NCBI GenBank assembly: GCA_006226595.1
Contig: SBGP01000012.1
Coordinates: forward strand, 1 to 64,000
Direction of reading: 5' to 3'
DNA: 64,000 nucleotides
DNA from: Deltaproteobacteria bacterium
Lineage (GTDB): Bacteria; Myxococcota_A; UBA796; GCA-2862545
How positions within the stretch are numbered: position 1 is the first letter of the stretch; each line of letters begins with the position of its first letter. The notes beneath the pieces are model-generated. The model saw nothing but the letters and a program-made list of their open reading frames with translations. It had not been told where the DNA came from and did not search any database. Position numbers and translations under genes: made by a program. Below, piece after piece: positions 1 to 64,000 of the stretch.

Positions 1-269
1 GAAGTCCGGACTTCGGGGACCCGGACTCCGTGCTGTGGGTCGGGCAGGTGGTGAGCGCGGGAGAGGGGGCCTGTGCGGGCTTCGAGGCCGCACACGGGGT
101 CCGCACCTTCGTGCGCGTCACCGAGGTCTCGACGGGCGACCAACTCGTGGTCGAGGCCGAGAACCTCACGACCTCTGGCTGTCAGCTCGGTGGGGCACAG
201 CCGGGGTGGCTGTTGCTCGGCCTGCCGTTCCTGCTCGGCCGCCGGGTCAGGGCGCGCGTGTCGCGGTGA
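1..269 (+). CDS. C-terminal fragment of exported protein with Cys/TM/Arg tail
   Basis: Only the 3' end is inside the window; the reading frame (codons starting at base 3) is open to the left edge. The visible 88 residues contain a short beta-rich stretch and finish with a Cys (SGCQLGG), a hydrophobic segment (WLLLGLPFLLG) and an Arg-rich end (RRVRARVSR). That order resembles the C-terminal sorting tails (MYXO-CTERM type) common in myxobacteria, with a single Cys rather than a Cys pair. Family unknown; function cannot be told from this piece. Its last 23 bases overlap tail-to-tail with the convergent MopE-like gene. Confidence 0.55.
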   Translation, partial: SPDFGDPDSVLWVGQVVSAGEGACAGFEAAHGVRTFVRVTEVSTGDQLVVEAENLTTSGCQLGGAQPGWLLLGLPFLLGRRVRARVSR

Positions 270-984
270 TGTTCCAGCTCTGATCGATGCAGTCGAAGCA
301 CCAGCCCGCGCTGGTCTCGACGAAGTCGACCGAGAACGTGCCCGAGAACTGATCCGCGCTGTCCCAGCTTCCGGTCAGCGTGTAGTTCTCGGTGCACGTG
401 CCCGCTAGCGAGTTCGACACGGTGAAGGGGTCGTTGGAGATCCCGCTCATCGTACCGGGCTGCGCGCCGCCGTTGGTGGGCGCGATGACCAGGGTCGTGC
501 CGTCGTCGGTGACGAATACACTGTTGAAGCTCATGCCCACCAGACCATAGGCGCAGGACAGCGACACATCGGGCGTGACGTTGAACACGGCGGTTCCACC
601 GCCGGTGTCGTTGCCACCACAGCCCTCGTCGATCCGGCTGTCACAGTCGTTGTCGACGCTGTCGTCGCAGACTTCGTCCTCCGAGTCTTCGGTGGCCGGG
701 TCGCAGTCGTCGTCGATGCCGTTGCAGGTGAGCTCGAAGCCCTCGGGGTTCGCATCGGCGTTGCCGTCGTGACAGTCGAGGCGGTCCGCCGGGTAGGTCG
801 CCGCGCAGCCCGGGTTCGCCGCGTCGAAGAAGCCGTCGCCGTCGCGATCGAACGGCGCGTCCACGGTCTCCTCGGACTCCTGGGCGATGCCGTCACACAC
901 CGCGGCGCCGGTGATGCCGACGTCGTTGTTGCATGCCCAGAGCAGTGCTGCCGGGGCGAGTGCAAGCGCAAGGCGGTGCGTCAT
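247..984 (-). CDS. MopE-like metal-binding-motif lipoprotein
   Basis: A 245-residue exported protein. The N-terminus MTHRLALALA...LLWAC is a lipoprotein-type signal ending in Cys about 17. Residues about 40-125 hold Asp/Cys motifs of the putative metal-binding MopE type (DRDGDGFFD, LDCHDGNADANP, CNGIDDDCD, DNDCDSRIDEGC), followed by a Gly/Thr spacer and a C-terminal beta-rich domain of about 115 residues with four Cys. An SD of GGAGGT lies 6 nt before the ATG. MopE-type motifs are known in secreted copper-binding proteins and in many myxobacterial surface proteins; Ca or Cu binding here is inference. The C-terminal domain was not recognised. Confidence 0.8.
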   Translation of the reverse strand: MTHRLALALAPAALLWACNNDVGITGAAVCDGIAQESEETVDAPFDRDGDGFFDAANPGCAATYPADRLDCHDGNADANPEGFELTCNGIDDDCDPATEDSEDEVCDDSVDNDCDSRIDEGCGGNDTGGGTAVFNVTPDVSLSCAYGLVGMSFNSVFVTDDGTTLVIAPTNGGAQPGTMSGISNDPFTVSNSLAGTCTENYTLTGSWDSADQFSGTFSVDFVETSAGWCFDCIDQSWNITATRAP

Positions 985-1031
985 GGGGAGACCTCCACGC
1001 GCAGCATAGCTGAGGCACGACGCCTGTCGCG

Positions 1032-1541
1032 TTATTCCGGCGCGTGCTCCGCGAACTGCGCTCCGAGGCGTGACGCGAGCTGTTCGAGCGCCACGCGGTC
1101 GGTGTCGTCGAAGGCGTCGGGAAGGTCGCTGTCGACGTCGAGCACCGCCAGGACCCGCCCATCGGGTGTCAGCACCGGGACGACGATCTCGCTGCGCGTG
1201 GTGGAGGAACACGCGATGTGGCCGGGAAAGGCCTCGACGTCGGGTACGAGCTGGGTCGCGCGCTCGCGTGCTGCGGCTCCACACACGCCGCGCTCGAAGG
1301 GAATGCGCAGGCAGCCGTGCCCGCCCTGGTAGGGGCCAACGACGAGCAGCTCACCGCCCACGTGACGGTAGAACCCGGTCCAGTGGAAGTGCTCGAAGGC
1401 GTGGTGCAGCTCGCAGGCGACCGAGGCCATGGCGGCAACCCAGTCATCCTCGCCATCGAGCAGGCCACCGATGCCGAGCAGCACTTCGTCGTAGTGCGCG
1501 GCACGGCCCTCGCGGTCATGGGCGGGAAGGGGATCGAGCAC
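1032..1541 (-). CDS. msrC: Free methionine-(R)-sulfoxide reductase (GAF domain)
   Basis: A single-GAF-domain protein of 169 residues that reduces free L-methionine-(R)-sulfoxide in the cytoplasm. The family signature is clear: WTGFY at 54-58, GPYQGGHGC, GVCG, then VPDVEAFPGHIAC and SEIVVPV. The three redox cysteines are Cys77, Cys87 and Cys111; their spacing (10 and 24) equals that of Cys84, Cys94 and Cys118 in E. coli fRMsr. The start is a GTG preceded by GAGGAGG. It is divergent from the PDZ-protein gene, 63 bp away. It probably forms part of the oxidative-damage repair set, as does yaaA further on. Confidence 0.93.
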   Translation of the reverse strand: MLDPLPAHDREGRAAHYDEVLLGIGGLLDGEDDWVAAMASVACELHHAFEHFHWTGFYRHVGGELLVVGPYQGGHGCLRIPFERGVCGAAARERATQLVPDVEAFPGHIACSSTTRSEIVVPVLTPDGRVLAVLDVDSDLPDAFDDTDRVALEQLASRLGAQFAEHAPE

Positions 1542-1591
1542 GGAACCTCCTCGGGCTGGGTCGTATCGCGGCCGTCGTCCGCGTGCGCGCG

Positions 1592-1604
1592 GTATCGTCT
1601 GCCG
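1592..1604 (+). promoter_or_regulatory. Putative -10 element of a leaderless promoter
   Basis: TATCGT (1593-1598) lies 6 nt before the ATG at 1605 and there is no SD, so transcription would start at or next to the start codon. No convincing -35 was seen. Confidence 0.4.
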
Positions 1605-2810
1605 ATGCTGCTGCTCGTTTCACTCGCACTGGGCGCGGAGCTCGTCACCGGAACGGTGGTCGACGACAAGGGACTGCCGGTGGCGGGGGTGCCCGTGGCG
1701 TCGGCTCGCGTTTATGCCCGCGGTGTGAGCTACCGCACCGACGTGGTCAGTGATGCGCAGGGGCACTTCGCCGTGCCCGCCGATGATGCGCACGAGGCGT
1801 TCATGGTCCGGGTCCAGGCGCAGACCGAGGACGGCCAGAGCTCGGCTCCGGCTTTCGTCACCGAGCTACCCTCGGCGGTCACCCTCACCTTGCGACCGGC
1901 CGCGAGCCTGGAACTCGAGCTGATCGGCGTCGAGCCGCCGGCGGTCGTGGACGCGATGGTCGCCGCCGACGAGATCATGGAGCTCGGCAACGTCCAGGTG
2001 CACACCGGCGAGTGGCAGGGCGGCCCCATCGTCGGAAAGGCCGGGCACTGGGTGCTCACCGTGTCCCAGGGCGAGCGCGCCGCACACGTCGAGGTCGAGC
2101 TCGACCCCGGTGAGAAGCGCACCGTGCGTGTACCGATGCCCGCCCCGGGCGAGATCGGCGTCACGCTGCCCCAGGTCCTGCGCGGCGATCGGGCCTGGTG
2201 CCTGCTCACTCCGGGCGAGGCGGGCAACCAGTACGGCATGCCCACGGTGATGGACTGCCACGATCTCGAGCCGCCCTCCATGGACCTCGGCCGCATCGCG
2301 GGGGGCCGCCAGGAACTCGAGGTCAAGCAGGGCGAGAGGCGCTACCGCTACCTTCTCGACGTCGAGGGCGGCACCTGGTGTCACTTCCAGCTGCCGCCGC
2401 CGGAGGAGCCCGCGGTTGGCGGCATCATCGGCGCGTCCTTCGCGGTCGACAGCCGGCCCGCGCGGATCGATGGGGTGGTTGCCGGCTCGCCCGCCGAGGG
2501 TGCGGGACTGAAGGTCGGCGACGTGGTCCTCGAGGTCGATGGCGTGCCCGTGGCCACCGGCCTCGCGGCGCTCATTGCCATTCGCCTCGGCGAGGAGCGG
2601 GTGAGGCTCACCCTGGGTCGCGGCGGCAAGCAGCAGGTGGTCAAGCTCAAGCGCATGCCGCCAGCCCCGGAGCCTGCGCCCGTTGCACCGGAGCGTTGCG
2701 GCGAGCGGCCCCGACCTCCGGAGCCCGAGGTTCGCGAGCCCTACGGGCTCCCCGTGAGCAAGCCCAGGCCCTACCCGCTGCCGCTTCCGCGTGAACCGAA
2801 CGGGAAGTGA
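1605..2810 (+). CDS. Exported PDZ-domain protein with Ig-like N-terminal repeats
   Basis: A 401-residue protein with signal peptide MLLLVSLALGAELV. Residues about 10-110 look like a carboxypeptidase-regulatory-like beta sandwich (VTGTVVDDKGLPVAGVPVASA, then a DAQGHFAVPADDA strand). Residues about 280-350 form a PDZ domain (VVAGSPAEGAGLKVGDVVLEVDGV split over its carboxylate loop and helix). The end is Pro-rich. No protease triad was found, so it is more likely a binding or scaffold protein of the periplasm or surface than an enzyme. The ATG was chosen because it starts the signal peptide and sits 6 nt after a TATCGT box; earlier in-frame starts would run into the msrC gene on the other strand. 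Confidence 0.75.
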   Translation: MLLLVSLALGAELVTGTVVDDKGLPVAGVPVASARVYARGVSYRTDVVSDAQGHFAVPADDAHEAFMVRVQAQTEDGQSSAPAFVTELPSAVTLTLRPAASLELELIGVEPPAVVDAMVAADEIMELGNVQVHTGEWQGGPIVGKAGHWVLTVSQGERAAHVEVELDPGEKRTVRVPMPAPGEIGVTLPQVLRGDRAWCLLTPGEAGNQYGMPTVMDCHDLEPPSMDLGRIAGGRQELEVKQGERRYRYLLDVEGGTWCHFQLPPPEEPAVGGIIGASFAVDSRPARIDGVVAGSPAEGAGLKVGDVVLEVDGVPVATGLAALIAIRLGEERVRLTLGRGGKQQVVKLKRMPPAPEPAPVAPERCGERPRPPEPEVREPYGLPVSKPRPYPLPLPREPNGK

Positions 2811-2813
2811 GGG

Positions 2814-2825
2814 TATAGCGCCCGC
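2814..2825 (+). promoter_or_regulatory. Putative -10 element of a leaderless promoter
   Basis: TATAGC (2814-2819) lies 6 nt before the ATG at 2826, directly after the stop codon of the previous gene. No SD is present. Confidence 0.4.
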
Positions 2826-3641
2826 ATGCACCCCTGGACGGAAGCCCACGACCGCGCGGTCGCCGCTGGCGAGCACCGCTACATCGACCCGAGCACCGGG
2901 TATTCGGTGTTCACCGAGCTCGGCCTGCGGGCGCGAGGCAAGTGCTGTGGATGTGGCTGTCGGCACTGTCCGTGGCCCAAGGAGCGGGATCAGCCGCCAC
3001 CGGCGGTGCTTCGCGGCGCCCTGTCCACGGAACCGGTCACCGCGCTGTTCTGGAGCGGCGGCAAGGACTCCTTCCTCGCCCTCCGGCGCTTGTGGCGCGA
3101 AGGCACGCGGCACGTGCTGCTCGTCACGACCTACGGCGCCCGCAGTCGCACGGTGGCGCACCAGGAGGTCGGGATCTCGGTGATCCGGCGTCAGGCGCGG
3201 GCGCTGTCCCTGCCACTGCTCGAGATCCCGCTCACTGCCGAGGACTACACCGAGGTCGTGGGGCGGGCGCTGCGCGACGTGTCCGAGCGGGTGCCGATCC
3301 GTGCCCTCGCGTTCGGCGACCTGCACCTCGAGCACGTTCGTCAGTGGCGGGAGGACAACCTCGGACCGCTGGCCGCCGAGCTTGGTGCGCGGCTCGCGTA
3401 CCCCATCTGGCAGGTGCCGTACGAGGACCTGCTCGAGGACTTCGCACGCTCGGGCGTGAAGGCGCGGGTGTGCGCGATGCCCGAGCCCATCGCCGGTCTG
3501 GCGTTGGGCGCGAACTTCGGTGCGGACCTGATCCAGGCACTGCCCGCCGACATCGATGCCTTCGGGGAGAACGGCGAGTTTCACAGCGAGGTGCTCACCG
3601 AGGGGCTGGGCGAGGCCCTACGGCGCGAGACCCGGCCCTAG
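2826..3641 (+). CDS. DUF5522 Cys-rich domain fused to PP-loop ATP pyrophosphatase (diphthine-ammonia ligase-like)
   Basis: A 271-residue two-domain protein. Residues 8-52 match DUF5522: GYSVFTELGLRARGKCCGCG with Cys at 40, 41, 43, 45 and 48 and the CRHCPW ending. Residues 70-265 are an adenine-nucleotide alpha-hydrolase fold with the PP-loop SGGKDS at 77-82 and, near the end, GENGEFHSEV, which matches the EFHT-like motif of the Dph6/MJ0570 family of ATP-dependent amide-forming enzymes. Diphthamide does not occur in bacteria, so the substrate is unknown. The Cys cluster could bind Zn or an Fe-S cluster (inference). Its last 24 bases overlap the convergent gene. Confidence 0.85.
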   Translation: MHPWTEAHDRAVAAGEHRYIDPSTGYSVFTELGLRARGKCCGCGCRHCPWPKERDQPPPAVLRGALSTEPVTALFWSGGKDSFLALRRLWREGTRHVLLVTTYGARSRTVAHQEVGISVIRRQARALSLPLLEIPLTAEDYTEVVGRALRDVSERVPIRALAFGDLHLEHVRQWREDNLGPLAAELGARLAYPIWQVPYEDLLEDFARSGVKARVCAMPEPIAGLALGANFGADLIQALPADIDAFGENGEFHSEVLTEGLGEALRRETRP

Positions 3642-4793
3642 CGCGTCGCCGGGTTGGTGCCGGGGCACGAAGCGACCCTCGGCGTCGAAGACCTGGCCCA
3701 GATCGCGCAGGGCCACGTACGCCCCATAGCGCTGGAGGATGTGGTAGCCAGCGAGCCACGCGGTGGGCTGCGAAGGGTAGGCCTCCCCCGCGCGCAGGCT
3801 GGCGAGCCGATCCGCGGGGGGCACGATGTCGATGGCCCATCGACGCTTCGCGTTTGCCTGCACCGCGCCGTGGAGCCACTCGGCGGCGGTCAAGTCGCGG
3901 ATCAGGCGCCAGCGGAGCGGCTTGTGCACGATGCCGCTGTTGTACACGAGGCTCATCGCGATCCATTGGCGGTCGGGGTCGAGTGATGCGAGGTCCACGC
4001 CGTGAACGGCCGCCTGCTCTGCGGCAATTTCCTTCTCCCACAGCACCATCAGCGCGGTGGCGACCACGCTCTCGTCGAAGCTCATGGCGCGGGTGAGCAC
4101 GGGCATGCGCCCCTCGGCGTCCCGTCCGGCGAGCCACACGCCATGGGCCAGGGCCGGTACCGGGGGCGCTGCCGCCGGGTCGTCGACCCAGGCGACGAGC
4201 CCGGCGAGGTCCGTGCCCGCCGCGGCGTCGAGGGCCGCGACCAGCGCGGGTTCGTCGCGCAGGCCGCTGGCGATGTCGTCGAGCCCCACGTCCATGACCG
4301 GGTGAAAGCCGCCCTCGAGGCGATGGCTCTCCTCGCCGAGCCACAACGCACCGCCCTCCGCGACCCAGGTCACCGCGATCTCGGCCTCGGAGACGGTCCA
4401 TCCGTGGCCGCGCCGCGTGCACTCTTCGGCGAGCACCGCGGCCGTCTGTCGGGTGGTCTCGCGGAGGCGGGTCTCCCAGCGGGCGGTGTCCCAGCGCTCG
4501 TCGAAGTAGCCGAAGTAGCGCTTCGGCGTGACGCCGCTGGTCACGGTGGCGCGCAGGCGAAAGGCCTCGAAGTCGACCACCGTGCGCGCGAGCTCGTCCT
4601 CGGTGAGGGCCAGACCTGCGGGCTTCGCGTCGAGGTTGGCGACGACCTCGGCCCGTAGCCGCTCGCCGAGGCCCTCCGTCTCTCCGTGCGCGGACAGCGC
4701 GGTCTCGAGCTCGGCGGTGCGCTTGGCGAGGCGTGCCTCGAGCGTCGGCGAGAGGGGAGCGGCGAGGGCGGCGGCGAGCAGGAGCGTGAGCAT
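3618..4793 (-). CDS. Secreted protein of unknown function
   Basis: A 391-residue protein with signal peptide MLTLLLAAALAAPLS and an N-terminal helical stretch (about 16-75) rich in Glu and Arg. The rest is mixed alpha/beta with many Trp (for example ERWDTARWETRL, GHGWTVSEAEIAVTWVAEGG). The segment MSLVYNSG followed by conserved-looking aromatic and charged residues faintly recalls lysozyme-like folds, but no catalytic motif could be identified. The start is the only ATG that opens with a signal peptide. It appears to be monocistronic. Not recognised. Confidence 0.7.
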   Translation of the reverse strand: MLTLLLAAALAAPLSPTLEARLAKRTAELETALSAHGETEGLGERLRAEVVANLDAKPAGLALTEDELARTVVDFEAFRLRATVTSGVTPKRYFGYFDERWDTARWETRLRETTRQTAAVLAEECTRRGHGWTVSEAEIAVTWVAEGGALWLGEESHRLEGGFHPVMDVGLDDIASGLRDEPALVAALDAAAGTDLAGLVAWVDDPAAAPPVPALAHGVWLAGRDAEGRMPVLTRAMSFDESVVATALMVLWEKEIAAEQAAVHGVDLASLDPDRQWIAMSLVYNSGIVHKPLRWRLIRDLTAAEWLHGAVQANAKRRWAIDIVPPADRLASLRAGEAYPSQPTAWLAGYHILQRYGAYVALRDLGQVFDAEGRFVPRHQPGDALGPGLAP

Positions 4794-4933
4794 GTCCCAG
4801 TGGACACCGGGCGGGCCCTCGGGTGCCCAGGAGATCCCGTGCAGTCTACGTGCGCGGCGCGTGCCCGTTTCTCGCCGCTATCGCGCCTCACGCGGGCTTC
4901 GTCGACTTCCTAGGCTTGGATCGGGAGGTCTGC

Positions 4934-5266
4934 ATGACCGTGCTCCTCGTCGACACCGAACCTGCCGTCCGCGAGCGGCTGGCCGAGGTCCTGCACCGCG
5001 CGGGACACCGGGTCGTGGGTCAGGCCACCAGCCTGCGCGATGGCGTGCTGCTCGCCGTGGACCGGCGTCCGGCGGTCGTGGTCGCCGATCTGCTCGCCGC
5101 GGACGATGGGCTCTCGTGGCTGCGCGTGATGCGCGAGCTGCTTCCGGAGACCGAGGTGCTCGTTCGGGCCGAGCGGGTGCCCCTCTCCGATGCGCTCGCG
5201 TGCCTGCGGGGCGGGGCGAGCCGTGTGGTCGATGCCGAAGGACTGGGGCGTGCGTTCGCGGTCTGA
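4934..5266 (+). CDS. Atypical single-domain response-regulator-like protein
   Basis: A stand-alone receiver-like domain of 110 residues. VLLVDTEP carries one of the usual acidic residues at the N-terminus, and AVVVADLL at about 55 places an Asp at the phospho-acceptor position. The strand-5 Lys of active receivers (normally in a KP pair) is absent: the region reads ACLRGGASRVVDAEG. Phosphorylation chemistry is therefore probably altered. The start has SD GGGAGGT 6 nt upstream. It converges on the anti-sigma gene with a 1-nt gap. Partner kinase unknown; the hybrid kinase in this window carries its own receivers. Confidence 0.65.
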   Translation: MTVLLVDTEPAVRERLAEVLHRAGHRVVGQATSLRDGVLLAVDRRPAVVVADLLAADDGLSWLRVMRELLPETEVLVRAERVPLSDALACLRGGASRVVDAEGLGRAFAV

Positions 5267-5267
5267 C

Positions 5268-5534
5268 CTACTCGTCGAAGGGGTCGTCTTCCGCGGGGGC
5301 GCCGTCGGCGACCCACTGCTTGAACCGACCGAGCAGCTCGCTCTGGACCTCTTGCGGCACTTCGTCGGTGGGGAGCTTCTCGAGTACCTCGCGGGTGAGC
5401 TCGATCTGCTCCACGTACTTCCGGCACGGCGGGCACAACCACAGGTGCATGCGAAGCTCGGCCCACTCGACGCCCGACAGCTCGCCATCGGCATAGGCCG
5501 AGGCCAGGGCGGCGATTTGCTGGCAGTTCTTCAT
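5268..5534 (-). CDS. Zinc-type anti-sigma factor (ZAS, zf-HC2)
   Basis: An 88-residue cytoplasmic protein. The HXXXCXXC motif of ZAS anti-sigma factors is formed by His30, Cys34 and Cys37 (MHLWLCPPCRKYV), after the typical opening in which a Cys near the N-terminus precedes ASAYADGELS. The acidic tail ends in DDPFDE, and there is no membrane segment, so this is a soluble ZAS protein. Zn release on thiol oxidation is the known mechanism of redox-responsive members such as RsrA; whether that holds here is inference. The start codon overlaps the sigma-factor stop (ATGA), so the two are translationally coupled. Confidence 0.88.
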   Translation of the reverse strand: MKNCQQIAALASAYADGELSGVEWAELRMHLWLCPPCRKYVEQIELTREVLEKLPTDEVPQEVQSELLGRFKQWVADGAPAEDDPFDE

Positions 5535-6145
5535 GGGGCCGAGTCTCCGGCGAGGTAGTGCTCGAGCACGGTTCGTACCTTGTGGCGTGCTCGGTGGAGC
5601 AGCACCCGCTGGTTCGTCTCGCTGATCTCGAGGATGTTACAGACCTCTTCCGAGGACAGGCCCTCGAGATCACGCATACGGAGCACGACGGCCTGGCGGG
5701 GCGGAATCGTCTCGATGGCCTCGAGGATGGCCGCCTTGACCTCCTTGCGCATGAGCATGCCCTGGGGCGAGTCGTCCCAGTCGGTGGGGGGCTCCTTCCA
5801 GTGGCCGCTGGCGTCGAAGCGCTCGGGCTCGAAGGGCTGGTCGTCTTCCTGCCCCATGGCGGAGAACGGCAGGACGCGGCCCTCTCGGCGGGCTCGCGTG
5901 CGCGCGCGGTTCACCAGGATTCGGTAGATCCAGGTCTTCAGCGAGCTGCGGCCCTCGAAGCGTGCGAGGCCGCGAAGCACAGCCATCCACGTCTCCTGCA
6001 CGACCTCCTCGGCGACGCCTGCGGCGGGCAGCATGCGTCGGGCGAGGCGAAGCAGGCCATCGTGGTGGCGCGACACGACCGCCGCGAAGGCCGACTCGTC
6101 GCCGGCCCGGAGGGCCTCGACCAGTTCCTTGTCGGTGCGTGCCAT
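5531..6145 (-). CDS. ECF-type RNA polymerase sigma factor
   Basis: A 204-residue sigma-70-family protein. Region 2 is at about 20-85 (VVQETWMAVLRGL, LKTWIYRILVNRA) and region 4 at about 135-195 (LPPRQ-like IPPRQAVVLRMRDLEG followed by the helix-turn-helix SSEEVCNILEISETNQRVLL). The linker of about 45 residues is acidic and Pro-rich, longer than in minimal ECFs. The start codon shares a base with the polyferredoxin stop (TGATG), and the stop overlaps the anti-sigma start (ATGA). The sigma/anti-sigma pair is thus the distal part of an operon that begins with redox enzymes. Confidence 0.9.
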   Translation of the reverse strand: MARTDKELVEALRAGDESAFAAVVSRHHDGLLRLARRMLPAAGVAEEVVQETWMAVLRGLARFEGRSSLKTWIYRILVNRARTRARREGRVLPFSAMGQEDDQPFEPERFDASGHWKEPPTDWDDSPQGMLMRKEVKAAILEAIETIPPRQAVVLRMRDLEGLSSEEVCNILEISETNQRVLLHRARHKVRTVLEHYLAGDSAP

Positions 6146-7230
6146 CAGAAGTCGATCGACAGCTGGCCCGAGGCCGCCTTGTCGGTGTTGAGCTCCAGCG
6201 CGCCGTTCTCGAGCTTGAGCACGCCACGCGGGCACACGTGGGCACACATGCCGCAGCCGACGCACGAGGCGCGGGTGAAGCTCTCGTTCTGCTGGGCGTA
6301 GGCCCGCACGTCGATGCCCATCTCGCAGTAGGTCGTGCAGTTGCCACAGCTGATGCACATGTCCGGCTTCACGGCGATGCGGAAGCGTCCGGCCTTCTGG
6401 GTGATGCCGAGGATGGCCGCCATCGGGCAGAAGTTGCGGCACCAGATGCGCGGGCCGAGCACCGGGTACACGCCAGTGCCGATGACGCCGGAGAGCACGC
6501 TACCGACGAAGAAGCCGTACACCCACTTGGTCTGACCGGCGAGCTCGTGGAACCAGCCGATCTGCTTTCCGCCGAAGCCGTCGACGAGCATGATGCCGGT
6601 GAGGCCGAGAATGAACAGCAACACCGCGTGAATGCTGTACTTCTCGAAGCGCCACGAAGCCGTGCTGCTCGAGGTCATGTGTCGCCACGGGTCACCGAAG
6701 GTGTTGGCGAGCGCGCCGCAGCCGCACACCCAGCTGCAGTACCAGCGCTTGCCGAAGGCAAGGGCGAGCACGGGGGTGAGCACCAACGACCCGAGCAGGG
6801 TGTACAGGGCCATGTACCAGGGCAGGCCCCACAGCGTGTCGGGGAAGAAGTAATCGTACTTCAGCGGCCAGAAGTAGCTCCAGTAGAACTCCTTGCCGCC
6901 GAAGAAGGGCATCACGAAGGGCAGGGTGAACCCGAGCACGATCTGCACGAGGATGTTCACCGTGATCCGCAGCTTGTGGTACCGGCTGTTGCCGTGCGTG
7001 CGCAGCATGTAGATGCCGCCGATCGTCATGAACACGCAGTACAGCGCACCGTAGAGGTACCACTTGTTCTGCAGCTTCACCGCCTGGGCCACGGGCTCGA
7101 GCACATCGGTGAAGTACAGCAGGCAGTAGAAGCCGATGATCGTCGCCGACAGCGCGTAGGTCCGCGGGGTGCGGTTCCGCCACGGGCTGCGGTACGTGTT
7201 CATCAGCCCGTCTTGTCCCTGGGCGTACAT
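6145..7230 (-). CDS. Membrane polyferredoxin (NapH/NosR-like 4Fe-4S protein)
   Basis: A 361-residue inner-membrane electron carrier. About six hydrophobic segments are spread over residues 25-270. Cytoplasmic-facing Cys motifs are CSWVCGCG after segment 4 and CRNFCP at about 270, as in the NapH/NosR/CcoG family. The C-terminus has two 4Fe-4S ferredoxin motifs: CISCGNCTTYC (about 295) and CVGCGMCAHVCP (about 328). It would accept electrons from the adjacent flavoprotein and pass them to quinone or a periplasmic acceptor (inference). The chosen ATG overlaps the oxidoreductase stop (TGATG); a second Met nine codons later is an alternative. Confidence 0.87.
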   Translation of the reverse strand: MYAQGQDGLMNTYRSPWRNRTPRTYALSATIIGFYCLLYFTDVLEPVAQAVKLQNKWYLYGALYCVFMTIGGIYMLRTHGNSRYHKLRITVNILVQIVLGFTLPFVMPFFGGKEFYWSYFWPLKYDYFFPDTLWGLPWYMALYTLLGSLVLTPVLALAFGKRWYCSWVCGCGALANTFGDPWRHMTSSSTASWRFEKYSIHAVLLFILGLTGIMLVDGFGGKQIGWFHELAGQTKWVYGFFVGSVLSGVIGTGVYPVLGPRIWCRNFCPMAAILGITQKAGRFRIAVKPDMCISCGNCTTYCEMGIDVRAYAQQNESFTRASCVGCGMCAHVCPRGVLKLENGALELNTDKAASGQLSIDF

Positions 7231-8600
7231 CAGCGACCTCCCTGGGCGATGGACAGGGCCGGCACGAACTCGGTGTCGAAGCTGGCCTCGTGGAGGTGTT
7301 CGAGCACCCAGTCCGGTGAGCGCCGCTCGTTGATCCACCGGATGAGCACAGTGTGATCGTAGCGACGACCGAGCAGGTTGAAGCCGATGACCTCGCCGCG
7401 CCGATGGACGACGCGAATCGTCGAGCGGACGGCACCCTGCTCCTCGAGGTAGGTCTCCTCCTGGTCCTCGAGGTCGAAGCCGACGAGCCCGGCCTGGGTC
7501 CACTCGATGTCGAACAACTTGGCGGAGTTGTAGAAGCTGCCGCGCTTGTAGGTCACCGCGTCGCCCATCAGCGCGCAGGCGGCGAGCTTGCCCTGGTCGC
7601 GGGCCGTGTACCACAGCTGCTCGGGACGCTGCACACCGTTGAACCAGCGCACCGAAGCACAGTCGCCGGCGGCGAACACGCCTTCCGCCGAGGTCCGCAG
7701 GCCCTCGTCGACGACGATGCCGCCGAACTTGTCGCGCTCCACGGCGTCCCCGAGCCACTCGGTGTTCGGCACGACGCCGATGGCGATGACCACGCAGTCG
7801 GCCGGAATGTCGCCCCGGTTGGTCTTGACGCCGGTGACGAGGCCATCCGCGCCGTTCAGTCCCTCGATCTCGTGCTCGAGGTGCACCTGCACGCCGTGTT
7901 CGGCCATGCGCGCCGCAATCCAGGTGGACTCGGCCTTGGACAGGGCCATCGGCCAGAACCACTCCTCGCGGATGAGGAAGTGCGGGTGCAGGCCCGCCGC
8001 GTGCGCGACCTCGACCGCCTCGATGCCGATCAGTCCGCCGCCGATGACCGCGACCTCCTTGGCGAGCCGGCCGCGCTTCTCGGCCGCCACCGGCCGGAAC
8101 TGGTAGGGCGAGTCCTCGGTCGTCGCCGCGAGGTGGGCCTCGGCGTTCGGTGGGCCGCCCGCGAGCGAGGGGCCGCCGTGGACTTCCTTCTCGTACCAGG
8201 CGAGGTCCTGGTGGGTCACGAAGTGGCCGACGCCAGCGAGCTCGCCGTAGCCGGACCAGAACGGCGTGGGGCGCGGTCGCGAGCCGCACGCGACGAGCAG
8301 CCGGTCGTAGGGCACGGGTTCGAGGCCGCCTGCGAGCAGCACCTTCTTCGCGGTCGTGTCCAGGCCCGTGGCCCGGGCGCGTACCCGACGGAAGTTCAGG
8401 CGCGCGTACACGTCGCGCTCGAGGGGCTCGGTGTCCGCGTGCGAGAGCTGACCGGAGTGGATCCACATCAGCGCGGTGCGCGAGAAGAAGTGGTCGGACT
8501 CCTCGCTGATCAGCGTGATCGACCAGTCCGGGTGGCGCTTGCGCACGTCGAGCGCCGCGTTCATGCCGGCGGCGCCGTTTCCGATGATGACGATGTCCAT
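7230..8600 (-). CDS. NAD(P)/FAD-dependent oxidoreductase
   Basis: A 456-residue pyridine-nucleotide-disulfide-oxidoreductase-type flavoprotein. The FAD-binding GXGXXG is at the N-terminus (VIIGNGAAG) and the NAD(P)-binding motif near the middle (VAVIGGGLIGIEA). GVFAAGDCASVRWFNG near residue 330 is the second FAD contact. No CXXXXC active disulfide is visible, so it resembles NADH-dependent nitrite- or rubredoxin-reductase-like members. Its coupling to the polyferredoxin gene points to a two-component route NAD(P)H to FAD to 4Fe-4S clusters. The start has an AAGGGG SD. The substrate is unknown. Confidence 0.88.
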   Translation of the reverse strand: MDIVIIGNGAAGMNAALDVRKRHPDWSITLISEESDHFFSRTALMWIHSGQLSHADTEPLERDVYARLNFRRVRARATGLDTTAKKVLLAGGLEPVPYDRLLVACGSRPRPTPFWSGYGELAGVGHFVTHQDLAWYEKEVHGGPSLAGGPPNAEAHLAATTEDSPYQFRPVAAEKRGRLAKEVAVIGGGLIGIEAVEVAHAAGLHPHFLIREEWFWPMALSKAESTWIAARMAEHGVQVHLEHEIEGLNGADGLVTGVKTNRGDIPADCVVIAIGVVPNTEWLGDAVERDKFGGIVVDEGLRTSAEGVFAAGDCASVRWFNGVQRPEQLWYTARDQGKLAACALMGDAVTYKRGSFYNSAKLFDIEWTQAGLVGFDLEDQEETYLEEQGAVRSTIRVVHRRGEVIGFNLLGRRYDHTVLIRWINERRSPDWVLEHLHEASFDTEFVPALSIAQGGR

Positions 8601-8672
8601 GGGCCCCTTCGTCGTGGAGTCGCGCGTCCACGCGACGTTACACCGAGGGGTACGCCACCGGGGCCCGGGTGG

Positions 8673-9455
8673 TTACCGCGAGCCCGCCGGCGGGGGCTGG
8701 GTCCGGTGGAAGGCCCACTGGTCGTCGGTCGAGAGCTCGGGGCGGAAGGTGTAGCCCATCGCGTCGCACTGCTTGAGATGCTCGGCGTCGGTCACACGGT
8801 TCTTGATGGCCCAGCGGACCATGGCGCCGCGAGCCTGCTTGGCGAAGAACGAGAGCACGCGGGCCTTTCCGCCCTTCTCGTCCTTGAACACCGGCGTGAT
8901 CACGCGACCACCGAGGTGGCTCTTCACGGCGCCGAAGTACTCGTTGCTCGCGCAGTTGACGATGGTCGCGTCGTCGCCCCGCCACTGGGCGAGCTGCTGT
9001 GCGATGCGGTCGCCCCAGAAGCTGTACAGGTCCTTGCCGCGGCCGGTCGCGAGCTTGGTGCCCATCTCGAGGCGGTAGGGCTGGATCAGGTCCAGGGGCC
9101 GCACCACGCCGTACAGGCCCGAGAGGATGCCCACGTGGTCCTGTGCCCACGCGAGGTCTTCGGGGGACAGGCTCGCGGCGTCCAGGCCGCGGTAGGTGTC
9201 GCCGGCGAAGAGCAGCGCGGCCTGCTTCGCGTTGTCCCGGTCGAAGGGGAAGGCGAGCGACTGGTAGCGCTCGGCGTTGAGGTCTCCGAGCTTCTCGCTG
9301 ATGTGCATCAGGTCCTGCAGTTCCTTGGACGACAGCGTGCGCACGGTGTCGAGCAGGGTCTCGGTCTCGGTCTGCATCGCGGGCTGGCTCGCGCCGTACT
9401 CGGCGACGGCGGGGCCTTCGTGCAGGCTCTTCGCGGGAGACAGGAGCATGAGCAT
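8673..9455 (-). CDS. yaaA: Peroxide stress protein YaaA/DUF328
   Basis: A 260-residue cytoplasmic protein matching the UPF0246/YaaA family along its length: LLSPAKSL at the N-terminus, DTYRGLDA at about 87, ILSGLYGVVRPLDLIQPYRL at about 110-130, YSFWGDRI, NCASNEYF, and RVLSFFAKQARG near the C-terminus. In E. coli, YaaA is induced by OxyR and limits free iron and DNA damage during peroxide stress. The ATG chosen has GGAGG at a good distance and starts the conserved LLSPAKS segment. The SD lies inside an inverted repeat (separate entry). Confidence 0.93.
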   Translation of the reverse strand: MLMLLSPAKSLHEGPAVAEYGASQPAMQTETETLLDTVRTLSSKELQDLMHISEKLGDLNAERYQSLAFPFDRDNAKQAALLFAGDTYRGLDAASLSPEDLAWAQDHVGILSGLYGVVRPLDLIQPYRLEMGTKLATGRGKDLYSFWGDRIAQQLAQWRGDDATIVNCASNEYFGAVKSHLGGRVITPVFKDEKGGKARVLSFFAKQARGAMVRWAIKNRVTDAEHLKQCDAMGYTFRPELSTDDQWAFHRTQPPPAGSR

Positions 9456-9459
9456 GGGC

Positions 9460-9478
9460 GGTCCTCCGTAAGAGGACC
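9460..9478 (-). promoter_or_regulatory. Inverted repeat covering the yaaA SD
   Basis: Perfect 7-bp arms GGTCCTC and GAGGACC are separated by 5 nt. In the mRNA the downstream arm contains most of the GGAGG of yaaA, so a hairpin could hide the ribosome binding site. Regulation is inference. Confidence 0.35.
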
Positions 9479-9571
9479 TGTGTATCCCGTCGCAGCCGGG
9501 GGGGAGGGTGTCGCGGCGGCTGCAACGGTGCGTGCGCGTAACAATTCGCGTCGTGGCGGCACCACGTACCC

Positions 9572-9587
9572 GATGCCTCATGGCATC
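9572..9587 (-). terminator. Short hairpin after the hybrid kinase gene
   Basis: GATGCC-TCAT-GGCATC is a perfect 6-bp hairpin 44 nt past the kinase stop codon. It has no T-run, so it may be a transcript-end stabiliser or a Rho-type end rather than a true intrinsic terminator. Confidence 0.25.
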
Positions 9588-9630
9588 ACGTCGTCCGGCG
9601 TCCGCGTGGGGTGGGCGCCGGGCGGCACCC

Positions 9631-12165
<2,535 letters not shown>

Positions 12166-12214
12166 ACCAGCCTCCACGGAACGAGCATCGACCGCGGAGG
12201 TGGCGCCGTCAAGC

Positions 12215-14275
12215 TCAGCGCTCCGGGCGCTCGCCCAGGGTGACCGTGAGGGTCTTGCGCTCGTCGTCGCGGATGACGTCCACCGAGATCTCCTCGCCGG
12301 CGCCAATTCGCGCGAGTCGCGCGCTGAGGCTGCGACGGTCGGTGGGCATGCCGTTGATGCGGTACACGATGTCGCCCGCGAGCAGGCCACCCTTGCCGGC
12401 GGGGCCGCCGTCGACCACCTGCATGAGCGTGATGCCCTCGCCCTCGAGCAGGCCGTACTTGGCCTTGACCTCGTCCTCGACACCTCCTGGGAACACCCCG
12501 AGATAGCCGGTCTTCGCGCGGGTCAACTCGTACGGCTTGACCTCGACGCCGCGCTTCACCTCGAGGGTCACGGTGGTGCCCGGCTCGATCTCGGCGAGGG
12601 CCACGCCCACCGCGTCCGCATCGAGGCGCTCGCTGGCCACGGCGTGCACGATGTCGCCCTTCTGCAGGCCAGCGGCCTTGGCGCGACCATCGGGGTCCAC
12701 CGAGGCAATGAGCGCGCCTTCGGGCGTCGCGCGCACGCTGGCGCCCATCCACGTGAGGTGGTGCACGAAGGGAAGCGTGGCGTCCTGGTCTGCGATGGCC
12801 TGGACCACGCCGATCGATGCGTTCACGACCTTGGTGGCCTGGGCGACGTCGACCGACTCGGGCTGGTCCGAGAGCTGGTGGTAGTCGTCGTGCAGGCCCG
12901 TGAAGAAGAACATGAACGGGATGTGGACCTGGTAGAACGAGTCGTGGTCGGAGTTGCCGGCGTAGTTGGTGCCCGCGAAGGTGATGTCGAGCTCGGCCTT
13001 CTTCGCGGCTTCCTCGACGATGGGCTGAAGCCCCGTCACGTAGGCCTCTCCGAGGACCTCGACCGGCTCCTCGCCGTTGCGGCTGATCATGTCGAGGTTG
13101 AGCATGAACACGACCTTGTCGAGGTCGACGGTCGCGTCGCGCACGAAGGCCTTGGAGCCGAGCAGGCCCTTCTCCTCGCCGGTGAACAGCGCGAACACCA
13201 GCGTGCGCTCGGTCGGGTGGGCGGCGAAGTGGCGGGCGAGCTCGAGCACCGCGGCGGTGCCGGAGGCGTTGTCGTCCGCGCCGTTGTACACCGTGTCACC
13301 CTCGCCCTCGTAGGCGCCGAGGTGGTCGTAGTGCGCGCCGATGACGACGATCTCGTCGGCCTTGTCCGGGTTCGTACCGGGGAGCATCGCCACGACGTTG
13401 CGGTCGTTCACGGCAACCGCTTCTTCCCCCGCCTTGATCGCGAGCTTGGCCTTCACACCGCTGACCGCGAGGTCCTTGGGCTGCGTGCCGCCGTCGACGG
13501 CCTCCTGCAGCTCCTTCAGCGACTTCCCGGTGCCGGAGAGCATCTTCTCGACGGCCGGCTGGGAGGCGTGGATGGCGAGGAACTGCGGTCCCTGGGACTC
13601 GCCCCGGCCCACGTCTTCGGGCTTGTCGAGACGCAGGCGACGGCGGCCGCGGAAGTCGTCCCCGGCCTCGTGGTTGAGCGGGTCCGTCGCGAGGATCATG
13701 CCGATGGCGCCGTGCTCGGCGGCGACCTGGGCCTTCTTCAGGAACGCCGCGTGCTCGGTGGTCTCGGCGCCCTTGAACTTCTCCCAGGTCTCGTCCTCCT
13801 CCCGGGGCTCGTGGCGAAGCAGGACCACGATCTTGCCCTCGACGTCGAGGCCCTCGTAGTCGTTCCAGCCGTCCTCTTCCGAGACGATGCCGTACCCGGC
13901 GAACACGAGCTCGCCCTCGGCCTCGCCCTCGTCCGAGAAGTCGAAGGGGGAGAAGGACTTGCCGAGCTCGAGCGGCACCTCGGCGCCCTCGATGCTCGCG
14001 GTGGTCGACGCGTCCCAGTCCACGGCCCAGAACGTGACCGGCGCGAAGTAGTCGCCGGCGCCCTCGACGGGCTTGAGGCCGAGATCGGAGAAGTGCTTGG
14101 CGGCGTAGTCGCTGGCGAGGCGGGTCCCTTCCTCGCCGGTGCCGCGGCCCAGGTAGGCGTCGGAGGCGAGGGTGTCGACATGGGCTTTCCAGCGCTCGGA
14201 GAGCTCGGGGCCGGCGTCGGTGGCGGCGGGCTCGCCGCAAGCGACGAGAGCGAGGAGCAGGGGAAGGCTACGCAC
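12215..14275 (-). CDS. M28-family zinc aminopeptidase lipoprotein with PA and two PDZ domains
   Basis: A 686-residue exported peptidase. The signal ends in a lipobox ([10 protein letters not shown]). A PA domain is inserted at about 115-220 ([22 protein letters not shown] region). The zinc-peptidase core at about 310-495 shows all the expected ligands and catalytic residues: [29 protein letters not shown] and NSDHDSFY. Two PDZ domains close the chain (about 510-585 and 600-686). The start is a GTG with GGAGG. M28/PDZ proteins of this kind act in the periplasm or on the surface on peptides. Some 27-kb-scale neighbours are also exported, but no operon partner is evident. Confidence 0.92.
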
Positions 14276-14401
14276 GGGTCCTCCAGTGAGACGGGGGCGT
14301 TTTAGTCGACGCCGAGGAGGCTTCGGTCAGGGATTGGCCAAGCGCGGAGGGCAGTGACAGGTCTTGACGATCGGAACGCAGGCCGCGGTCTGACGCGTCT
14401 C

Positions 14402-14541
14402 GGGGTCGGACCCTTCTCGGGGGTCCGACACGACTGCGGGGTTTGACCCTTCTCGGGGGTCTGACCCTCCTGGGGGGTCTGACCCTTCTTGGGGGTCTGA
14501 CCCTCCTGGGGGGTCTGACCCTCCTGGGGGGTCTGACCCCC
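14402..14541. repeat. Tandem 18-bp repeats with near-palindromic GGGTCTGACCC core
   Basis: Four clean 18-bp units run from 14462 to 14533, with consensus TGACCCTYCTKGGGGGTC, and more degenerate copies lie upstream to about 14402 and at the right edge. Each junction forms GGGTCTGACCC, palindromic apart from its central base, so the transcript could fold into serial hairpins. Comparable GGGTC/GACCC elements are dispersed in some proteobacterial genomes; whether this is a REP-like element cannot be told from one site. Confidence 0.8.
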
Positions 14542-14649
14542 GATGAACTCGATGAACACGTGGTTCTCGCGATCTGGGTCCCGGAAATCCCGCGATTTGG
14601 GGTAGTCCTGGCATCGATCTTGCTCCGCTCGAAACGGGCTCCCCCGCGA

Positions 14650-14661
14650 TAGCGTTGGGAC
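14650..14661 (+). promoter_or_regulatory. Putative -10 element of a leaderless promoter
   Basis: TAGCGT (14650-14655) lies 6 nt before the helicase ATG and there is no SD between them. Confidence 0.4.
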
Positions 14662-16860
14662 ATGGACCACCTCCTCGGGCTCGGCGACAAGCGCGTGGTC
14701 GCGCTTCTCGGGCCGACGAACACCGGCAAGACGCATGCGGCGATCGAGCGCATGCTCGGCCATCGCACCGGCATGATCGGTCTGCCACTTCGCCTGCTCG
14801 CGCAGGAGGTGTACCAGCGTGTCGTGGACCGCGTGGGAGAGGCGCTCGTCGCCCTGGTCACCGGTGAGGAGAAGCGGGTGCCGACCACCGCCCGCTACTG
14901 GGTGTGCACCGTCGAGGCGATGCCCCTCGATACGCCGGTGCACTTCCTCGCGATCGACGAGATCCAGCTCATGGAGGACCGCGTTCGGGGCCACGTGTTC
15001 ACCGACCGCCTGCTGCACGCCCGGGGCCTCATGGAGACGTGGTTCATGGGCTCGGACAGCGCGGGCTGGTTGATCACCGAGCTGGTGCCGGAGGTCGAGC
15101 ACGAGCGCAAGCCTCGCCTGTCGCAGCTCACCCACGCCGGCGCGTCCTGGCTCACGGATCTCCCCCCGAGGTCGGCGGTGGTCGCGTTCTCGGCGCGCGA
15201 GGTCACGTCCCTCGCCGAGCGACTGCGCGACCGACGTGGGGGCGCCGCCGTCGTGCTCGGCGCCTTGTCTCCGCGGACTCGCAACGCCCAGGTCGCCCTG
15301 TTCCAGAGCGGGGAGGTGCCGTATCTCGTCGCCACCGATGCCATCGGCATGGGGCTGAACCTGGACGTGCACCACGTCGCCCTCGCGGGTCTTCGCAAGT
15401 TCGACGGCATCTCGGTCCGCGAGCTCTCCGCCGCCGAGGTCGGCCAGATCGCGGGTCGCGCCGGAAGGCACCACACCTCCGGTAGTTTCGGCAGCCTGGA
15501 GGAGGTGGGTCCGCTGGACCCGGACCTGGTGCGTCGCATCGAGCGGCACGACTACCCGCGGCTTCAGCGCGTGTTCTGGCGCAACCACGACCTCGACACC
15601 TCGTCGCTCGAGGCCCTGATCGCGAGCCTCGGGGTGCGCCCGCCGCACAAGAAGCTGGTGCGCGTGCGTGAGGCGGGGGACGAGGAAGCGCTGCACACGC
15701 TGTCCCGGCAGGCGGAGGTCCGCAGGCGCGCGGTGGGGCCGGAGCGCGTGGCGCTACTCTGGGACGTGTGCCGCATTCCGGACTTCCGCAAGACGCTCAC
15801 CGGCGATCACACCGATCTGCTGCGGGTGATCTACGCGTCCCTGTGTGACACCGGCCGCATCTCCGCGGACTTCGCCGACCGCCGCCTCTCACGCCTCGAC
15901 CGTGCGGATGGCGGTGTGGATGCCCTGACGACACGCATCGCCTTCGTCCGGACCTGGGCGACCCTGGCTCACCGCCGCGCATGGTTCGACGATCCTCGCC
16001 ACTGGCAGGAGCGTGCCCGCGCTGTCGAGGAGCGCCTGTCCGATGCCCTGCACGAGGAGCTCACCCGCCGCTTCGTGGAGAGGCGGATTCGTCGGGGCTG
16101 GACCCCACGGATCGAGGCAGGCAAGGTCATAGCGGACGGCCGAGAGGTCGGCGGGCTGGTGGGCTTGCGGCTCGTCGCTCCGGGGCTGGTCGGTGAGGAG
16201 GCGCTGGCGGTTCGCGCGGCTGCGTCGGAGTTGCTGGCCGACCGCGTCGAGGCCATCGCCGGGTGCGCGGACGAGGAGCTGTCGGTCGGTACCGATGCGC
16301 ACCTCCGCTGGCGCGGCGAGATCGTCGGCACGCTGCGGGCGGGCGACCATCCGCTCACGCCGGGTGTGGCTCTGCTCGCCGACGCACTTCCGGCGGAGCA
16401 GGCGGACCGCATTCGCGAGCGGCTCGAGTGGTGGGTGCGCTCCGAGCTCGACCATCTGCTCGCGCCGCTCAGGGACCCCGCAGTGCTCGCGCTCACGCCC
16501 GCTGCGGGCGCCGTGTTCGCGCGGCTGGTCGACCACCTCGGGGTGATGCGCAAGTGGGCCCACGCCGACGTGGTGGGGGAGCTGTCGCGCCGGGACTGGG
16601 ACGCGCTACGCGTCGCGGGTGTGCTCGAGCACAAGGGCCTGCTGTGGCTTCGACCCCTGCACACGCGCGCCTGGAGTCGGTTTCGACCGGCGCTGGCCCG
16701 TGCCTTCTGGGGGCGCTTGCCCGAGCTGCCGACGGACGGAGGCCCGGCCCGCGTGGACGTGGGGGAGGGAGCCGACGCCGCGCTCTGGGAGAAGCTCGGC
16801 TACGTCGTGCACGGCGGCTGGGCTACGCGCCTCGACAAGCTGAGTGGGCGCAGGCGCTAG
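14662..16860 (+). CDS. Suv3-like DExH RNA helicase
   Basis: A 732-residue superfamily-2 helicase. Motif I is GPTNTGKTHAA (16-26) and motif II is DEIQ (about 97), the DExH variant used by mitochondrial Suv3. Motif VI reads QIAGRAGR (about 267). The C-terminal region, with LKKLP-like basic segments and Arg-rich helices, is longer than in eukaryotic Suv3 and ends GRRR. Suv3 partners an exoribonuclease in RNA turnover in mitochondria and related alphaproteobacterial proteins; the role here is inferred to be RNA decay. No RNase gene is next to it. The stop codon shares CTAG with the convergent SDR stop. Confidence 0.87.
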   Translation: MDHLLGLGDKRVVALLGPTNTGKTHAAIERMLGHRTGMIGLPLRLLAQEVYQRVVDRVGEALVALVTGEEKRVPTTARYWVCTVEAMPLDTPVHFLAIDEIQLMEDRVRGHVFTDRLLHARGLMETWFMGSDSAGWLITELVPEVEHERKPRLSQLTHAGASWLTDLPPRSAVVAFSAREVTSLAERLRDRRGGAAVVLGALSPRTRNAQVALFQSGEVPYLVATDAIGMGLNLDVHHVALAGLRKFDGISVRELSAAEVGQIAGRAGRHHTSGSFGSLEEVGPLDPDLVRRIERHDYPRLQRVFWRNHDLDTSSLEALIASLGVRPPHKKLVRVREAGDEEALHTLSRQAEVRRRAVGPERVALLWDVCRIPDFRKTLTGDHTDLLRVIYASLCDTGRISADFADRRLSRLDRADGGVDALTTRIAFVRTWATLAHRRAWFDDPRHWQERARAVEERLSDALHEELTRRFVERRIRRGWTPRIEAGKVIADGREVGGLVGLRLVAPGLVGEEALAVRAAASELLADRVEAIAGCADEELSVGTDAHLRWRGEIVGTLRAGDHPLTPGVALLADALPAEQADRIRERLEWWVRSELDHLLAPLRDPAVLALTPAAGAVFARLVDHLGVMRKWAHADVVGELSRRDWDALRVAGVLEHKGLLWLRPLHTRAWSRFRPALARAFWGRLPELPTDGGPARVDVGEGADAALWEKLGYVVHGGWATRLDKLSGRRR

Positions 16861-17636
16861 CCCATCCACATGCCGTTGTTCACGTCGATGGCCTGGCCGG
16901 TGATGCCGACGCTGTCACCGCTCACCAGCCACGACACGATGCCCGCGATCTCATCGGGCTTCGACATGCGACGGATGGGCACGCCCCGGTAGAGCGCCTG
17001 CACCTTGTCCTCGAAGCTGCCCTTGATGTTCGCGCCGAAGCCCTCGACGGCCATCAGCCCCATGCCGGTCTCGACGTAGCCGGGACACACCGCGTTCACG
17101 CGGATCTCGTGGCGGCCGACTTCGTGCGCCAGCGCGCGCACCATGCCGAGCAGGCCCGCCTTGGACGCGCAGTAGCCGGTGAGGCCCTTGCCGCCGATGC
17201 GACCGAGGATGGACGACATCACCACCACGTGGCGCTCCTCTTCGCTCGGCGCCATCTGCGCGAGGGCTGCCCGCACCGTGTGGTAGGCGCCGACGAGGTT
17301 GATCTGCAGCACCTGCTCGAAGGCGTCGTGCGGGCCCGGCATGTTCGGGATGGCCGCACCGGCGTTGGCAACGACGCCCCACAGCGGGCCCTGGGCCTCG
17401 GCCGCGGCGGCGAAGGCCGCGTACAGGGCGGGCGTGTCGGTGACGTCGACCGCGTGGACGTAGGTGCCCTCGGCACCCGCTTCGGCGGCCAGGCGCGCGG
17501 TCTCCTCGAGCTCGCTCTGCCGGCGAGAGAACAGCGACACCCGCGCCCCCTCGCTCCCCAGTCGCACGGCGATGGCGCGTCCGATGCCGGCCGAAGCCCC
17601 GGTAATCGCGAAGTGCTTGCCCTGCTGTCGACCCAT
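16857..17636 (-). CDS. SDR-family NAD(P)-dependent oxidoreductase
   Basis: A 259-residue classical short-chain dehydrogenase. Cofactor motif TGASAGIG is at residues 11-18, NAG at about 83, the catalytic Ser in VVMSSILG (about 137), and YCASK (Tyr-X-X-X-Lys) at about 150. The C-terminus VGITGQAIDVNNGMWMG resembles the FabG/3-hydroxyacyl-dehydrogenase subgroup. The substrate is not predictable. The ATG has GAGGAGG upstream; an earlier in-frame start would lack an SD. The stop codon overlaps the helicase stop on a CTAG tetranucleotide. Confidence 0.88.
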   Translation of the reverse strand: MGRQQGKHFAITGASAGIGRAIAVRLGSEGARVSLFSRRQSELEETARLAAEAGAEGTYVHAVDVTDTPALYAAFAAAAEAQGPLWGVVANAGAAIPNMPGPHDAFEQVLQINLVGAYHTVRAALAQMAPSEEERHVVVMSSILGRIGGKGLTGYCASKAGLLGMVRALAHEVGRHEIRVNAVCPGYVETGMGLMAVEGFGANIKGSFEDKVQALYRGVPIRRMSKPDEIAGIVSWLVSGDSVGITGQAIDVNNGMWMG

Positions 17637-17719
17637 GCCGTCCTCCTCGTTGCGGCCCCGTGGACCGTGGTCCGGCATGGTACCCGGGGCGCGTGGTATG
17701 CAGGCAGCACGGAGGACAC

Positions 17720-18175
17720 ATGGCGCTGGTCGCGTGCGCTCGCTGCGGCGAGGAGACGCCGGAGGAGAACCTGCTCTACCACCAGGCTGGGCGGATCTGC
17801 GCGGCGTGCGAGCTCGACATCGACGAGGCGGACCAGACCTCGCGGGGCGTGTTCGCGACGGTTGTCGGGGGGCCGATCATCGTGTTCATCGGCAGCGTCA
17901 TGTTCTGCTTCGGCTCGATGGGCGGCATTCCGATGTTCGTCGCGGGCGCCTATGGCGGCTGGACCGGCATCACCTCGCTGCTCGAGGCCTACCGCGTGGT
18001 CAAGAGCGACGACCAGGCCGTCGGTGGACTCGGCCGAGGCATGCTCCTGCTCTCGGGCCTGTTCACCTTCCTGTGGTCCCTGCCGCTGATGGCGGTCGGA
18101 CTCTTCGAGATCGTGCGCCTCACCGGCCTGATCTGGGAGCCGCGTGGGCTGATGCAGCTCACCCTGCCGATCTAG
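17720..18175 (+). CDS. Zinc-ribbon membrane protein
   Basis: A 151-residue protein. The N-terminal zinc ribbon has two CXXC knuckles (CARC at 6-9, CAAC at about 27-30). Two or three hydrophobic segments follow, at about 45-80 (VVGGPIIVFIGSVMFCFG, then GIPMFVAGAYGG) and about 105-135. The fold resembles small myxobacterial proteins with a ribbon tethered to the membrane, of unknown role. GGAGG lies 5 nt before the ATG. It converges on the Ser/Thr kinase gene 48 nt downstream. Confidence 0.75.
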   Translation: MALVACARCGEETPEENLLYHQAGRICAACELDIDEADQTSRGVFATVVGGPIIVFIGSVMFCFGSMGGIPMFVAGAYGGWTGITSLLEAYRVVKSDDQAVGGLGRGMLLLSGLFTFLWSLPLMAVGLFEIVRLTGLIWEPRGLMQLTLPI

Positions 18176-18223
18176 CGGGCGCTCGTCGCGGACCTGGGTC
18201 CCAGAGCACGTCCAGCGACGCGC

Positions 18224-19345
18224 TCAGGCCATGTTGACGATGGCCCACAGGATGATGGCGGCGGCGCCGACGCCGAGCAGCACCACGAGCAGCAGGACCG
18301 GAACACCGACCATCGCGACCTTGCCCGCGGTGATCGCGCTCGTCTCCTGCGTGGGGTTGGGCTGCGTGCGGACGGTCGAGTCCTCGGGACCGGCGAGCTC
18401 GCCGAGGGAGTGGTCGCGAACCGGCGGCTGGAGGCTGTTGACCTGGCGGTCGGGCACGGCGGTAGGCACGTCGTCCGGTGCCTTCGGGCGCTTGAGCAGC
18501 TCGACCACGGCCTCGGCGTCGACAGGACGTTTGGCCGGGTCTTTCTCCATCATCGCGAGGATCGCGCTGTTCAGCCACACCGGCAGCTCACTGCGGTACA
18601 TCACCGGCGGCCGCGGGGCCTTCTGTACGTGCTGCTGCATGATCTCGAGCGGCTTGCCTCGGAAGGGCGCTCGGCCGGTGACCATGAGGTAGAGCAGCAC
18701 GCCGAGTGCGTACATGTCGCTCGCCGAGCTCAGCGGCTTCTGCGTGATCTGCTCGGGGGCCATGAACTGCGGCGTGCCCATCACACGACCATTCATGGTC
18801 AGCGCCTCGAGATCCTCTTCACGCGCGGACTCGAGGAAGCGGGCGATGCCGAAGTCGAGCACCTTCACGAGGTCTGGCTGACCGGGCATGTCGACGAGCA
18901 TGATGTTGCTCGGCTTCAGGTCGCGATGGAGGATCTTCTCGCGGTGCGCGGCACCGAGGGCGAGGGCGATCTGCGTCGCCACGCGCGCGGCGCGCTCGGG
19001 GTCCATCGGCCCCTCGTCCTTGATCACCTGGGAGAGCGTGCGGCCCTCGAGCAGCTCCATGGCCAGGAACAGGGCCCCGTCCTCGGTCTGCCCGAAGTCG
19101 TAGACCTCGACCGTGTTCGGGTGGTCGATGGCCGCGGTGGCGCGCATCTCGCGGGTGAACCGCTTGACGATGTTCGGCTTGGACATCGCGCTTTCGCGAA
19201 TGACCTTGAGGGCCACCATGCGCTTGGTGGACAGCTGCTGCGCGCGGTAGATCGCGCCCATACCGCCCGCCGCGATGCGGGAGTGAATGGCGTAGCGCCC
19301 GTCGAATGTGCGCCCAACGAGTGGGTCACTGCCGGCTTGTGACAA
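18224..19345 (-). CDS. Ser/Thr protein kinase (Hanks type) with C-terminal TM
   Basis: A 373-residue eukaryotic-like kinase. The N-terminal catalytic domain covers about 12-290: Gly-rich loop AAGGMGAIYRA, VALKVI Lys, HRDLKPSN, DFGIARF, GTPQFMAPEQ. A Pro/Thr-rich linker leads to a single membrane segment near the C-terminus (VPVLLLVVLLGVGAAAIILW) with almost nothing outside, so sensing must occur through partners or the cytoplasmic part. The TTG start has GGAAGG upstream; no ATG or GTG gives the conserved N-terminus. It is divergent from the 155-residue lipoprotein gene. Substrates are unknown; FHA domains of this organism are possible readers. Confidence 0.9.
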   Translation of the reverse strand: MSQAGSDPLVGRTFDGRYAIHSRIAAGGMGAIYRAQQLSTKRMVALKVIRESAMSKPNIVKRFTREMRATAAIDHPNTVEVYDFGQTEDGALFLAMELLEGRTLSQVIKDEGPMDPERAARVATQIALALGAAHREKILHRDLKPSNIMLVDMPGQPDLVKVLDFGIARFLESAREEDLEALTMNGRVMGTPQFMAPEQITQKPLSSASDMYALGVLLYLMVTGRAPFRGKPLEIMQQHVQKAPRPPVMYRSELPVWLNSAILAMMEKDPAKRPVDAEAVVELLKRPKAPDDVPTAVPDRQVNSLQPPVRDHSLGELAGPEDSTVRTQPNPTQETSAITAGKVAMVGVPVLLLVVLLGVGAAAIILWAIVNMA

Positions 19346-19460
19346 GGATGCCTTCCCCGTCGCACGGTACCCAAGGTTCAGGGTTCAGGTAAAGTCCGGG
19401 GCTGTTCTATCGGCGGTCAACCGCGTAGCAGCGGGCTACAGTGCCGCCCCTGGAGGTCGC

Positions 19461-19928
19461 GTGTTCATCCTCACACTGCTTCTCGGTTGTCCAGGAACAC
19501 CCGAGGGGTGCCAGGTCTCGGACGACCCGATGGTGAGCCTCGGCGTGGGCGAGACCGAATACGGCGCGTTTGCCGACGGCGACGAGGTCGATCTCGTCTA
19601 CGGCACGCAGGGCGGCTACCACATGCCGCTCGCGTTCGACGGCGAGGGCCTGGCGGTCGAAGAACTGGTGGTCGCGGACCTTCTCGGCACCATCGACGGC
19701 GAGGAAGTGGCGCGCGGGCAACCCTGGCTGACCTTCCGCTGCAACCCCGAGACCGGGACCCAGCAGGTGTGGAACGTGCCGCTGATCTTCGACGAGGGCT
19801 GGCTCCCGGTGGACCTGCACCTGAAGACCCTCGTGGTCACGGGCACCCTCCGCGACGACGACAACGGCGACCTGCGTACCGTCGACATCGGCGGTGAGAT
19901 GACCATCTTCGATCCCCGGGAGCGCTGA
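19461..19928 (+). CDS. Small lipoprotein of unknown function
   Basis: A 155-residue protein with a very short signal (MFILTLLLGC, lipobox Cys10). The rest is predicted beta-rich with a conserved-looking Gly/Asp pattern (GVGETEYGAFADGDEVDLVYG, split over two strands) and two more Cys. The start is a GTG with GGAGG 4 nt upstream. Its stop overlaps the kelch lipoprotein start (TGATG), so the two are translated together and probably act together at the cell surface. Not recognised as a named family. Confidence 0.75.
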   Translation: MFILTLLLGCPGTPEGCQVSDDPMVSLGVGETEYGAFADGDEVDLVYGTQGGYHMPLAFDGEGLAVEELVVADLLGTIDGEEVARGQPWLTFRCNPETGTQQVWNVPLIFDEGWLPVDLHLKTLVVTGTLRDDDNGDLRTVDIGGEMTIFDPRER

Positions 19929-21106
19929 TGCGCGCCATGTTCCTGCTGTTCCTCGTCGGTTGTGGCACCACCTCCGAGACCGATGTGAACGCCGAGTGCG
20001 AGCGCATCACCACCCTGGACCTGCCGCTGCCGGTCGCCGAGCCCACCGGCGTGTGGGATGCGGACCGCGGACGCCTCGTGTTCTTCGGTGGCGACGTCGG
20101 GGTGCCCGTGCAGTGCCAGACGCAGACCGACTTCACCGCCGAAGTCTGGGCCTGGTACCCGGAGTGCGGGGGCTTCCTGCAGCTCACCGGAAGTGGACCT
20201 TCGCCGCGTGGGCGCCAGGCGACGGCACTCGATGCCGCCGGCGGGCGGATGATCATCCACGGTGGACGCTTCCGCGACGGGCTCGAGGGCCTGTACACGA
20301 ACTACGACGACACCTGGGCCTTCGATCTCGCCAGCGAGACCTGGGAGCAGCTGTCCACGTCGGGACCTGGCGCGCGCGTGAACCACGCCACCGCGGTGGT
20401 CGGCGACAAGCTCGTGCTCTTCGGTGGCAACAACTCGACGGATGGTGCTGCCTACGCGCCACTTTCCGACACGTGGACGATGGATCTCGCCTCGGGCGCG
20501 TGGAGTCCGCTCACCACCACGAACGACCCGGATGCGCGCTTGTTCCACGCCTACGCCAGCGACGGCGAGACGCTGTGGGTGTACGGCGGCACCGCGAGCT
20601 TCTTCGGCCCGTTCCTCGGCGATCTGCACGCGCTGGACGTGGCGACCGGCACGTGGACCGAGCTCCACCCGGGCGGCGGCGGCGCGCCGGCCCCGCGCTT
20701 CTGGGCGAACATGGTGCACGACGAGGCCAACGGGCGCCTGCTCCTGTGGGCCGGCCACGACGACACGGACCTCGGCAACACCAACCAGCTGTGGTCCTTC
20801 GATCTCGGCACGAACAGCTGGACCCAGTTCGAGATGGGCGATGCGCTCACCGGTCAGGCCAACGGCTTCTGCGACTTCCCGTCGGACTTCGTGACCGCGG
20901 ATCTCGACGCACCCGAGCGACGCAACGGCGGGCTCGCGGTGATGGACGGCGAGACGCTGCGCATCTTTGGCGGCGAGTCGGACTGCGGCATCCTCAACGA
21001 CGTGTGGAGTTGGACCGACACCGGTCGCTGGGTCAACGAGTCGCGGACCACCGGCGGCGAGATCTGCCAGCGCACATCGGGCAGCTGCAGCACGCTCTGC
21101 TTCTAG
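19928..21106 (+). CDS. Kelch-repeat lipoprotein
   Basis: A 392-residue lipoprotein (signal MRAMFLLFLVGC). It is built of five to six kelch blades, visible as repeated DTWAFDLASETWEQL, DTWTMDLASGAWSPL, DLHALDVATGTWTEL, QLWSFDLGTNSWTQF and DVWSWTD, each preceded by a Gly pair such as LVLFGG or MIIHGG. It should fold as a beta-propeller binding a protein or glycan outside the cytoplasmic membrane. The start overlaps the previous gene's stop. The C-terminus is Cys-rich (C QRTSGSCSTLCF), probably disulfide bonded. Confidence 0.85.
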   Translation: MRAMFLLFLVGCGTTSETDVNAECERITTLDLPLPVAEPTGVWDADRGRLVFFGGDVGVPVQCQTQTDFTAEVWAWYPECGGFLQLTGSGPSPRGRQATALDAAGGRMIIHGGRFRDGLEGLYTNYDDTWAFDLASETWEQLSTSGPGARVNHATAVVGDKLVLFGGNNSTDGAAYAPLSDTWTMDLASGAWSPLTTTNDPDARLFHAYASDGETLWVYGGTASFFGPFLGDLHALDVATGTWTELHPGGGGAPAPRFWANMVHDEANGRLLLWAGHDDTDLGNTNQLWSFDLGTNSWTQFEMGDALTGQANGFCDFPSDFVTADLDAPERRNGGLAVMDGETLRIFGGESDCGILNDVWSWTDTGRWVNESRTTGGEICQRTSGSCSTLCF

Positions 21107-21151
21107 GACGCCTGGTACCCCCGAGGCCGTGGATGGCCCGCGTGCGAGGTC

Positions 21152-22807
21152 TCAGCGGCACACCATCATCATGGTGTTGCAGCTGAGGCTGATCTTCTCG
21201 CCTTCCTTCACGGCGACGGTGCCCAGCGGCTGGAAGCCCTCTTCGGTCTTCAGCATGATGCTGTAGCTGCCGGCAGGGACCTCTCCCGGGAAGCGCACCT
21301 TCATCGCCCCGTCGACGAGGCGCAGCCCCTCGGTGTCGCCGGTGAGGTTGACGACGCCGTGTCCCGCCGCGATCGACGGCTTGGGCGTGGGCTTGGGCTT
21401 GGGCGGTGCGGGCACCTGGACCACCGGCTTGGGGGCCGGTGCGACGGCGACCACAGGCTTCGGCGCGGGCACGGGCTCCGGTTCCGGTTCCGGCTCCGGC
21501 TCGGGTTCCGGCTCCGGAGCTGGCGCAGGTGCTGGGGGCTCGGGCGCGGCCACCGGCGCGGGCTCTTCGATGGGCGCAGGCTCCGGCGGCGGTGCCGGAG
21601 CGAAGGCACCGCTCGCGTACAGGCCGCCAACGGTCGCGAGTCCGCCGAGACCAAGGAGCAGTCCCACGGCGACGAAGGCGATGCCCGCCTTGGCACCGGT
21701 GCCCGCCACGCTCGGCGCGACCGAGGGTTGCGGGGCCGAGGTCGGCACCGGGGCGGGGGAGGGCGGCTTCGAGGCCTCGTCTCCATCCCACATGAACGTG
21801 TCGCTGGAGGTCGCTTCCTGCGCCTGCGCGGCCGCGGCCTCGGCGGCGCGCCCCGAGATGATGTCGGCGAAGCTCTCCTGGGACGAGGTGCCCATCGACC
21901 GTGCCGAGTTCAGGAACTCGCCCGTCCACGGGCCGCTGGCGGTGAGTGCTGCGGTGACGTCGGGGGTGGGCATCTGTCCCGGGTCCTGACCCGAGAGGAT
22001 GGCGAGAAGCGCGCCGCAGTCGGGGATGCGGTCGTCCATCTCGATCGCGAGCGCCCCGTGAATGGCCTTCTCCACGCGCTCGGGAAGGTCGGGAACCAGC
22101 TCGCGCGGGGCCACGTAGTCGCCGGAGGTGACCTTCGAGAAGATCGCGAGCAGGTCGTCGCCGGGAAAGCACTGCTGGCCGCAGAACAGGTCATAGAGGA
22201 TCGCGCCGAGTGCGAACACGTCGGTGCGATGGTCCACGTCTTTCGAGGAGCGGATCTGCTCCGGCGACATGTACGAGGGCGTGCCCATGGCCACACCCGA
22301 CCGTGTCTTCGACATGCCGGAGTCGCCGCTGACGATCTTGGACAGGCCGAAGTCGGTGACCTTCGGGTTCAGACCGGCGTCGGTGACATCGAGCAGCACG
22401 TTCGCAGGCTTGAGGTCGCGGTGGATCAGCCCGCGGTCGTGGGCGGCCTTCACGCCGGAGATCACGCCCCGCGCGAGGGCTTCGGCCTGAGGCAGCGTGA
22501 GCTTGGTCTGCTGGAGCAGATCCTCGAGGCTCGGGCCGCCGATGTACTCCATGACCAGGCCCGGCGCGCCCTGGATCGTGATCACGTCGGTGACGGCCAC
22601 GATGTTCGGGTGTCGCAGCGCGGCCTGAACGCGTCCCTCCTGCAACAGTCGTTCGCGAATCGACCGCGAGGACAGGGTGAGGATCTTCAACGCGTGCCAG
22701 GTGCCAAGCTGGTTGTGGCGCACCTTGTACACGATCGCCATGCCACCCTCGCCAAGCTGCGAGTCGATGGTGTAGCGGTCGATGACGGTGCCGGGGGCGA
22801 GCTCCAT
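21152..22807 (-). CDS. Ser/Thr protein kinase with TM, EP-repeat linker and PEGA-like domain
   Basis: A 551-residue transmembrane kinase. The catalytic domain is at about 10-270 (GEGGMAIVYKV, HALKIL, HRDLKPAN, DFGLSKI, GTPSYMSPEQ). A cytoplasmic juxtamembrane region to about 370 is followed by one TM (GIAFVAVGLLLGLGGLA), then a rigid Pro-Glu repeat spacer (PEPEPEPEP and PKPVV) of about 100 residues, and finally a C-terminal PEGA-like domain (about 480-551) with EVPAGSYSIML. The spacer would hold the PEGA domain away from the membrane, perhaps at the peptidoglycan or outer membrane. The ATG is preceded by AGGA; an earlier in-frame start lacks an SD. Confidence 0.88.
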   Translation of the reverse strand: MELAPGTVIDRYTIDSQLGEGGMAIVYKVRHNQLGTWHALKILTLSSRSIRERLLQEGRVQAALRHPNIVAVTDVITIQGAPGLVMEYIGGPSLEDLLQQTKLTLPQAEALARGVISGVKAAHDRGLIHRDLKPANVLLDVTDAGLNPKVTDFGLSKIVSGDSGMSKTRSGVAMGTPSYMSPEQIRSSKDVDHRTDVFALGAILYDLFCGQQCFPGDDLLAIFSKVTSGDYVAPRELVPDLPERVEKAIHGALAIEMDDRIPDCGALLAILSGQDPGQMPTPDVTAALTASGPWTGEFLNSARSMGTSSQESFADIISGRAAEAAAAQAQEATSSDTFMWDGDEASKPPSPAPVPTSAPQPSVAPSVAGTGAKAGIAFVAVGLLLGLGGLATVGGLYASGAFAPAPPPEPAPIEEPAPVAAPEPPAPAPAPEPEPEPEPEPEPEPVPAPKPVVAVAPAPKPVVQVPAPPKPKPTPKPSIAAGHGVVNLTGDTEGLRLVDGAMKVRFPGEVPAGSYSIMLKTEEGFQPLGTVAVKEGEKISLSCNTMMMVCR

Positions 22808-23050
22808 GCGGGGTCCTGCCTGGGGTCGTGCCCCCGGAGGGTATCGCAGACGGCGCTTGCCTGCCGGGTCAGCCTTCGACAGGGGCCGATGCCGCCGGGA
22901 GGACGCCGGCGTCGGCCCGCGAGCCACCGCCGGTTGCGGTACGTCGTGGAACCGCGAATGTGACCCGTCATCGGCCGGGGTGAATGCGAAGTTTCGAGGA
23001 GGTGGGAGCAGGCGCGCGAAAGGCTGCTTCCTTCGCTATGCTACGAAGCC
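22808..23050. other. Intergenic region of divergent kinase and phosphatase genes
   Basis: This 243-bp gap separates two divergently transcribed genes. A TATGCT box (23037-23042) ends 8 nt before the phosphatase ATG, and inverted arms CTTCG/CGAAG flank it (23031-23048). No SD is near that ATG, so leaderless expression is possible. No other conserved element was seen. Confidence 0.35.
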
Positions 23051-24736
23051 ATGAAGCTCGTCACCGTCGGTTCACTCGCCCTGTTCCTCTTCGCCTGCCG
23101 CGATCCCGATGGGGTGAGCGACGAGGAGGTGGTCGTCGGCGACTCCGGTGACACGGGGCCAGACACGGATCCTGGCGTGGTCGCTGCGTGCGGGCACCTG
23201 GTGAATCCAGGCGCTGAGGAGGGCCTCGACGGCTGGACCTCGGTGGAGGGTGCGTTTGCGGCGGTCGGTACCTCGGGATCGACGCCGGCGCCGATCGAGG
23301 GCAGTGCCCAGTTCGCCGCGGGCGATGCGGCGCGATCGGTCCTGGAGCAGGTCGTCTCGCTCGGGGACTTCGCGGATGGACTGCACACGGCGCACTTCTC
23401 GGCGCACACCCGGAGCTGGAGCGGCGACGACCGCGCGTTCCTCGAGGTCGCGGCGCTCGACGCGAACGGTGACGTGATCGACGAGGCGCGCGAGGGACCG
23501 TTCACCCAGGACTACTACCGGGAGCGGCGGGTACACGTCGCGCTGCCGAGCGAGGCGGTGAGCGTGCGCGCCCGCATCATCGGCGAGCGCCAGGCGGGCA
23601 GCGACAACGACGCGTACTTCGACGACCTCGATCTGTGCATCGACACGCAGTCCGTGCCCACGCAGAGTGATCTGCGCCGGGGACCGTGGCTGATGCACGC
23701 CACGACCGACGCGATCAGCGTGCTGTGGGAGACCGAGGGCAACGTCGTCGGCTCGGTGCAGTACAGCACGGACCGCAGCTTCGACGACGAGGCGGCGGAG
23801 ACCCTGTCCCGCGACCATCACGAGGTGCGTCTGACGGGGCTCGCCCCGGATACGACCTACCACTACCGGGTGCTCTCCGACGGAGAGCCGGGCGAGGTGT
23901 TCTCGTTCCGCACCGCACCCGAATCGGCGGTGCCGTTCACGTTCGCGGTGTGGGGCGACAACCAGAACGGACCGGACGTGTTCCGGGGCGTGGCTGCGCG
24001 CATGGCTGCCTCCGACGCCGAGTTCGCGGTCTCCGTCGGCGACATCGTGCAGAACGGCAACGAGGGCGACTACCGCGATCAGCTTCTCGAACCCCTCGCC
24101 GCGTTCGCCAGCGAGCGCTCGTTCCTCGTCGCGGCGGGCAACCACGAGCGCTATGGCGACGATGGCGCCGAGCTCTTCGACATGCACCTCGCTCAGCCCG
24201 GTGACGAGCACTGCTTCGGGTGGAGCTACGCGGGCGCGTTCTTCCTGTTCATCGACACCGAGCTCGACGTGACCGACGGGTCCGCCCAGCACCGATGCAT
24301 CGCCGAGAAGCTCGCCTCCTCGGAGTTCGCGGCCGCCGACGTTCAGTTCGCGCTGTTCCACTACCCACCGCGCATCGAGTTCTGGACCTGGTGGGTGTAC
24401 GACGGCATCTCGCTGTACGACGGGGACGACGACGTGCGAGGCACCCTCGAGTCCATGTTCGAGGACGCCGGCGTGGACCTCGTGTTCAACGGGCACAACC
24501 ACCTCTACAACTACACACCGGCTGGCGCGTACAGCTCGGTCGCGTGGGTGACCACGGGCGGCGGGGGCGGTGATCTCGACACCGACGGCTGGCGCACGGC
24601 CACGTGGGACGGCATCGCGCTCACCCATCACGAGCACCACTTCCTGCACGTGTCCGTGGACGGCAAGCGCATCGACGTCCAGGCCCTGCGACCGGATGGC
24701 TTCTCGCTGCACAACTTCACGGTGCAGGCCGACTGA
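23051..24736 (+). CDS. Purple-acid-phosphatase-like metallophosphoesterase lipoprotein
   Basis: A 561-residue lipoprotein (lipobox ending FLFAC, Cys16). Residues about 45-195 are a carbohydrate-binding-like beta sandwich; about 200-290 a fibronectin-like purple acid phosphatase N domain (RRGPWLMHATTDAISVLW, YHYRVLSDG); and about 295-520 the metallophosphoesterase with GDNQ, GDIVQNG, AGNHE, LFHYPP and NGHNHLY. The usual metal-binding Tyr of purple acid phosphatases (GDXXY) is replaced by GDIV, so the metal centre may not be the coloured Fe-Tyr type. Its role is presumably extracellular phosphate release (inference). Confidence 0.87.
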   Translation: MKLVTVGSLALFLFACRDPDGVSDEEVVVGDSGDTGPDTDPGVVAACGHLVNPGAEEGLDGWTSVEGAFAAVGTSGSTPAPIEGSAQFAAGDAARSVLEQVVSLGDFADGLHTAHFSAHTRSWSGDDRAFLEVAALDANGDVIDEAREGPFTQDYYRERRVHVALPSEAVSVRARIIGERQAGSDNDAYFDDLDLCIDTQSVPTQSDLRRGPWLMHATTDAISVLWETEGNVVGSVQYSTDRSFDDEAAETLSRDHHEVRLTGLAPDTTYHYRVLSDGEPGEVFSFRTAPESAVPFTFAVWGDNQNGPDVFRGVAARMAASDAEFAVSVGDIVQNGNEGDYRDQLLEPLAAFASERSFLVAAGNHERYGDDGAELFDMHLAQPGDEHCFGWSYAGAFFLFIDTELDVTDGSAQHRCIAEKLASSEFAAADVQFALFHYPPRIEFWTWWVYDGISLYDGDDDVRGTLESMFEDAGVDLVFNGHNHLYNYTPAGAYSSVAWVTTGGGGGDLDTDGWRTATWDGIALTHHEHHFLHVSVDGKRIDVQALRPDGFSLHNFTVQAD

Positions 24737-24803
24737 GCTTCTGGCGCGAGCGGGCGCCCCTCCATACCTGGCGTCGGTGGCCAGTGTCGGTCGTGGAGGT
24801 GCC

Positions 24804-25379
24804 ATGCTCATCCTGTTCGCTCACGGTGCGGGTGCGGGTTCGTCCTCCGAGTGGATGCAGTCGTGGGCCGCGCGGCTTGGCGAGCTCGGACGGGTCGTGC
24901 CCTTCGACTACCCGTACATGGCCGCGGGCAAGAAGGCGCCGAATCGCCTTCCACAGCTGATCGAGGCGCATCGTGAGGTGCTTCGCCGCGAGCGCAGGGA
25001 AGGGGAGAAGGTGGTGCTCGCTGGCAAGTCCATGGGTTCGCGTGTCGGCTGCCACCTGTCCCTCGAGGAGCCGGTCGATGCCCTGGTGTGCCTGGGCTAC
25101 CCCCTCGTCGGCATGGGCAAGAAGCGGGCGGTGCGCGACCAGGTCCTGGTCGACCTGCGGACGCCGGTGCTCTTCGTCCAGGGCACCCGCGACAACCTCT
25201 GCCCGCTCGATACCCTTGCCGAGGTCCGCGAGCGCATGACGGCGCCGTCGTCGCTGCACGTGGTCGACACCGGCAACCACTCGCTCCAGGTGACCAAGGG
25301 CTGGATGAAGCAGACCGGCCTCACCCAGGAAGACGCAGACGTCAGCGCGCTGGCGGCGATCCGCGAGTTCCTGGCCTGA
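24804..25379 (+). CDS. Alpha/beta hydrolase of the KANL3/Tex30 type
   Basis: A 191-residue cytoplasmic hydrolase. N-terminal HGAGAGSSSEWM is the oxyanion-side loop; the nucleophile motif is GKSMGSR (Ser about 75) followed by LVCLGYPLVG. FVQGTRDNLCP supplies the acid and the GNHSLQV segment the His. This matches the Tex30/KANL3-type dienelactone-hydrolase-like family, often annotated as YcjY-like and without a known substrate. SD GGAGGT is 4 nt from the ATG. It lies 67 nt after the phosphatase gene on the same strand and may be co-transcribed. Confidence 0.83.
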   Translation: MLILFAHGAGAGSSSEWMQSWAARLGELGRVVPFDYPYMAAGKKAPNRLPQLIEAHREVLRRERREGEKVVLAGKSMGSRVGCHLSLEEPVDALVCLGYPLVGMGKKRAVRDQVLVDLRTPVLFVQGTRDNLCPLDTLAEVRERMTAPSSLHVVDTGNHSLQVTKGWMKQTGLTQEDADVSALAAIREFLA

Positions 25380-25433
25380 GCAGGACGGGGCCGCCCGAAG
25401 GCGACCCCGTGAGCGCGCGACCCGCCGCGTGGA

Positions 25434-28400
25434 CTACGCGCTGCGGCGGCGACGCGCGAGCAGGAGGACCGGCAGGAGCATCCACAGCGCCTGCGTCGGC
25501 GAGGTGCTGCTGCACGAGCAGATCTCGCGGCGCGGGAACTCGTCCTGGCCGCTGGGCCCGCTGTCGGTCACACCGCTGTCGGTCACCCCACTGTCGGTAT
25601 CGGTGTCGCTATCGGCGTCCGTGTCGGTGTCGGAGTCCGTGTCGGCATCCGCGTCGGTATCCGTGTCGGTGTCGGTGTCCGTGTCGGTGTCGGTGTCGGT
25701 ATCGGTGTCGGTCTCCGGGTTGCAGTCCGGGTCGTCCATGTCGAACAGGCCGTCCACGTCGTTGTCCAGACCGTCGTCGCAGTCCTCCGGGCAGCCTTCG
25801 CCGTTCGTGTCGAGGGCGATGTCGTAGGTGCCGGTGGTGCCCGTGCTCGCCTCGACGGCGATGTAGTAGGTCTGACCAAGCAGGCCGAAGAACGACAGCG
25901 TGGTGGTGTCGCTGTCGCCGCCGGTCCAGTTCAGGCAGTCCCGACCGTCGCAGGTACTGTCGAGCAGTGCGATGGAGTGGGGGGCGGTGGCGTTGGTGAT
26001 GCGCACCGTGACCAGCCCGTCGCGCACGGGGATGAACTCGTAGATGTTCTCGGGGTTGGCCTGCAGGCGCTCGGCGCCGTCGTTGGCCGCACCACAGTCG
26101 TAGAAGTCGAGCACGTTGTTGCCCGAGTCCGTGGTGTCCTGCAGGTCGACCGTGCAGTCGAGCACCGCCGCGATGTCGTTGACCACGTCACAGGCGACCG
26201 GGCACGCGACGGTGATGTCGGCGCTGTACGCTCCGGACTCGGCGTCGTCGAGGGTCACGAGGATGCCGCTGCCGTCACTGACCCAGGTGACCTCTTCCCA
26301 GCCGGAGTCGGTCTCGGAGAAGTCCAGGCAGGACGCGTTCGGGCTCGTGCCGCAGCCACCCTCGTTCGCGTACAGGGCGAGGCTGTGGTTCAGCGTCGGG
26401 CCTTCGGCGATGACGAGGACCTCGGTGCCGGCCGGAGCCGTGACCTCGGCGACCGCGTCGAGACCGGGCTGGGCCACGGTCGCGCAGTTGTTGGTGCTGT
26501 AGTCGTTGATGTCGACCGCGTACGCCGGCACGAAGTCACCGCAGGACAGCTGCAGGTCGATGATCGGGCAGTCGCACACGCCGCTTCCGGCGCACTCGCT
26601 GTCGTCGCAGTCGACGTCGCCGTCACCGTCGTTGTCGAGGCGGTCGGAGCACGTGTTCTCGGTGTCGCAGGCATCGCCGATGCCGTTGCTGTCGACGTCT
26701 TCCTGGTCGTTGACCACGCTGGGGCAGTTGTCGACGCCGCAGGTGCTCGCCGGGTAGCCGGGGTCCGCGAACCCGTCGCCATCGGTGTCGGTGCAGGTAT
26801 CGCACGCGTTGCCGATGCCGTCGCCGTCCTCGTCACCCTGGGTGTCGTTCGGAGAGGCGGGGCAGTTGTCCTCGGTGTCCGGCGTCGCACAGCCGCTGCG
26901 GTCGAAGCTGCCCGGGTCACCCACGCCGTCGCTGTCGCTGTCGGTGCAGGTGTCGCAGACATCGCCGATGCCGTCGACGTCGGTGTCGGCCTGATCAGCA
27001 TTCGCCACGTCGCCGCAGTTGTCGACCTGACAGGTGTTCGCCGCGTACCCGGGGTTGCCGCGGCCGTCGCCGTCGGTGTCCGTGCAGGTGTCGCAGGCAT
27101 CGCCGAGGTCGTCGCTGTCGGCGTCGGCCTGGGTCGGGTTGGCGATAGTCAGGCAGTTGTCGCCTTCGGTGGTCGAGGTGCAGCCCACGAGCAGGTAGTC
27201 GGGGTTGCCGTAGCCGTCGCCGTCCGCGTCGGTGCAGTTGTCGCAGACGTCGCCCGCGCCGTCGCCATCCGCGTCCAGCTGCTGCGGGTTGGCGTCGATG
27301 GGGCAGTTGTCGAGCGCGCACACGCTGGCCGAGAAGCCGGCGTCGCCGAAGCCGTCACCGTCGAAGTCGGTGCAGGTATCGCAGGCGTCGCCGCGGTTGT
27401 CGCTGTCAGCGTCCTCCTGGCCGGCATTCGCTACGGCCGGGCAGTTGTCGACGACCGTGGTCGAGGCGCTGCATCCGGAGAGGTCGGTGCCAGTCCCGTA
27501 GCCGTCGTCGTCGACGTCGATGCAGGTGTCGCGGCCATCGCAGATGCCATCGCCGTCGACATCGGCGAGGGTCTCGTCGATGGCGCCGTCGCCGTCGTTG
27601 TCGAGACCATCACAGTCCTCGCCGGAGTCGCACACGTCGCCTTCGCCGTCGCCGTCGGTGTCCGCCTGGTCGGCGTTCGCGTCGTCCGGGCAGTTGTCGG
27701 CGTCGGTGGTGCTGCCGGGGCAGCCGGTGATCGGCAGTCCGGGGCTTCCGTAGTCGTCGCCGTCGGGGTCGGTGCAGCCGTCGCAGGCGTCGCCAATGCC
27801 GTCACCATCGAGGTCGGACTGGTCCGGGTTCTCGGTGTTGCGGCAGTTGTCCTCGTCGGTGGTGGACGCGCTGCACGCGGAGATGTCGAGCCCGGGCGTG
27901 CCGTAGCCGTCGAGATCCGGGTCGGTGCAGGTGTCGCACAGGTCGCCGGTCAGGTCGTTGTCGAGGTCCGACTGGTCCGCGTTCGCGGTGGTCGGGCAGT
28001 TGTCCACGGGGCAGGTGTTTGCCGCGTAGCCGGGGTTGCCCGCGCCATCGCCGTCGGTGTCGGTGCAGGTGTCGCAGACGTCACCCTTGGCGTCGGAGTC
28101 AGCGTCCGCCTGGTCCGCGTTCGCCAGGGAGGGGCAGTTGTCTTCCGCACACGTGTTGGCGTCGTAGCCCGGGTTGCCGAAGCCGTCGCCGTCGGTGTCG
28201 GTGCAGGTGTCGACACAGTCCTTGTCGCCGTCGCCGTCCGCGTCGGGGAAGCCCTGGTCGACCTGGCCGTCGCCGTCGTTGTCCACGCCATCGCAGTCCT
28301 CGACGTCGCAGGCATTGCCGATGCCGTCGCCGTCGTTGTCGGCCTGGGTGATGTTGAAGTCGTCCTTGCAGTTGTCCGCGGCGGTGTTCGCCAGGCAGCC

Positions 28401-31400
28401 GGTGTAGATGAAGCCAGCATCGCCCCATCCGTCACCGTCGCTGTCGGTGCAGCTGTCGCAGATGTCGCCGATGCCGTCGCCGTCCTCGTCGTCCTGGGCA
28501 CCGGAGGTGTCGGGGCAGTTGTCGGCCGCGCAGGTGTTGGCCGGGTAGCCGGGGTTGCCGAAGCCGTCGCCGTCCGTGTCGGTGCAGGCATCGATGCAGT
28601 CGGCATCGCCGTCGCCGTCGGCGTCGTTGTAGCCCTCGTCGACGTTGCCGTCGCCGTCGTTGTCCAGGCCGTCGCACTCCTCGGTGTCGCAGGCATCACC
28701 GACGCCATCGCCGTCGGTGTCGCTCTGGTCCGCGTTCGCGAGGTTGGGGCAGTTGTCGACCGTGCACGTGTTCGCGGCAAAGCCGGGGTTGCCGTAGCCG
28801 TCGCCGTCGGTGTCCGTGCACGTGTCGCAGGAGTCGCCGATCTCGTCGGAGTCGCTGTCCGTCTGGGCCGCGTTCGTCGCGGTCGGACAGTTGTCGCACA
28901 CGTCTCCGAGCGTGTCGCTGTCGTTGTTCGCCTGGTCCTCGTTGTCGTCGTAGTAGCAGTTGTCGCAGGCGTCGCCGTAGCTGTCGCCGTCGCTGTTGGT
29001 CTGGGCGGCGTTCGGCGTGCTCGGGCAGTTGTCACAGCCGTTCGGGTCTCCGTCCCCGTCGGTGTCGAGGTCGTCGTCGAAGCCCGGGCAGATGTCGTTG
29101 TCGCAGGTCGTCACGCCGGCGACGTAGGTCTCGGCGTAGCCGTCGCCGTCGGGGTCGGTGCAGGTGTCGCAGGCATCGCCAGCGCCATCGCCGTCAGCAT
29201 CGGGCTGGGCGGGGTCGTACACGCCCGGGCACACATCGCAGGCAGAGCCTACGCCGTCGAGATCGGGGTCGGCCTGGCTCGGGTTCGACAAGATCTCGCA
29301 GTTGTCGCAGACGTCGCCCACGCCGTCGCCATCGCCGTCGGCCTGGTCCTGGTTGTTGTCGCTCGGGCAGTTGTCGAGGCAGTCCTTGATGGTGTCGCCG
29401 TCGTCACTGACGCCGTCGTCCTCTCCGGGGCACTCGTCCTCGGCACAGGTGGTCACGCCGTCGACGACGAGATCCGCGAAGCCGTCACCGTCGGTATCGG
29501 TGCAGGTGTCGCAGGCGTCGCCGCCGCTCGTCGCGGTGGCATCCCCGTCGGTGTCGAGCTGGTTGCTGTTCGACGTGGACGGACAGTTGTCGCACACGTC
29601 GCCGAGGCCGTCGCCGTCGCCGTCGGCCTGGTCCGCGTTCGCGGTGCTCGAGCAGTTGTCGCACTCGTTGGGTACGCCGTCGCTGTCGCTGTCGCTGCTC
29701 GCGACCGCGTCGTTGCAGTCGGTGCCGCCGCACGCGATCGAGTCGAAGCCGTCGTTGTCCGCGTCACAGCCCAGGCACTCGGGCTCGGCGGTGCAGTCGG
29801 CGTTCGAGCAGTTCGCCGACTGAGCGCAGTCGGTGGGACACGCGCCGCTCCCGAGGCTGGTCACGTCGAGGTCGAAGGTCGAGTTCCCGCCGTAGGCCTC
29901 GACGACCACGTAGTAGGTCGTGCCCGCGGTGGCGGTGAAGGTGACGCTCTCGGGCGTGGTCGAGCCCGCGACCGAGTGCGCGACCACCGAGTCGAACGCA
30001 CAGCTGGCCTCGAGCACGAACAGGTCGAGGTCGTTGTTGAGGGAGGTGAGATCGATGCTGACGCTGCCGGTCGTCTGCGGGCTGAACGTGAAGATGCGCT
30101 CGTTGCCCGACTGGAACCGCTTGGCGTGCGTGATCGTCGTGCCCTTGTAGTAGTCGTTGTTGTTGCCGGCCCCGATGGTGGTGCCGGTGATGCCGCTCGA
30201 GCAGGTGAGCTGGCCGTCGACGTCCGCCGAGCAGTCCTCGCTCGGACAGGCCACGCCAACGGCGGCCTCGTAGTCCGTGTCGGATGTCGCATCGATCACC
30301 GCGTACAGCGGCTCCGTGCCCGAGGTGAACTCGAGGTGGGACACGCCGTTCCCGGTGTTGCTGAAGGTGAGGCAGGTGTTCCACTCCCAGCAGTTGCCCT
30401 CGAGGATGGCCGTCTCGCTGTTGCCGACCGAGGCCGTGTCGACGACGACCAGCGTGCTCGCGGGTACGGAGAGCTCGATGGTGTGGTCCGAGCCGTCGAG
30501 GCCGCTGGCCCCACAGTGCTCGTCCCACACGGCCCGCGTCACCGTGCCGCTCGCCACGTCGCCGCAGCCGAGGGTGTCATCGACGATGAGCGCCGGACAC
30601 TCGGCGCAGGTCGGGTCGTCGGTGCAGTCGGCGTCGAAACAGTCCAGATCGCCGTCGCCGTCGTTGTCGGACAGGTCGCCACACTCCTCGGAGTCACAGG
30701 CGTCGCCGATGCCGTCACTGTCGTTGTCGTTCTGGTCGTCGTTGGGGGTGTTCAGGCAGTTGTCGCAGCCATCGGGTACGGCGTCGCCGTCGAGGTTCTC
30801 GTTGTCGTCGTAGCCGATGCAGGTGTCCGCCGAACACGTGGTGACGCCGTTGATGAACACGCCATCGTAGAACCCGTCGCCGTCGCCGTCGGTGCACTCG
30901 TCACAGAGGTTGCCGTCGCCGTCGCTGTCGGCATCCGCCTGGCTGGGGTTCGCGGTGGTGGGACAGTTGTCGCACACGAAGCCGACGCCATCACCATCGC
31001 CATCGGCCTGGCCCGCATTGCTGTCGCTCGGACAGTTGTCGCACTCGTCGCCGACGCCGTCGCCGTCCGCGTCGCCCTGGCCGGGGTTCGCGTCGTTGTC
31101 GCAGTTGTCGCAGCTGTTCGGCAGACCGTCTTCGTCGGGGTCGTTCTGGAGGATGTTCGCTTCGCCGGGGCAGTTGTCCTCGTCGCAGGTGTTGGCCGTG
31201 TAGCCGGGGTCGCCGAGGCCATCGCCGTCGGTGTCGGTGCACGTGTCGCAGGAGTCGCCCGCGCCGTCGCCGTCGATGTCGGCCTGGCCGTCGTTCGCGA
31301 CGCCGGGGCAGTTGTCGCACAGGTCACCGAAGAGGTCGCCGTCGGCATTGGCCTGGTCGGCATTCGCGACGCCGGGGCAGTTGTCGCAGCCATCGGGAAT

Positions 31401-32741
31401 GCCGTCGCCGTCGGCATCCTCGGCATCGTCGTAGCCCTCGCAGATGTCGCAGGCGTTGCCGAAGTCATCGCCGTCGGTGTTGCCCTGTCCGGGGTTGCTC
31501 ACGGTGGGGCAGTTGTCGCACGCATCACCCCACCAGTCGGTGTCGGAGTTGTCCTGGTCGGGGTTCGCGTCGAAGTCGCAGTTGTCGCAGCCGCTCGGGA
31601 TGTCGTCCTCGTCCGGGTCGTCGAGGTCGTCGAAGTTGGGGCAGACGTCGTCGCAGTCGCTGACGGTATCGGCGTCGCTATCCGGGTAGCCCTCGTCGAT
31701 CAGGCCGTCGCCGTCGTTGTCGGCACCGTCACACGCATCCGGGCAGGTCTCGTCGACGGTGCCGTCGGCGTCGTCGTCGAGCAGGTTGCAGCCATCGAAG
31801 CAATCCGACCAATCGTCGCAGATGTTCTGCTCGCAGTCCTTCTTGCCGTTGGCGTCGTTGTCGATGCCGTCGTCGCAGTCCTCGATGCAACCCTCGCCAA
31901 GGCCGGCGGTGATCTCGAGGTCGAACTTCACGCCGCCGCCGCCGGAGGGGTCCTCCTCGACGACGACGAAGTAGCGCTCGCCGGCGACCGCGTTGATGGT
32001 CACGCTGCGGGTGCCGCTGCCGTAGAAGTCCGAGCCGATGCAGTCGAAGCTGGAGCCGCCGGAGCTGAGCACGGCCAAGTGGACGGGGTCGTCCGCGTTG
32101 ACGTTGAAGGTCACGGGGCCCGTCGTCTGCGGGACGAAGCGTGCCACCCACTCGTCCTTCTGGCCCGAGAAGGCGGTGCCGTCGCTGCACACGTAGCCGG
32201 CGAGGGCGTTGTAGTCGCCGCCGACCTCGAAGATCTCGTCGCCATACGTGCAGTCGATGTCGGCGTCGATGCTCTCGAGCTGCTTCTCGCAGAATGCCTC
32301 GAATGCGAACGGAACCGTCGCACCCTTCTCCTGCTCGACGATGACGTACAGCTCACCCGTGTCCTTGCCCTGCCACGAGCCAGAGCCGTCGAGGTTGGTA
32401 TTGCCGGCGGTGCCATCGGTCGCGCAGGTCGCGCCGCTGTCGCCGCAGAGGCCTTCCGGGTAGAAGAAGGCCTTGTGGTCGAACGCGCGCCCGCCGCTTG
32501 CGGCCATGCGGACCTCGACCCCGAGTCCGTCCCGGTTCAGGTTGGTGACCGAGATCGCGCTGTCGTAGTACGGCGGATCGAAGAGGATGTTCGGGTTGAA
32601 CTGGCAGTCCGCGGCGGGGTGATCGTAGTACCCGCTGCTCGCGGGCGCGGGGATCGGACTCGGACCACCGTTGCACGCCACCGGGTAGTCGAACGGACAG
32701 GCCTGAACGGACTGCGCGAGGAGGAGGGACAGCCACAACAT
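25434..32741 (-). CDS. Giant TSP3-repeat surface protein with PPC-like domains and sorting tail
   Basis: A 2435-residue exported protein. Signal peptide MLWLSLLLAQSVQA is followed by an N-terminal domain and a PPC-like beta sandwich (to about 275). A first block of Asp-rich calcium-binding TSP3 repeats (about 280-715) uses motifs such as DGDGVGDVCDNCP, each with Cys. Two PPC-like domains (about 717-965) contain DLDLFVLE and TTYYVVVEA; a second TSP3 block spans about 970-2050; another PPC-like pair covers about 2055-2313. The end is a (TD)n/(SD)n spacer, CSCSS, a hydrophobic segment and RRRR: a MYXO-CTERM-like tail. The start codon overlaps the upstream gene's stop (TGATG). It is probably displayed on the surface, stiffened by Ca2+. 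Confidence 0.9.
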   Translation of the reverse strand: MLWLSLLLAQSVQACPFDYPVACNGGPSPIPAPASSGYYDHPAADCQFNPNILFDPPYYDSAISVTNLNRDGLGVEVRMAASGGRAFDHKAFFYPEGLCGDSGATCATDGTAGNTNLDGSGSWQGKDTGELYVIVEQEKGATVPFAFEAFCEKQLESIDADIDCTYGDEIFEVGGDYNALAGYVCSDGTAFSGQKDEWVARFVPQTTGPVTFNVNADDPVHLAVLSSGGSSFDCIGSDFYGSGTRSVTINAVAGERYFVVVEEDPSGGGGVKFDLEITAGLGEGCIEDCDDGIDNDANGKKDCEQNICDDWSDCFDGCNLLDDDADGTVDETCPDACDGADNDGDGLIDEGYPDSDADTVSDCDDVCPNFDDLDDPDEDDIPSGCDNCDFDANPDQDNSDTDWWGDACDNCPTVSNPGQGNTDGDDFGNACDICEGYDDAEDADGDGIPDGCDNCPGVANADQANADGDLFGDLCDNCPGVANDGQADIDGDGAGDSCDTCTDTDGDGLGDPGYTANTCDEDNCPGEANILQNDPDEDGLPNSCDNCDNDANPGQGDADGDGVGDECDNCPSDSNAGQADGDGDGVGFVCDNCPTTANPSQADADSDGDGNLCDECTDGDGDGFYDGVFINGVTTCSADTCIGYDDNENLDGDAVPDGCDNCLNTPNDDQNDNDSDGIGDACDSEECGDLSDNDGDGDLDCFDADCTDDPTCAECPALIVDDTLGCGDVASGTVTRAVWDEHCGASGLDGSDHTIELSVPASTLVVVDTASVGNSETAILEGNCWEWNTCLTFSNTGNGVSHLEFTSGTEPLYAVIDATSDTDYEAAVGVACPSEDCSADVDGQLTCSSGITGTTIGAGNNNDYYKGTTITHAKRFQSGNERIFTFSPQTTGSVSIDLTSLNNDLDLFVLEASCAFDSVVAHSVAGSTTPESVTFTATAGTTYYVVVEAYGGNSTFDLDVTSLGSGACPTDCAQSANCSNADCTAEPECLGCDADNDGFDSIACGGTDCNDAVASSDSDSDGVPNECDNCSSTANADQADGDGDGLGDVCDNCPSTSNSNQLDTDGDATATSGGDACDTCTDTDGDGFADLVVDGVTTCAEDECPGEDDGVSDDGDTIKDCLDNCPSDNNQDQADGDGDGVGDVCDNCEILSNPSQADPDLDGVGSACDVCPGVYDPAQPDADGDGAGDACDTCTDPDGDGYAETYVAGVTTCDNDICPGFDDDLDTDGDGDPNGCDNCPSTPNAAQTNSDGDSYGDACDNCYYDDNEDQANNDSDTLGDVCDNCPTATNAAQTDSDSDEIGDSCDTCTDTDGDGYGNPGFAANTCTVDNCPNLANADQSDTDGDGVGDACDTEECDGLDNDGDGNVDEGYNDADGDGDADCIDACTDTDGDGFGNPGYPANTCAADNCPDTSGAQDDEDGDGIGDICDSCTDSDGDGWGDAGFIYTGCLANTAADNCKDDFNITQADNDGDGIGNACDVEDCDGVDNDGDGQVDQGFPDADGDGDKDCVDTCTDTDGDGFGNPGYDANTCAEDNCPSLANADQADADSDAKGDVCDTCTDTDGDGAGNPGYAANTCPVDNCPTTANADQSDLDNDLTGDLCDTCTDPDLDGYGTPGLDISACSASTTDEDNCRNTENPDQSDLDGDGIGDACDGCTDPDGDDYGSPGLPITGCPGSTTDADNCPDDANADQADTDGDGEGDVCDSGEDCDGLDNDGDGAIDETLADVDGDGICDGRDTCIDVDDDGYGTGTDLSGCSASTTVVDNCPAVANAGQEDADSDNRGDACDTCTDFDGDGFGDAGFSASVCALDNCPIDANPQQLDADGDGAGDVCDNCTDADGDGYGNPDYLLVGCTSTTEGDNCLTIANPTQADADSDDLGDACDTCTDTDGDGRGNPGYAANTCQVDNCGDVANADQADTDVDGIGDVCDTCTDSDSDGVGDPGSFDRSGCATPDTEDNCPASPNDTQGDEDGDGIGNACDTCTDTDGDGFADPGYPASTCGVDNCPSVVNDQEDVDSNGIGDACDTENTCSDRLDNDGDGDVDCDDSECAGSGVCDCPIIDLQLSCGDFVPAYAVDINDYSTNNCATVAQPGLDAVAEVTAPAGTEVLVIAEGPTLNHSLALYANEGGCGTSPNASCLDFSETDSGWEEVTWVSDGSGILVTLDDAESGAYSADITVACPVACDVVNDIAAVLDCTVDLQDTTDSGNNVLDFYDCGAANDGAERLQANPENIYEFIPVRDGLVTVRITNATAPHSIALLDSTCDGRDCLNWTGGDSDTTTLSFFGLLGQTYYIAVEASTGTTGTYDIALDTNGEGCPEDCDDGLDNDVDGLFDMDDPDCNPETDTDTDTDTDTDTDTDTDTDADADTDSDTDTDADSDTDTDSGVTDSGVTDSGPSGQDEFPRREICSCSSTSPTQALWMLLPVLLLARRRRSA
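25575..25725. repeat. Low-complexity (TD)n/(SD)n-coding tract
   Basis: Hexanucleotide-like repeats of GTCGGT/GTCCGT type encode an alternating Thr-Asp and Ser-Asp spacer just before the sorting tail of the giant protein. Copy number is likely to vary between strains. Confidence 0.75.
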
Positions 32742-33709
32742 CAGAACCTTCCCTGCAGGAACACGCCGTTGGGCATGGGGCGGACCTCGACACTCTGGGT
32801 CCACAGGAACGCGCCGACGCCGAGGCCGACGACCGCGGCACCCGCGAGGACCTGCGACGCCGTGCGCGGCGGCACGACCTTCGAGGTGAAGTGCTCCTCG
32901 GCCGCCGCGTACTGACCGGCGTCGTACATGTCGTTGTAGGTGTTGAACGCGCCCTTCGTCGGGCCGAAGAACAGCACCGCGGAGCCGGCGCCGAGAGCGA
33001 CCGCGCCACCGGTGACCGCGGCGGGCAGCGCGAGCGAGCCGCCGCCGCCAGGATTGTCGACGGTGGTGCTCGTGCTCGTGCCGGCGCCCTCGGGCGTCGT
33101 CGTCGCGACCGGCTCGGGGGCTGGGGTCGGCTTCGGCACCGCCTTCGCCGGATAGCTCGGCAGGCTCGCCGAGGGCTTGACCAGGGCGGTGGCCTTCACC
33201 GTGCCGTCGGCGTCGACCCACTGGAACACTGCGGGGCGCGATGTCGGCCGCTTCTCGCTGGCCGCGCCGTCGAACCACAGGGCCCCGGTCTCGGGCGGGG
33301 CGGGCACGTCGAACTTCGTCGCGGCGGGGTTGGCCTGGTCGTAGGTCGTTCGGATCACATGACCCGGAGGGATCAGGTCTTCGGGCCAGACGTAGTCGGG
33401 GTCCGCGGCCTTCGCGGCGGTGAACGAACGCGCGGCATCCTCGCTCTTGCGGCGGATCACCGAGGACAGGCCGTTCATGCGATGCAGGTGGCCCGCGGCC
33501 TTCGGCGTAAGCGTCTCACCCAGGCAGGGGAGCACGAGCGCTGCGGAGTCCATGGCCAGGGTGAACCCGTCCAGGTCCACCGAGCGGTAGGCGGCCTCGG
33601 CCTCGTTGAGCGCGCCCTCGAGCACTTCCACCGTGGTGGAAGCCGGACACGCCGCGTGCGCCGCGGCCGGCCACAGCAAGGCCAGCCCCAGCAGGCTCCG
33701 AATCGTCAT
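32741..33709 (-). CDS. Exported partner protein of the giant TSP3 protein
   Basis: A 322-residue protein with signal peptide MTIRSLLGLALLWPAAAHA and two early Cys. Residues 20-120 form a helical domain (LEGALNEAEAAYRSVDLDG, LHRMNGLSSVIRRKSEDAA) that looks TPR-like. A Pro/Thr-rich linker at about 185-215 follows, then two hydrophobic segments (LALPAAVTGGAVALGAGSAV, SQVLAGAAVVGLGVGAFLW) with an amphipathic helix between. The C-terminal VRPMPNGVFLQGRF ends in Phe, as outer-membrane proteins do. Its stop overlaps the giant gene's start, so it may assist export or anchoring of that protein (inference). Not recognised. Confidence 0.72.
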   Translation of the reverse strand: MTIRSLLGLALLWPAAAHAACPASTTVEVLEGALNEAEAAYRSVDLDGFTLAMDSAALVLPCLGETLTPKAAGHLHRMNGLSSVIRRKSEDAARSFTAAKAADPDYVWPEDLIPPGHVIRTTYDQANPAATKFDVPAPPETGALWFDGAASEKRPTSRPAVFQWVDADGTVKATALVKPSASLPSYPAKAVPKPTPAPEPVATTTPEGAGTSTSTTVDNPGGGGSLALPAAVTGGAVALGAGSAVLFFGPTKGAFNTYNDMYDAGQYAAAEEHFTSKVVPPRTASQVLAGAAVVGLGVGAFLWTQSVEVRPMPNGVFLQGRF

Positions 33710-33782
33710 GTCAGTCCCCAGAATCCCCGCGCCAGATGGCGCTGACGACCAGCGTAGCCGTCGATACGCGAGGGCACAAGCA

Positions 33783-35234
33783 CTACGGAAGGATCTCGCC
33801 CGTGGTCGTCGTGGTCTGGGATTCGCCCCCGAACACGGCGGAGAACATCGTCGCCGCGTTGTTGCCCGCTCCACCGGAGGACACGGCGTAGGCGCCATCC
33901 GATGCGTTGCCTAGTCCACCTAGGGTGACTGCCGCATCTCCGGAAGCGGTGGCACTTTCCCCTCCGACAGCCACTGCATAGTGACCGTCGACGGCGTTGC
34001 TGTTCCCCCCCAACGCCGCCGCATACCACTCGGTGCCCGCACTGTTGTTGGACCCTCCCGCAACCAGGGCGAAGTTCGACGTGGCGGTCGGAGCGTATCC
34101 ACCGAGGGTGGCAGCGCCTGGGCCGGATACGGTGGCAAGGCTACCTCCGACCGCGACACCATACTGACCGCTGATTTCATGCCTCTGGCCGGCTGCAAGG
34201 GCGCCGTAGGTGTTGACCAGATGGGATACGCCGAGGAGCAAGGAGTGTGCCGGCTTTCCAGTTCTATCCATGGCTTCGTACCCGATGAGCAGGTTGCCCA
34301 GACCCGAGCAGGTCCCCCCGCCACAGTCCGTGGTGCCGGTACCGTCGGTGAGCACCACGTTGACCCCCTCGAACACCACCTCCTTGCGGGTGGCGTCGTA
34401 GGTCATCTTGGAGGTCTTGGTGAGCAGCGCGCCGACGCTGTCGTCGATGCGCGAAACATCCGTCTGCAGCGCTCCGACATCGAACAACAGGTCGTCGACG
34501 TCGAGCTCGACCACCGCGAGGTCGGACTGCAGCGCGCTGATGTCGAGCTCCGCGGCGTCGAGGTCCGTCTGCAGGGTGGCGACGTCCGCCTCGACGAGGT
34601 CGAGGTCGGTCTGCAGCGCACCCAGGTCGGTGCCGAGCCCTGCGACCGTGCTCTCCACCGCATCGACATCGCTACCCAGCGTCGCGAGCGTGCTCTCGGC
34701 CGCGTCGAGGTCGCTGGCCAGCGTGGACAGGGTGCTGCCCTGGGCGCCGACGGACGACTCGAGTGCGGTGATGCGCGTGCCGTGGTCGGCCGTGGTCGTC
34801 TGGAGTGCGCCGATCGCGGTGGCGTTCGCCGAGATGGCCGTGCCGTTTGCGGTGATCGCGGTGCTGTTCGCGCCCACGCCGCTCGTGTTCGCGGCGATGG
34901 ACGTGGTGTGCCCCGAGGTCAGCGTCTCGAGTGCGGTGATGCGGTCCTCGTGGTCCGCGCTGCCCACGGCCTCGATGTCACCCACGCGGTCGTCGAGGTC
35001 CACCACGTCACCCTCGAGGGCCGCGATCCGGGTCTCGTGGTCGGTAATCGAGGCTTCGACGGCCGCGAGCCGCGCGTCGAGATCGGCATCGGTGAGCGCG
35101 GCGAGCTCGGTCGCCATCGCGTCGTTCTCGGCCTCGAGCGCGCTGATGGCGGCCTCGAGCTGGGCGAAGCGCTCATCGGAATCGGCGGCACAGCCCACCA
35201 GGGCCAGAAGCAGAAGGGGAGAGGTCAAGCGCAT
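33783..35234 (-). CDS. Lipoprotein with long coiled coil and C-terminal YadA-head-like repeats
   Basis: A 483-residue lipoprotein (MRLTSPLLLLALVGC, Cys15). Residues about 22-290 are near-continuous heptad repeats (LEAAISALEAEND, ITALESSV, LGALQTDLDLVEADVATLQ, often in 7- or 21-residue periods). After a neck (SKMTYDATRKEVVFEGV) and a GG-rich piece with two Cys come 14-residue-type repeats such as YGVAVGG, GAATLGG, YAAALGG, YAVAVGG, AAVTLGG and YAVSSGG. These match the left-handed beta-roll heads of trimeric autotransporters. The order (membrane anchor, stalk, head) puts the head farthest out. It should trimerise (inference). SD GGAG precedes the ATG. Confidence 0.82.
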   Translation of the reverse strand: MRLTSPLLLLALVGCAADSDERFAQLEAAISALEAENDAMATELAALTDADLDARLAAVEASITDHETRIAALEGDVVDLDDRVGDIEAVGSADHEDRITALETLTSGHTTSIAANTSGVGANSTAITANGTAISANATAIGALQTTTADHGTRITALESSVGAQGSTLSTLASDLDAAESTLATLGSDVDAVESTVAGLGTDLGALQTDLDLVEADVATLQTDLDAAELDISALQSDLAVVELDVDDLLFDVGALQTDVSRIDDSVGALLTKTSKMTYDATRKEVVFEGVNVVLTDGTGTTDCGGGTCSGLGNLLIGYEAMDRTGKPAHSLLLGVSHLVNTYGALAAGQRHEISGQYGVAVGGSLATVSGPGAATLGGYAPTATSNFALVAGGSNNSAGTEWYAAALGGNSNAVDGHYAVAVGGESATASGDAAVTLGGLGNASDGAYAVSSGGAGNNAATMFSAVFGGESQTTTTTGEILP

Positions 35235-35311
35235 GGCAAGGCTCCATCACAACGGGTTGTCGAAGCCCAAGAGTTACCAGCCCTATGCTCGCCCGTCCAC
35301 CCGCGAACGTT

Positions 35312-36316
35312 CTAGGTTCGTCGCCCGGTGACCGGGTAGTACGCCGGATCCGGCCAGACCTTGCCGCTGTGCGTGCCCGGCGGCACGATGGCGTCGACCG
35401 CCGCCTCGAGCTCCGCGTCGATCGCGATGCGTGCAGCGCCGAGCGCATCCTCCGCCTGCGCGAGGGTTCGCGGACCGATGATCACGCTGTGTACGAGCTG
35501 GTTCTTCATCGCCCAGGCGGTGGCCAGCTGGCCGGGACTGCACCCGCGGTCCTCCGCGGTGGCCCGAAACAGCGCACCCATCTGCAGAGACTCCTGACGC
35601 CACTCGGCCTGAAGGAAGCGTCGGTCCTGGCGGTCGAGGCGCGAGCCCGCGGGCGGCGTCCCCTCCCAGCTGTACTTGCCGGTCAGCACGCCGCGGGCGA
35701 GCGAGCTGTAGGTGACCACGCCGAGCCCGTAGGCGTCGGCCATGGGCAGCATCTCGACCTCGATGTCGCGATTTACGGCGTTGTACAGGGGCTGAATCGC
35801 GCTGATCGGCTGCCAACCGCTGGCGCGGGCCGTCTCGATCAGCCGCACGTACTCCCAGGTCCAGAAGTTCGACGCCCCGAGGTAGCGGACCTTGCCACTG
35901 CGCACGAGGTCTTCTGCGGCCCGCAGCGTCTCGTCGATCGGCGTGCCGCGGTCGGGCAGGTGCAGGTAGTACAGATCGATCCACTCCGTGCCCAGGCGCT
36001 TGAGTGATGCCTCGCACGCGGCGATCAGGTGCCGGGCGGAGAGTCCACGATCGTTCGGACCCGGGCCCATCTGCGCCCAGCCCTTGGTGGCGAGCACGAC
36101 CCGCTGGCGTCGCCCGACGAGCAGCTCGCGCAGGGTCTCCTCGCTCTTGCCGCCGCCGTACATGTCGGCGGTGTCCCAGAAGAACACGCCGTGGTCGAGG
36201 GCGAGGTCGGCGATGGACTTCGAAGTGGCCTGGTCCGCCTGTCCGCCGAACATCATCGTGCCGAGGCAGAGAGGGGAGACGTGCAGGCCGGATCGGCCGA
36301 GTCGCGTGGGCTGCAT
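35312..36316 (-). CDS. Aldo/keto reductase
   Basis: A 334-residue NADPH-dependent oxidoreductase of the YajO/YghZ-like AKR subfamily. TIM-barrel catalytic residues are visible: Asp and Tyr in WDTADMYGGGKSEE (about 48-61), Lys in VVLATKGW (about 80) and His in LYYLHLPD (about 125). Phosphate-binding residues lie in HSVIIGPRTLAQAEDAL near 285. SD GGAGGA is 3-8 nt from the ATG. It is divergent from crtZ across a repeat-rich 97-bp promoter region. The physiological carbonyl substrate is unknown. Confidence 0.88.
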   Translation of the reverse strand: MQPTRLGRSGLHVSPLCLGTMMFGGQADQATSKSIADLALDHGVFFWDTADMYGGGKSEETLRELLVGRRQRVVLATKGWAQMGPGPNDRGLSARHLIAACEASLKRLGTEWIDLYYLHLPDRGTPIDETLRAAEDLVRSGKVRYLGASNFWTWEYVRLIETARASGWQPISAIQPLYNAVNRDIEVEMLPMADAYGLGVVTYSSLARGVLTGKYSWEGTPPAGSRLDRQDRRFLQAEWRQESLQMGALFRATAEDRGCSPGQLATAWAMKNQLVHSVIIGPRTLAQAEDALGAARIAIDAELEAAVDAIVPPGTHSGKVWPDPAYYPVTGRRT

Positions 36317-36366
36317 GGGTCCTCCGGCGCGGCATCGTAGCAGGGCATCGGGCTTCGCGGGAATCC

Positions 36367-36408
36367 GTGTACAAAACAGTGTGCAAACCCTGTACGCGTG
36401 ATACAACC
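36367..36408 (+). promoter_or_regulatory. TGTACA-type direct repeats at the crtZ promoter
   Basis: Copies TGTACA (36368), TGTGCA (36380), TGTACG (36391) and the related GATACA (36400) recur at about one helical turn, with the last overlapping a TACAAC -10-like box (36402-36407) that ends 6 nt before the crtZ ATG. MerR-type light/B12 repressors (CarA/CarH/LitR) are known to bind 11-bp direct repeats containing TACA. Assignment to them is inference. Confidence 0.4.
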
Positions 36409-36413
36409 GATGC

Positions 36414-36899
36414 ATGACCCTCGTCTGGATCACCGTCGCAGTGCTCACCGCGGTCCTCATGGAGCCGTGGGCGGCTTTCGTTCACCGGGTGCTGTGGCAC
36501 GGTCCCCTGTGGTCGTGGCACGAGAGCCACCACGTCGAGACCGAGGGCTGGTTCGAGGCCAACGACACCTTCGCGTTGATGCACGCCATCCCGGCGATCG
36601 TGCTCATCGTCGGCGGCTGCGAGTGGCAGGGCAGCGCGCTCGCCGCGAACGTCGCCTTCGGCGTGGGCATCGGCATGACGATGTTCGGTGCGTCCTATGC
36701 CCTCGTGCACGACGGGCTGGTGCACGAGCGGCTTCCGGTGAAGTTCCTGCTCCGCTGGCGCTGGTTCCGCCGGATCCGCGGTGCGCACCGCCGCCACCAC
36801 ACGGGCGGCGGCTACCCCTACGGCCTGTTCTGGGGTCCGACCGAGCTTCAGGACGCGGTGCGTCGCGGCGACGTCGCTCGCGAGCAGTCGCAGAGCTAG
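36414..36899 (+). CDS. crtZ: Beta-carotene hydroxylase (CrtZ type)
   Basis: A 161-residue integral membrane di-iron hydroxylase. All four His clusters of CrtZ are present: HRVLWH (24-29), HESHH (36-40), HDGLVH (about 100-105) and HRRHH (about 122-126). Hydrophobic segments lie between them (TLVWITVAVLTAVLM and MHAIPAIVLIVGG). It adds 3-hydroxyl groups to beta-ionone rings of carotenoids such as beta-carotene or canthaxanthin. No other carotenoid gene is in the window. Its ATG lacks an SD and sits 6 nt after a TACAAC box. The stop codon shares CTAG with the convergent exporter gene. Confidence 0.9.
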   Translation: MTLVWITVAVLTAVLMEPWAAFVHRVLWHGPLWSWHESHHVETEGWFEANDTFALMHAIPAIVLIVGGCEWQGSALAANVAFGVGIGMTMFGASYALVHDGLVHERLPVKFLLRWRWFRRIRGAHRRHHTGGGYPYGLFWGPTELQDAVRRGDVAREQSQS

Positions 36900-38104
36900 G
36901 CCGCCGTTGCCCGGCTGACCGGGATCACCGCGTGTCCGAGCAGCAGGCCGCCCACGAGTGCGGTGGCCGACAGGCCCATCTGGAACGCGACCTCCACGCC
37001 AGCCACGGCCTCGCCGGACATGAGCGCGTCCACGGCGCGAAAGCCGAGGGAGCCCGGGACGAGCAGCAGGATGCCGGGCACCTGGGTCAGCGCGGTGGGG
37101 CCGTGGCTGCGACGGGCGAGCGCGTTCGACCACACGGTCACCGCGAAGGCGGCGAGGGCCGGGCCCAGCCCGCCGAGCAGGGCGCTGCCGAGCGTGCTGG
37201 AGCGCGTGGCAATCACCGCGGTGAGGGCAATCACCGGGAGTGCCCAGCCGGGCGCACGCAGCAGCACGGTGAACGCGAGCGCCACCGAGATCAGCGACCA
37301 GGCCTCGGTGACTGCGGGCATCGCGACGTGTACGGGCTCGAGGGCGGGACCGAGGGCCTGGGTCAGCGCGCGGCCGAGCGCGACGCCGAACCCGAGCTGG
37401 AGCAGGGCCATCGCGGCGCCGATGGCGCGACCGCTGCCGGTGATGCGGTGGCCGGTGGCGAGCTCGGCCATGCCCACGGTCAGCGAGAAGCCGGGGAGGA
37501 AGACGAGCAGGCCCGCGAGCACCGCGATGGAGCTATCGAGCGGCATCACCGTCGCCATCGCCGTGACGCTGCCACCGACGAGCATGGCGGCAACCGTGCT
37601 CACGAGCGCTCCCTGCTTCACGAACACCGCGGCCAGGCCAGCGAGCAGTCCTGCCACGGCGCCGCCGACGGTCTCGTGTAGTCCGCCTCCGAAGACGGGG
37701 GCGGCCGCAGCGGCACACAGGGTGAAGGCCGCAACGATGGCGGTGCGGCCGTAGGGATCGGCGCTGCGCTCGATGATGTCGAGAGCCTCGAGCGCCTGAT
37801 CGGCATCGAGCTCGTGACGACTGACCCGCTCGGCGAGGGCGTGCAGCGACACCAGCCGCGACAGATCGGGCTCGCCGGGGTTCGACAGCTGCATGGTGAC
37901 TCGCTCGTCGCCGACGGTGGCGAGCACCGCGCTCGGCAGCGCGAAGATGCGCACGGGGACGCCCCACGTGTCGGTGAACGTGGCCATGGCCTCCTCGAGG
38001 CGATGCGCCGGTGAACCCGCACGATGCATGGCGGCAGCCAGGCGAAGGGCGAAGATGGCGGGACGCGGGGTCGTCTCGGGAAGGGCGAGCGGCTGGGTGT
38101 TCAT
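36896..38104 (-). CDS. Threonine/serine exporter (ThrE family, two-domain)
   Basis: A 402-residue inner-membrane protein. Residues about 20-110 form the cytoplasmic part of the ThrP/DUF1212 domain (LRLAAAMHRAGSPAHRLEE is characteristic). About ten hydrophobic helices follow: five in the ThrP half (to about 245) and five in the ThrE-C half (about 255-402), ending LLLGHAVIPVSR. Family members export Thr and Ser by antiport. It is divergent from an Lrp/AsnC regulator 88 bp away, the usual arrangement for an amino-acid exporter and its sensor. Its stop overlaps crtZ's stop. Confidence 0.87.
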   Translation of the reverse strand: MNTQPLALPETTPRPAIFALRLAAAMHRAGSPAHRLEEAMATFTDTWGVPVRIFALPSAVLATVGDERVTMQLSNPGEPDLSRLVSLHALAERVSRHELDADQALEALDIIERSADPYGRTAIVAAFTLCAAAAAPVFGGGLHETVGGAVAGLLAGLAAVFVKQGALVSTVAAMLVGGSVTAMATVMPLDSSIAVLAGLLVFLPGFSLTVGMAELATGHRITGSGRAIGAAMALLQLGFGVALGRALTQALGPALEPVHVAMPAVTEAWSLISVALAFTVLLRAPGWALPVIALTAVIATRSSTLGSALLGGLGPALAAFAVTVWSNALARRSHGPTALTQVPGILLLVPGSLGFRAVDALMSGEAVAGVEVAFQMGLSATALVGGLLLGHAVIPVSRATAA

Positions 38105-38192
38105 AGTCCTAAATTCCAATCCCAGGTTCTGATGCCAAACTATCCGCGGGTTTTCTGTGCGTCGCTCGAATACACTGCGGAAGTGAGGGGCT
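38105..38192. promoter_or_regulatory. Divergent control region of exporter and Lrp-type regulator
   Basis: This AT-richer 88-bp region carries a TACACT -10-like box (38171-38176) for the regulator gene, followed by the SD-like GTGAGGGG. It is the natural binding site for the Lrp/AsnC protein it precedes; no clear palindrome was seen. Confidence 0.4.
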
Positions 38193-38669
38193 ATGCGCAC
38201 GCTGGACCGAATCGACTACGCCATCATCCGCGCTCTGCAGAACAATGGACGGCTGTCCAACAAGGAACTCGCGCATGTGGTGGGTCTCGCGCCGTCTTCG
38301 TGCCTTGCACGGGTTCGGGCCCTGCGCGACGACGGGGTCCTTGGTGAGACCCGCACCGAGGTTGCGCCCGGGCGGGTCGGCGTGGGCCTGCAGGCGATGG
38401 TGTTCGTGCGCCTGCGCCTGCACGAGCGGGACGCGTTCGAGTCCTTCCGTAGCCACGCGCTCGCGATGGATGAGCTCGTCGCCCTGTACCAGCTCTCGGG
38501 AGCGGACGACTTTCTCGCCCACGTCGCGGTCCGCGATGCCGAGCACTTGCGTCAGCTGACGATGGACGGCTTCGCCTCGCGCCCGGAGGTCGGGCACCTC
38601 TCCACGTCACTGCTGTTCGGCGCCGAGACCCGCACGCTTCCGGTGTACGAGCCCGACGACGCCAGCTAG
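38193..38669 (+). CDS. Lrp/AsnC-family transcriptional regulator
   Basis: A 158-residue regulator. The N-terminal winged helix-turn-helix is at 5-60 (LDRIDYAIIRALQNNGRLSN, KELAHVVGLAPSSCLARVRAL). A RAM ligand-binding/oligomerisation domain follows at about 65-150 (LSGADDFLAHVAVRDAEHL). The full length is typical. It probably senses an amino acid and controls the divergent ThrE-type exporter. The ATG has a GAGGGG SD. Its stop overlaps the convergent SDR gene's stop on CTAG. Confidence 0.92.
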   Translation: MRTLDRIDYAIIRALQNNGRLSNKELAHVVGLAPSSCLARVRALRDDGVLGETRTEVAPGRVGVGLQAMVFVRLRLHERDAFESFRSHALAMDELVALYQLSGADDFLAHVAVRDAEHLRQLTMDGFASRPEVGHLSTSLLFGAETRTLPVYEPDDAS

Positions 38670-39451
38670 AGCTCCTTCTTGCCGCGCTGGAGCAGCCGGT
38701 GGCGCAGGCTCGTGGGCAACAGCCTGAGCAGGTGCAGCACCTTCGCGTCCCACGGCACCACCGAGCGAGCGGTCTCGCGCTCGATGGCGCGGACGACCGC
38801 TGCGGCGATGACGTCGGGAGAGGCGCCCTTCTTCCACCGGGCCTCGACCTCGGCCTGGGTCTTGCCCGGCATGTTCACGTCGCCGGCGGCGACGATGTTG
38901 GTGTCGATCAGCCCGGGACAGATGGCGAGCACCCGCACGCCCTGCGGGGCCAGCTCGGCGTCGAGGGACTCGGACAGGCCCATCACGCCGAACTTGCTCG
39001 TGCAGTAGGCGGCGCTGTTCGGCACGCCCACCAGCCCGAGGATGCTCGCGGTGTTCACGATGATGCCCTCGCCGCGCTCGAGCATCGCCGGCGAGAAGAA
39101 GTGCACCCCGTGCACGACCCCCCGCAGGTTGATGTCGAGCACGCGCTGCCAGTCCTCGAGGCGCATGGCCTGCACCGGCTTGCCGACACCGATGCCGGCG
39201 TTGTTGTGGAGGATGTCGACCCGCCCCTCGGCGTCGAGCACACGCTCGGCGAGTCGCTGGACGGCGGCGGGGTCCGAGACGTCGACCACGTGGCCGGTGG
39301 CGCCGAGCTCGTCCGCGACCTCACCGAGGGCCTCGGTCTGGACGTCGGCGAGGTGTACGCGCGCGCCCCGAGCGTGGAGCGCTCGCGCGGTGGACCGCCC
39401 GATGCCCGATGCCGCGCCGGTGACTACCGCGACTCGTCCTCGGATGTCCAT
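38666..39451 (-). CDS. SDR-family oxidoreductase
   Basis: A 261-residue classical SDR. Cofactor motif TGAASGIG is at 11-18, NNAG at about 85, the catalytic Ser in NTASILG (about 134), and YCTSK at about 148. Compared with the SDR at 17 kb it is longer at the C-terminus, ending in a basic helix (LLRLLPTSLRHRLLQRGKKEL) that may touch the membrane, as in fatty-acyl or retinol-type SDRs. SD GAGGAGGG is 2-9 nt from the ATG. The substrate is unknown. Confidence 0.88.
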   Translation of the reverse strand: MDIRGRVAVVTGAASGIGRSTARALHARGARVHLADVQTEALGEVADELGATGHVVDVSDPAAVQRLAERVLDAEGRVDILHNNAGIGVGKPVQAMRLEDWQRVLDINLRGVVHGVHFFSPAMLERGEGIIVNTASILGLVGVPNSAAYCTSKFGVMGLSESLDAELAPQGVRVLAICPGLIDTNIVAAGDVNMPGKTQAEVEARWKKGASPDVIAAAVVRAIERETARSVVPWDAKVLHLLRLLPTSLRHRLLQRGKKEL

Positions 39452-39482
39452 CGTCCCTCCTCGGCGTGAACCATAGCGCGCG

Positions 39483-39872
39483 TCACAGCGGGCGGCGCTC
39501 GCCCATGGCGTACCGGCGCAGGTCGTTGAGGTCGAGGCACAGCGCGGTGAGGTTCATGGCGAGCACCATCCGGAGCCACTGGCCGTGAGTGCCGTCGGCT
39601 GGTGCCTCGGCGAGGTGCGGGAACAGCCACACCACCAGCCCGAGCCACGGGAGGTGGGCTGCCGCGACCAGGCGCGTGAACCCCTGTGCGCGCGTGAGCG
39701 CGGCTCCGAGCGCGATGCACGCGAGGTACGTCCCGAGCACGACGGCGCCTTCGCGGTCGAGAAAGGCGAGGGGAGCGAGCCCGTTGACGAGGAGCAGCAT
39801 GCCCGCCCACAGCTGCCAGGTCACTTCGAGGCGGCCGTGCCCGACGAGGTACTCGCGCAGCCCGGTCAGCAC
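39483..39872 (-). CDS. Small multi-pass membrane protein
   Basis: About 129 residues with four hydrophobic segments (LWAGMLLLVNGLAPLAFL, VLGTYLACIALGAALT, LVAAAHLPWLGLVVWLF, WLRMVLAMNLTALCLDL), ending in a basic tail. Not recognised. The GTG start overlaps the end of the rlpA-like gene, so it is probably coupled to it; a later GTG at the residue before TWQLW or the Met in GMLLL are alternatives, and none has a strong SD. Confidence 0.6.
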   Translation of the reverse strand: MLTGLREYLVGHGRLEVTWQLWAGMLLLVNGLAPLAFLDREGAVVLGTYLACIALGAALTRAQGFTRLVAAAHLPWLGLVVWLFPHLAEAPADGTHGQWLRMVLAMNLTALCLDLNDLRRYAMGERRPL

Positions 39873-40234
39873 TTCTCGTACTTCTTCTTGCAGCCGACGA
39901 CGCGGAACTCCACGGGGCCGTGTCCAGCGTCGATCAGACCGATGCGCTTGGCCGCCTTCTGCGACAGGTCGAGCACGCGGCCGTGAGCGTAGGGCCCGCG
40001 GTCGTTGATGACGACGCGCACCTTCTTGCCCGTGTCCACGCTCTTCACGGCGAGCACCGTGCCGAAGGGCAGGGTCTTGTGCGCTGCGGTGCGCCGTCCA
40101 GGCCGAAAGCGCTCGCCGCTCGCGGTGGGCTTGCCGCGAAAGCCGGGCCCGTACCAGGAGGCGGTGCCTCGCTGGATCGGTGCCTTGGCGCAGCCGACGA
40201 GGAGGAGCAGCAGAAGGGGAAGCATTCGAGCCAT
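39866..40234 (-). CDS. RlpA-like double-psi beta-barrel lipoprotein
   Basis: A 122-residue lipoprotein (signal LLLLLLVGC). It is almost only the RlpA double-psi beta-barrel: GTASWYGPGFRGKPTASGE, KTLPFGTVLAV, VVINDRGPYAHGRVLDLS and AAKRIGL. The Asp in the NDRGP motif is the catalytic residue of RlpA lytic transglycosylases, which cleave naked glycan strands at the septum. The SPOR domain of longer RlpA proteins is missing. The ATG lacks an SD and lies 6 nt after a TATCCA box. Confidence 0.88.
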   Translation of the reverse strand: MARMLPLLLLLLVGCAKAPIQRGTASWYGPGFRGKPTASGERFRPGRRTAAHKTLPFGTVLAVKSVDTGKKVRVVINDRGPYAHGRVLDLSQKAAKRIGLIDAGHGPVEFRVVGCKKKYEKC

Positions 40235-40246
40235 CGACCCTGGATA
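40235..40246 (-). promoter_or_regulatory. Putative -10 element before the rlpA-like gene
   Basis: On the minus strand TATCCA is followed after exactly 6 nt (GGGTCG) by the ATG, with no SD in between. Confidence 0.3.
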
Positions 40247-40291
40247 ACCGGCGGCACGTGTGTACAAGGGGATGCACGCGGTGGAGGATTC

Positions 40292-40894
40292 GTGAAGGAC
40301 ATGCCGAGTGCGCTGGTCGCACCCCTGGTGATTGCGACGGTGTTCGGGGTGTTCGCCCTGGCTGGCGTCGCGGGAGGCTGCATCGGAGGACTGTCCGTCG
40401 CCACCCAGGGGACCTACCCGATGCCTCCGGGTATGGCGGACTCCTTCGCGCTGGTCATGGAGCGCACCCGCTGGGTGACCTTCGGTTCGATTGGCGTGGC
40501 CCTGCTGTTCGCGCTGCCCACCGGCGTGCTTCTCCTCGGCGGGGCGCTGGCCACGGTCATGCGCAAGGCGGTGGGCCAGCGCATGCTCGCGTTCGGCTTT
40601 GCATGGGCCGTGCTCTCCGAGCTCGTCGGCTTCGCGTGGGGCATCGCCGCCCAGGTGCTCGTGCTCGGACCGACCATGGAGCTGCTCGACAACGTGCTCA
40701 CGTTGCCGAGCAACACCGGCCAGCCGTTGCCTCCGGGCTTCGAGCACCTCGGCACGTTCGTGATGGCCATCACCGCCATCGCGGTGCTCGCGAGCCTGGT
40801 GTGGATTGCCGTCAAGGTACTCGCCTATCTGTGGGCGAGGAGGCAGGTCCAGCGGGAGGAGGTCTCGGAGTGGTACGCAGCCCTCGAGGGCTGA
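40292..40894 (+). CDS. Four-TM membrane protein of unknown function
   Basis: A 200-residue protein with four hydrophobic segments (VAPLVIATVFGVFALAGVAG, FGSIGVALLFALPTGVLLLGG, LAFGFAWAVLSELVGFAWG, VMAITAIAVLASLVWIAVKVL) and a charged cytoplasmic tail ending EWYAALEG. A Pro-rich loop (LPSNTGQPLPPGF) joins segments 3 and 4. The start is a GTG with GGAGG 5 nt upstream. Not recognised; apparently monocistronic. Confidence 0.7.
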   Translation: MKDMPSALVAPLVIATVFGVFALAGVAGGCIGGLSVATQGTYPMPPGMADSFALVMERTRWVTFGSIGVALLFALPTGVLLLGGALATVMRKAVGQRMLAFGFAWAVLSELVGFAWGIAAQVLVLGPTMELLDNVLTLPSNTGQPLPPGFEHLGTFVMAITAIAVLASLVWIAVKVLAYLWARRQVQREEVSEWYAALEG

Positions 40895-40901
40895 CGGGCG
40901 A

Positions 40902-41105
40902 CTACCAGGCCCGGAAGCGCCGGCGGTGGGGCGTGATGTCGGCGACCAGACGGCCGACCATCGAATCCTCTTCGTCTCCGACCATCACGAAGCCGGCGCG
41001 GTCCATCGGGTCGCGCGGGGTCAGCTCGAACGGACGGGGCAGCTCGAACGGGTGCTTGCGCACGCCTTCACGCGATTCGGCCAGGTCCCAGCGGTTCGAG
41101 TGCAT
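40902..41105 (-). CDS. Small basic/acidic protein, possible gene
   Basis: A 67-residue frame that begins MHSNRWDLAESREG and ends RRRFRAW, with a GGGAGAG SD just before the ATG. It has no hydrophobic segment. The sequence is too short for family assignment, but the upstream AT-richer stretch (41140-41160, with TACATT on the minus strand) could be its promoter. It could also be a chance frame. Confidence 0.4.
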   Translation of the reverse strand: MHSNRWDLAESREGVRKHPFELPRPFELTPRDPMDRAGFVMVGDEEDSMVGRLVADITPHRRRFRAW

Positions 41106-41196
41106 CGGCTCTCCCACTTCCCGACACGCCTTCTCGTCGGTAAGTGCAAATAATGTAACACGGGTGAACCGTGGCAGTGGTCACGCAGATGTGAGG

Positions 41197-41364
41197 CTAT
41201 TCCGTGACGCCTGTCTGGATTTCAGCTTGTTCCTCGACAATGACGGCATCGTCGTCGCCCTCGTCGTCCTGGGGCAGCAAGCTGATGCAGGGTTCCCCAT
41301 AGAGCTCGCGCTGGAGGCGGTCGTAGGGTCGTTCGAGCTCGGTGGCTTCCTCGTCGACGAACAA
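41197..41364 (-). CDS. Small acidic protein, possible gene
   Basis: A 55-residue frame starting at TTG, with AGGAG 7 nt upstream. It is strongly acidic (a DDEGDDDA run near the end) and its C-terminus is EEQAEIQTGVTE. An ATG 11 codons earlier without a good SD is the alternative. It fills an otherwise gene-free gap and may be real; no family recognised. Confidence 0.35.
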   Translation of the reverse strand: MFVDEEATELERPYDRLQRELYGEPCISLLPQDDEGDDDAVIVEEQAEIQTGVTE

Positions 41365-41424
41365 TGGCTCACTCCTGTGGTGGTTCAGGAAGAGCATGCG
41401 GCGGGGCGGTGAGGCACATCCTCT

Positions 41425-41456
41425 CAGGTGGCTGACGGGCGCCTTTCAGTCACCTG
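41425..41456 (-). terminator. Inverted repeat after the last gene of the TRAP/pyrE cluster
   Basis: Arms CAGGTGGCTGA and TCAGTCACCTG (11 bp, one mismatch) are separated by 10 nt, 28 nt beyond the stop of the secreted-protein gene. There is no T-run, so termination efficiency is uncertain. Confidence 0.4.
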
Positions 41457-41484
41457 ACACGTCGGCCGCCTGGAAGGCAGCCTG

Positions 41485-42045
41485 CTAGTGGCTGGAGAGG
41501 TCCCAGGAGAGCGTGCCATGGCCATAGCCGCTGCCGACGTGGAGCTCGACGAGGCGCGGGTTCTCGACCGTCGACGCGAAGCGGGCCACCCACAGCTCGG
41601 ACCAGATGTTGAGGTGCGTGAACAGGGCGCGCTGCACGCTGGTCGGCTTGTCGAGCTCGTACACGGTGACGAGCGACTGCGGCTGCCCATCGGCCTCGAG
41701 GCGGAGCATCCACCCGTCTTCGCCCGTCCCGAACTGGTGGTTGGGCTTGGGCGAGTCCGAGGAGAAGACCACCTCGTGGTACGCGGTGGCGTCCTCGCGG
41801 TTTCGGCGCACGAAGTCCGCGTGCTCCTCGTCCGAGGTGCCGGTCAGCGTGCGGCGCTCGTCGGCGTAGGTGTCGCGGAAGTCGCGGGTGAGGAGGGTCG
41901 CCCGCATGATCAGCGCGGTCTCGAAGCCCTCGTAGACGATGAGCTCCTCGGTGTGGGCCTTCAGCGCGCGCTTGTAGGTGCGCGACGGTGTGGCTGCGAC
42001 CAGGAACAGCAACGAGCCGGCGAGCAGGGCAACCCTGGCCCTCAT
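41485..42045 (-). CDS. Exported protein of unknown function, coupled to pyrE
   Basis: A 186-residue protein with signal peptide MRARVALLAGSLLFLVAATP. The body is a compact alpha/beta domain with conserved-looking YEGFETALIMRATLL, TYADERRTLTG and EDGWMLRLEADG. Not recognised. Its start overlaps the pyrE stop (ATGA), making it the last gene of the operon that begins with tatT. The tight coupling says it is co-expressed, not that it shares a pathway. Confidence 0.75.
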   Translation of the reverse strand: MRARVALLAGSLLFLVAATPSRTYKRALKAHTEELIVYEGFETALIMRATLLTRDFRDTYADERRTLTGTSDEEHADFVRRNREDATAYHEVVFSSDSPKPNHQFGTGEDGWMLRLEADGQPQSLVTVYELDKPTSVQRALFTHLNIWSELWVARFASTVENPRLVELHVGSGYGHGTLSWDLSSH

Positions 42046-42593
42046 GCCTTGCCCTCGAGCTGAGCCCGCGTCGCGAGCGCCTCGAGGGTGAAGCCGTGCT
42101 CGGCGAGTCGCTCGGAGGCGCCTTCCTGGCGGTCGACCACGGTCAGCGTCTGCACGACGTCGAGACCCGCTTCGCGGGCGCGGTCCACCGCCTTGAGCAG
42201 CGAGCCGCCCGTGGTGGTGGTGTCCTCGACGATGCACACCTTGCTGCCCTCGGGCAGGTTGCCGAGGCCGACGACGTAGGCGCCGACGCCATGGCCCTTG
42301 GGCTCCTTGCGGATCAGGAAGCCGTGTACCGGGCGTCCGAGGTGTCCCGACAGGGCCGCAGCCGAGCTCGCCACCGGATCGGCACCCATGGTCAGGCCGC
42401 CGACGCCGACGACGCCGTCAGCGAGTCGCTCGAGCACGAGCTGGGCCACGAGGGCGGAGCCCCGCGCGTGCAGCGTCGTCTGGCGCGCGTCCACGTAGAA
42501 GTCGGAGGTCTTGCCGCTCGCGAGGGTGAAGGTTCCGTACTTCACGGACTTCTCTCGCAGCAGCGCCAGCAGTTCGGTGTGCGCGTCGCTCAT
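42042..42593 (-). CDS. pyrE: Orotate phosphoribosyltransferase
   Basis: A 183-residue type I phosphoribosyltransferase. The PRPP-binding motif VCIVEDTTTTGGS is at about 117-129; the OPRT-specific KYGTFTLASGKTSDFYVD is near the N-terminus (about 18-35), and the flexible loop RKEPKGHG near 95. It converts orotate and PRPP to OMP in pyrimidine synthesis. The start was set by the Met before SDAHTELLALL with a weak GAGAG SD. It sits between a lipase-like gene and an exported protein rather than with other pyr genes. Confidence 0.93.
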   Translation of the reverse strand: MSDAHTELLALLREKSVKYGTFTLASGKTSDFYVDARQTTLHARGSALVAQLVLERLADGVVGVGGLTMGADPVASSAAALSGHLGRPVHGFLIRKEPKGHGVGAYVVGLGNLPEGSKVCIVEDTTTTGGSLLKAVDRAREAGLDVVQTLTVVDRQEGASERLAEHGFTLEALATRAQLEGKA

Positions 42594-42603
42594 GGTGCTC
42601 TCA

Positions 42604-43434
42604 TCACCCCTGGGCGGGGGCGCCGTCAAGGTGCGCGAGCATCCACCCGGCGATCTCGCGGGTGAAGGCGTCGTTTCCGGGCTCGTTGTGGACCTCGTGC
42701 TTGAGGCCGCTTCGCGGCAACAGCTCGATCTCGGCCCGGTAGTCGGACCCGAACTGGCGGGCCGCCGGGTCGCTGATGATCGGGTCCTCGGTGCCCCACG
42801 TGATGAGCAGCGGCGTGGTGTAGCGACCGACGTGGTCCCCGATGCGGCCGCGGGCCGCGTTGAACTCGGTGAGCCAGCGGGGGGTCGCCCAGTGATGGAC
42901 GAGGGGGTCCGCCTCGTAGGCGTCCACCACCGCGCGGTCGGTGCAGATCATGTCGGAGGAGAGCTCGTTGTCGAGCTGCAGACTCGGCCACACGCGGGTG
43001 AGGATCTTCGCGCCCTGGGCCTTCCACATCGGCACCTTCACCGCGGGCTCGAAGGGAGGCGCCGAGATCGCTGCGGCCTGGACCCGGTCCTCGTTCGCGC
43101 GCAGCCAGTCCATGGTGATGATGCTGCCCATGGAGTGGCCGTACACGAAGAAGCGGCCGGGGATTTCCTTGGCCACGGTCTCGATGTCGTCGTGGTACTT
43201 GTGCCAGCGCTCGACGAAGCCCTGCTTGCCGCCGCTGCGTCCGTGGCCGCGGACGTCGACGCCGCGCACGCGGATGCCGTGCGCGTTGAAGGCCCGAGCG
43301 ACGTGCTCGTAGCGGGCGATGTGCTCGCCGAGTCCGTGCACGAGCAGCAGATCGGCCTTCACCTCCACCTCGGGCTCCCAGAGCTGGGCGTGGATGTGGG
43401 TGCCATCCGTGGAGGTGCGGGTCAGTTCAGTCAT
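42604..43434 (-). CDS. Alpha/beta hydrolase (monoacylglycerol-lipase-like)
   Basis: A 276-residue serine hydrolase. LLLVHGLGEHIARYEHVA is the oxyanion region, VRGHGRSGG the loop that follows; the nucleophile elbow is YGHSMGS (Ser about 98), the acid is Asp in GTEDPI (about 218) and the His is in LKHEVHNE (about 247). This is the lysophospholipase/monoglyceride-lipase pattern. It starts 3 nt after the TRAP permease stop, so it belongs to the transporter operon and may act on imported or envelope-derived acyl esters (inference). Confidence 0.88.
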   Translation of the reverse strand: MTELTRTSTDGTHIHAQLWEPEVEVKADLLLVHGLGEHIARYEHVARAFNAHGIRVRGVDVRGHGRSGGKQGFVERWHKYHDDIETVAKEIPGRFFVYGHSMGSIITMDWLRANEDRVQAAAISAPPFEPAVKVPMWKAQGAKILTRVWPSLQLDNELSSDMICTDRAVVDAYEADPLVHHWATPRWLTEFNAARGRIGDHVGRYTTPLLITWGTEDPIISDPAARQFGSDYRAEIELLPRSGLKHEVHNEPGNDAFTREIAGWMLAHLDGAPAQG

Positions 43435-43437
43435 GAA

Positions 43438-45768
43438 TCACCGGAGCAGGGCCATGGACAGGCTCTCGAACCACACGATGCCTCCGAGACAGAAGAGCAT
43501 CACGAGCAGGAAAGGCACCACGGCTTTGATGACGTCGAGGATGGACCGCTCGAACACCGTACTGGCGACGAACAGGTTGATGCCCATCGGCGGGGTCAGG
43601 TATCCCAGCTCGAGGTTCACGATGAACATGATTCCGAAGTGAACCGGGTGGATGCCGTACTGGGCGGCAATCGGGGCGAGCAGCGGGGCGACGATGAGGA
43701 TCGCCGAGAGGATGTCCATCACGCAGCCGAGCGCGAGCAGGAACAGGTTCACCATGATCAGGAAGGTGAGCTTGCTGTCGACGCGGGCGAGCATCCACTC
43801 GGTGGCCATCTCGGGCACCTGCTGGAAGCTCAGGAATCGGTTGAGGCTGATCGCGATGACGAGGATCAGGAACAGCGAGCCCATCATCACCGCGGACTCG
43901 GTGACGACGCCCGGCAGATCTTTGGGCTTGAGCTCGCGGTTGACGACGAGCTCGACGAACAGCGCGTACACGACGCTCACCGCTGCGGCCTCGGTCACGG
44001 TGAAGCGAATCGCGAAGTCGATCCCGATGACGTTGAGGTCGAGCACGCCGTAGATGCCGCCGAGGATGAGGACGGGGAGCATCAGCGACAGGATGCCGCG
44101 CTTGAGCGCGTGGCCGACGCCGCGGGACCAGGTGGCCGTGTCGAAGGCTTCCTGCTTGCGGTGCATGCCCACGTCACCGCGGGGCCAGGTCACGTAGAAC
44201 GTGTACAGAACCAGCATCGTGGCGATGAACGCACCCGGCAGGATGCCGGCCTTGAACAGGGTCGCGGGGTCGACGCCGATGGTGTCGAGGTCGGGGTGCG
44301 CGTTCTCGCCGACCACCTCGGGGGAGATGCCGGGCATGCCGCCGACGACGATGGCGTACACGATCATCGGGATCGACGGTGGGATGATGATGCCCAGGCC
44401 ACCGGCGGTGGTGAGCACGCCCATCGAGTACTTCTCGTCGTAGCCGTCCTTGATGAGCATCGGGAACAGCAGCGAGCCGATGGCGATGACCGTGACGGGG
44501 CTGCTGCCGCTGATCGCAGCGAACAGGGCGCACGAGAGCACCGCACCGACGCCGAGTCCGCCCGGCACGTGCGAGAGCAGCGCCCGAGCGAAGTCGATGA
44601 GTCGCTGGCTGATCGAGCCGTGCGTCATCAGGTTGCCGGCGAGCACGAAGAAGGGGATCGCGAGCAGCTCCTGCTTCTTGGTGGCCTCGAACATGTCGTG
44701 GACCACGGACTCGGTGGAGCCGCCGCGCACGAGCAGCCACGCGGCCACGGTTCCGACGCCGATGGCCACGAACAGGGGCGAACCGAGGAATACGAGCCCG
44801 ATGCTCGCGAGCAGGATCATCGTCGGCGTGCCGAAGTACACACCGGCGGCCATGGTGATCAGCGCGCCGGGCAGCATGCCGGCGAGGATGACGTCGGCGG
44901 GCTTGCGGGAGCCTGGGGGGCTCGGCGGCGGGAACTCGGGCACGTTCGGCTTGAACACCTGGCCGAAGAAGCGCAGGGCCATGAAGCCGAAGGCGAGCAC
45001 GAGGACGAGCACGGCCAGCCACAGGGGGAACTTGTCTCCCTCGGACACGTAGGCGAAGGCGTGCGGGAAGTCGGCGAAGTCGATGCCGGCGTCGAACTGC
45101 GCGTCTTCCCAGTCGGTCATCTCGGGGAACTTGGTGAGGCAGTTCTCCTCGCCGCCGGGTCCGCAGCCGTACTTCTCGCCGGGCATGAGCCCGACCATCC
45201 AGTTGACCGGCGCGACCATCCACGAGAACACCTTCACGCCCTCGAAGGCGTCGTGGCTGTTCTCGAGGGCGTAGCGCCAGGAACCCTGCATCAGCGTCCA
45301 CGACAGGCCGGCCGAGACCAGCGCGGTCAGGCGCTTCACGGTCTTCGCGGGTGCGGGCGTGAGCACGCGGTCGATGGCGTCGATCGCGATGTGCCCGTTG
45401 TCACGCGTCGCGAGACTCGCACCCACGAAGCCGACGACGACCATGAGCAGCAGCGCGAGGTTCATGCCGCCGTCGACGTCGATCGAGAACGTGGGGTACT
45501 CGCGCTTGGTGTACTCGTTGAACGCGAGGAAGGTCATGCCCATCATCGCGAAGAACACGATGGTCTTCTCGAAGTAGGCGGCCGCCTTGTCGAGGAGCGC
45601 GAACAGCTCTTCGAGGATCACGAGCACGCCGGTCACGCCGATGATCGTCGCGAACGCCACGCCCTGGAGGGGGCCGTCGAGGAACGAGCGCAGACCACTA
45701 CGCGCTCCGCCGGTGACGGCGTTCGAGGCGCGATCGAGGGCTGCGAAGAACGAGCCGATCAGCTGCAC
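43438..45768 (-). CDS. dctQM: TRAP transporter fused permease (DctQ-DctM)
   Basis: A 776-residue fused small and large permease. The DctQ-like part (about 40-330) has four hydrophobic segments with an unusually long periplasmic insertion containing CGPGGEENC. The DctM part (about 345-776) has about twelve segments, with family features LIDFARALLSHVPGGLGVGAVL, ISGSSPVTVIAIGSLLFP, GGLGIIIPPSIPMIVY and, near the end, LELGYLTPPMGINLFVAS. It imports an organic acid or similar anion using the Na+ gradient and the adjacent binding protein. The GTG start has AGGGAG at 5 nt. Confidence 0.93.
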   Translation of the reverse strand: MQLIGSFFAALDRASNAVTGGARSGLRSFLDGPLQGVAFATIIGVTGVLVILEELFALLDKAAAYFEKTIVFFAMMGMTFLAFNEYTKREYPTFSIDVDGGMNLALLLMVVVGFVGASLATRDNGHIAIDAIDRVLTPAPAKTVKRLTALVSAGLSWTLMQGSWRYALENSHDAFEGVKVFSWMVAPVNWMVGLMPGEKYGCGPGGEENCLTKFPEMTDWEDAQFDAGIDFADFPHAFAYVSEGDKFPLWLAVLVLVLAFGFMALRFFGQVFKPNVPEFPPPSPPGSRKPADVILAGMLPGALITMAAGVYFGTPTMILLASIGLVFLGSPLFVAIGVGTVAAWLLVRGGSTESVVHDMFEATKKQELLAIPFFVLAGNLMTHGSISQRLIDFARALLSHVPGGLGVGAVLSCALFAAISGSSPVTVIAIGSLLFPMLIKDGYDEKYSMGVLTTAGGLGIIIPPSIPMIVYAIVVGGMPGISPEVVGENAHPDLDTIGVDPATLFKAGILPGAFIATMLVLYTFYVTWPRGDVGMHRKQEAFDTATWSRGVGHALKRGILSLMLPVLILGGIYGVLDLNVIGIDFAIRFTVTEAAAVSVVYALFVELVVNRELKPKDLPGVVTESAVMMGSLFLILVIAISLNRFLSFQQVPEMATEWMLARVDSKLTFLIMVNLFLLALGCVMDILSAILIVAPLLAPIAAQYGIHPVHFGIMFIVNLELGYLTPPMGINLFVASTVFERSILDVIKAVVPFLLVMLFCLGGIVWFESLSMALLR

Positions 45769-45816
45769 GAATACTCCCTGCGGGCGAGACCCTACCGCGT
45801 GAGGCCACATGAACGA

Positions 45817-45847
45817 AGGCCCCGCGGGTCATGGACGCGCGGGGCCT
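45817..45847 (-). promoter_or_regulatory. Hairpin between dctP and dctQM
   Basis: Perfect 10-bp arms AGGCCCCGCG and CGCGGGGCCT with an 11-nt loop sit in the 95-bp gap after dctP. No T-run follows on the minus strand, so it is more likely an mRNA stabiliser or partial attenuator that raises binding protein over permease. Confidence 0.55.
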
Positions 45848-45863
45848 CGGAAGATGGGGACGA

Positions 45864-46880
45864 CTACTTGGCCCGGTAGGCCTCGAGCGCCGTGTTGATC
45901 TTGGCGAGAAGCTCGGTCCCGCCGTCGATGTCCTTCACGAAGCCCGCGTGGATGGCGCGCGCCTTGGTGGCGAACGCGGCGCGCTCGGCCTCGGACAGCT
46001 CGACAATCTCGAGGTCCTCGGCGAGCAGCATCGTGATCGCCTCGTCCTCGGCGCGGATCTCGGCGCGGCCTTCCGCGGCGAGGCTCTTCGGGCCACGCAC
46101 GACTTCCTTGAGGTCGTCGGGCAGCTCGTCGAACCACTTCTTGCCGTACACGATCGCGGCCGGCTGGTAGATGTGGTTCGTCTTGGTGAAGTACTCGAGC
46201 GGCTCGGAGAGGCCACCGGTCTTGATGTACAGCGCCGTGTTGTCGAGGCCGTCCACCACGTTGCTCTGCAGCGCGGTGAGCACCTCGGTCATCGGCTTCT
46301 GCACCGCGTTCGCACCGAACGCGTTGTACATCGCCATGTGCACGTCGCTCTCCTGCGAGCGCATCTTGTAGCCCTTGAGGTCGTCGGGCGTCTTGATGGG
46401 CTTGCCGCGGGTCGCGAAGGAGCGCCAGCCGTTCTCGGACCACACGCCGAGCACGAAGCCACGGCGGCCGAGGATCTCGCTCATCGGGTCCCAGAGCACG
46501 GTGTCGAGGATGTGATCGGCCTCGGCGCTGGAATCGAAGAGGTAGGGAAGCTCGACGAGCTGCAGCTGCGGGATGTTGCCGCCCTCGGCGAGCGCGGCGG
46601 TGGTCACCGCGCAGGCCTGGAGCCGCTCGCCACGACGGGTCTCGCGGACCATCTCGACCTCGGACATCTGGCCCGGGGGGCGCAGGATGACGTTGATCTG
46701 GCCGGAGGAGCCCTCCTCGATCATGCGCTCGGCCTTCTGCAGCAGGCGGTACCAGGGAGTGCCCTTGGGCGCGAGGCTGCCGATGTTGAGCTCATACGGA
46801 CCCTGCGCCTGGCTCGGAGCGGTGAACGCGAGGAGCGCGGCGGCGGAGAGGCCGGCGAGGGCGGTGGCGATGCGGTTCAT
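45864..46880 (-). CDS. dctP: TRAP transporter substrate-binding protein (DctP)
   Basis: A 338-residue periplasmic binding protein with signal peptide ending PSQAQ. The DctP fold is recognised by LNIGSLAPKGTPWYRLLQKA near the start, SENGWRSFATRGKPIKTPDDLKG split around 150-170, the substrate-contact segment KMRSQESDV, and TEVLTALQSNVVDGLDN. The conserved Arg of the R-x-[SQ] motif is present. The ligand is unknown; in tatT-associated systems hydrophobic ligands have been proposed. SD GGGAG. It lies 14 nt after tatT. Confidence 0.93.
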   Translation of the reverse strand: MNRIATALAGLSAAALLAFTAPSQAQGPYELNIGSLAPKGTPWYRLLQKAERMIEEGSSGQINVILRPPGQMSEVEMVRETRRGERLQACAVTTAALAEGGNIPQLQLVELPYLFDSSAEADHILDTVLWDPMSEILGRRGFVLGVWSENGWRSFATRGKPIKTPDDLKGYKMRSQESDVHMAMYNAFGANAVQKPMTEVLTALQSNVVDGLDNTALYIKTGGLSEPLEYFTKTNHIYQPAAIVYGKKWFDELPDDLKEVVRGPKSLAAEGRAEIRAEDEAITMLLAEDLEIVELSEAERAAFATKARAIHAGFVKDIDGGTELLAKINTALEAYRAK

Positions 46881-46894
46881 GGGATCTCCCGGGT

Positions 46895-47758
46895 CTAGAA
46901 GAGCTCGTTCTTCTGGTCGATGAGCGCCTGGGCCTTGCGCTGCTCGATGGCGTTCTCGGCCTCGAAGCCCTCGACGGCGTTCGGGTCGCCCTTGAGCACG
47001 ACCGCGAGGTCCTGATCGAAGAGCGCCTCGTCACCGGTGCCGACGGCGAGCATCTCGGCGCGCAGCACGCGGGTACCGAGGTAGTTCGGGGCGCCCTGGA
47101 TCGAGGCCTCGAAGTACTCGGCGGACTTCTCGAAGTCGCGGCCGGCGAAGCTCGGGAGCGCCGAGTAGTAGGCGCCCCAGTAGCGGGCCGGGCCGTAGTT
47201 GTTGTAGGTGGGGTCGAGCTCCTCGCACTTGCTCATGTAGGCCTTGACCGTGGGCAGGTGCTTGAGGGTCTTGGACAGGCTCTGGGCCTTGCCCCACTTT
47301 CCGAGCGCGGAGGAGAGCCAGTAAAGGCACGGCACGTCGGCCTTGGTCGCGGCGACCACCGCGTCCTTCTCCTTCTCACCGGCGTCGATCTTCGCCTTGA
47401 AGGCGTCGTTGAGGGCCATGCACTTGGCGCCCCACTCGATCGCGACGCCCCACCGCTCGACCTGCTCGTCGACGTTGGTGGTGTGGCCGTCGCCGTAGAA
47501 GTACCAGCCGCGCACGAGGCGCTCGTAGGCGTGGCGGTTGGCGGGATCGAGCGCGACCGCCTCTTCGTAGGCGGCGAGCGCCGACTTGAGCTTCTCGGGG
47601 TCGAGGCGCTCCGCCCAGAGACCATCGGCCTCCTCGAGCTTGGCGGCGGCCTTGCCGTCCGAAGTGTTCGCGGCGCCCTCGACGGCCGAGTAGTCCGCGG
47701 GGCCCTTTCCGCCGCAGGCCGACATCGTCAGCACGGCAGCAAGCAGGATGTGGCGCAT
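46895..47758 (-). CDS. tatT: TRAP-associated TPR lipoprotein (TatT)
   Basis: A 287-residue lipoprotein (LTMSACGGKG, Cys15). The body is helical repeats: LDPEKLKSALAAYEEAVALDP and GWYFYGDGHTTNVDEQVERWG are typical of the TatT family first described for Treponema pallidum Tp0956, together with the following VPCLYWLSSALGKWGK. TatT forms a trimer that docks the binding protein at the membrane in TPAT (TPR-protein-associated TRAP) systems. Its place as first gene before dctP and dctQM fits that role. SD GGAGG is 3-7 nt from the ATG. Confidence 0.88.
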   Translation of the reverse strand: MRHILLAAVLTMSACGGKGPADYSAVEGAANTSDGKAAAKLEEADGLWAERLDPEKLKSALAAYEEAVALDPANRHAYERLVRGWYFYGDGHTTNVDEQVERWGVAIEWGAKCMALNDAFKAKIDAGEKEKDAVVAATKADVPCLYWLSSALGKWGKAQSLSKTLKHLPTVKAYMSKCEELDPTYNNYGPARYWGAYYSALPSFAGRDFEKSAEYFEASIQGAPNYLGTRVLRAEMLAVGTGDEALFDQDLAVVLKGDPNAVEGFEAENAIEQRKAQALIDQKNELF

Positions 47759-49567
<1,809 letters not shown>

Positions 49568-49577
49568 AGGGGCGGAA

Positions 49578-50117
49578 ATGGCTCACTCGCTCACCAATCA
49601 GGGCTCCAACGGCCCCGTGCACGCCTCCGACTTCGGTCTCGCCGCCTGGTGGGGCATCGTCGGTGTGCACCTGACCATCGGCAACGCCATCGTGCGCCTC
49701 GGCGCCAAGGGTGTCGATGCGATGACAAGTGGGCTGTCCGCGGGCCAGTGGGCGCTGTTGGTCGTGTGGGTCGCGTTCATGCTGTACAGCGAGGGCTATC
49801 GCGGCTTCCACCTGCGTTACTCGCCGATGGTCGTCGCCCGCGCCAAGACGCTCAAGCACGCGCCACTCCTGCACAAGCTGCTCGCGCCGGCCTACGTGAT
49901 GGGCCTCTTCCACGCGACCCTGCGCCGCAAGATCATGTCCTACGGCGTCATCGCCGCGGTGAGCGTGGTCGTGATGTTCGTTCGTCAGCTCGACCAGCCC
50001 TGGCGCGGCATCGTCGACGTGGGCGTCGTCCTCGGCCTGCTGACCGGCCTGGCGTCGATCTCGTACTGGGCCTTCTCGGATGGCGAGCTCGTCAGCGCCG
50101 AGCTGCCCGAGAAGTAG
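49578..50117 (+). CDS. Membrane protein of unknown function downstream of guaB
   Basis: A 179-residue protein with four hydrophobic segments (AAWWGIVGVHLTIGNAI, ALLVVWVAFMLY, MSYGVIAAVSVVVMFV, VGVVLGLLTGLASISYWAF). The central loop between segments 2 and 3 is long and basic (YRGFHLRYSPMVVARAKTLK, about 75-110), consistent with a cytoplasmic face. SD AGGGG. Its position just after guaB suggests co-transcription only. Not recognised. Confidence 0.75.
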   Translation: MAHSLTNQGSNGPVHASDFGLAAWWGIVGVHLTIGNAIVRLGAKGVDAMTSGLSAGQWALLVVWVAFMLYSEGYRGFHLRYSPMVVARAKTLKHAPLLHKLLAPAYVMGLFHATLRRKIMSYGVIAAVSVVVMFVRQLDQPWRGIVDVGVVLGLLTGLASISYWAFSDGELVSAELPEK

Positions 50118-50130
50118 CAGCGACAGGCGA

Positions 50131-51105
50131 CTACAGCCGGACGCGCTCCAGCACCAGACGCTTCTCCGGGTTCTCCAGTCCCGGTGACCACACGTCTTCG
50201 GCCTCGACCTGGAAGCCGAAGCCCGCGTGCAGGGCCTGGCTGCCGTGGTTGTCGAAGTCCCGGAAGTAGCGGAGCCAGCCCGTGGCGCCCCGCTCGCGAA
50301 GCCAGGCGATGCGGCGACGGGTGAGCGCCGCGCCGATACCCTGGCGCCGGTAGTCCTCGCGCACGTTCACGCCGAGCAGGTACCAGCCTTCGGGCACGCA
50401 GCGCGGGTCCTCGGGGGCGTGGCCGCGCATCCACGCGACGCGGGTGTAGCCGACGACCTCACCCTCGGCCTCGGCGACGAAGATGTGCAGGGGCGGGTCC
50501 TGGCGAAGCAGCGCCTGCCGCGTCTTCTCGGCCCACGCCACCGGGTCGCGGGACGAGCGCCCCGCGATGAGCTGTCCGATGGCGGGTGCGTCGTGCCGGG
50601 TGGCATCGCGAAGCCGCCACGAGGGCAGGGGCACCGACCACAGATCCAGCGGCCGCTCCGGCTCCTCGCCGTTCATCGGCACGATGTCTCGCTGCACGAG
50701 CCGATGACCGAACTTCGCGCCGAGGGCTGCGCTCGCGGCGTTGTCGCGGTCGCGAAACAGGTACACGTGCCCGGCCTCCGCGTGGTCGCGAGCGAAGTCC
50801 AGGCGCGCCTGGGTGAGGGCGGTGCCGAGCCCGCGCCCCCGATGCGCCTCGGTGACGTGCACGCCGAGCAGGTACCAGCCCTCGGGGACGCGTCGCGGGT
50901 CCTCCGGAGCGAGTGCGGGCACGTGAGACAGGCGGCTGAAGCCGACCACCCCGCGTTCGTCCTCGGCGACCCACAGGTGCGCGCCGGGTCTGTCCTCCGA
51001 GAGCAGCTTGCCCACGAGGACCTCGCGGGTGGTGAGGTCACCGGGCACACCGATGAGCGGGGCGATGGCGGCGGCGTCTTCGGGCCGCGCGCGTCGCACC
51101 CTCAC
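50131..51105 (-). CDS. Tandem GNAT acetyltransferase
   Basis: A 324-residue protein made of two GNAT domains. Each has the acetyl-CoA loop: [15 protein letters not shown] (about 105) and [15 protein letters not shown] (about 265), preceded by matching [14 protein letters not shown] segments, so it arose by internal duplication. Both P-loops look intact. The substrate is unknown. The start is a GTG that overlaps the acetoacetyl-CoA synthetase stop (GTGA); no earlier start fits. Confidence 0.85.
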
Positions 51106-53069
51106 GCGCTGAGCTCGTCCCGCAGGGCCTCGAAGGCGGCGAGCGACTCGGGGTTCGCGAGCGCGTCGCGGTTGGTGACCTTCTCGCCGGTGAGGATGCG
51201 GCGCACGGCGAGCTCGACACGCTTTCCGCTGATGGTCCGCGGGATGGCCGGGACCTGCAGGACACGCGCGGGCACGTGACGAGGCGTCGTGTTTGCGCGG
51301 ATCTGCTTCTTGATCTTCGCGACGCCGTCGTCGTCGAGGGTCAGGCCGTCGCGGAGGACCACGAACAGCAGTACCCGGACGTCGTCCTTGAAGGGCTGGC
51401 CGACGACAAGCGCGTCGACTACTTCGTCGAGGGCCTCGACCTGGCGGTAGATCTCGGCGGTGCCGATGCGTACGCCACCCGGATTGAGCGTCGCATCGCT
51501 GCGCCCGTAGATGATCACGCCGCCGTGCTCGGTGATCTCGACGTAGTCGCCGTGGCGCCAGACTCCAGGAAAGTGCTCGAAGTACGCGCCGCGGTAGCGA
51601 CTGCCGTCCTCGTCGCCGTAGAAGCCCACGGGCATCGACGGGAAGGGCGTGATGCACACGAGCTCGCCCTTCTCGCTGACGACCGACTTCGCGTCGTCGT
51701 CGTAGGCGTGGACGTCCATGCCGAGGCCGCGCTTCTGGATCTCGCCGGGGTACACCGGGCTCACCGGGCTGCCGAGCATGAAGCAGCTGACGATGTCCGT
51801 ACCGCCGGCGATCGACGCGAGCTGCACGTCGCCGATGGCCTCGTACACGTACTCGAAGTTCTCGACCGACAGGGGAGCCCCGGTCGAGAGGACCGCGCGC
51901 AGGGCCGAGAGATCGTGGTCGGTGGCGGGCTTCAGGCCCGACTTCTCGCACAGGGTGAGGAACTTGGGGCTGGTTCCGAACACGCTGATGCGCAGCGAGG
52001 CCGCCATGCGCCACAGCACCGAGACGTCGGGATGGGCGGGCGAGCCGTCGAAGAGCACCACGCTGGCGCCGGTGAGCAGGGTGCTCACCAGCCAGTTCCA
52101 CATCATCCACCCGCAGGTGGTGAAGTAGAACACCACGTCGTCCTCGGACACGTCCGTGTGGAGCACCAGCTCCTTGGCGTGCTGGAGGAGGGTGCCGCCG
52201 GCGCCGTGCACGATGCACTTGGGCACGCCGGTCGTGCCGCTCGAGTACAGGATGTACAGCGGGTGGTCGAAGGGGAGCTGCGCGAAGGCGAGGGGCTCGG
52301 CCTCGGTGGCGAGGGCGGTCGCCCACGGCACGGCGCCGCGGATGCCGGACAGGTCGTTCTCGCCGAGCTGGGACACGACGAGCACGTGCTCGATGCTGTC
52401 GATGGTCGCTGCGACCTGGGCGACGCGCTCGCGCGTGTCGAAGGCCTTGCCGTTGTAGCGGTAGCCGTCGATGGCGATGAGCAGCTTGGGGGCGATCTGG
52501 CCGAAGCGGTCCATCACGCCGTTGAAGCCGAAGTCGGGGCTGCAGCTCGACCACACGGCGCCGAGGCTGGCGGCGGCGAGCATGCCGATCACGGCTTCGG
52601 GCACGTTGCTGATGAACGCGGCCACGCGGTCGCCAGGACCCACACCGTGCGCCTTCATCCACGTGCGCAGGCGAGCGACGCGGTCGGCCAGCTCGCGATA
52701 GGTCAGGGCCGTGGGAGCATCCTGGCCCTCACGGATCGCGTACAGCGCGACCCGGTCGCTGTCGCGGTGGCGAAGCAGGTTCTCGGCGAAGTTGAGGCGT
52801 GCGTCCTCGAACCACACCGTGCCTGGCATCCTCGGCTCGCCCATCACCCGTGTGGGTTCGGTCGAGCGCACGAGTCCGGTGAACTGCCACACTGCCTCCC
52901 AGAACGACGAGACCTCTGACACCGACCAGGTGTGGAGGTCATCGTAGGTCTCGAGAGACAGTCCGAAGCGAGCGTTGATCTCGCGACGGAAGGCGTCGAG
53001 CTGCGTCGAGCGGATGCGCTCCGCCGACGGTGTCCACAGGGGGGCGGCCGTCGGCGAATCGCTGCTCAT
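51102..53069 (-). CDS. Acetoacetate-CoA ligase
   Basis: A 655-residue ANL-superfamily adenylating enzyme of the acetoacetyl-CoA synthetase subgroup. The N-terminal cap is followed by AMP motifs [10 protein letters not shown] (about 268-277), GGTDIVSCF (about 420) and the hinge [16 protein letters not shown] (about 525). The C-terminal lysine motif is [16 protein letters not shown]. It converts acetoacetate, ATP and CoA to acetoacetyl-CoA, e.g. to recover ketone bodies or feed polyhydroxybutyrate metabolism. It starts 1 nt after the rplC stop with an AAGGG SD, so it is likely to be read from the rplC transcript. Confidence 0.93.
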
Positions 53070-53070
53070 A

Positions 53071-53727
53071 TCAGCCCTTCACCGCCTGACGGATGGTCAC
53101 CAGACCACCGTTCGCGCCCGGCACGCCACCAACGAGGTAGACGAGGTTGCGCTCGGCGTCGATCTTGGCGATCTCGAGGTTCTGCACGGTCACGCGGACG
53201 GCGCCCATGTGGCCGCCCATCTTCTTGCCCTTCATGACCCGGCCGGGGGTCAGGCGGCAGCCGATGGAACCACCATGGCGGAAGAACTCGTGGGTACCGT
53301 GCGAGCGGATGAAGCCCTGGAAGTTGTGGCGCTTCATGACGCCGGCGAAGCCCTTGCCCTTGCTGGTGCCGATGACGTCGGCGCTCTGGCCGACCTCGAA
53401 CACGTCGGCGGCGTTCAGGGTCTGGCCGGGCTCGTAGTTGCCGACCGCGTCGCCGCTCACGCGGATCTCGCGGAGGTAGCGGACGCCGTTCTCGATGCCG
53501 GCCTTCTTGGTGTGACCGAGCTCGGCCTTGGTCAGGCGCTGGGCCTTCTGCTCGCCGAAGCCGAGCTGGAGGGCGTTGTAGCCGTCCTTGCCGTCGGCGG
53601 TCTTGACCTGGGTGACCGTGTTGGGGCCGACCTGGACGACGGTGCAGGGCTTGATGATGCCCTCGTCGCTGTAGATCTGGGTCATGCCGAGCTTACGGCC
53701 GAGGAGGCCCATCTTTTCGTTCGCCAT
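53071..53727 (-). CDS. rplC: 50S ribosomal protein L3
   Basis: A 218-residue L3 homologue. The N-terminus MGLLGRKLGMTQIY is the L3 signature, SKGKGFAGVMKRHNF follows at about 122, and the peptidyl-transferase-side extension SHGTHEFFRHGGSIG, PGRVMKGKKMGGHMG and TVQNLEI is present. The site of the PrmB-methylated Gln of E. coli L3 carries Leu here, as in many bacteria. The gene is not inside an S10 operon: the gene upstream on the same strand is an OmpA fusion and the one downstream is acetoacetyl-CoA synthetase. SD GGAG. Confidence 0.95.
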   Translation of the reverse strand: MANEKMGLLGRKLGMTQIYSDEGIIKPCTVVQVGPNTVTQVKTADGKDGYNALQLGFGEQKAQRLTKAELGHTKKAGIENGVRYLREIRVSGDAVGNYEPGQTLNAADVFEVGQSADVIGTSKGKGFAGVMKRHNFQGFIRSHGTHEFFRHGGSIGCRLTPGRVMKGKKMGGHMGAVRVTVQNLEIAKIDAERNLVYLVGGVPGANGGLVTIRQAVKG

Positions 53728-53925
53728 TGTGTCATCTCCGCATTGGAAGACCGGGAGGCCTTCTTACGTGACGGTTCGCAGGGTATCTACGAACAACCGG
53801 CCGCAGTTAATCCGCGGCGAGGGTGAGAGCAAGCCCCAAGGCTCGCCCGAGAGTGGAGCAACCCGGCGAGCGGATGCCGGCCGGGTCGGGAAAAGCGCAT
53901 GGCCGGGCGTGCCGGCCGTGGGACG
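53728..53925. other. Region between rplC and the OmpA-fusion gene
   Basis: This 198-bp gap is the likely leader of the isolated rplC. It contains the SD (GGAG) of rplC and upstream GC-rich inverted arms (GGCCGGGCGTGCCGGCC near 53898) that could be the terminator of the OmpA-fusion gene or a leader hairpin. Nothing more specific was seen. Confidence 0.35.
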
Positions 53926-57750
<3,825 letters not shown>

Positions 57751-57944
57751 AGAGTGCTCCATGAAAAGGCGCGGTCAAAGGACCACCGCCAACCGCAGAT
57801 ACCCCGCTCTCGCTGCGAGAGGCAACACCTGTTCGTGAACGGTGCCTGTCTCTCGGCTATTCATGCCGGAGATCCCGGAATTCTCGGGCGCGCCTCGCTT
57901 TTCGATCCGTCGATCGCCGATCCGCACAATGCGTCGATCCAAAC

Positions 57945-57970
57945 AAAAACGGACCGCCGAAGCGGTCCGT
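57945..57970 (-). terminator. Rho-independent terminator of the barrel-protein gene
   Basis: On the minus strand ACGGACCGC-TTCG-GCGGTCCGT (9-bp stem, TTCG tetraloop) is followed by TTTTTGTTT, 21 nt past the stop codon. Textbook form. Confidence 0.93.
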
Positions 57971-57990
57971 CGATGCTCGCTGGGATTCGC

Positions 57991-58722
57991 CTAGAAGGAG
58001 AACTTCGCGTAGCCGGTGGCGATGACGCCGAGGTCCCAGTTGATCATGTAGGCGACGTCCACGTCCGCGCCCACGGAGAAGTGGGAGAGCTTGGTGTAGT
58101 ACTCGACCGTCGGGCCGCCGAAGCCGAACGGGTGGATCGAGTTGTGTACGCCCGGGTCGACGCCCCAGTAGGTGACGACGTCGGTCGCGTAGGTCTGCTC
58201 GTGGATGAGCAGGGGGCTGTACATCACGCCGCCACCGAGACGGACGCCGATGCCGAGGCGACGCGCCGGGTAGATCGAGAACTCGTAGGCGCCCGAGCCC
58301 TGGAAGGTGCGCGTGTCGCCCTGGATGTACTGCGGCACGCCGACGTCGCGCTGCAGGTCCCAGTGCATGCCGTTGTGCAGGCCGGTGGTGAACGCGACCT
58401 CCCACGCCATGGAGCGACGCTCCTGGTCGAGGAAGTCCTGGCCGAGGGTGAGCGCCATGGTGGTGCCAGAGCGCAGCACGCCGCTGCCGTAGTTCAGCAG
58501 GTACGCGGTGGTGCCCATTCCGGCCTTGATGTACAGGCCGCGCTCGATCTCGCGGATGACCTCGGTCTCGGCCGCCGCAGCGCCAGCCGCCTTCTTCTTC
58601 TTCGAAGCCTTCTTGCCGCCGTCGGCGTCGAGGTCCTCGATGCTCGACTGGGCCCACGCCGACGACGTGAGGGTCGGCATGACGCAGAGGGCGAGCAGGA
58701 GCGGGGAGAGCTTGTTCAGCAT
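57991..58722 (-). CDS. Small outer-membrane beta-barrel protein (GltH/CglE-like candidate)
   Basis: A 243-residue exported protein. Signal peptide LSPLLLALCVMPTLTSSAWA; residues 35-55 are Lys/Ala-rich (KKASKKKKAAGAAAAE); the rest alternates short amphipathic strands (GLYIKAGMGTTAYLL, MAWEVAFTTGLHNGM, YEFSIYPARRLGIGVRLGGG, FSVGADVDVAYMIN) and ends in Phe (GYAKFSF), typical of a small outer-membrane barrel. Its position directly after an FHA-PglI-C gene resembles gltG-gltH and nfsG-nfsH in Myxococcus; the link is inference. SD GAGGAA. It has its own terminator. Confidence 0.8.
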   Translation of the reverse strand: MLNKLSPLLLALCVMPTLTSSAWAQSSIEDLDADGGKKASKKKKAAGAAAAETEVIREIERGLYIKAGMGTTAYLLNYGSGVLRSGTTMALTLGQDFLDQERRSMAWEVAFTTGLHNGMHWDLQRDVGVPQYIQGDTRTFQGSGAYEFSIYPARRLGIGVRLGGGVMYSPLLIHEQTYATDVVTYWGVDPGVHNSIHPFGFGGPTVEYYTKLSHFSVGADVDVAYMINWDLGVIATGYAKFSF

Positions 58723-59101
58723 GGATTTCCTCGGCGGATTGCAGTCCGCAGTGACAGGCACGTTTATCACACGCTTGTCGTCACCGGAACCAGTCTTCCC
58801 GGCCATCAAGCGGTCCTGACATTCTCTGGATGAGCCGGCACTCAGCGAGATGGTCCATCTAGACCCGCGACCCTGGGTTTCCGCCGGTTCATGGGTGTTG
58901 GTGGTCAGTCGATCGCGTGGCTCGTCCACGTGTGCGAGAGTCGTCAACTGACAGGGGTGAGGGCGCGAAGGTCCAGGAGCTCCGGGCACGAAAAAGCCCG
59001 CTCCGAGGAGCGGGCTTCGCGTTCTCACGCCTCGGGCGATCAGCCCGGGGCGAACAGGCCCCCGAGGCGATCAGCCCGGGGCGAACAGGCCCCCGAGGCG
59101 A
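58723..59101. other. Region between FHA-PglI-C and barrel-protein genes
   Basis: This 379-bp gap holds a strong terminator for the upstream gene, two extra copies of that gene's 3' end, and the promoter region of the barrel-protein gene (with GTGTGATAAACG on the minus strand about 50 nt before its ATG as a possible -10 area). No additional gene was seen. Confidence 0.6.
58991..59017 (-). terminator. Rho-independent terminator of the FHA-PglI-C gene
   Basis: On the minus strand AAGCCCGCTCC pairs with GGAGCGGGCTT (11 bp) and is followed by TTTTTCG. It separates the FHA gene from the barrel-protein gene, so the two are different transcription units. Confidence 0.9.
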
Positions 59102-59119
59102 TCAGCCCGGGGCGAACAG
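59037..59119. repeat. 31-bp tandem repeat copying the 3' end of the FHA-PglI-C gene
   Basis: Two full 31-bp units (59037-59067, 59068-59098) and a third partial one (from 59099) share CGATCAGCCCGGGGCGAACA. The third unit contains the real stop codon and the last codons (FAPG); the first two are copies lying just beyond the stop. Confidence 0.88.
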
Positions 59120-61105
59120 GAACGGGTAGGAGACGATGACGATACCGCCGCCCTTCGGCTGCGGGAACTGCATCCGCATGAAGCGTCCGGACACGCAGGA
59201 CTCGACCGCGGAGTTGTTCATCGTCGTGGTCTTCACGTTCGCGCTGGAGACGCTGCCGTCCTTGGCGATGACGAACTTGATGACGATCTTGCCGCCGAGG
59301 CTCGGGCTCTTGGTGAGCTCGCGCTGGTAGCAGTAGCGAATCGCGTTCATGTGGCGCTTGATGACTTCGTCGATGAGCGAGCGGTCGAGGGCACCGAGGA
59401 TGATCGGGTCGCCACCGACGCGGCCGATGCCGCCTTCGCCCTTGGCGCCGAAGTTACCGCCGCCGGAGCCGTAGCCGCTGGCGCCGGAGCCCATGCCCTT
59501 GGTGCCGAGGCCGCCGAGGCCTTCCGCGGTACCGCCGCCGCCGAGACCGCCGCCACGGGAGCCGAGGCCGCCGGAGCCGATCTGGGTGCCCTTGGCGCCG
59601 ATGAGGCCGCCGATGCCGCCGGTGAGGCTGGAGTCGAGGGCGGAGGAGCCGAACACGCCGTCCATGGCGCCGTTGTCGGACAGGGCGCCGAGGAGGCCGG
59701 CGTTCTCGGCAATCTGCTTGTCGAGCTCGCGCTTCTGGATCTCGACCTTGTTGCCCTTGGCCTTCTCCATCTTCGCTTCTTTCTTGCCGACCTTGCCCTC
59801 TTCGCGCTTGGCCTTGGCACCCTCACCCGCGTCGGGGTTGCCCGAGGGCTTCTTCTTCTCCTCGACCGGCTCGGGCTTCTGGATGAGAAGCTCGACGAAG
59901 CGGTCGGGGATCTCGACCATCTCGTTCTGCGGGCGGGACTCGCCGGTGTACAGGAAGACACCGAAGACCAGGCCGATGAACGCGATGACGGAGAAGATGG
60001 CGAGGAAGGGGTAGTCCACGTCCTCGGTCAGGCGCGCGATGATGCGCTTGCCGCGGTGGACGTTGTGCGCGAAGAACACGACGCCGTCGACATCCACCAC
60101 GAGGCGGGTGTCGTCGCTCATCGGGATCTCGTAGCCGTTGCCGCTCTTCTTCGCGTGGCCCGCGGAGACGAGCTCGTCGAAGCTGTGGCGGCTCTCGCCG
60201 ATGTCGACGAAGCCATCCCAGTTCGAGCTGACCTCGGCGACGTAGCGCTCACCGTCCCACTTGAACAGGTTGTGCTCGGTGCCGCCGAGCTTGTCGTCGG
60301 GAGCGTAGAAGTCGTTCTTCCACTCGGAGACGACCTCGGACCACATCGGCGGGGTGAACTTGAGCACCTGGTGCACGCCGGTCGGCACCCAGCCCATGTT
60401 CACGCCGAGGAAGTTCCACTTCCAGCCGGTGGAGGCGCCGATGGAGACCGGCTTGCCCTCGGGGAGGAAGTGCTTGGTGTCGAGGAGGAGGTCCTCCCAG
60501 ATCTGGTTGACCTCGAGGACCTTCGGACGGGTCTTGTCGATGCCGAGACCGCTGGTCGCCGTGCCGGACCGCATGATCCAGGCCATGACGTCCTCGACCT
60601 CGTTGATCCCGTCGGGATCCGCGTCGGTCTCCTCGTCCTCGCTCGGGACGTCGGCGATGACGCCACCGGCGCCGAGCGGCTCCGGCTCGTCGTCCTCGTC
60701 GAGCGCGTCGTCGTCGAAGGAGGCGGCCTCCATCTCGCGGGCGAGCTCGGCGGGGTCCATGGCGACCATGGTCGCCTCTTCTTCGTCGAAGGCCTCGGGC
60801 ACGTGCACGGCCACGACGATGCGGAGCTCACCGATCTGGATCGAGTCACCGGAGGTGACCGAACCGTTGGTGACGGGCTCGCCATTGAGCCTGGTGCCAC
60901 CGTCGGCGCCGAGGTCGGCGATGTTGAGGCTGTCGCCAGAGACGTTGAGCACCGCGTGCAGGTCGGCGACGCCGTCGCCGTCGACGCGAAGCGCGGCGGC
61001 CTCGCCCTTGCCGATGGTGATGCTGGGCTGCGAGAACTCCGCGGTCTTGATCAGGGAATCACCGCGGTAGACCTCAAAGGTCAGCACCTGGCTCTCGTTG
61101 GCCAT
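59102..61105 (-). CDS. FHA-TM-AgmX/PglI C-terminal domain protein (GltG-like)
   Basis: A 667-residue inner-membrane protein. An FHA domain covers 1-95 (ITIGKGEAAALRV, ADLHAVL, GTRLNGE); the classical GR and SXXH positions read GK and ADLH, so phospho-Thr binding is doubtful. An acidic linker follows, then a cytoplasmic domain of about 200-365 with a VLEVNQIWEDLLLDT core, one TM (FLAIFSVIAFIGLVFGVFLY), a long Pro/Lys/Gly-rich periplasmic spacer and the C-terminal AgmX/PglI domain (about 570-667: DRSLIDEVIKRHMNAIRYCY, then SCVSGRFMRMQFP). In Myxococcus, GltG and GltJ of the gliding/spore-coat machines have this layout and move force across the periplasm in a TonB-like way. SD GGAGAG. Confidence 0.87.
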   Translation of the reverse strand: MANESQVLTFEVYRGDSLIKTAEFSQPSITIGKGEAAALRVDGDGVADLHAVLNVSGDSLNIADLGADGGTRLNGEPVTNGSVTSGDSIQIGELRIVVAVHVPEAFDEEEATMVAMDPAELAREMEAASFDDDALDEDDEPEPLGAGGVIADVPSEDEETDADPDGINEVEDVMAWIMRSGTATSGLGIDKTRPKVLEVNQIWEDLLLDTKHFLPEGKPVSIGASTGWKWNFLGVNMGWVPTGVHQVLKFTPPMWSEVVSEWKNDFYAPDDKLGGTEHNLFKWDGERYVAEVSSNWDGFVDIGESRHSFDELVSAGHAKKSGNGYEIPMSDDTRLVVDVDGVVFFAHNVHRGKRIIARLTEDVDYPFLAIFSVIAFIGLVFGVFLYTGESRPQNEMVEIPDRFVELLIQKPEPVEEKKKPSGNPDAGEGAKAKREEGKVGKKEAKMEKAKGNKVEIQKRELDKQIAENAGLLGALSDNGAMDGVFGSSALDSSLTGGIGGLIGAKGTQIGSGGLGSRGGGLGGGGTAEGLGGLGTKGMGSGASGYGSGGGNFGAKGEGGIGRVGGDPIILGALDRSLIDEVIKRHMNAIRYCYQRELTKSPSLGGKIVIKFVIAKDGSVSSANVKTTTMNNSAVESCVSGRFMRMQFPQPKGGGIVIVSYPFLFAPG

Positions 61106-61198
61106 GAGAACTCTCCGAGAGTTGGGAGAAGAAGAGGAAGAGGGGTTCTTGCCGAAGGCGTCGACCGTGCTGTCAGGCGGGTCGACATCGGGGAGGTC

Positions 61199-61456
61199 TT
61201 ACTTGACCTCGTCGATGGACTGCTTCATCTCGTCGTTCCAGTGCTCGCGCAGCCGGATCAGCGGGTTGAAGTTGGCCTTCTTGCGGGAGAGGAGCAGGGA
61301 GCCCTCGGGCTTGACCAGCTCACCGGTCACGTCCACGGACTCGAAGTCGATCTCGGTGCGCTCCTTGTACTTGACGGCGGTTTCGCCTTCGTCCTGGGCG
61401 AGCGCGGGGCTCGCGAAGACGCTGAAGGCGGCCAGAAGAGCGAGAGTACGAGTCAT
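61199..61456 (-). CDS. Small periplasmic protein
   Basis: An 85-residue protein with signal peptide ending ASPALAQ. The mature part of about 65 residues is charged (KYKERTEIDFESVDVTGEL, LLLSRKKANFNPL, HWNDEMKQSIDEVK), with no Cys. SD AGGAACTCC with a GGAGG core precedes the ATG. It sits between the two PglI-C genes and 93 nt before the FHA gene, so it probably works with them. Not recognised as a family. Confidence 0.72.
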   Translation of the reverse strand: MTRTLALLAAFSVFASPALAQDEGETAVKYKERTEIDFESVDVTGELVKPEGSLLLSRKKANFNPLIRLREHWNDEMKQSIDEVK

Positions 61457-61660
61457 GGAGTTCCTCCGGTGTTGGACCCGCTTGGTTGCCGGCGTGCGGG
61501 ATCCTGAACACGTGCGAATGCAAGCGGCATTCTTAGGTGTCAGGGGTCCCCGCACAAGCTGAGGGGGGTCATTTTCGGGTCAAGCAGGACTGACAGGGGC
61601 TTGATGCGGCGGTTCCCGAGGTTTCGTCAAGGAGATGCAAGCCCCGTCTCCTGACGAAGA

Positions 61661-61704
61661 AACCCGCAACTGGGCCGATCCGATTCGGACCGACCCGCTG
61701 CGGG
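61661..61704 (-). terminator. Possible terminator of the second PglI-C gene
   Basis: On the minus strand CCCGCA pairs with TGCGGG over a long loop containing a CCGAATCGG inner hairpin, followed by TTTCTTC. It is a weaker form than the two terminators further left. Confidence 0.4.
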
Positions 61705-61711
61705 AGAGGCC

Positions 61712-63151
61712 TCATCCGGGAGCAAACAGGAACGGGTAGCTGACGATCACGATGCCGCCGCCCTTGGGCTTCGGGAACTGCATCTTCAGGAAGCGCCCGA
61801 CGACGCAGGACTCGACGGCGTCGTTGCCGAGGGAGCTGCGCTTGGGGGTGGCCCGGGCGACGGAGCCGTCCCCGGCGATCGTGAACCCGACGACGATCTT
61901 GCCGCTCAGATCGGGCTCGCGCTGCAGCTCCTGCTGGTAGCAGTAGCGGATCGCCGGCATGTGGCGCTTGATGACCTCGTCGATGAGCGAGCGGTCCATG
62001 TTGCCGATGAGGATCGCGTCCTGGACCTGCGGCACGCTGGAGCCCGGCTTGGTCCCGTCCCCGCCGATCACGCCGATGGGCGCGGCACCGCAGTCCTCGA
62101 TGTTGCCGATGCACCGCCCCTGGATCGTCGTCGTCTCGGCGTTGCCGCCGCCGCCCGGCCCGAAGCCGCGGTCGCCGAGGCCACCGTGGCCGAGCTGAAC
62201 ACCGCGCTTTCCGACGAGGCCGCCGATGCTGTTCTCGAGGCCGTCGGCGAGACCGCCGCTGCTGAGGCCGGCGAGGGACGGGTCGCCCCAGGCCTGGAAG
62301 ATGCCGCTGTTGTTCACCGCCTGGCGGTCGCGCTCGTCGCCCTTGGCGGCCTTGGTCTTCACCTTCTTTCCCTGGCGCTCGCCCGGCGTACCCTCGTCGC
62401 CCTTGGCCTTCGGCTTGGGAGCCGCGACGTCTTCGACCTTCGGGGCCGGCGGCGGCGGCTCGGGCGCCTGGTACACGAGGCTCACGATCTCCTGCGGGAT
62501 CTCGACGACTTCGTTCTTCGGCGTGGGCGGCTGGTTCCACATGGCGATGCCGAACAGAAGTCCGAGGCCGGCGACGACGGAGAACATGCCGGCAAAGGGA
62601 CCGTCCGGTCCGATCTGCGGTCGCCCGGCGAGCGAGGCGGGGGCCCGCACCCTGGAGAACACGAGCGAGACGCTGTCTCGCCGCAGGCGCAGCACGGCGT
62701 CGGTGGGCACGGAGATCGTCTCCTCGGCGACGAAGGCCCAGTTCTGGCCGTGACCCCCGACTTCCGCCGTCCAGCCGCGCGGCACGTGGACGACGGCCTC
62801 GCCCTCCTCCCAGCGCACGAGCTCGAGCTTCTCCTCGCCGTCGAGCAGCTCGGATGGGGCGAAGAGGTCGCAGGTCGGCCGCTGGTCGACCTCGCTCCAC
62901 AGGGGTGGCGCGACGGCCGCGAGGTGACGGAACTCCGGTCGGATCCACCCCATGTCGATGCCGAGGCAGCTCCACCGCCAGCCGACGGCGTCGCCGACGG
63001 TGAGGGCAGGGGAGTCGGGCAGGTGGTGCTGGGTGTCGAGCACCAGGTCGTCCCAAAGCAGGTGCACCTCGAGGACGCGCGGGGCGTGGCCGCGAAGGGC
63101 GAGGTTGCTGCTGCCGGTGTCGGTGCGGCGGATGAAGTCGGGCGTGTGCAT
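61712..63151 (-). CDS. FHA-less AgmX/PglI C-terminal domain protein, paralogue of the FHA gene
   Basis: A 479-residue protein that lacks the FHA domain but otherwise parallels its neighbour: VLEVHLLWDDLVLDTQHHLP near the start, GWRWSCLGIDMGW, one TM (FSVVAGLGLLFGIAMW), a Pro/Lys and Gly-rich spacer with a loop of two Cys (CIGNIEDC), and the C-terminal domain (DRSLIDEVIKRHMPAIRYCY ... SCVVGRFLKMQFPKPKGG, ending FLFAPG as in the paralogue). It may pair with the FHA protein in one complex. The ATG has AGGAG upstream; a GTG 7 codons earlier is less likely. Confidence 0.85.
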   Translation of the reverse strand: MHTPDFIRRTDTGSSNLALRGHAPRVLEVHLLWDDLVLDTQHHLPDSPALTVGDAVGWRWSCLGIDMGWIRPEFRHLAAVAPPLWSEVDQRPTCDLFAPSELLDGEEKLELVRWEEGEAVVHVPRGWTAEVGGHGQNWAFVAEETISVPTDAVLRLRRDSVSLVFSRVRAPASLAGRPQIGPDGPFAGMFSVVAGLGLLFGIAMWNQPPTPKNEVVEIPQEIVSLVYQAPEPPPPAPKVEDVAAPKPKAKGDEGTPGERQGKKVKTKAAKGDERDRQAVNNSGIFQAWGDPSLAGLSSGGLADGLENSIGGLVGKRGVQLGHGGLGDRGFGPGGGGNAETTTIQGRCIGNIEDCGAAPIGVIGGDGTKPGSSVPQVQDAILIGNMDRSLIDEVIKRHMPAIRYCYQQELQREPDLSGKIVVGFTIAGDGSVARATPKRSSLGNDAVESCVVGRFLKMQFPKPKGGGIVIVSYPFLFAPG

Positions 63152-63343
63152 GGCGGTCTCCTGTGGGCGCACGAGACCCCGCGGACCTCCGGGTGGAGGC
63201 CGAGTCGATCTCGCCGTCGCGGCGGGGAATGAGGCATGGGCCCGCCGTCATGGAAGTCCGACGCCGCGCTCGCCCCCCGGTTCGTCAAGGGGAGGCAAGG
63301 CGGTGGTGAAGGCCGTGTCACGCCCTCGGGAGCGCGCGTGGCG

Positions 63344-63712
63344 CTAGCGCTTCAACTTCGGCAGGTGCCCGGTTGCCGCGAAGACCAGCTCCCGAAGGCC
63401 CTCCACCTCGAGGTCTTCGACCCGCGCGATGCGCATGCTGCGCATGGCCTTGCCGGTGCCACCGATCAGCCCGTGAGGATCGGGGAGGTCCGCGCCGTAG
63501 TAGAAGCCGAGGTTCAGGTGCTTCGCGTACGCGCTGATGTAGCAGTACTGCTCGCTCATCTTCTTCGGGCCCACGCCGAAGCCGGCGGTCTTCTGCCGAG
63601 GCCAGCCCACCTCGACGACGTCGGGGTCGATGTCCCGGATCAGTGCGCGGGCCGCGTCGAATAGCGGCAAGACTTCGGGGCTCAGCGCTTCGCGCAGCTC
63701 GTCGATGGACAT
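63344..63712 (-). CDS. DUF1801 domain protein
   Basis: A 122-residue cytoplasmic protein of the YdhG/DUF1801 type. Characteristic features are ARALIRDIDPDVVEVGWPRQ at about 21-40, FGVGPKKMSEQYCYISAYAKHLNLGFYYG split over 45-75, and MRSMRIARVEDL near the C-terminus. The biochemical role is unknown; the fold is shared with frataxin and YjbR-like proteins. GGAGGT is 4 nt from the ATG. Confidence 0.85.
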   Translation of the reverse strand: MSIDELREALSPEVLPLFDAARALIRDIDPDVVEVGWPRQKTAGFGVGPKKMSEQYCYISAYAKHLNLGFYYGADLPDPHGLIGGTGKAMRSMRIARVEDLEVEGLRELVFAATGHLPKLKR

Positions 63713-63805
63713 GGCACCTCCGGCCGGCAGTGTGCCATCGGCGGGTCCCTGAGCACGAACGGCGCCCCCGTGTGGGGACGCCGTCGGTGTGGGTGAGCGA
63801 CCTGG

Positions 63806-64000
63806 CTACTCGCCGCCGCCCTCGGCGGGGGCTTCCTCGGCCGGAGCCTCTTCGCCCTCGGGCAGCTCGCCGCCCTCTTCCTCGGCCGGCAGCTCTTCGC
63901 CACCACCGCCGCCGGCGCCACACGCGGCGATGCCATCGTCGATGGTCGGCTCGTAGTAGTCGTCGAACATCGACTTCATGTCGGGAGCCATGCTGGTCTC
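63806..64000 (-). CDS. C-terminal part of acidic Pro/Glu/Ala-rich protein
   Basis: A frame that is open to the right edge of the window. The visible part has FDDYYEPTIDDGIAACGAGG followed by Gly-rich and EE-rich repeats (EELPAEEEGG, EEAPAEEAPAEGGGE). The Met at base 63991 could be the start, but no SD can be checked, so the gene is probably truncated by the window. The acidic, low-complexity tail suggests a spacer or secreted protein; family unknown. Confidence 0.5.
   Translation of the reverse strand, partial: ETSMAPDMKSMFDDYYEPTIDDGIAACGAGGGGGEELPAEEEGGELPEGEEAPAEEAPAEGGGE

Follow-up and report, generated by a model that had tools for sequence, protein, structure and literature searches.

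The Glt and Nfs machines have been studied chiefly in Myxococcus xanthus, where the Nfs complex (NfsA-H) assembles the spore coat and gliding relies on Glt proteins encoded in two clusters, G1 and G2, together with the AglRQS motor (M1). The nfsA-H genes form a single cluster that is paralogous to gltA-H and lacks I, J and K, and a core complex has been described in which aglRQS occurs with gltC, D, E and G (Group B; Luciano et al. 2011; PMC3169522). A single AglRQS motor serves both machines in M. xanthus, acting via GltG and NfsG, respectively (PMC3858216), and the protein CglF is known to be GltF (PMC4488436). Here we compare these systems with a locus in a 64,000-nucleotide stretch of DNA (the window) from a member of an uncultured Myxococcota class. 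The four consecutive genes and the neighbour ending in an OmpA domain that a preliminary description had noted are present, all on the minus strand (Table 1), and the relationship to Glt and Nfs that it proposed is borne out by curated profiles, by synteny and by trees. The small outer-membrane barrel matches the GltH/CglE profile at 89 bits, above the cut-off of 70; judging by gene position, we take CglE to be GltH. The small periplasmic protein is identified by profile as GltF/CglF, with a score of 62.5 bits (E 2.9e-17) that lies below the equivalog cut-off of 90. As had been predicted, both paralogous membrane proteins carry the AgmX/PglI-C domain, which scores 107.5 bits in GltG and 102 bits in the second copy, referred to here as GltG2, and GltG additionally contains an FHA domain (32 bits). 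The DUF1801 gene that separates gltE from gltG2 is missing from this gap in the same-genus genome G001 (locus L233), and it is therefore probably not part of the machine.

Table 1. Genes of the locus and its flanks, in window coordinates.
Feature	Position	Strand	Basis
gltE 3' end, TPR lipoprotein	63806..64000	-	NF033758 E 2.6e-38; whole gene at contig C63 63806-65326
DUF1801 gene, between gltE and gltG2	63344..63712	-	PF08818
GltG2	61712..63151	-	NCBIfam, alignments, tree, AlphaFold2 model and fold search
GltF/CglF, small exported periplasmic protein, 85 aa	61199..61456	-	NF033764, position as in relatives
GltG: FHA, second FHA-like domain, TM, PglI/TonB-like C-terminal domain	59102..61105	-	PF00498, NF033760, NF033768, alignment
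GltH/CglE outer-membrane barrel	57991..58722	-	NF033755
MopE/TSP3-type MYXO-CTERM-like surface protein and OmpA/TraB-like protein, in-frame fusion	53926..57762	-	PF11617, PF00691, TraB model
rplC (ribosomal protein L3), conserved to the right of the cluster	53071..53727	-	PF00297

The locus had been taken for a compact and perhaps reduced machine in which GltD, GltE, GltF and other core genes were not seen. This reading is rejected, as the cluster seemed reduced because the window edge cuts through it, and the missing genes were found on the other side of that edge. GltF is itself one of the four genes, and contig C63, which continues past the window to 91 kb, carries the remainder: GltE, which starts at the edge, is followed by a GltD-like gene (65345-68554; identified from its position, from TPR profiles and from the GltD tree), by GltC (68584-70410; 238 bits) and, adjoining GltC, by two TIGR04565 barrels of the GltA/GltB type (97 and 99 bits, cut-off 60). 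Beyond the barrels lie a ~300-residue lipoprotein for which the profile search returned no family match, a TonB-dependent receptor (TBDT), TonB, ExbD and ExbB. The TBDT (73452-76391; locus L020) comprises TonB_C, CarboxypepD_reg and Plug domains, and its own TonB_C domain sits ahead of the plug. Homologues of GltC, D, E, F, G and H and the A/B-type barrel pair are all found in this one cluster, and by gene content the four window genes are the tail end of what appears to be a complete machine of the Glt/Nfs type.

GltG2 scores 169 bits against the GltG model and 43 bits against the GltJ model, and its candidacy as GltJ was rejected on these scores and on its placement in the order's GltG clade. 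The GltG tree puts every second copy inside this clade, so duplication took place within the order, on one or several occasions. An AlphaFold2 model of GltG2 has a mean pLDDT of 65.6, rising to about 85 in two domains. The N-terminal domain (residues 29-177) is predicted to adopt an FHA-like fold, the best FHA match in the fold search giving a Z value of 8.7 over 101 residues at 3.1 Å; such Z values are moderate, although the same residues are matched by many FHA domains. A TM helix at residues 191-212 leads into a disordered Gly-rich linker, and residues 381-486 form a predicted TonB-like domain that superimposes on the C-terminal domain of Helicobacter pylori TonB (Z 9.6, 99 residues at 2.9 Å). 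A sequence profile search of the PDB gave no relevant match. The preliminary description had called this protein FHA-less, which holds insofar as Pfam detects no FHA domain in it, but not for the predicted structure. In alignments, the FHA-like region of GltG2 corresponds to the stretch behind the canonical FHA domain of GltG; GltG would thus have two domains of the FHA type, against one in GltG2. On this evidence, GltG2 is a paralogue of GltG that has lost the first FHA domain and retains the second, divergent one, predicted to be FHA-like.

The cluster is widely conserved among relatives, nearly all of which are represented by MAGs in the contig scan. GltH was matched in 54 of 58 genomes, counting the window's own, and in all 27 of the good ones. 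The order TBDT-(lipoprotein)-barrels-GltC-D-E-F-G-H is kept in all 19 assessable genomes of the order (the window's own, G001 and 17 others), apart from minor deviations (for example, a barrel or gltG that was not detected), and the TBDT-to-GltH order recurs in four of four genomes from two other families of the class. Gene maps of the locus were drawn for 19 order genomes, and seven of these contain GltG2, as does G001. In four genomes, the window's among them, the second copy precedes gltF, and in the remaining ones it comes after gltG. At two loci (L066 in G010 and L067 in G017), gltH directly follows gltF, with no gltG at the locus. By gene content and order, the new features of the cluster are its tight genetic linkage to a TBDT and the recurring second copy of GltG, the putative force-transmitting protein.

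Although homologues of GltC to GltH, an A/B-type barrel pair and a GltH/CglE above cut-off are shared with the gliding machine, several observations place the class cluster on the Nfs side of the family. The A-H genes lie in one cluster rather than being split into G1 and G2, which is an Nfs trait, and no AglRQS-type motor is encoded in the operon. For comparison we used a Myxococcaceae MAG that holds a gliding-type cluster, a core-type cluster and a single-operon A-H cluster, G153_b, which was taken as nfs on the strength of its layout rather than of any named sequence of M. xanthus. The class cluster joins this nfs-like cluster in the GltD tree (98/95) and in a concatenated D+E+F+G tree (100/100), which rejects a forced grouping with the G1 cluster for gliding (p-AU 1.8e-7); the two Myxococcaceae rows have long branches, so these trees are to be read with caution. 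The GltG of the Myxococcaceae G1 cluster reaches 865 bits, over the equivalog cut-off of 650, whereas the window GltG scores only 365. Among the roles that had been offered for the locus (motility, polysaccharide export or another trans-envelope task), the trees speak for the Nfs side rather than for gliding of the G1 kind. The cluster could nonetheless be a functional counterpart of the M. xanthus G1/G2 gliding machine that merely branches with Nfs, as the genome encodes every A-H type component together with an AglRQS-like motor, the TM helix of GltG lacks the TonB-type histidine, as in gliding GltG, and two GTPases resembling MglA are present (47% and 35% identity to a Myxococcota MglA). 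We consider this quite unlikely in view of the rejected grouping and the GltG score. Moreover, a direct MglA query found no match in three class genomes with a full cluster (G065, G140 and G148), and the GltJ model found none over its cut-off in the window's own genome, although none of the 16 genomes searched passed that cut-off. The Arf profile PF00025 proved useless as a test for MglA, as it missed the homologues that the direct query found in the window's own genome. The idea that the G5 cluster of M. xanthus (MXAN_1327/MXAN_1316) is the counterpart came from locus numbers, and the literature held nothing bearing on it.

The preliminary description had also seen no AglRQS-type motor genes. 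None lies in the cluster, which has ExbB-ExbD-TonB instead, but a genome-wide look located a TolQ gene and two TolR/ExbD-type genes both on contig C53 and on contig C36, and on C53 they stand together with GltC-, GltD-, GltE- and GltG-like genes, the gene set of the core complex. Each of the 20 genomes searched gave a match to an AglR-like protein. By analogy with M. xanthus, whose single AglRQS set gives a precedent for a motor acting in trans, the C53 set may drive the window cluster. The TolQ/TolR-like genes on C63 were rejected as AglRQS after translation; they adjoin TonB and the TBDT and therefore form a Ton system. This local ExbB/ExbD pair, which adjoins the cluster at 15 of 19 order loci and four of four other class loci, could serve as the motor instead, the Ton module then being integral to one machine that couples TBDT substrate transport to Glt/Nfs-type surface transport. 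The unbroken linkage of the TBDT is consistent with such coupling, which we nevertheless regard as rather doubtful: the SxxxH motif in the TM helix is kept by the cluster's TonB and absent from GltG and GltG2, ExbB/ExbD is gone from four order loci that retain the TBDT (G002, G003, G006 and G048), and no Ton genes were found next to the Glt clusters of other classes that were examined. Alternatively, the Ton genes may sit there as part of a frozen operon neighbourhood, with no functional coupling at all. Position can evidently be kept without function, because the housekeeping gene rplC is also a fixed neighbour, found behind gltH in most genomes of the class. This explanation, to which we give a clear minority of our confidence, has to contend with the Ton-side genes being co-directional and tightly packed with the glt genes over several families and orders, and with G023, in which the TBDT-lipoprotein pair remains with GltH although the other glt genes lie elsewhere. 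The rplC gene was also seen beside the nfs-like operon of the Myxococcaceae MAG and beside a GltJ-like gene of G131.

On balance, we favour, with somewhat more confidence than doubt, a reading in which the locus is the gltE-(gltG2)-gltF-gltG-gltH end of a complete Nfs-side trans-envelope machine with its motor in trans, moving surface cargo. The whole machine would read ExbB-ExbD-TonB-TBDT-lipoprotein-barrel-barrel-GltC-D-E-(G2)-F-G-H. GltG and GltG2 would be TonB-like force transducers of the inner membrane, each built from cytoplasmic FHA or FHA-like domains, one TM helix, a long Gly-rich linker and a TonB-type C-terminal domain; they resemble TonB and TolA in the helix, linker and C-terminal domain, and differ from them in the cytoplasmic domains and the missing SxxxH. 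They would pass proton-motive-force-driven motion from the AglRQS-type motor encoded on C53 through the periplasmic TPR proteins GltC, GltD and GltE, and through GltF, to the outer-membrane barrels (the A/B-type pair and GltH), so that a surface polymer or other surface cargo is moved or assembled. The linked TBDT and Ton system probably serve the same task by moving a substrate through the outer membrane. We lean towards surface cargo and away from gliding because of the Nfs-side placement, the lack of a GltJ match over cut-off in the window's own genome and the three genomes without a match to MglA, and the machine is probably a proton-motive-force-driven surface-transport device of the Nfs clade, with a polymer or something else as its cargo, rather than a classical gliding apparatus. 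It differs from M. xanthus Nfs in its linked TBDT-TonB-ExbBD module, its extra lipoprotein and, in some genomes, its second GltG; Nfs builds spore coats, whereas this class gives no evidence of spores, and no linkage of the cluster to genes for spore coats or polymer synthesis was shown. From the core complex it differs in having F, H and barrels and no AglRQS of its own. A complete single-cluster version that is kept over an uncultured Myxococcota class and branches with Nfs bears on whether gliding or surface-polymer transport came first. The fixed TBDT neighbour is a concrete candidate for the route of the cargo to the surface, and the recurring second GltG, with one remaining FHA-type domain, offers a natural test of the role of the cytoplasmic domains.

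Several further observations concern related gene sets and the neighbouring fusion gene. A third motor set, on contig C36 (137058-139918; L025), consists of TonB-TolQ-ExbD and, after these, an ExbD to which a PglI-C domain is fused (276 aa). In G131 (contig C69; L117-L118), the genes that come after a core-type GltC/D/E/G cluster resemble, when read by eye, polysaccharide-export and sugar-nucleotide genes. The fusion gene adjoins the machine and is a candidate member of it. With its MYXO-CTERM-like part and its OmpA part (PF00691, 83 bits; TraB model, 194 bits), it recalls the TraA/TraB outer-membrane exchange pair, but it is a single frame, has a MopE/TSP3-like N-terminal part and scores far under the TraB cut-off of 700. 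A tag-like stretch in the middle of the frame is followed by a signal-peptide-like stretch. The fusion is kept in the same-genus MAG G001 (L232:1677-5465), and in G010, G009, G037 and G006 two separate genes that overlap by a few bases are found instead.
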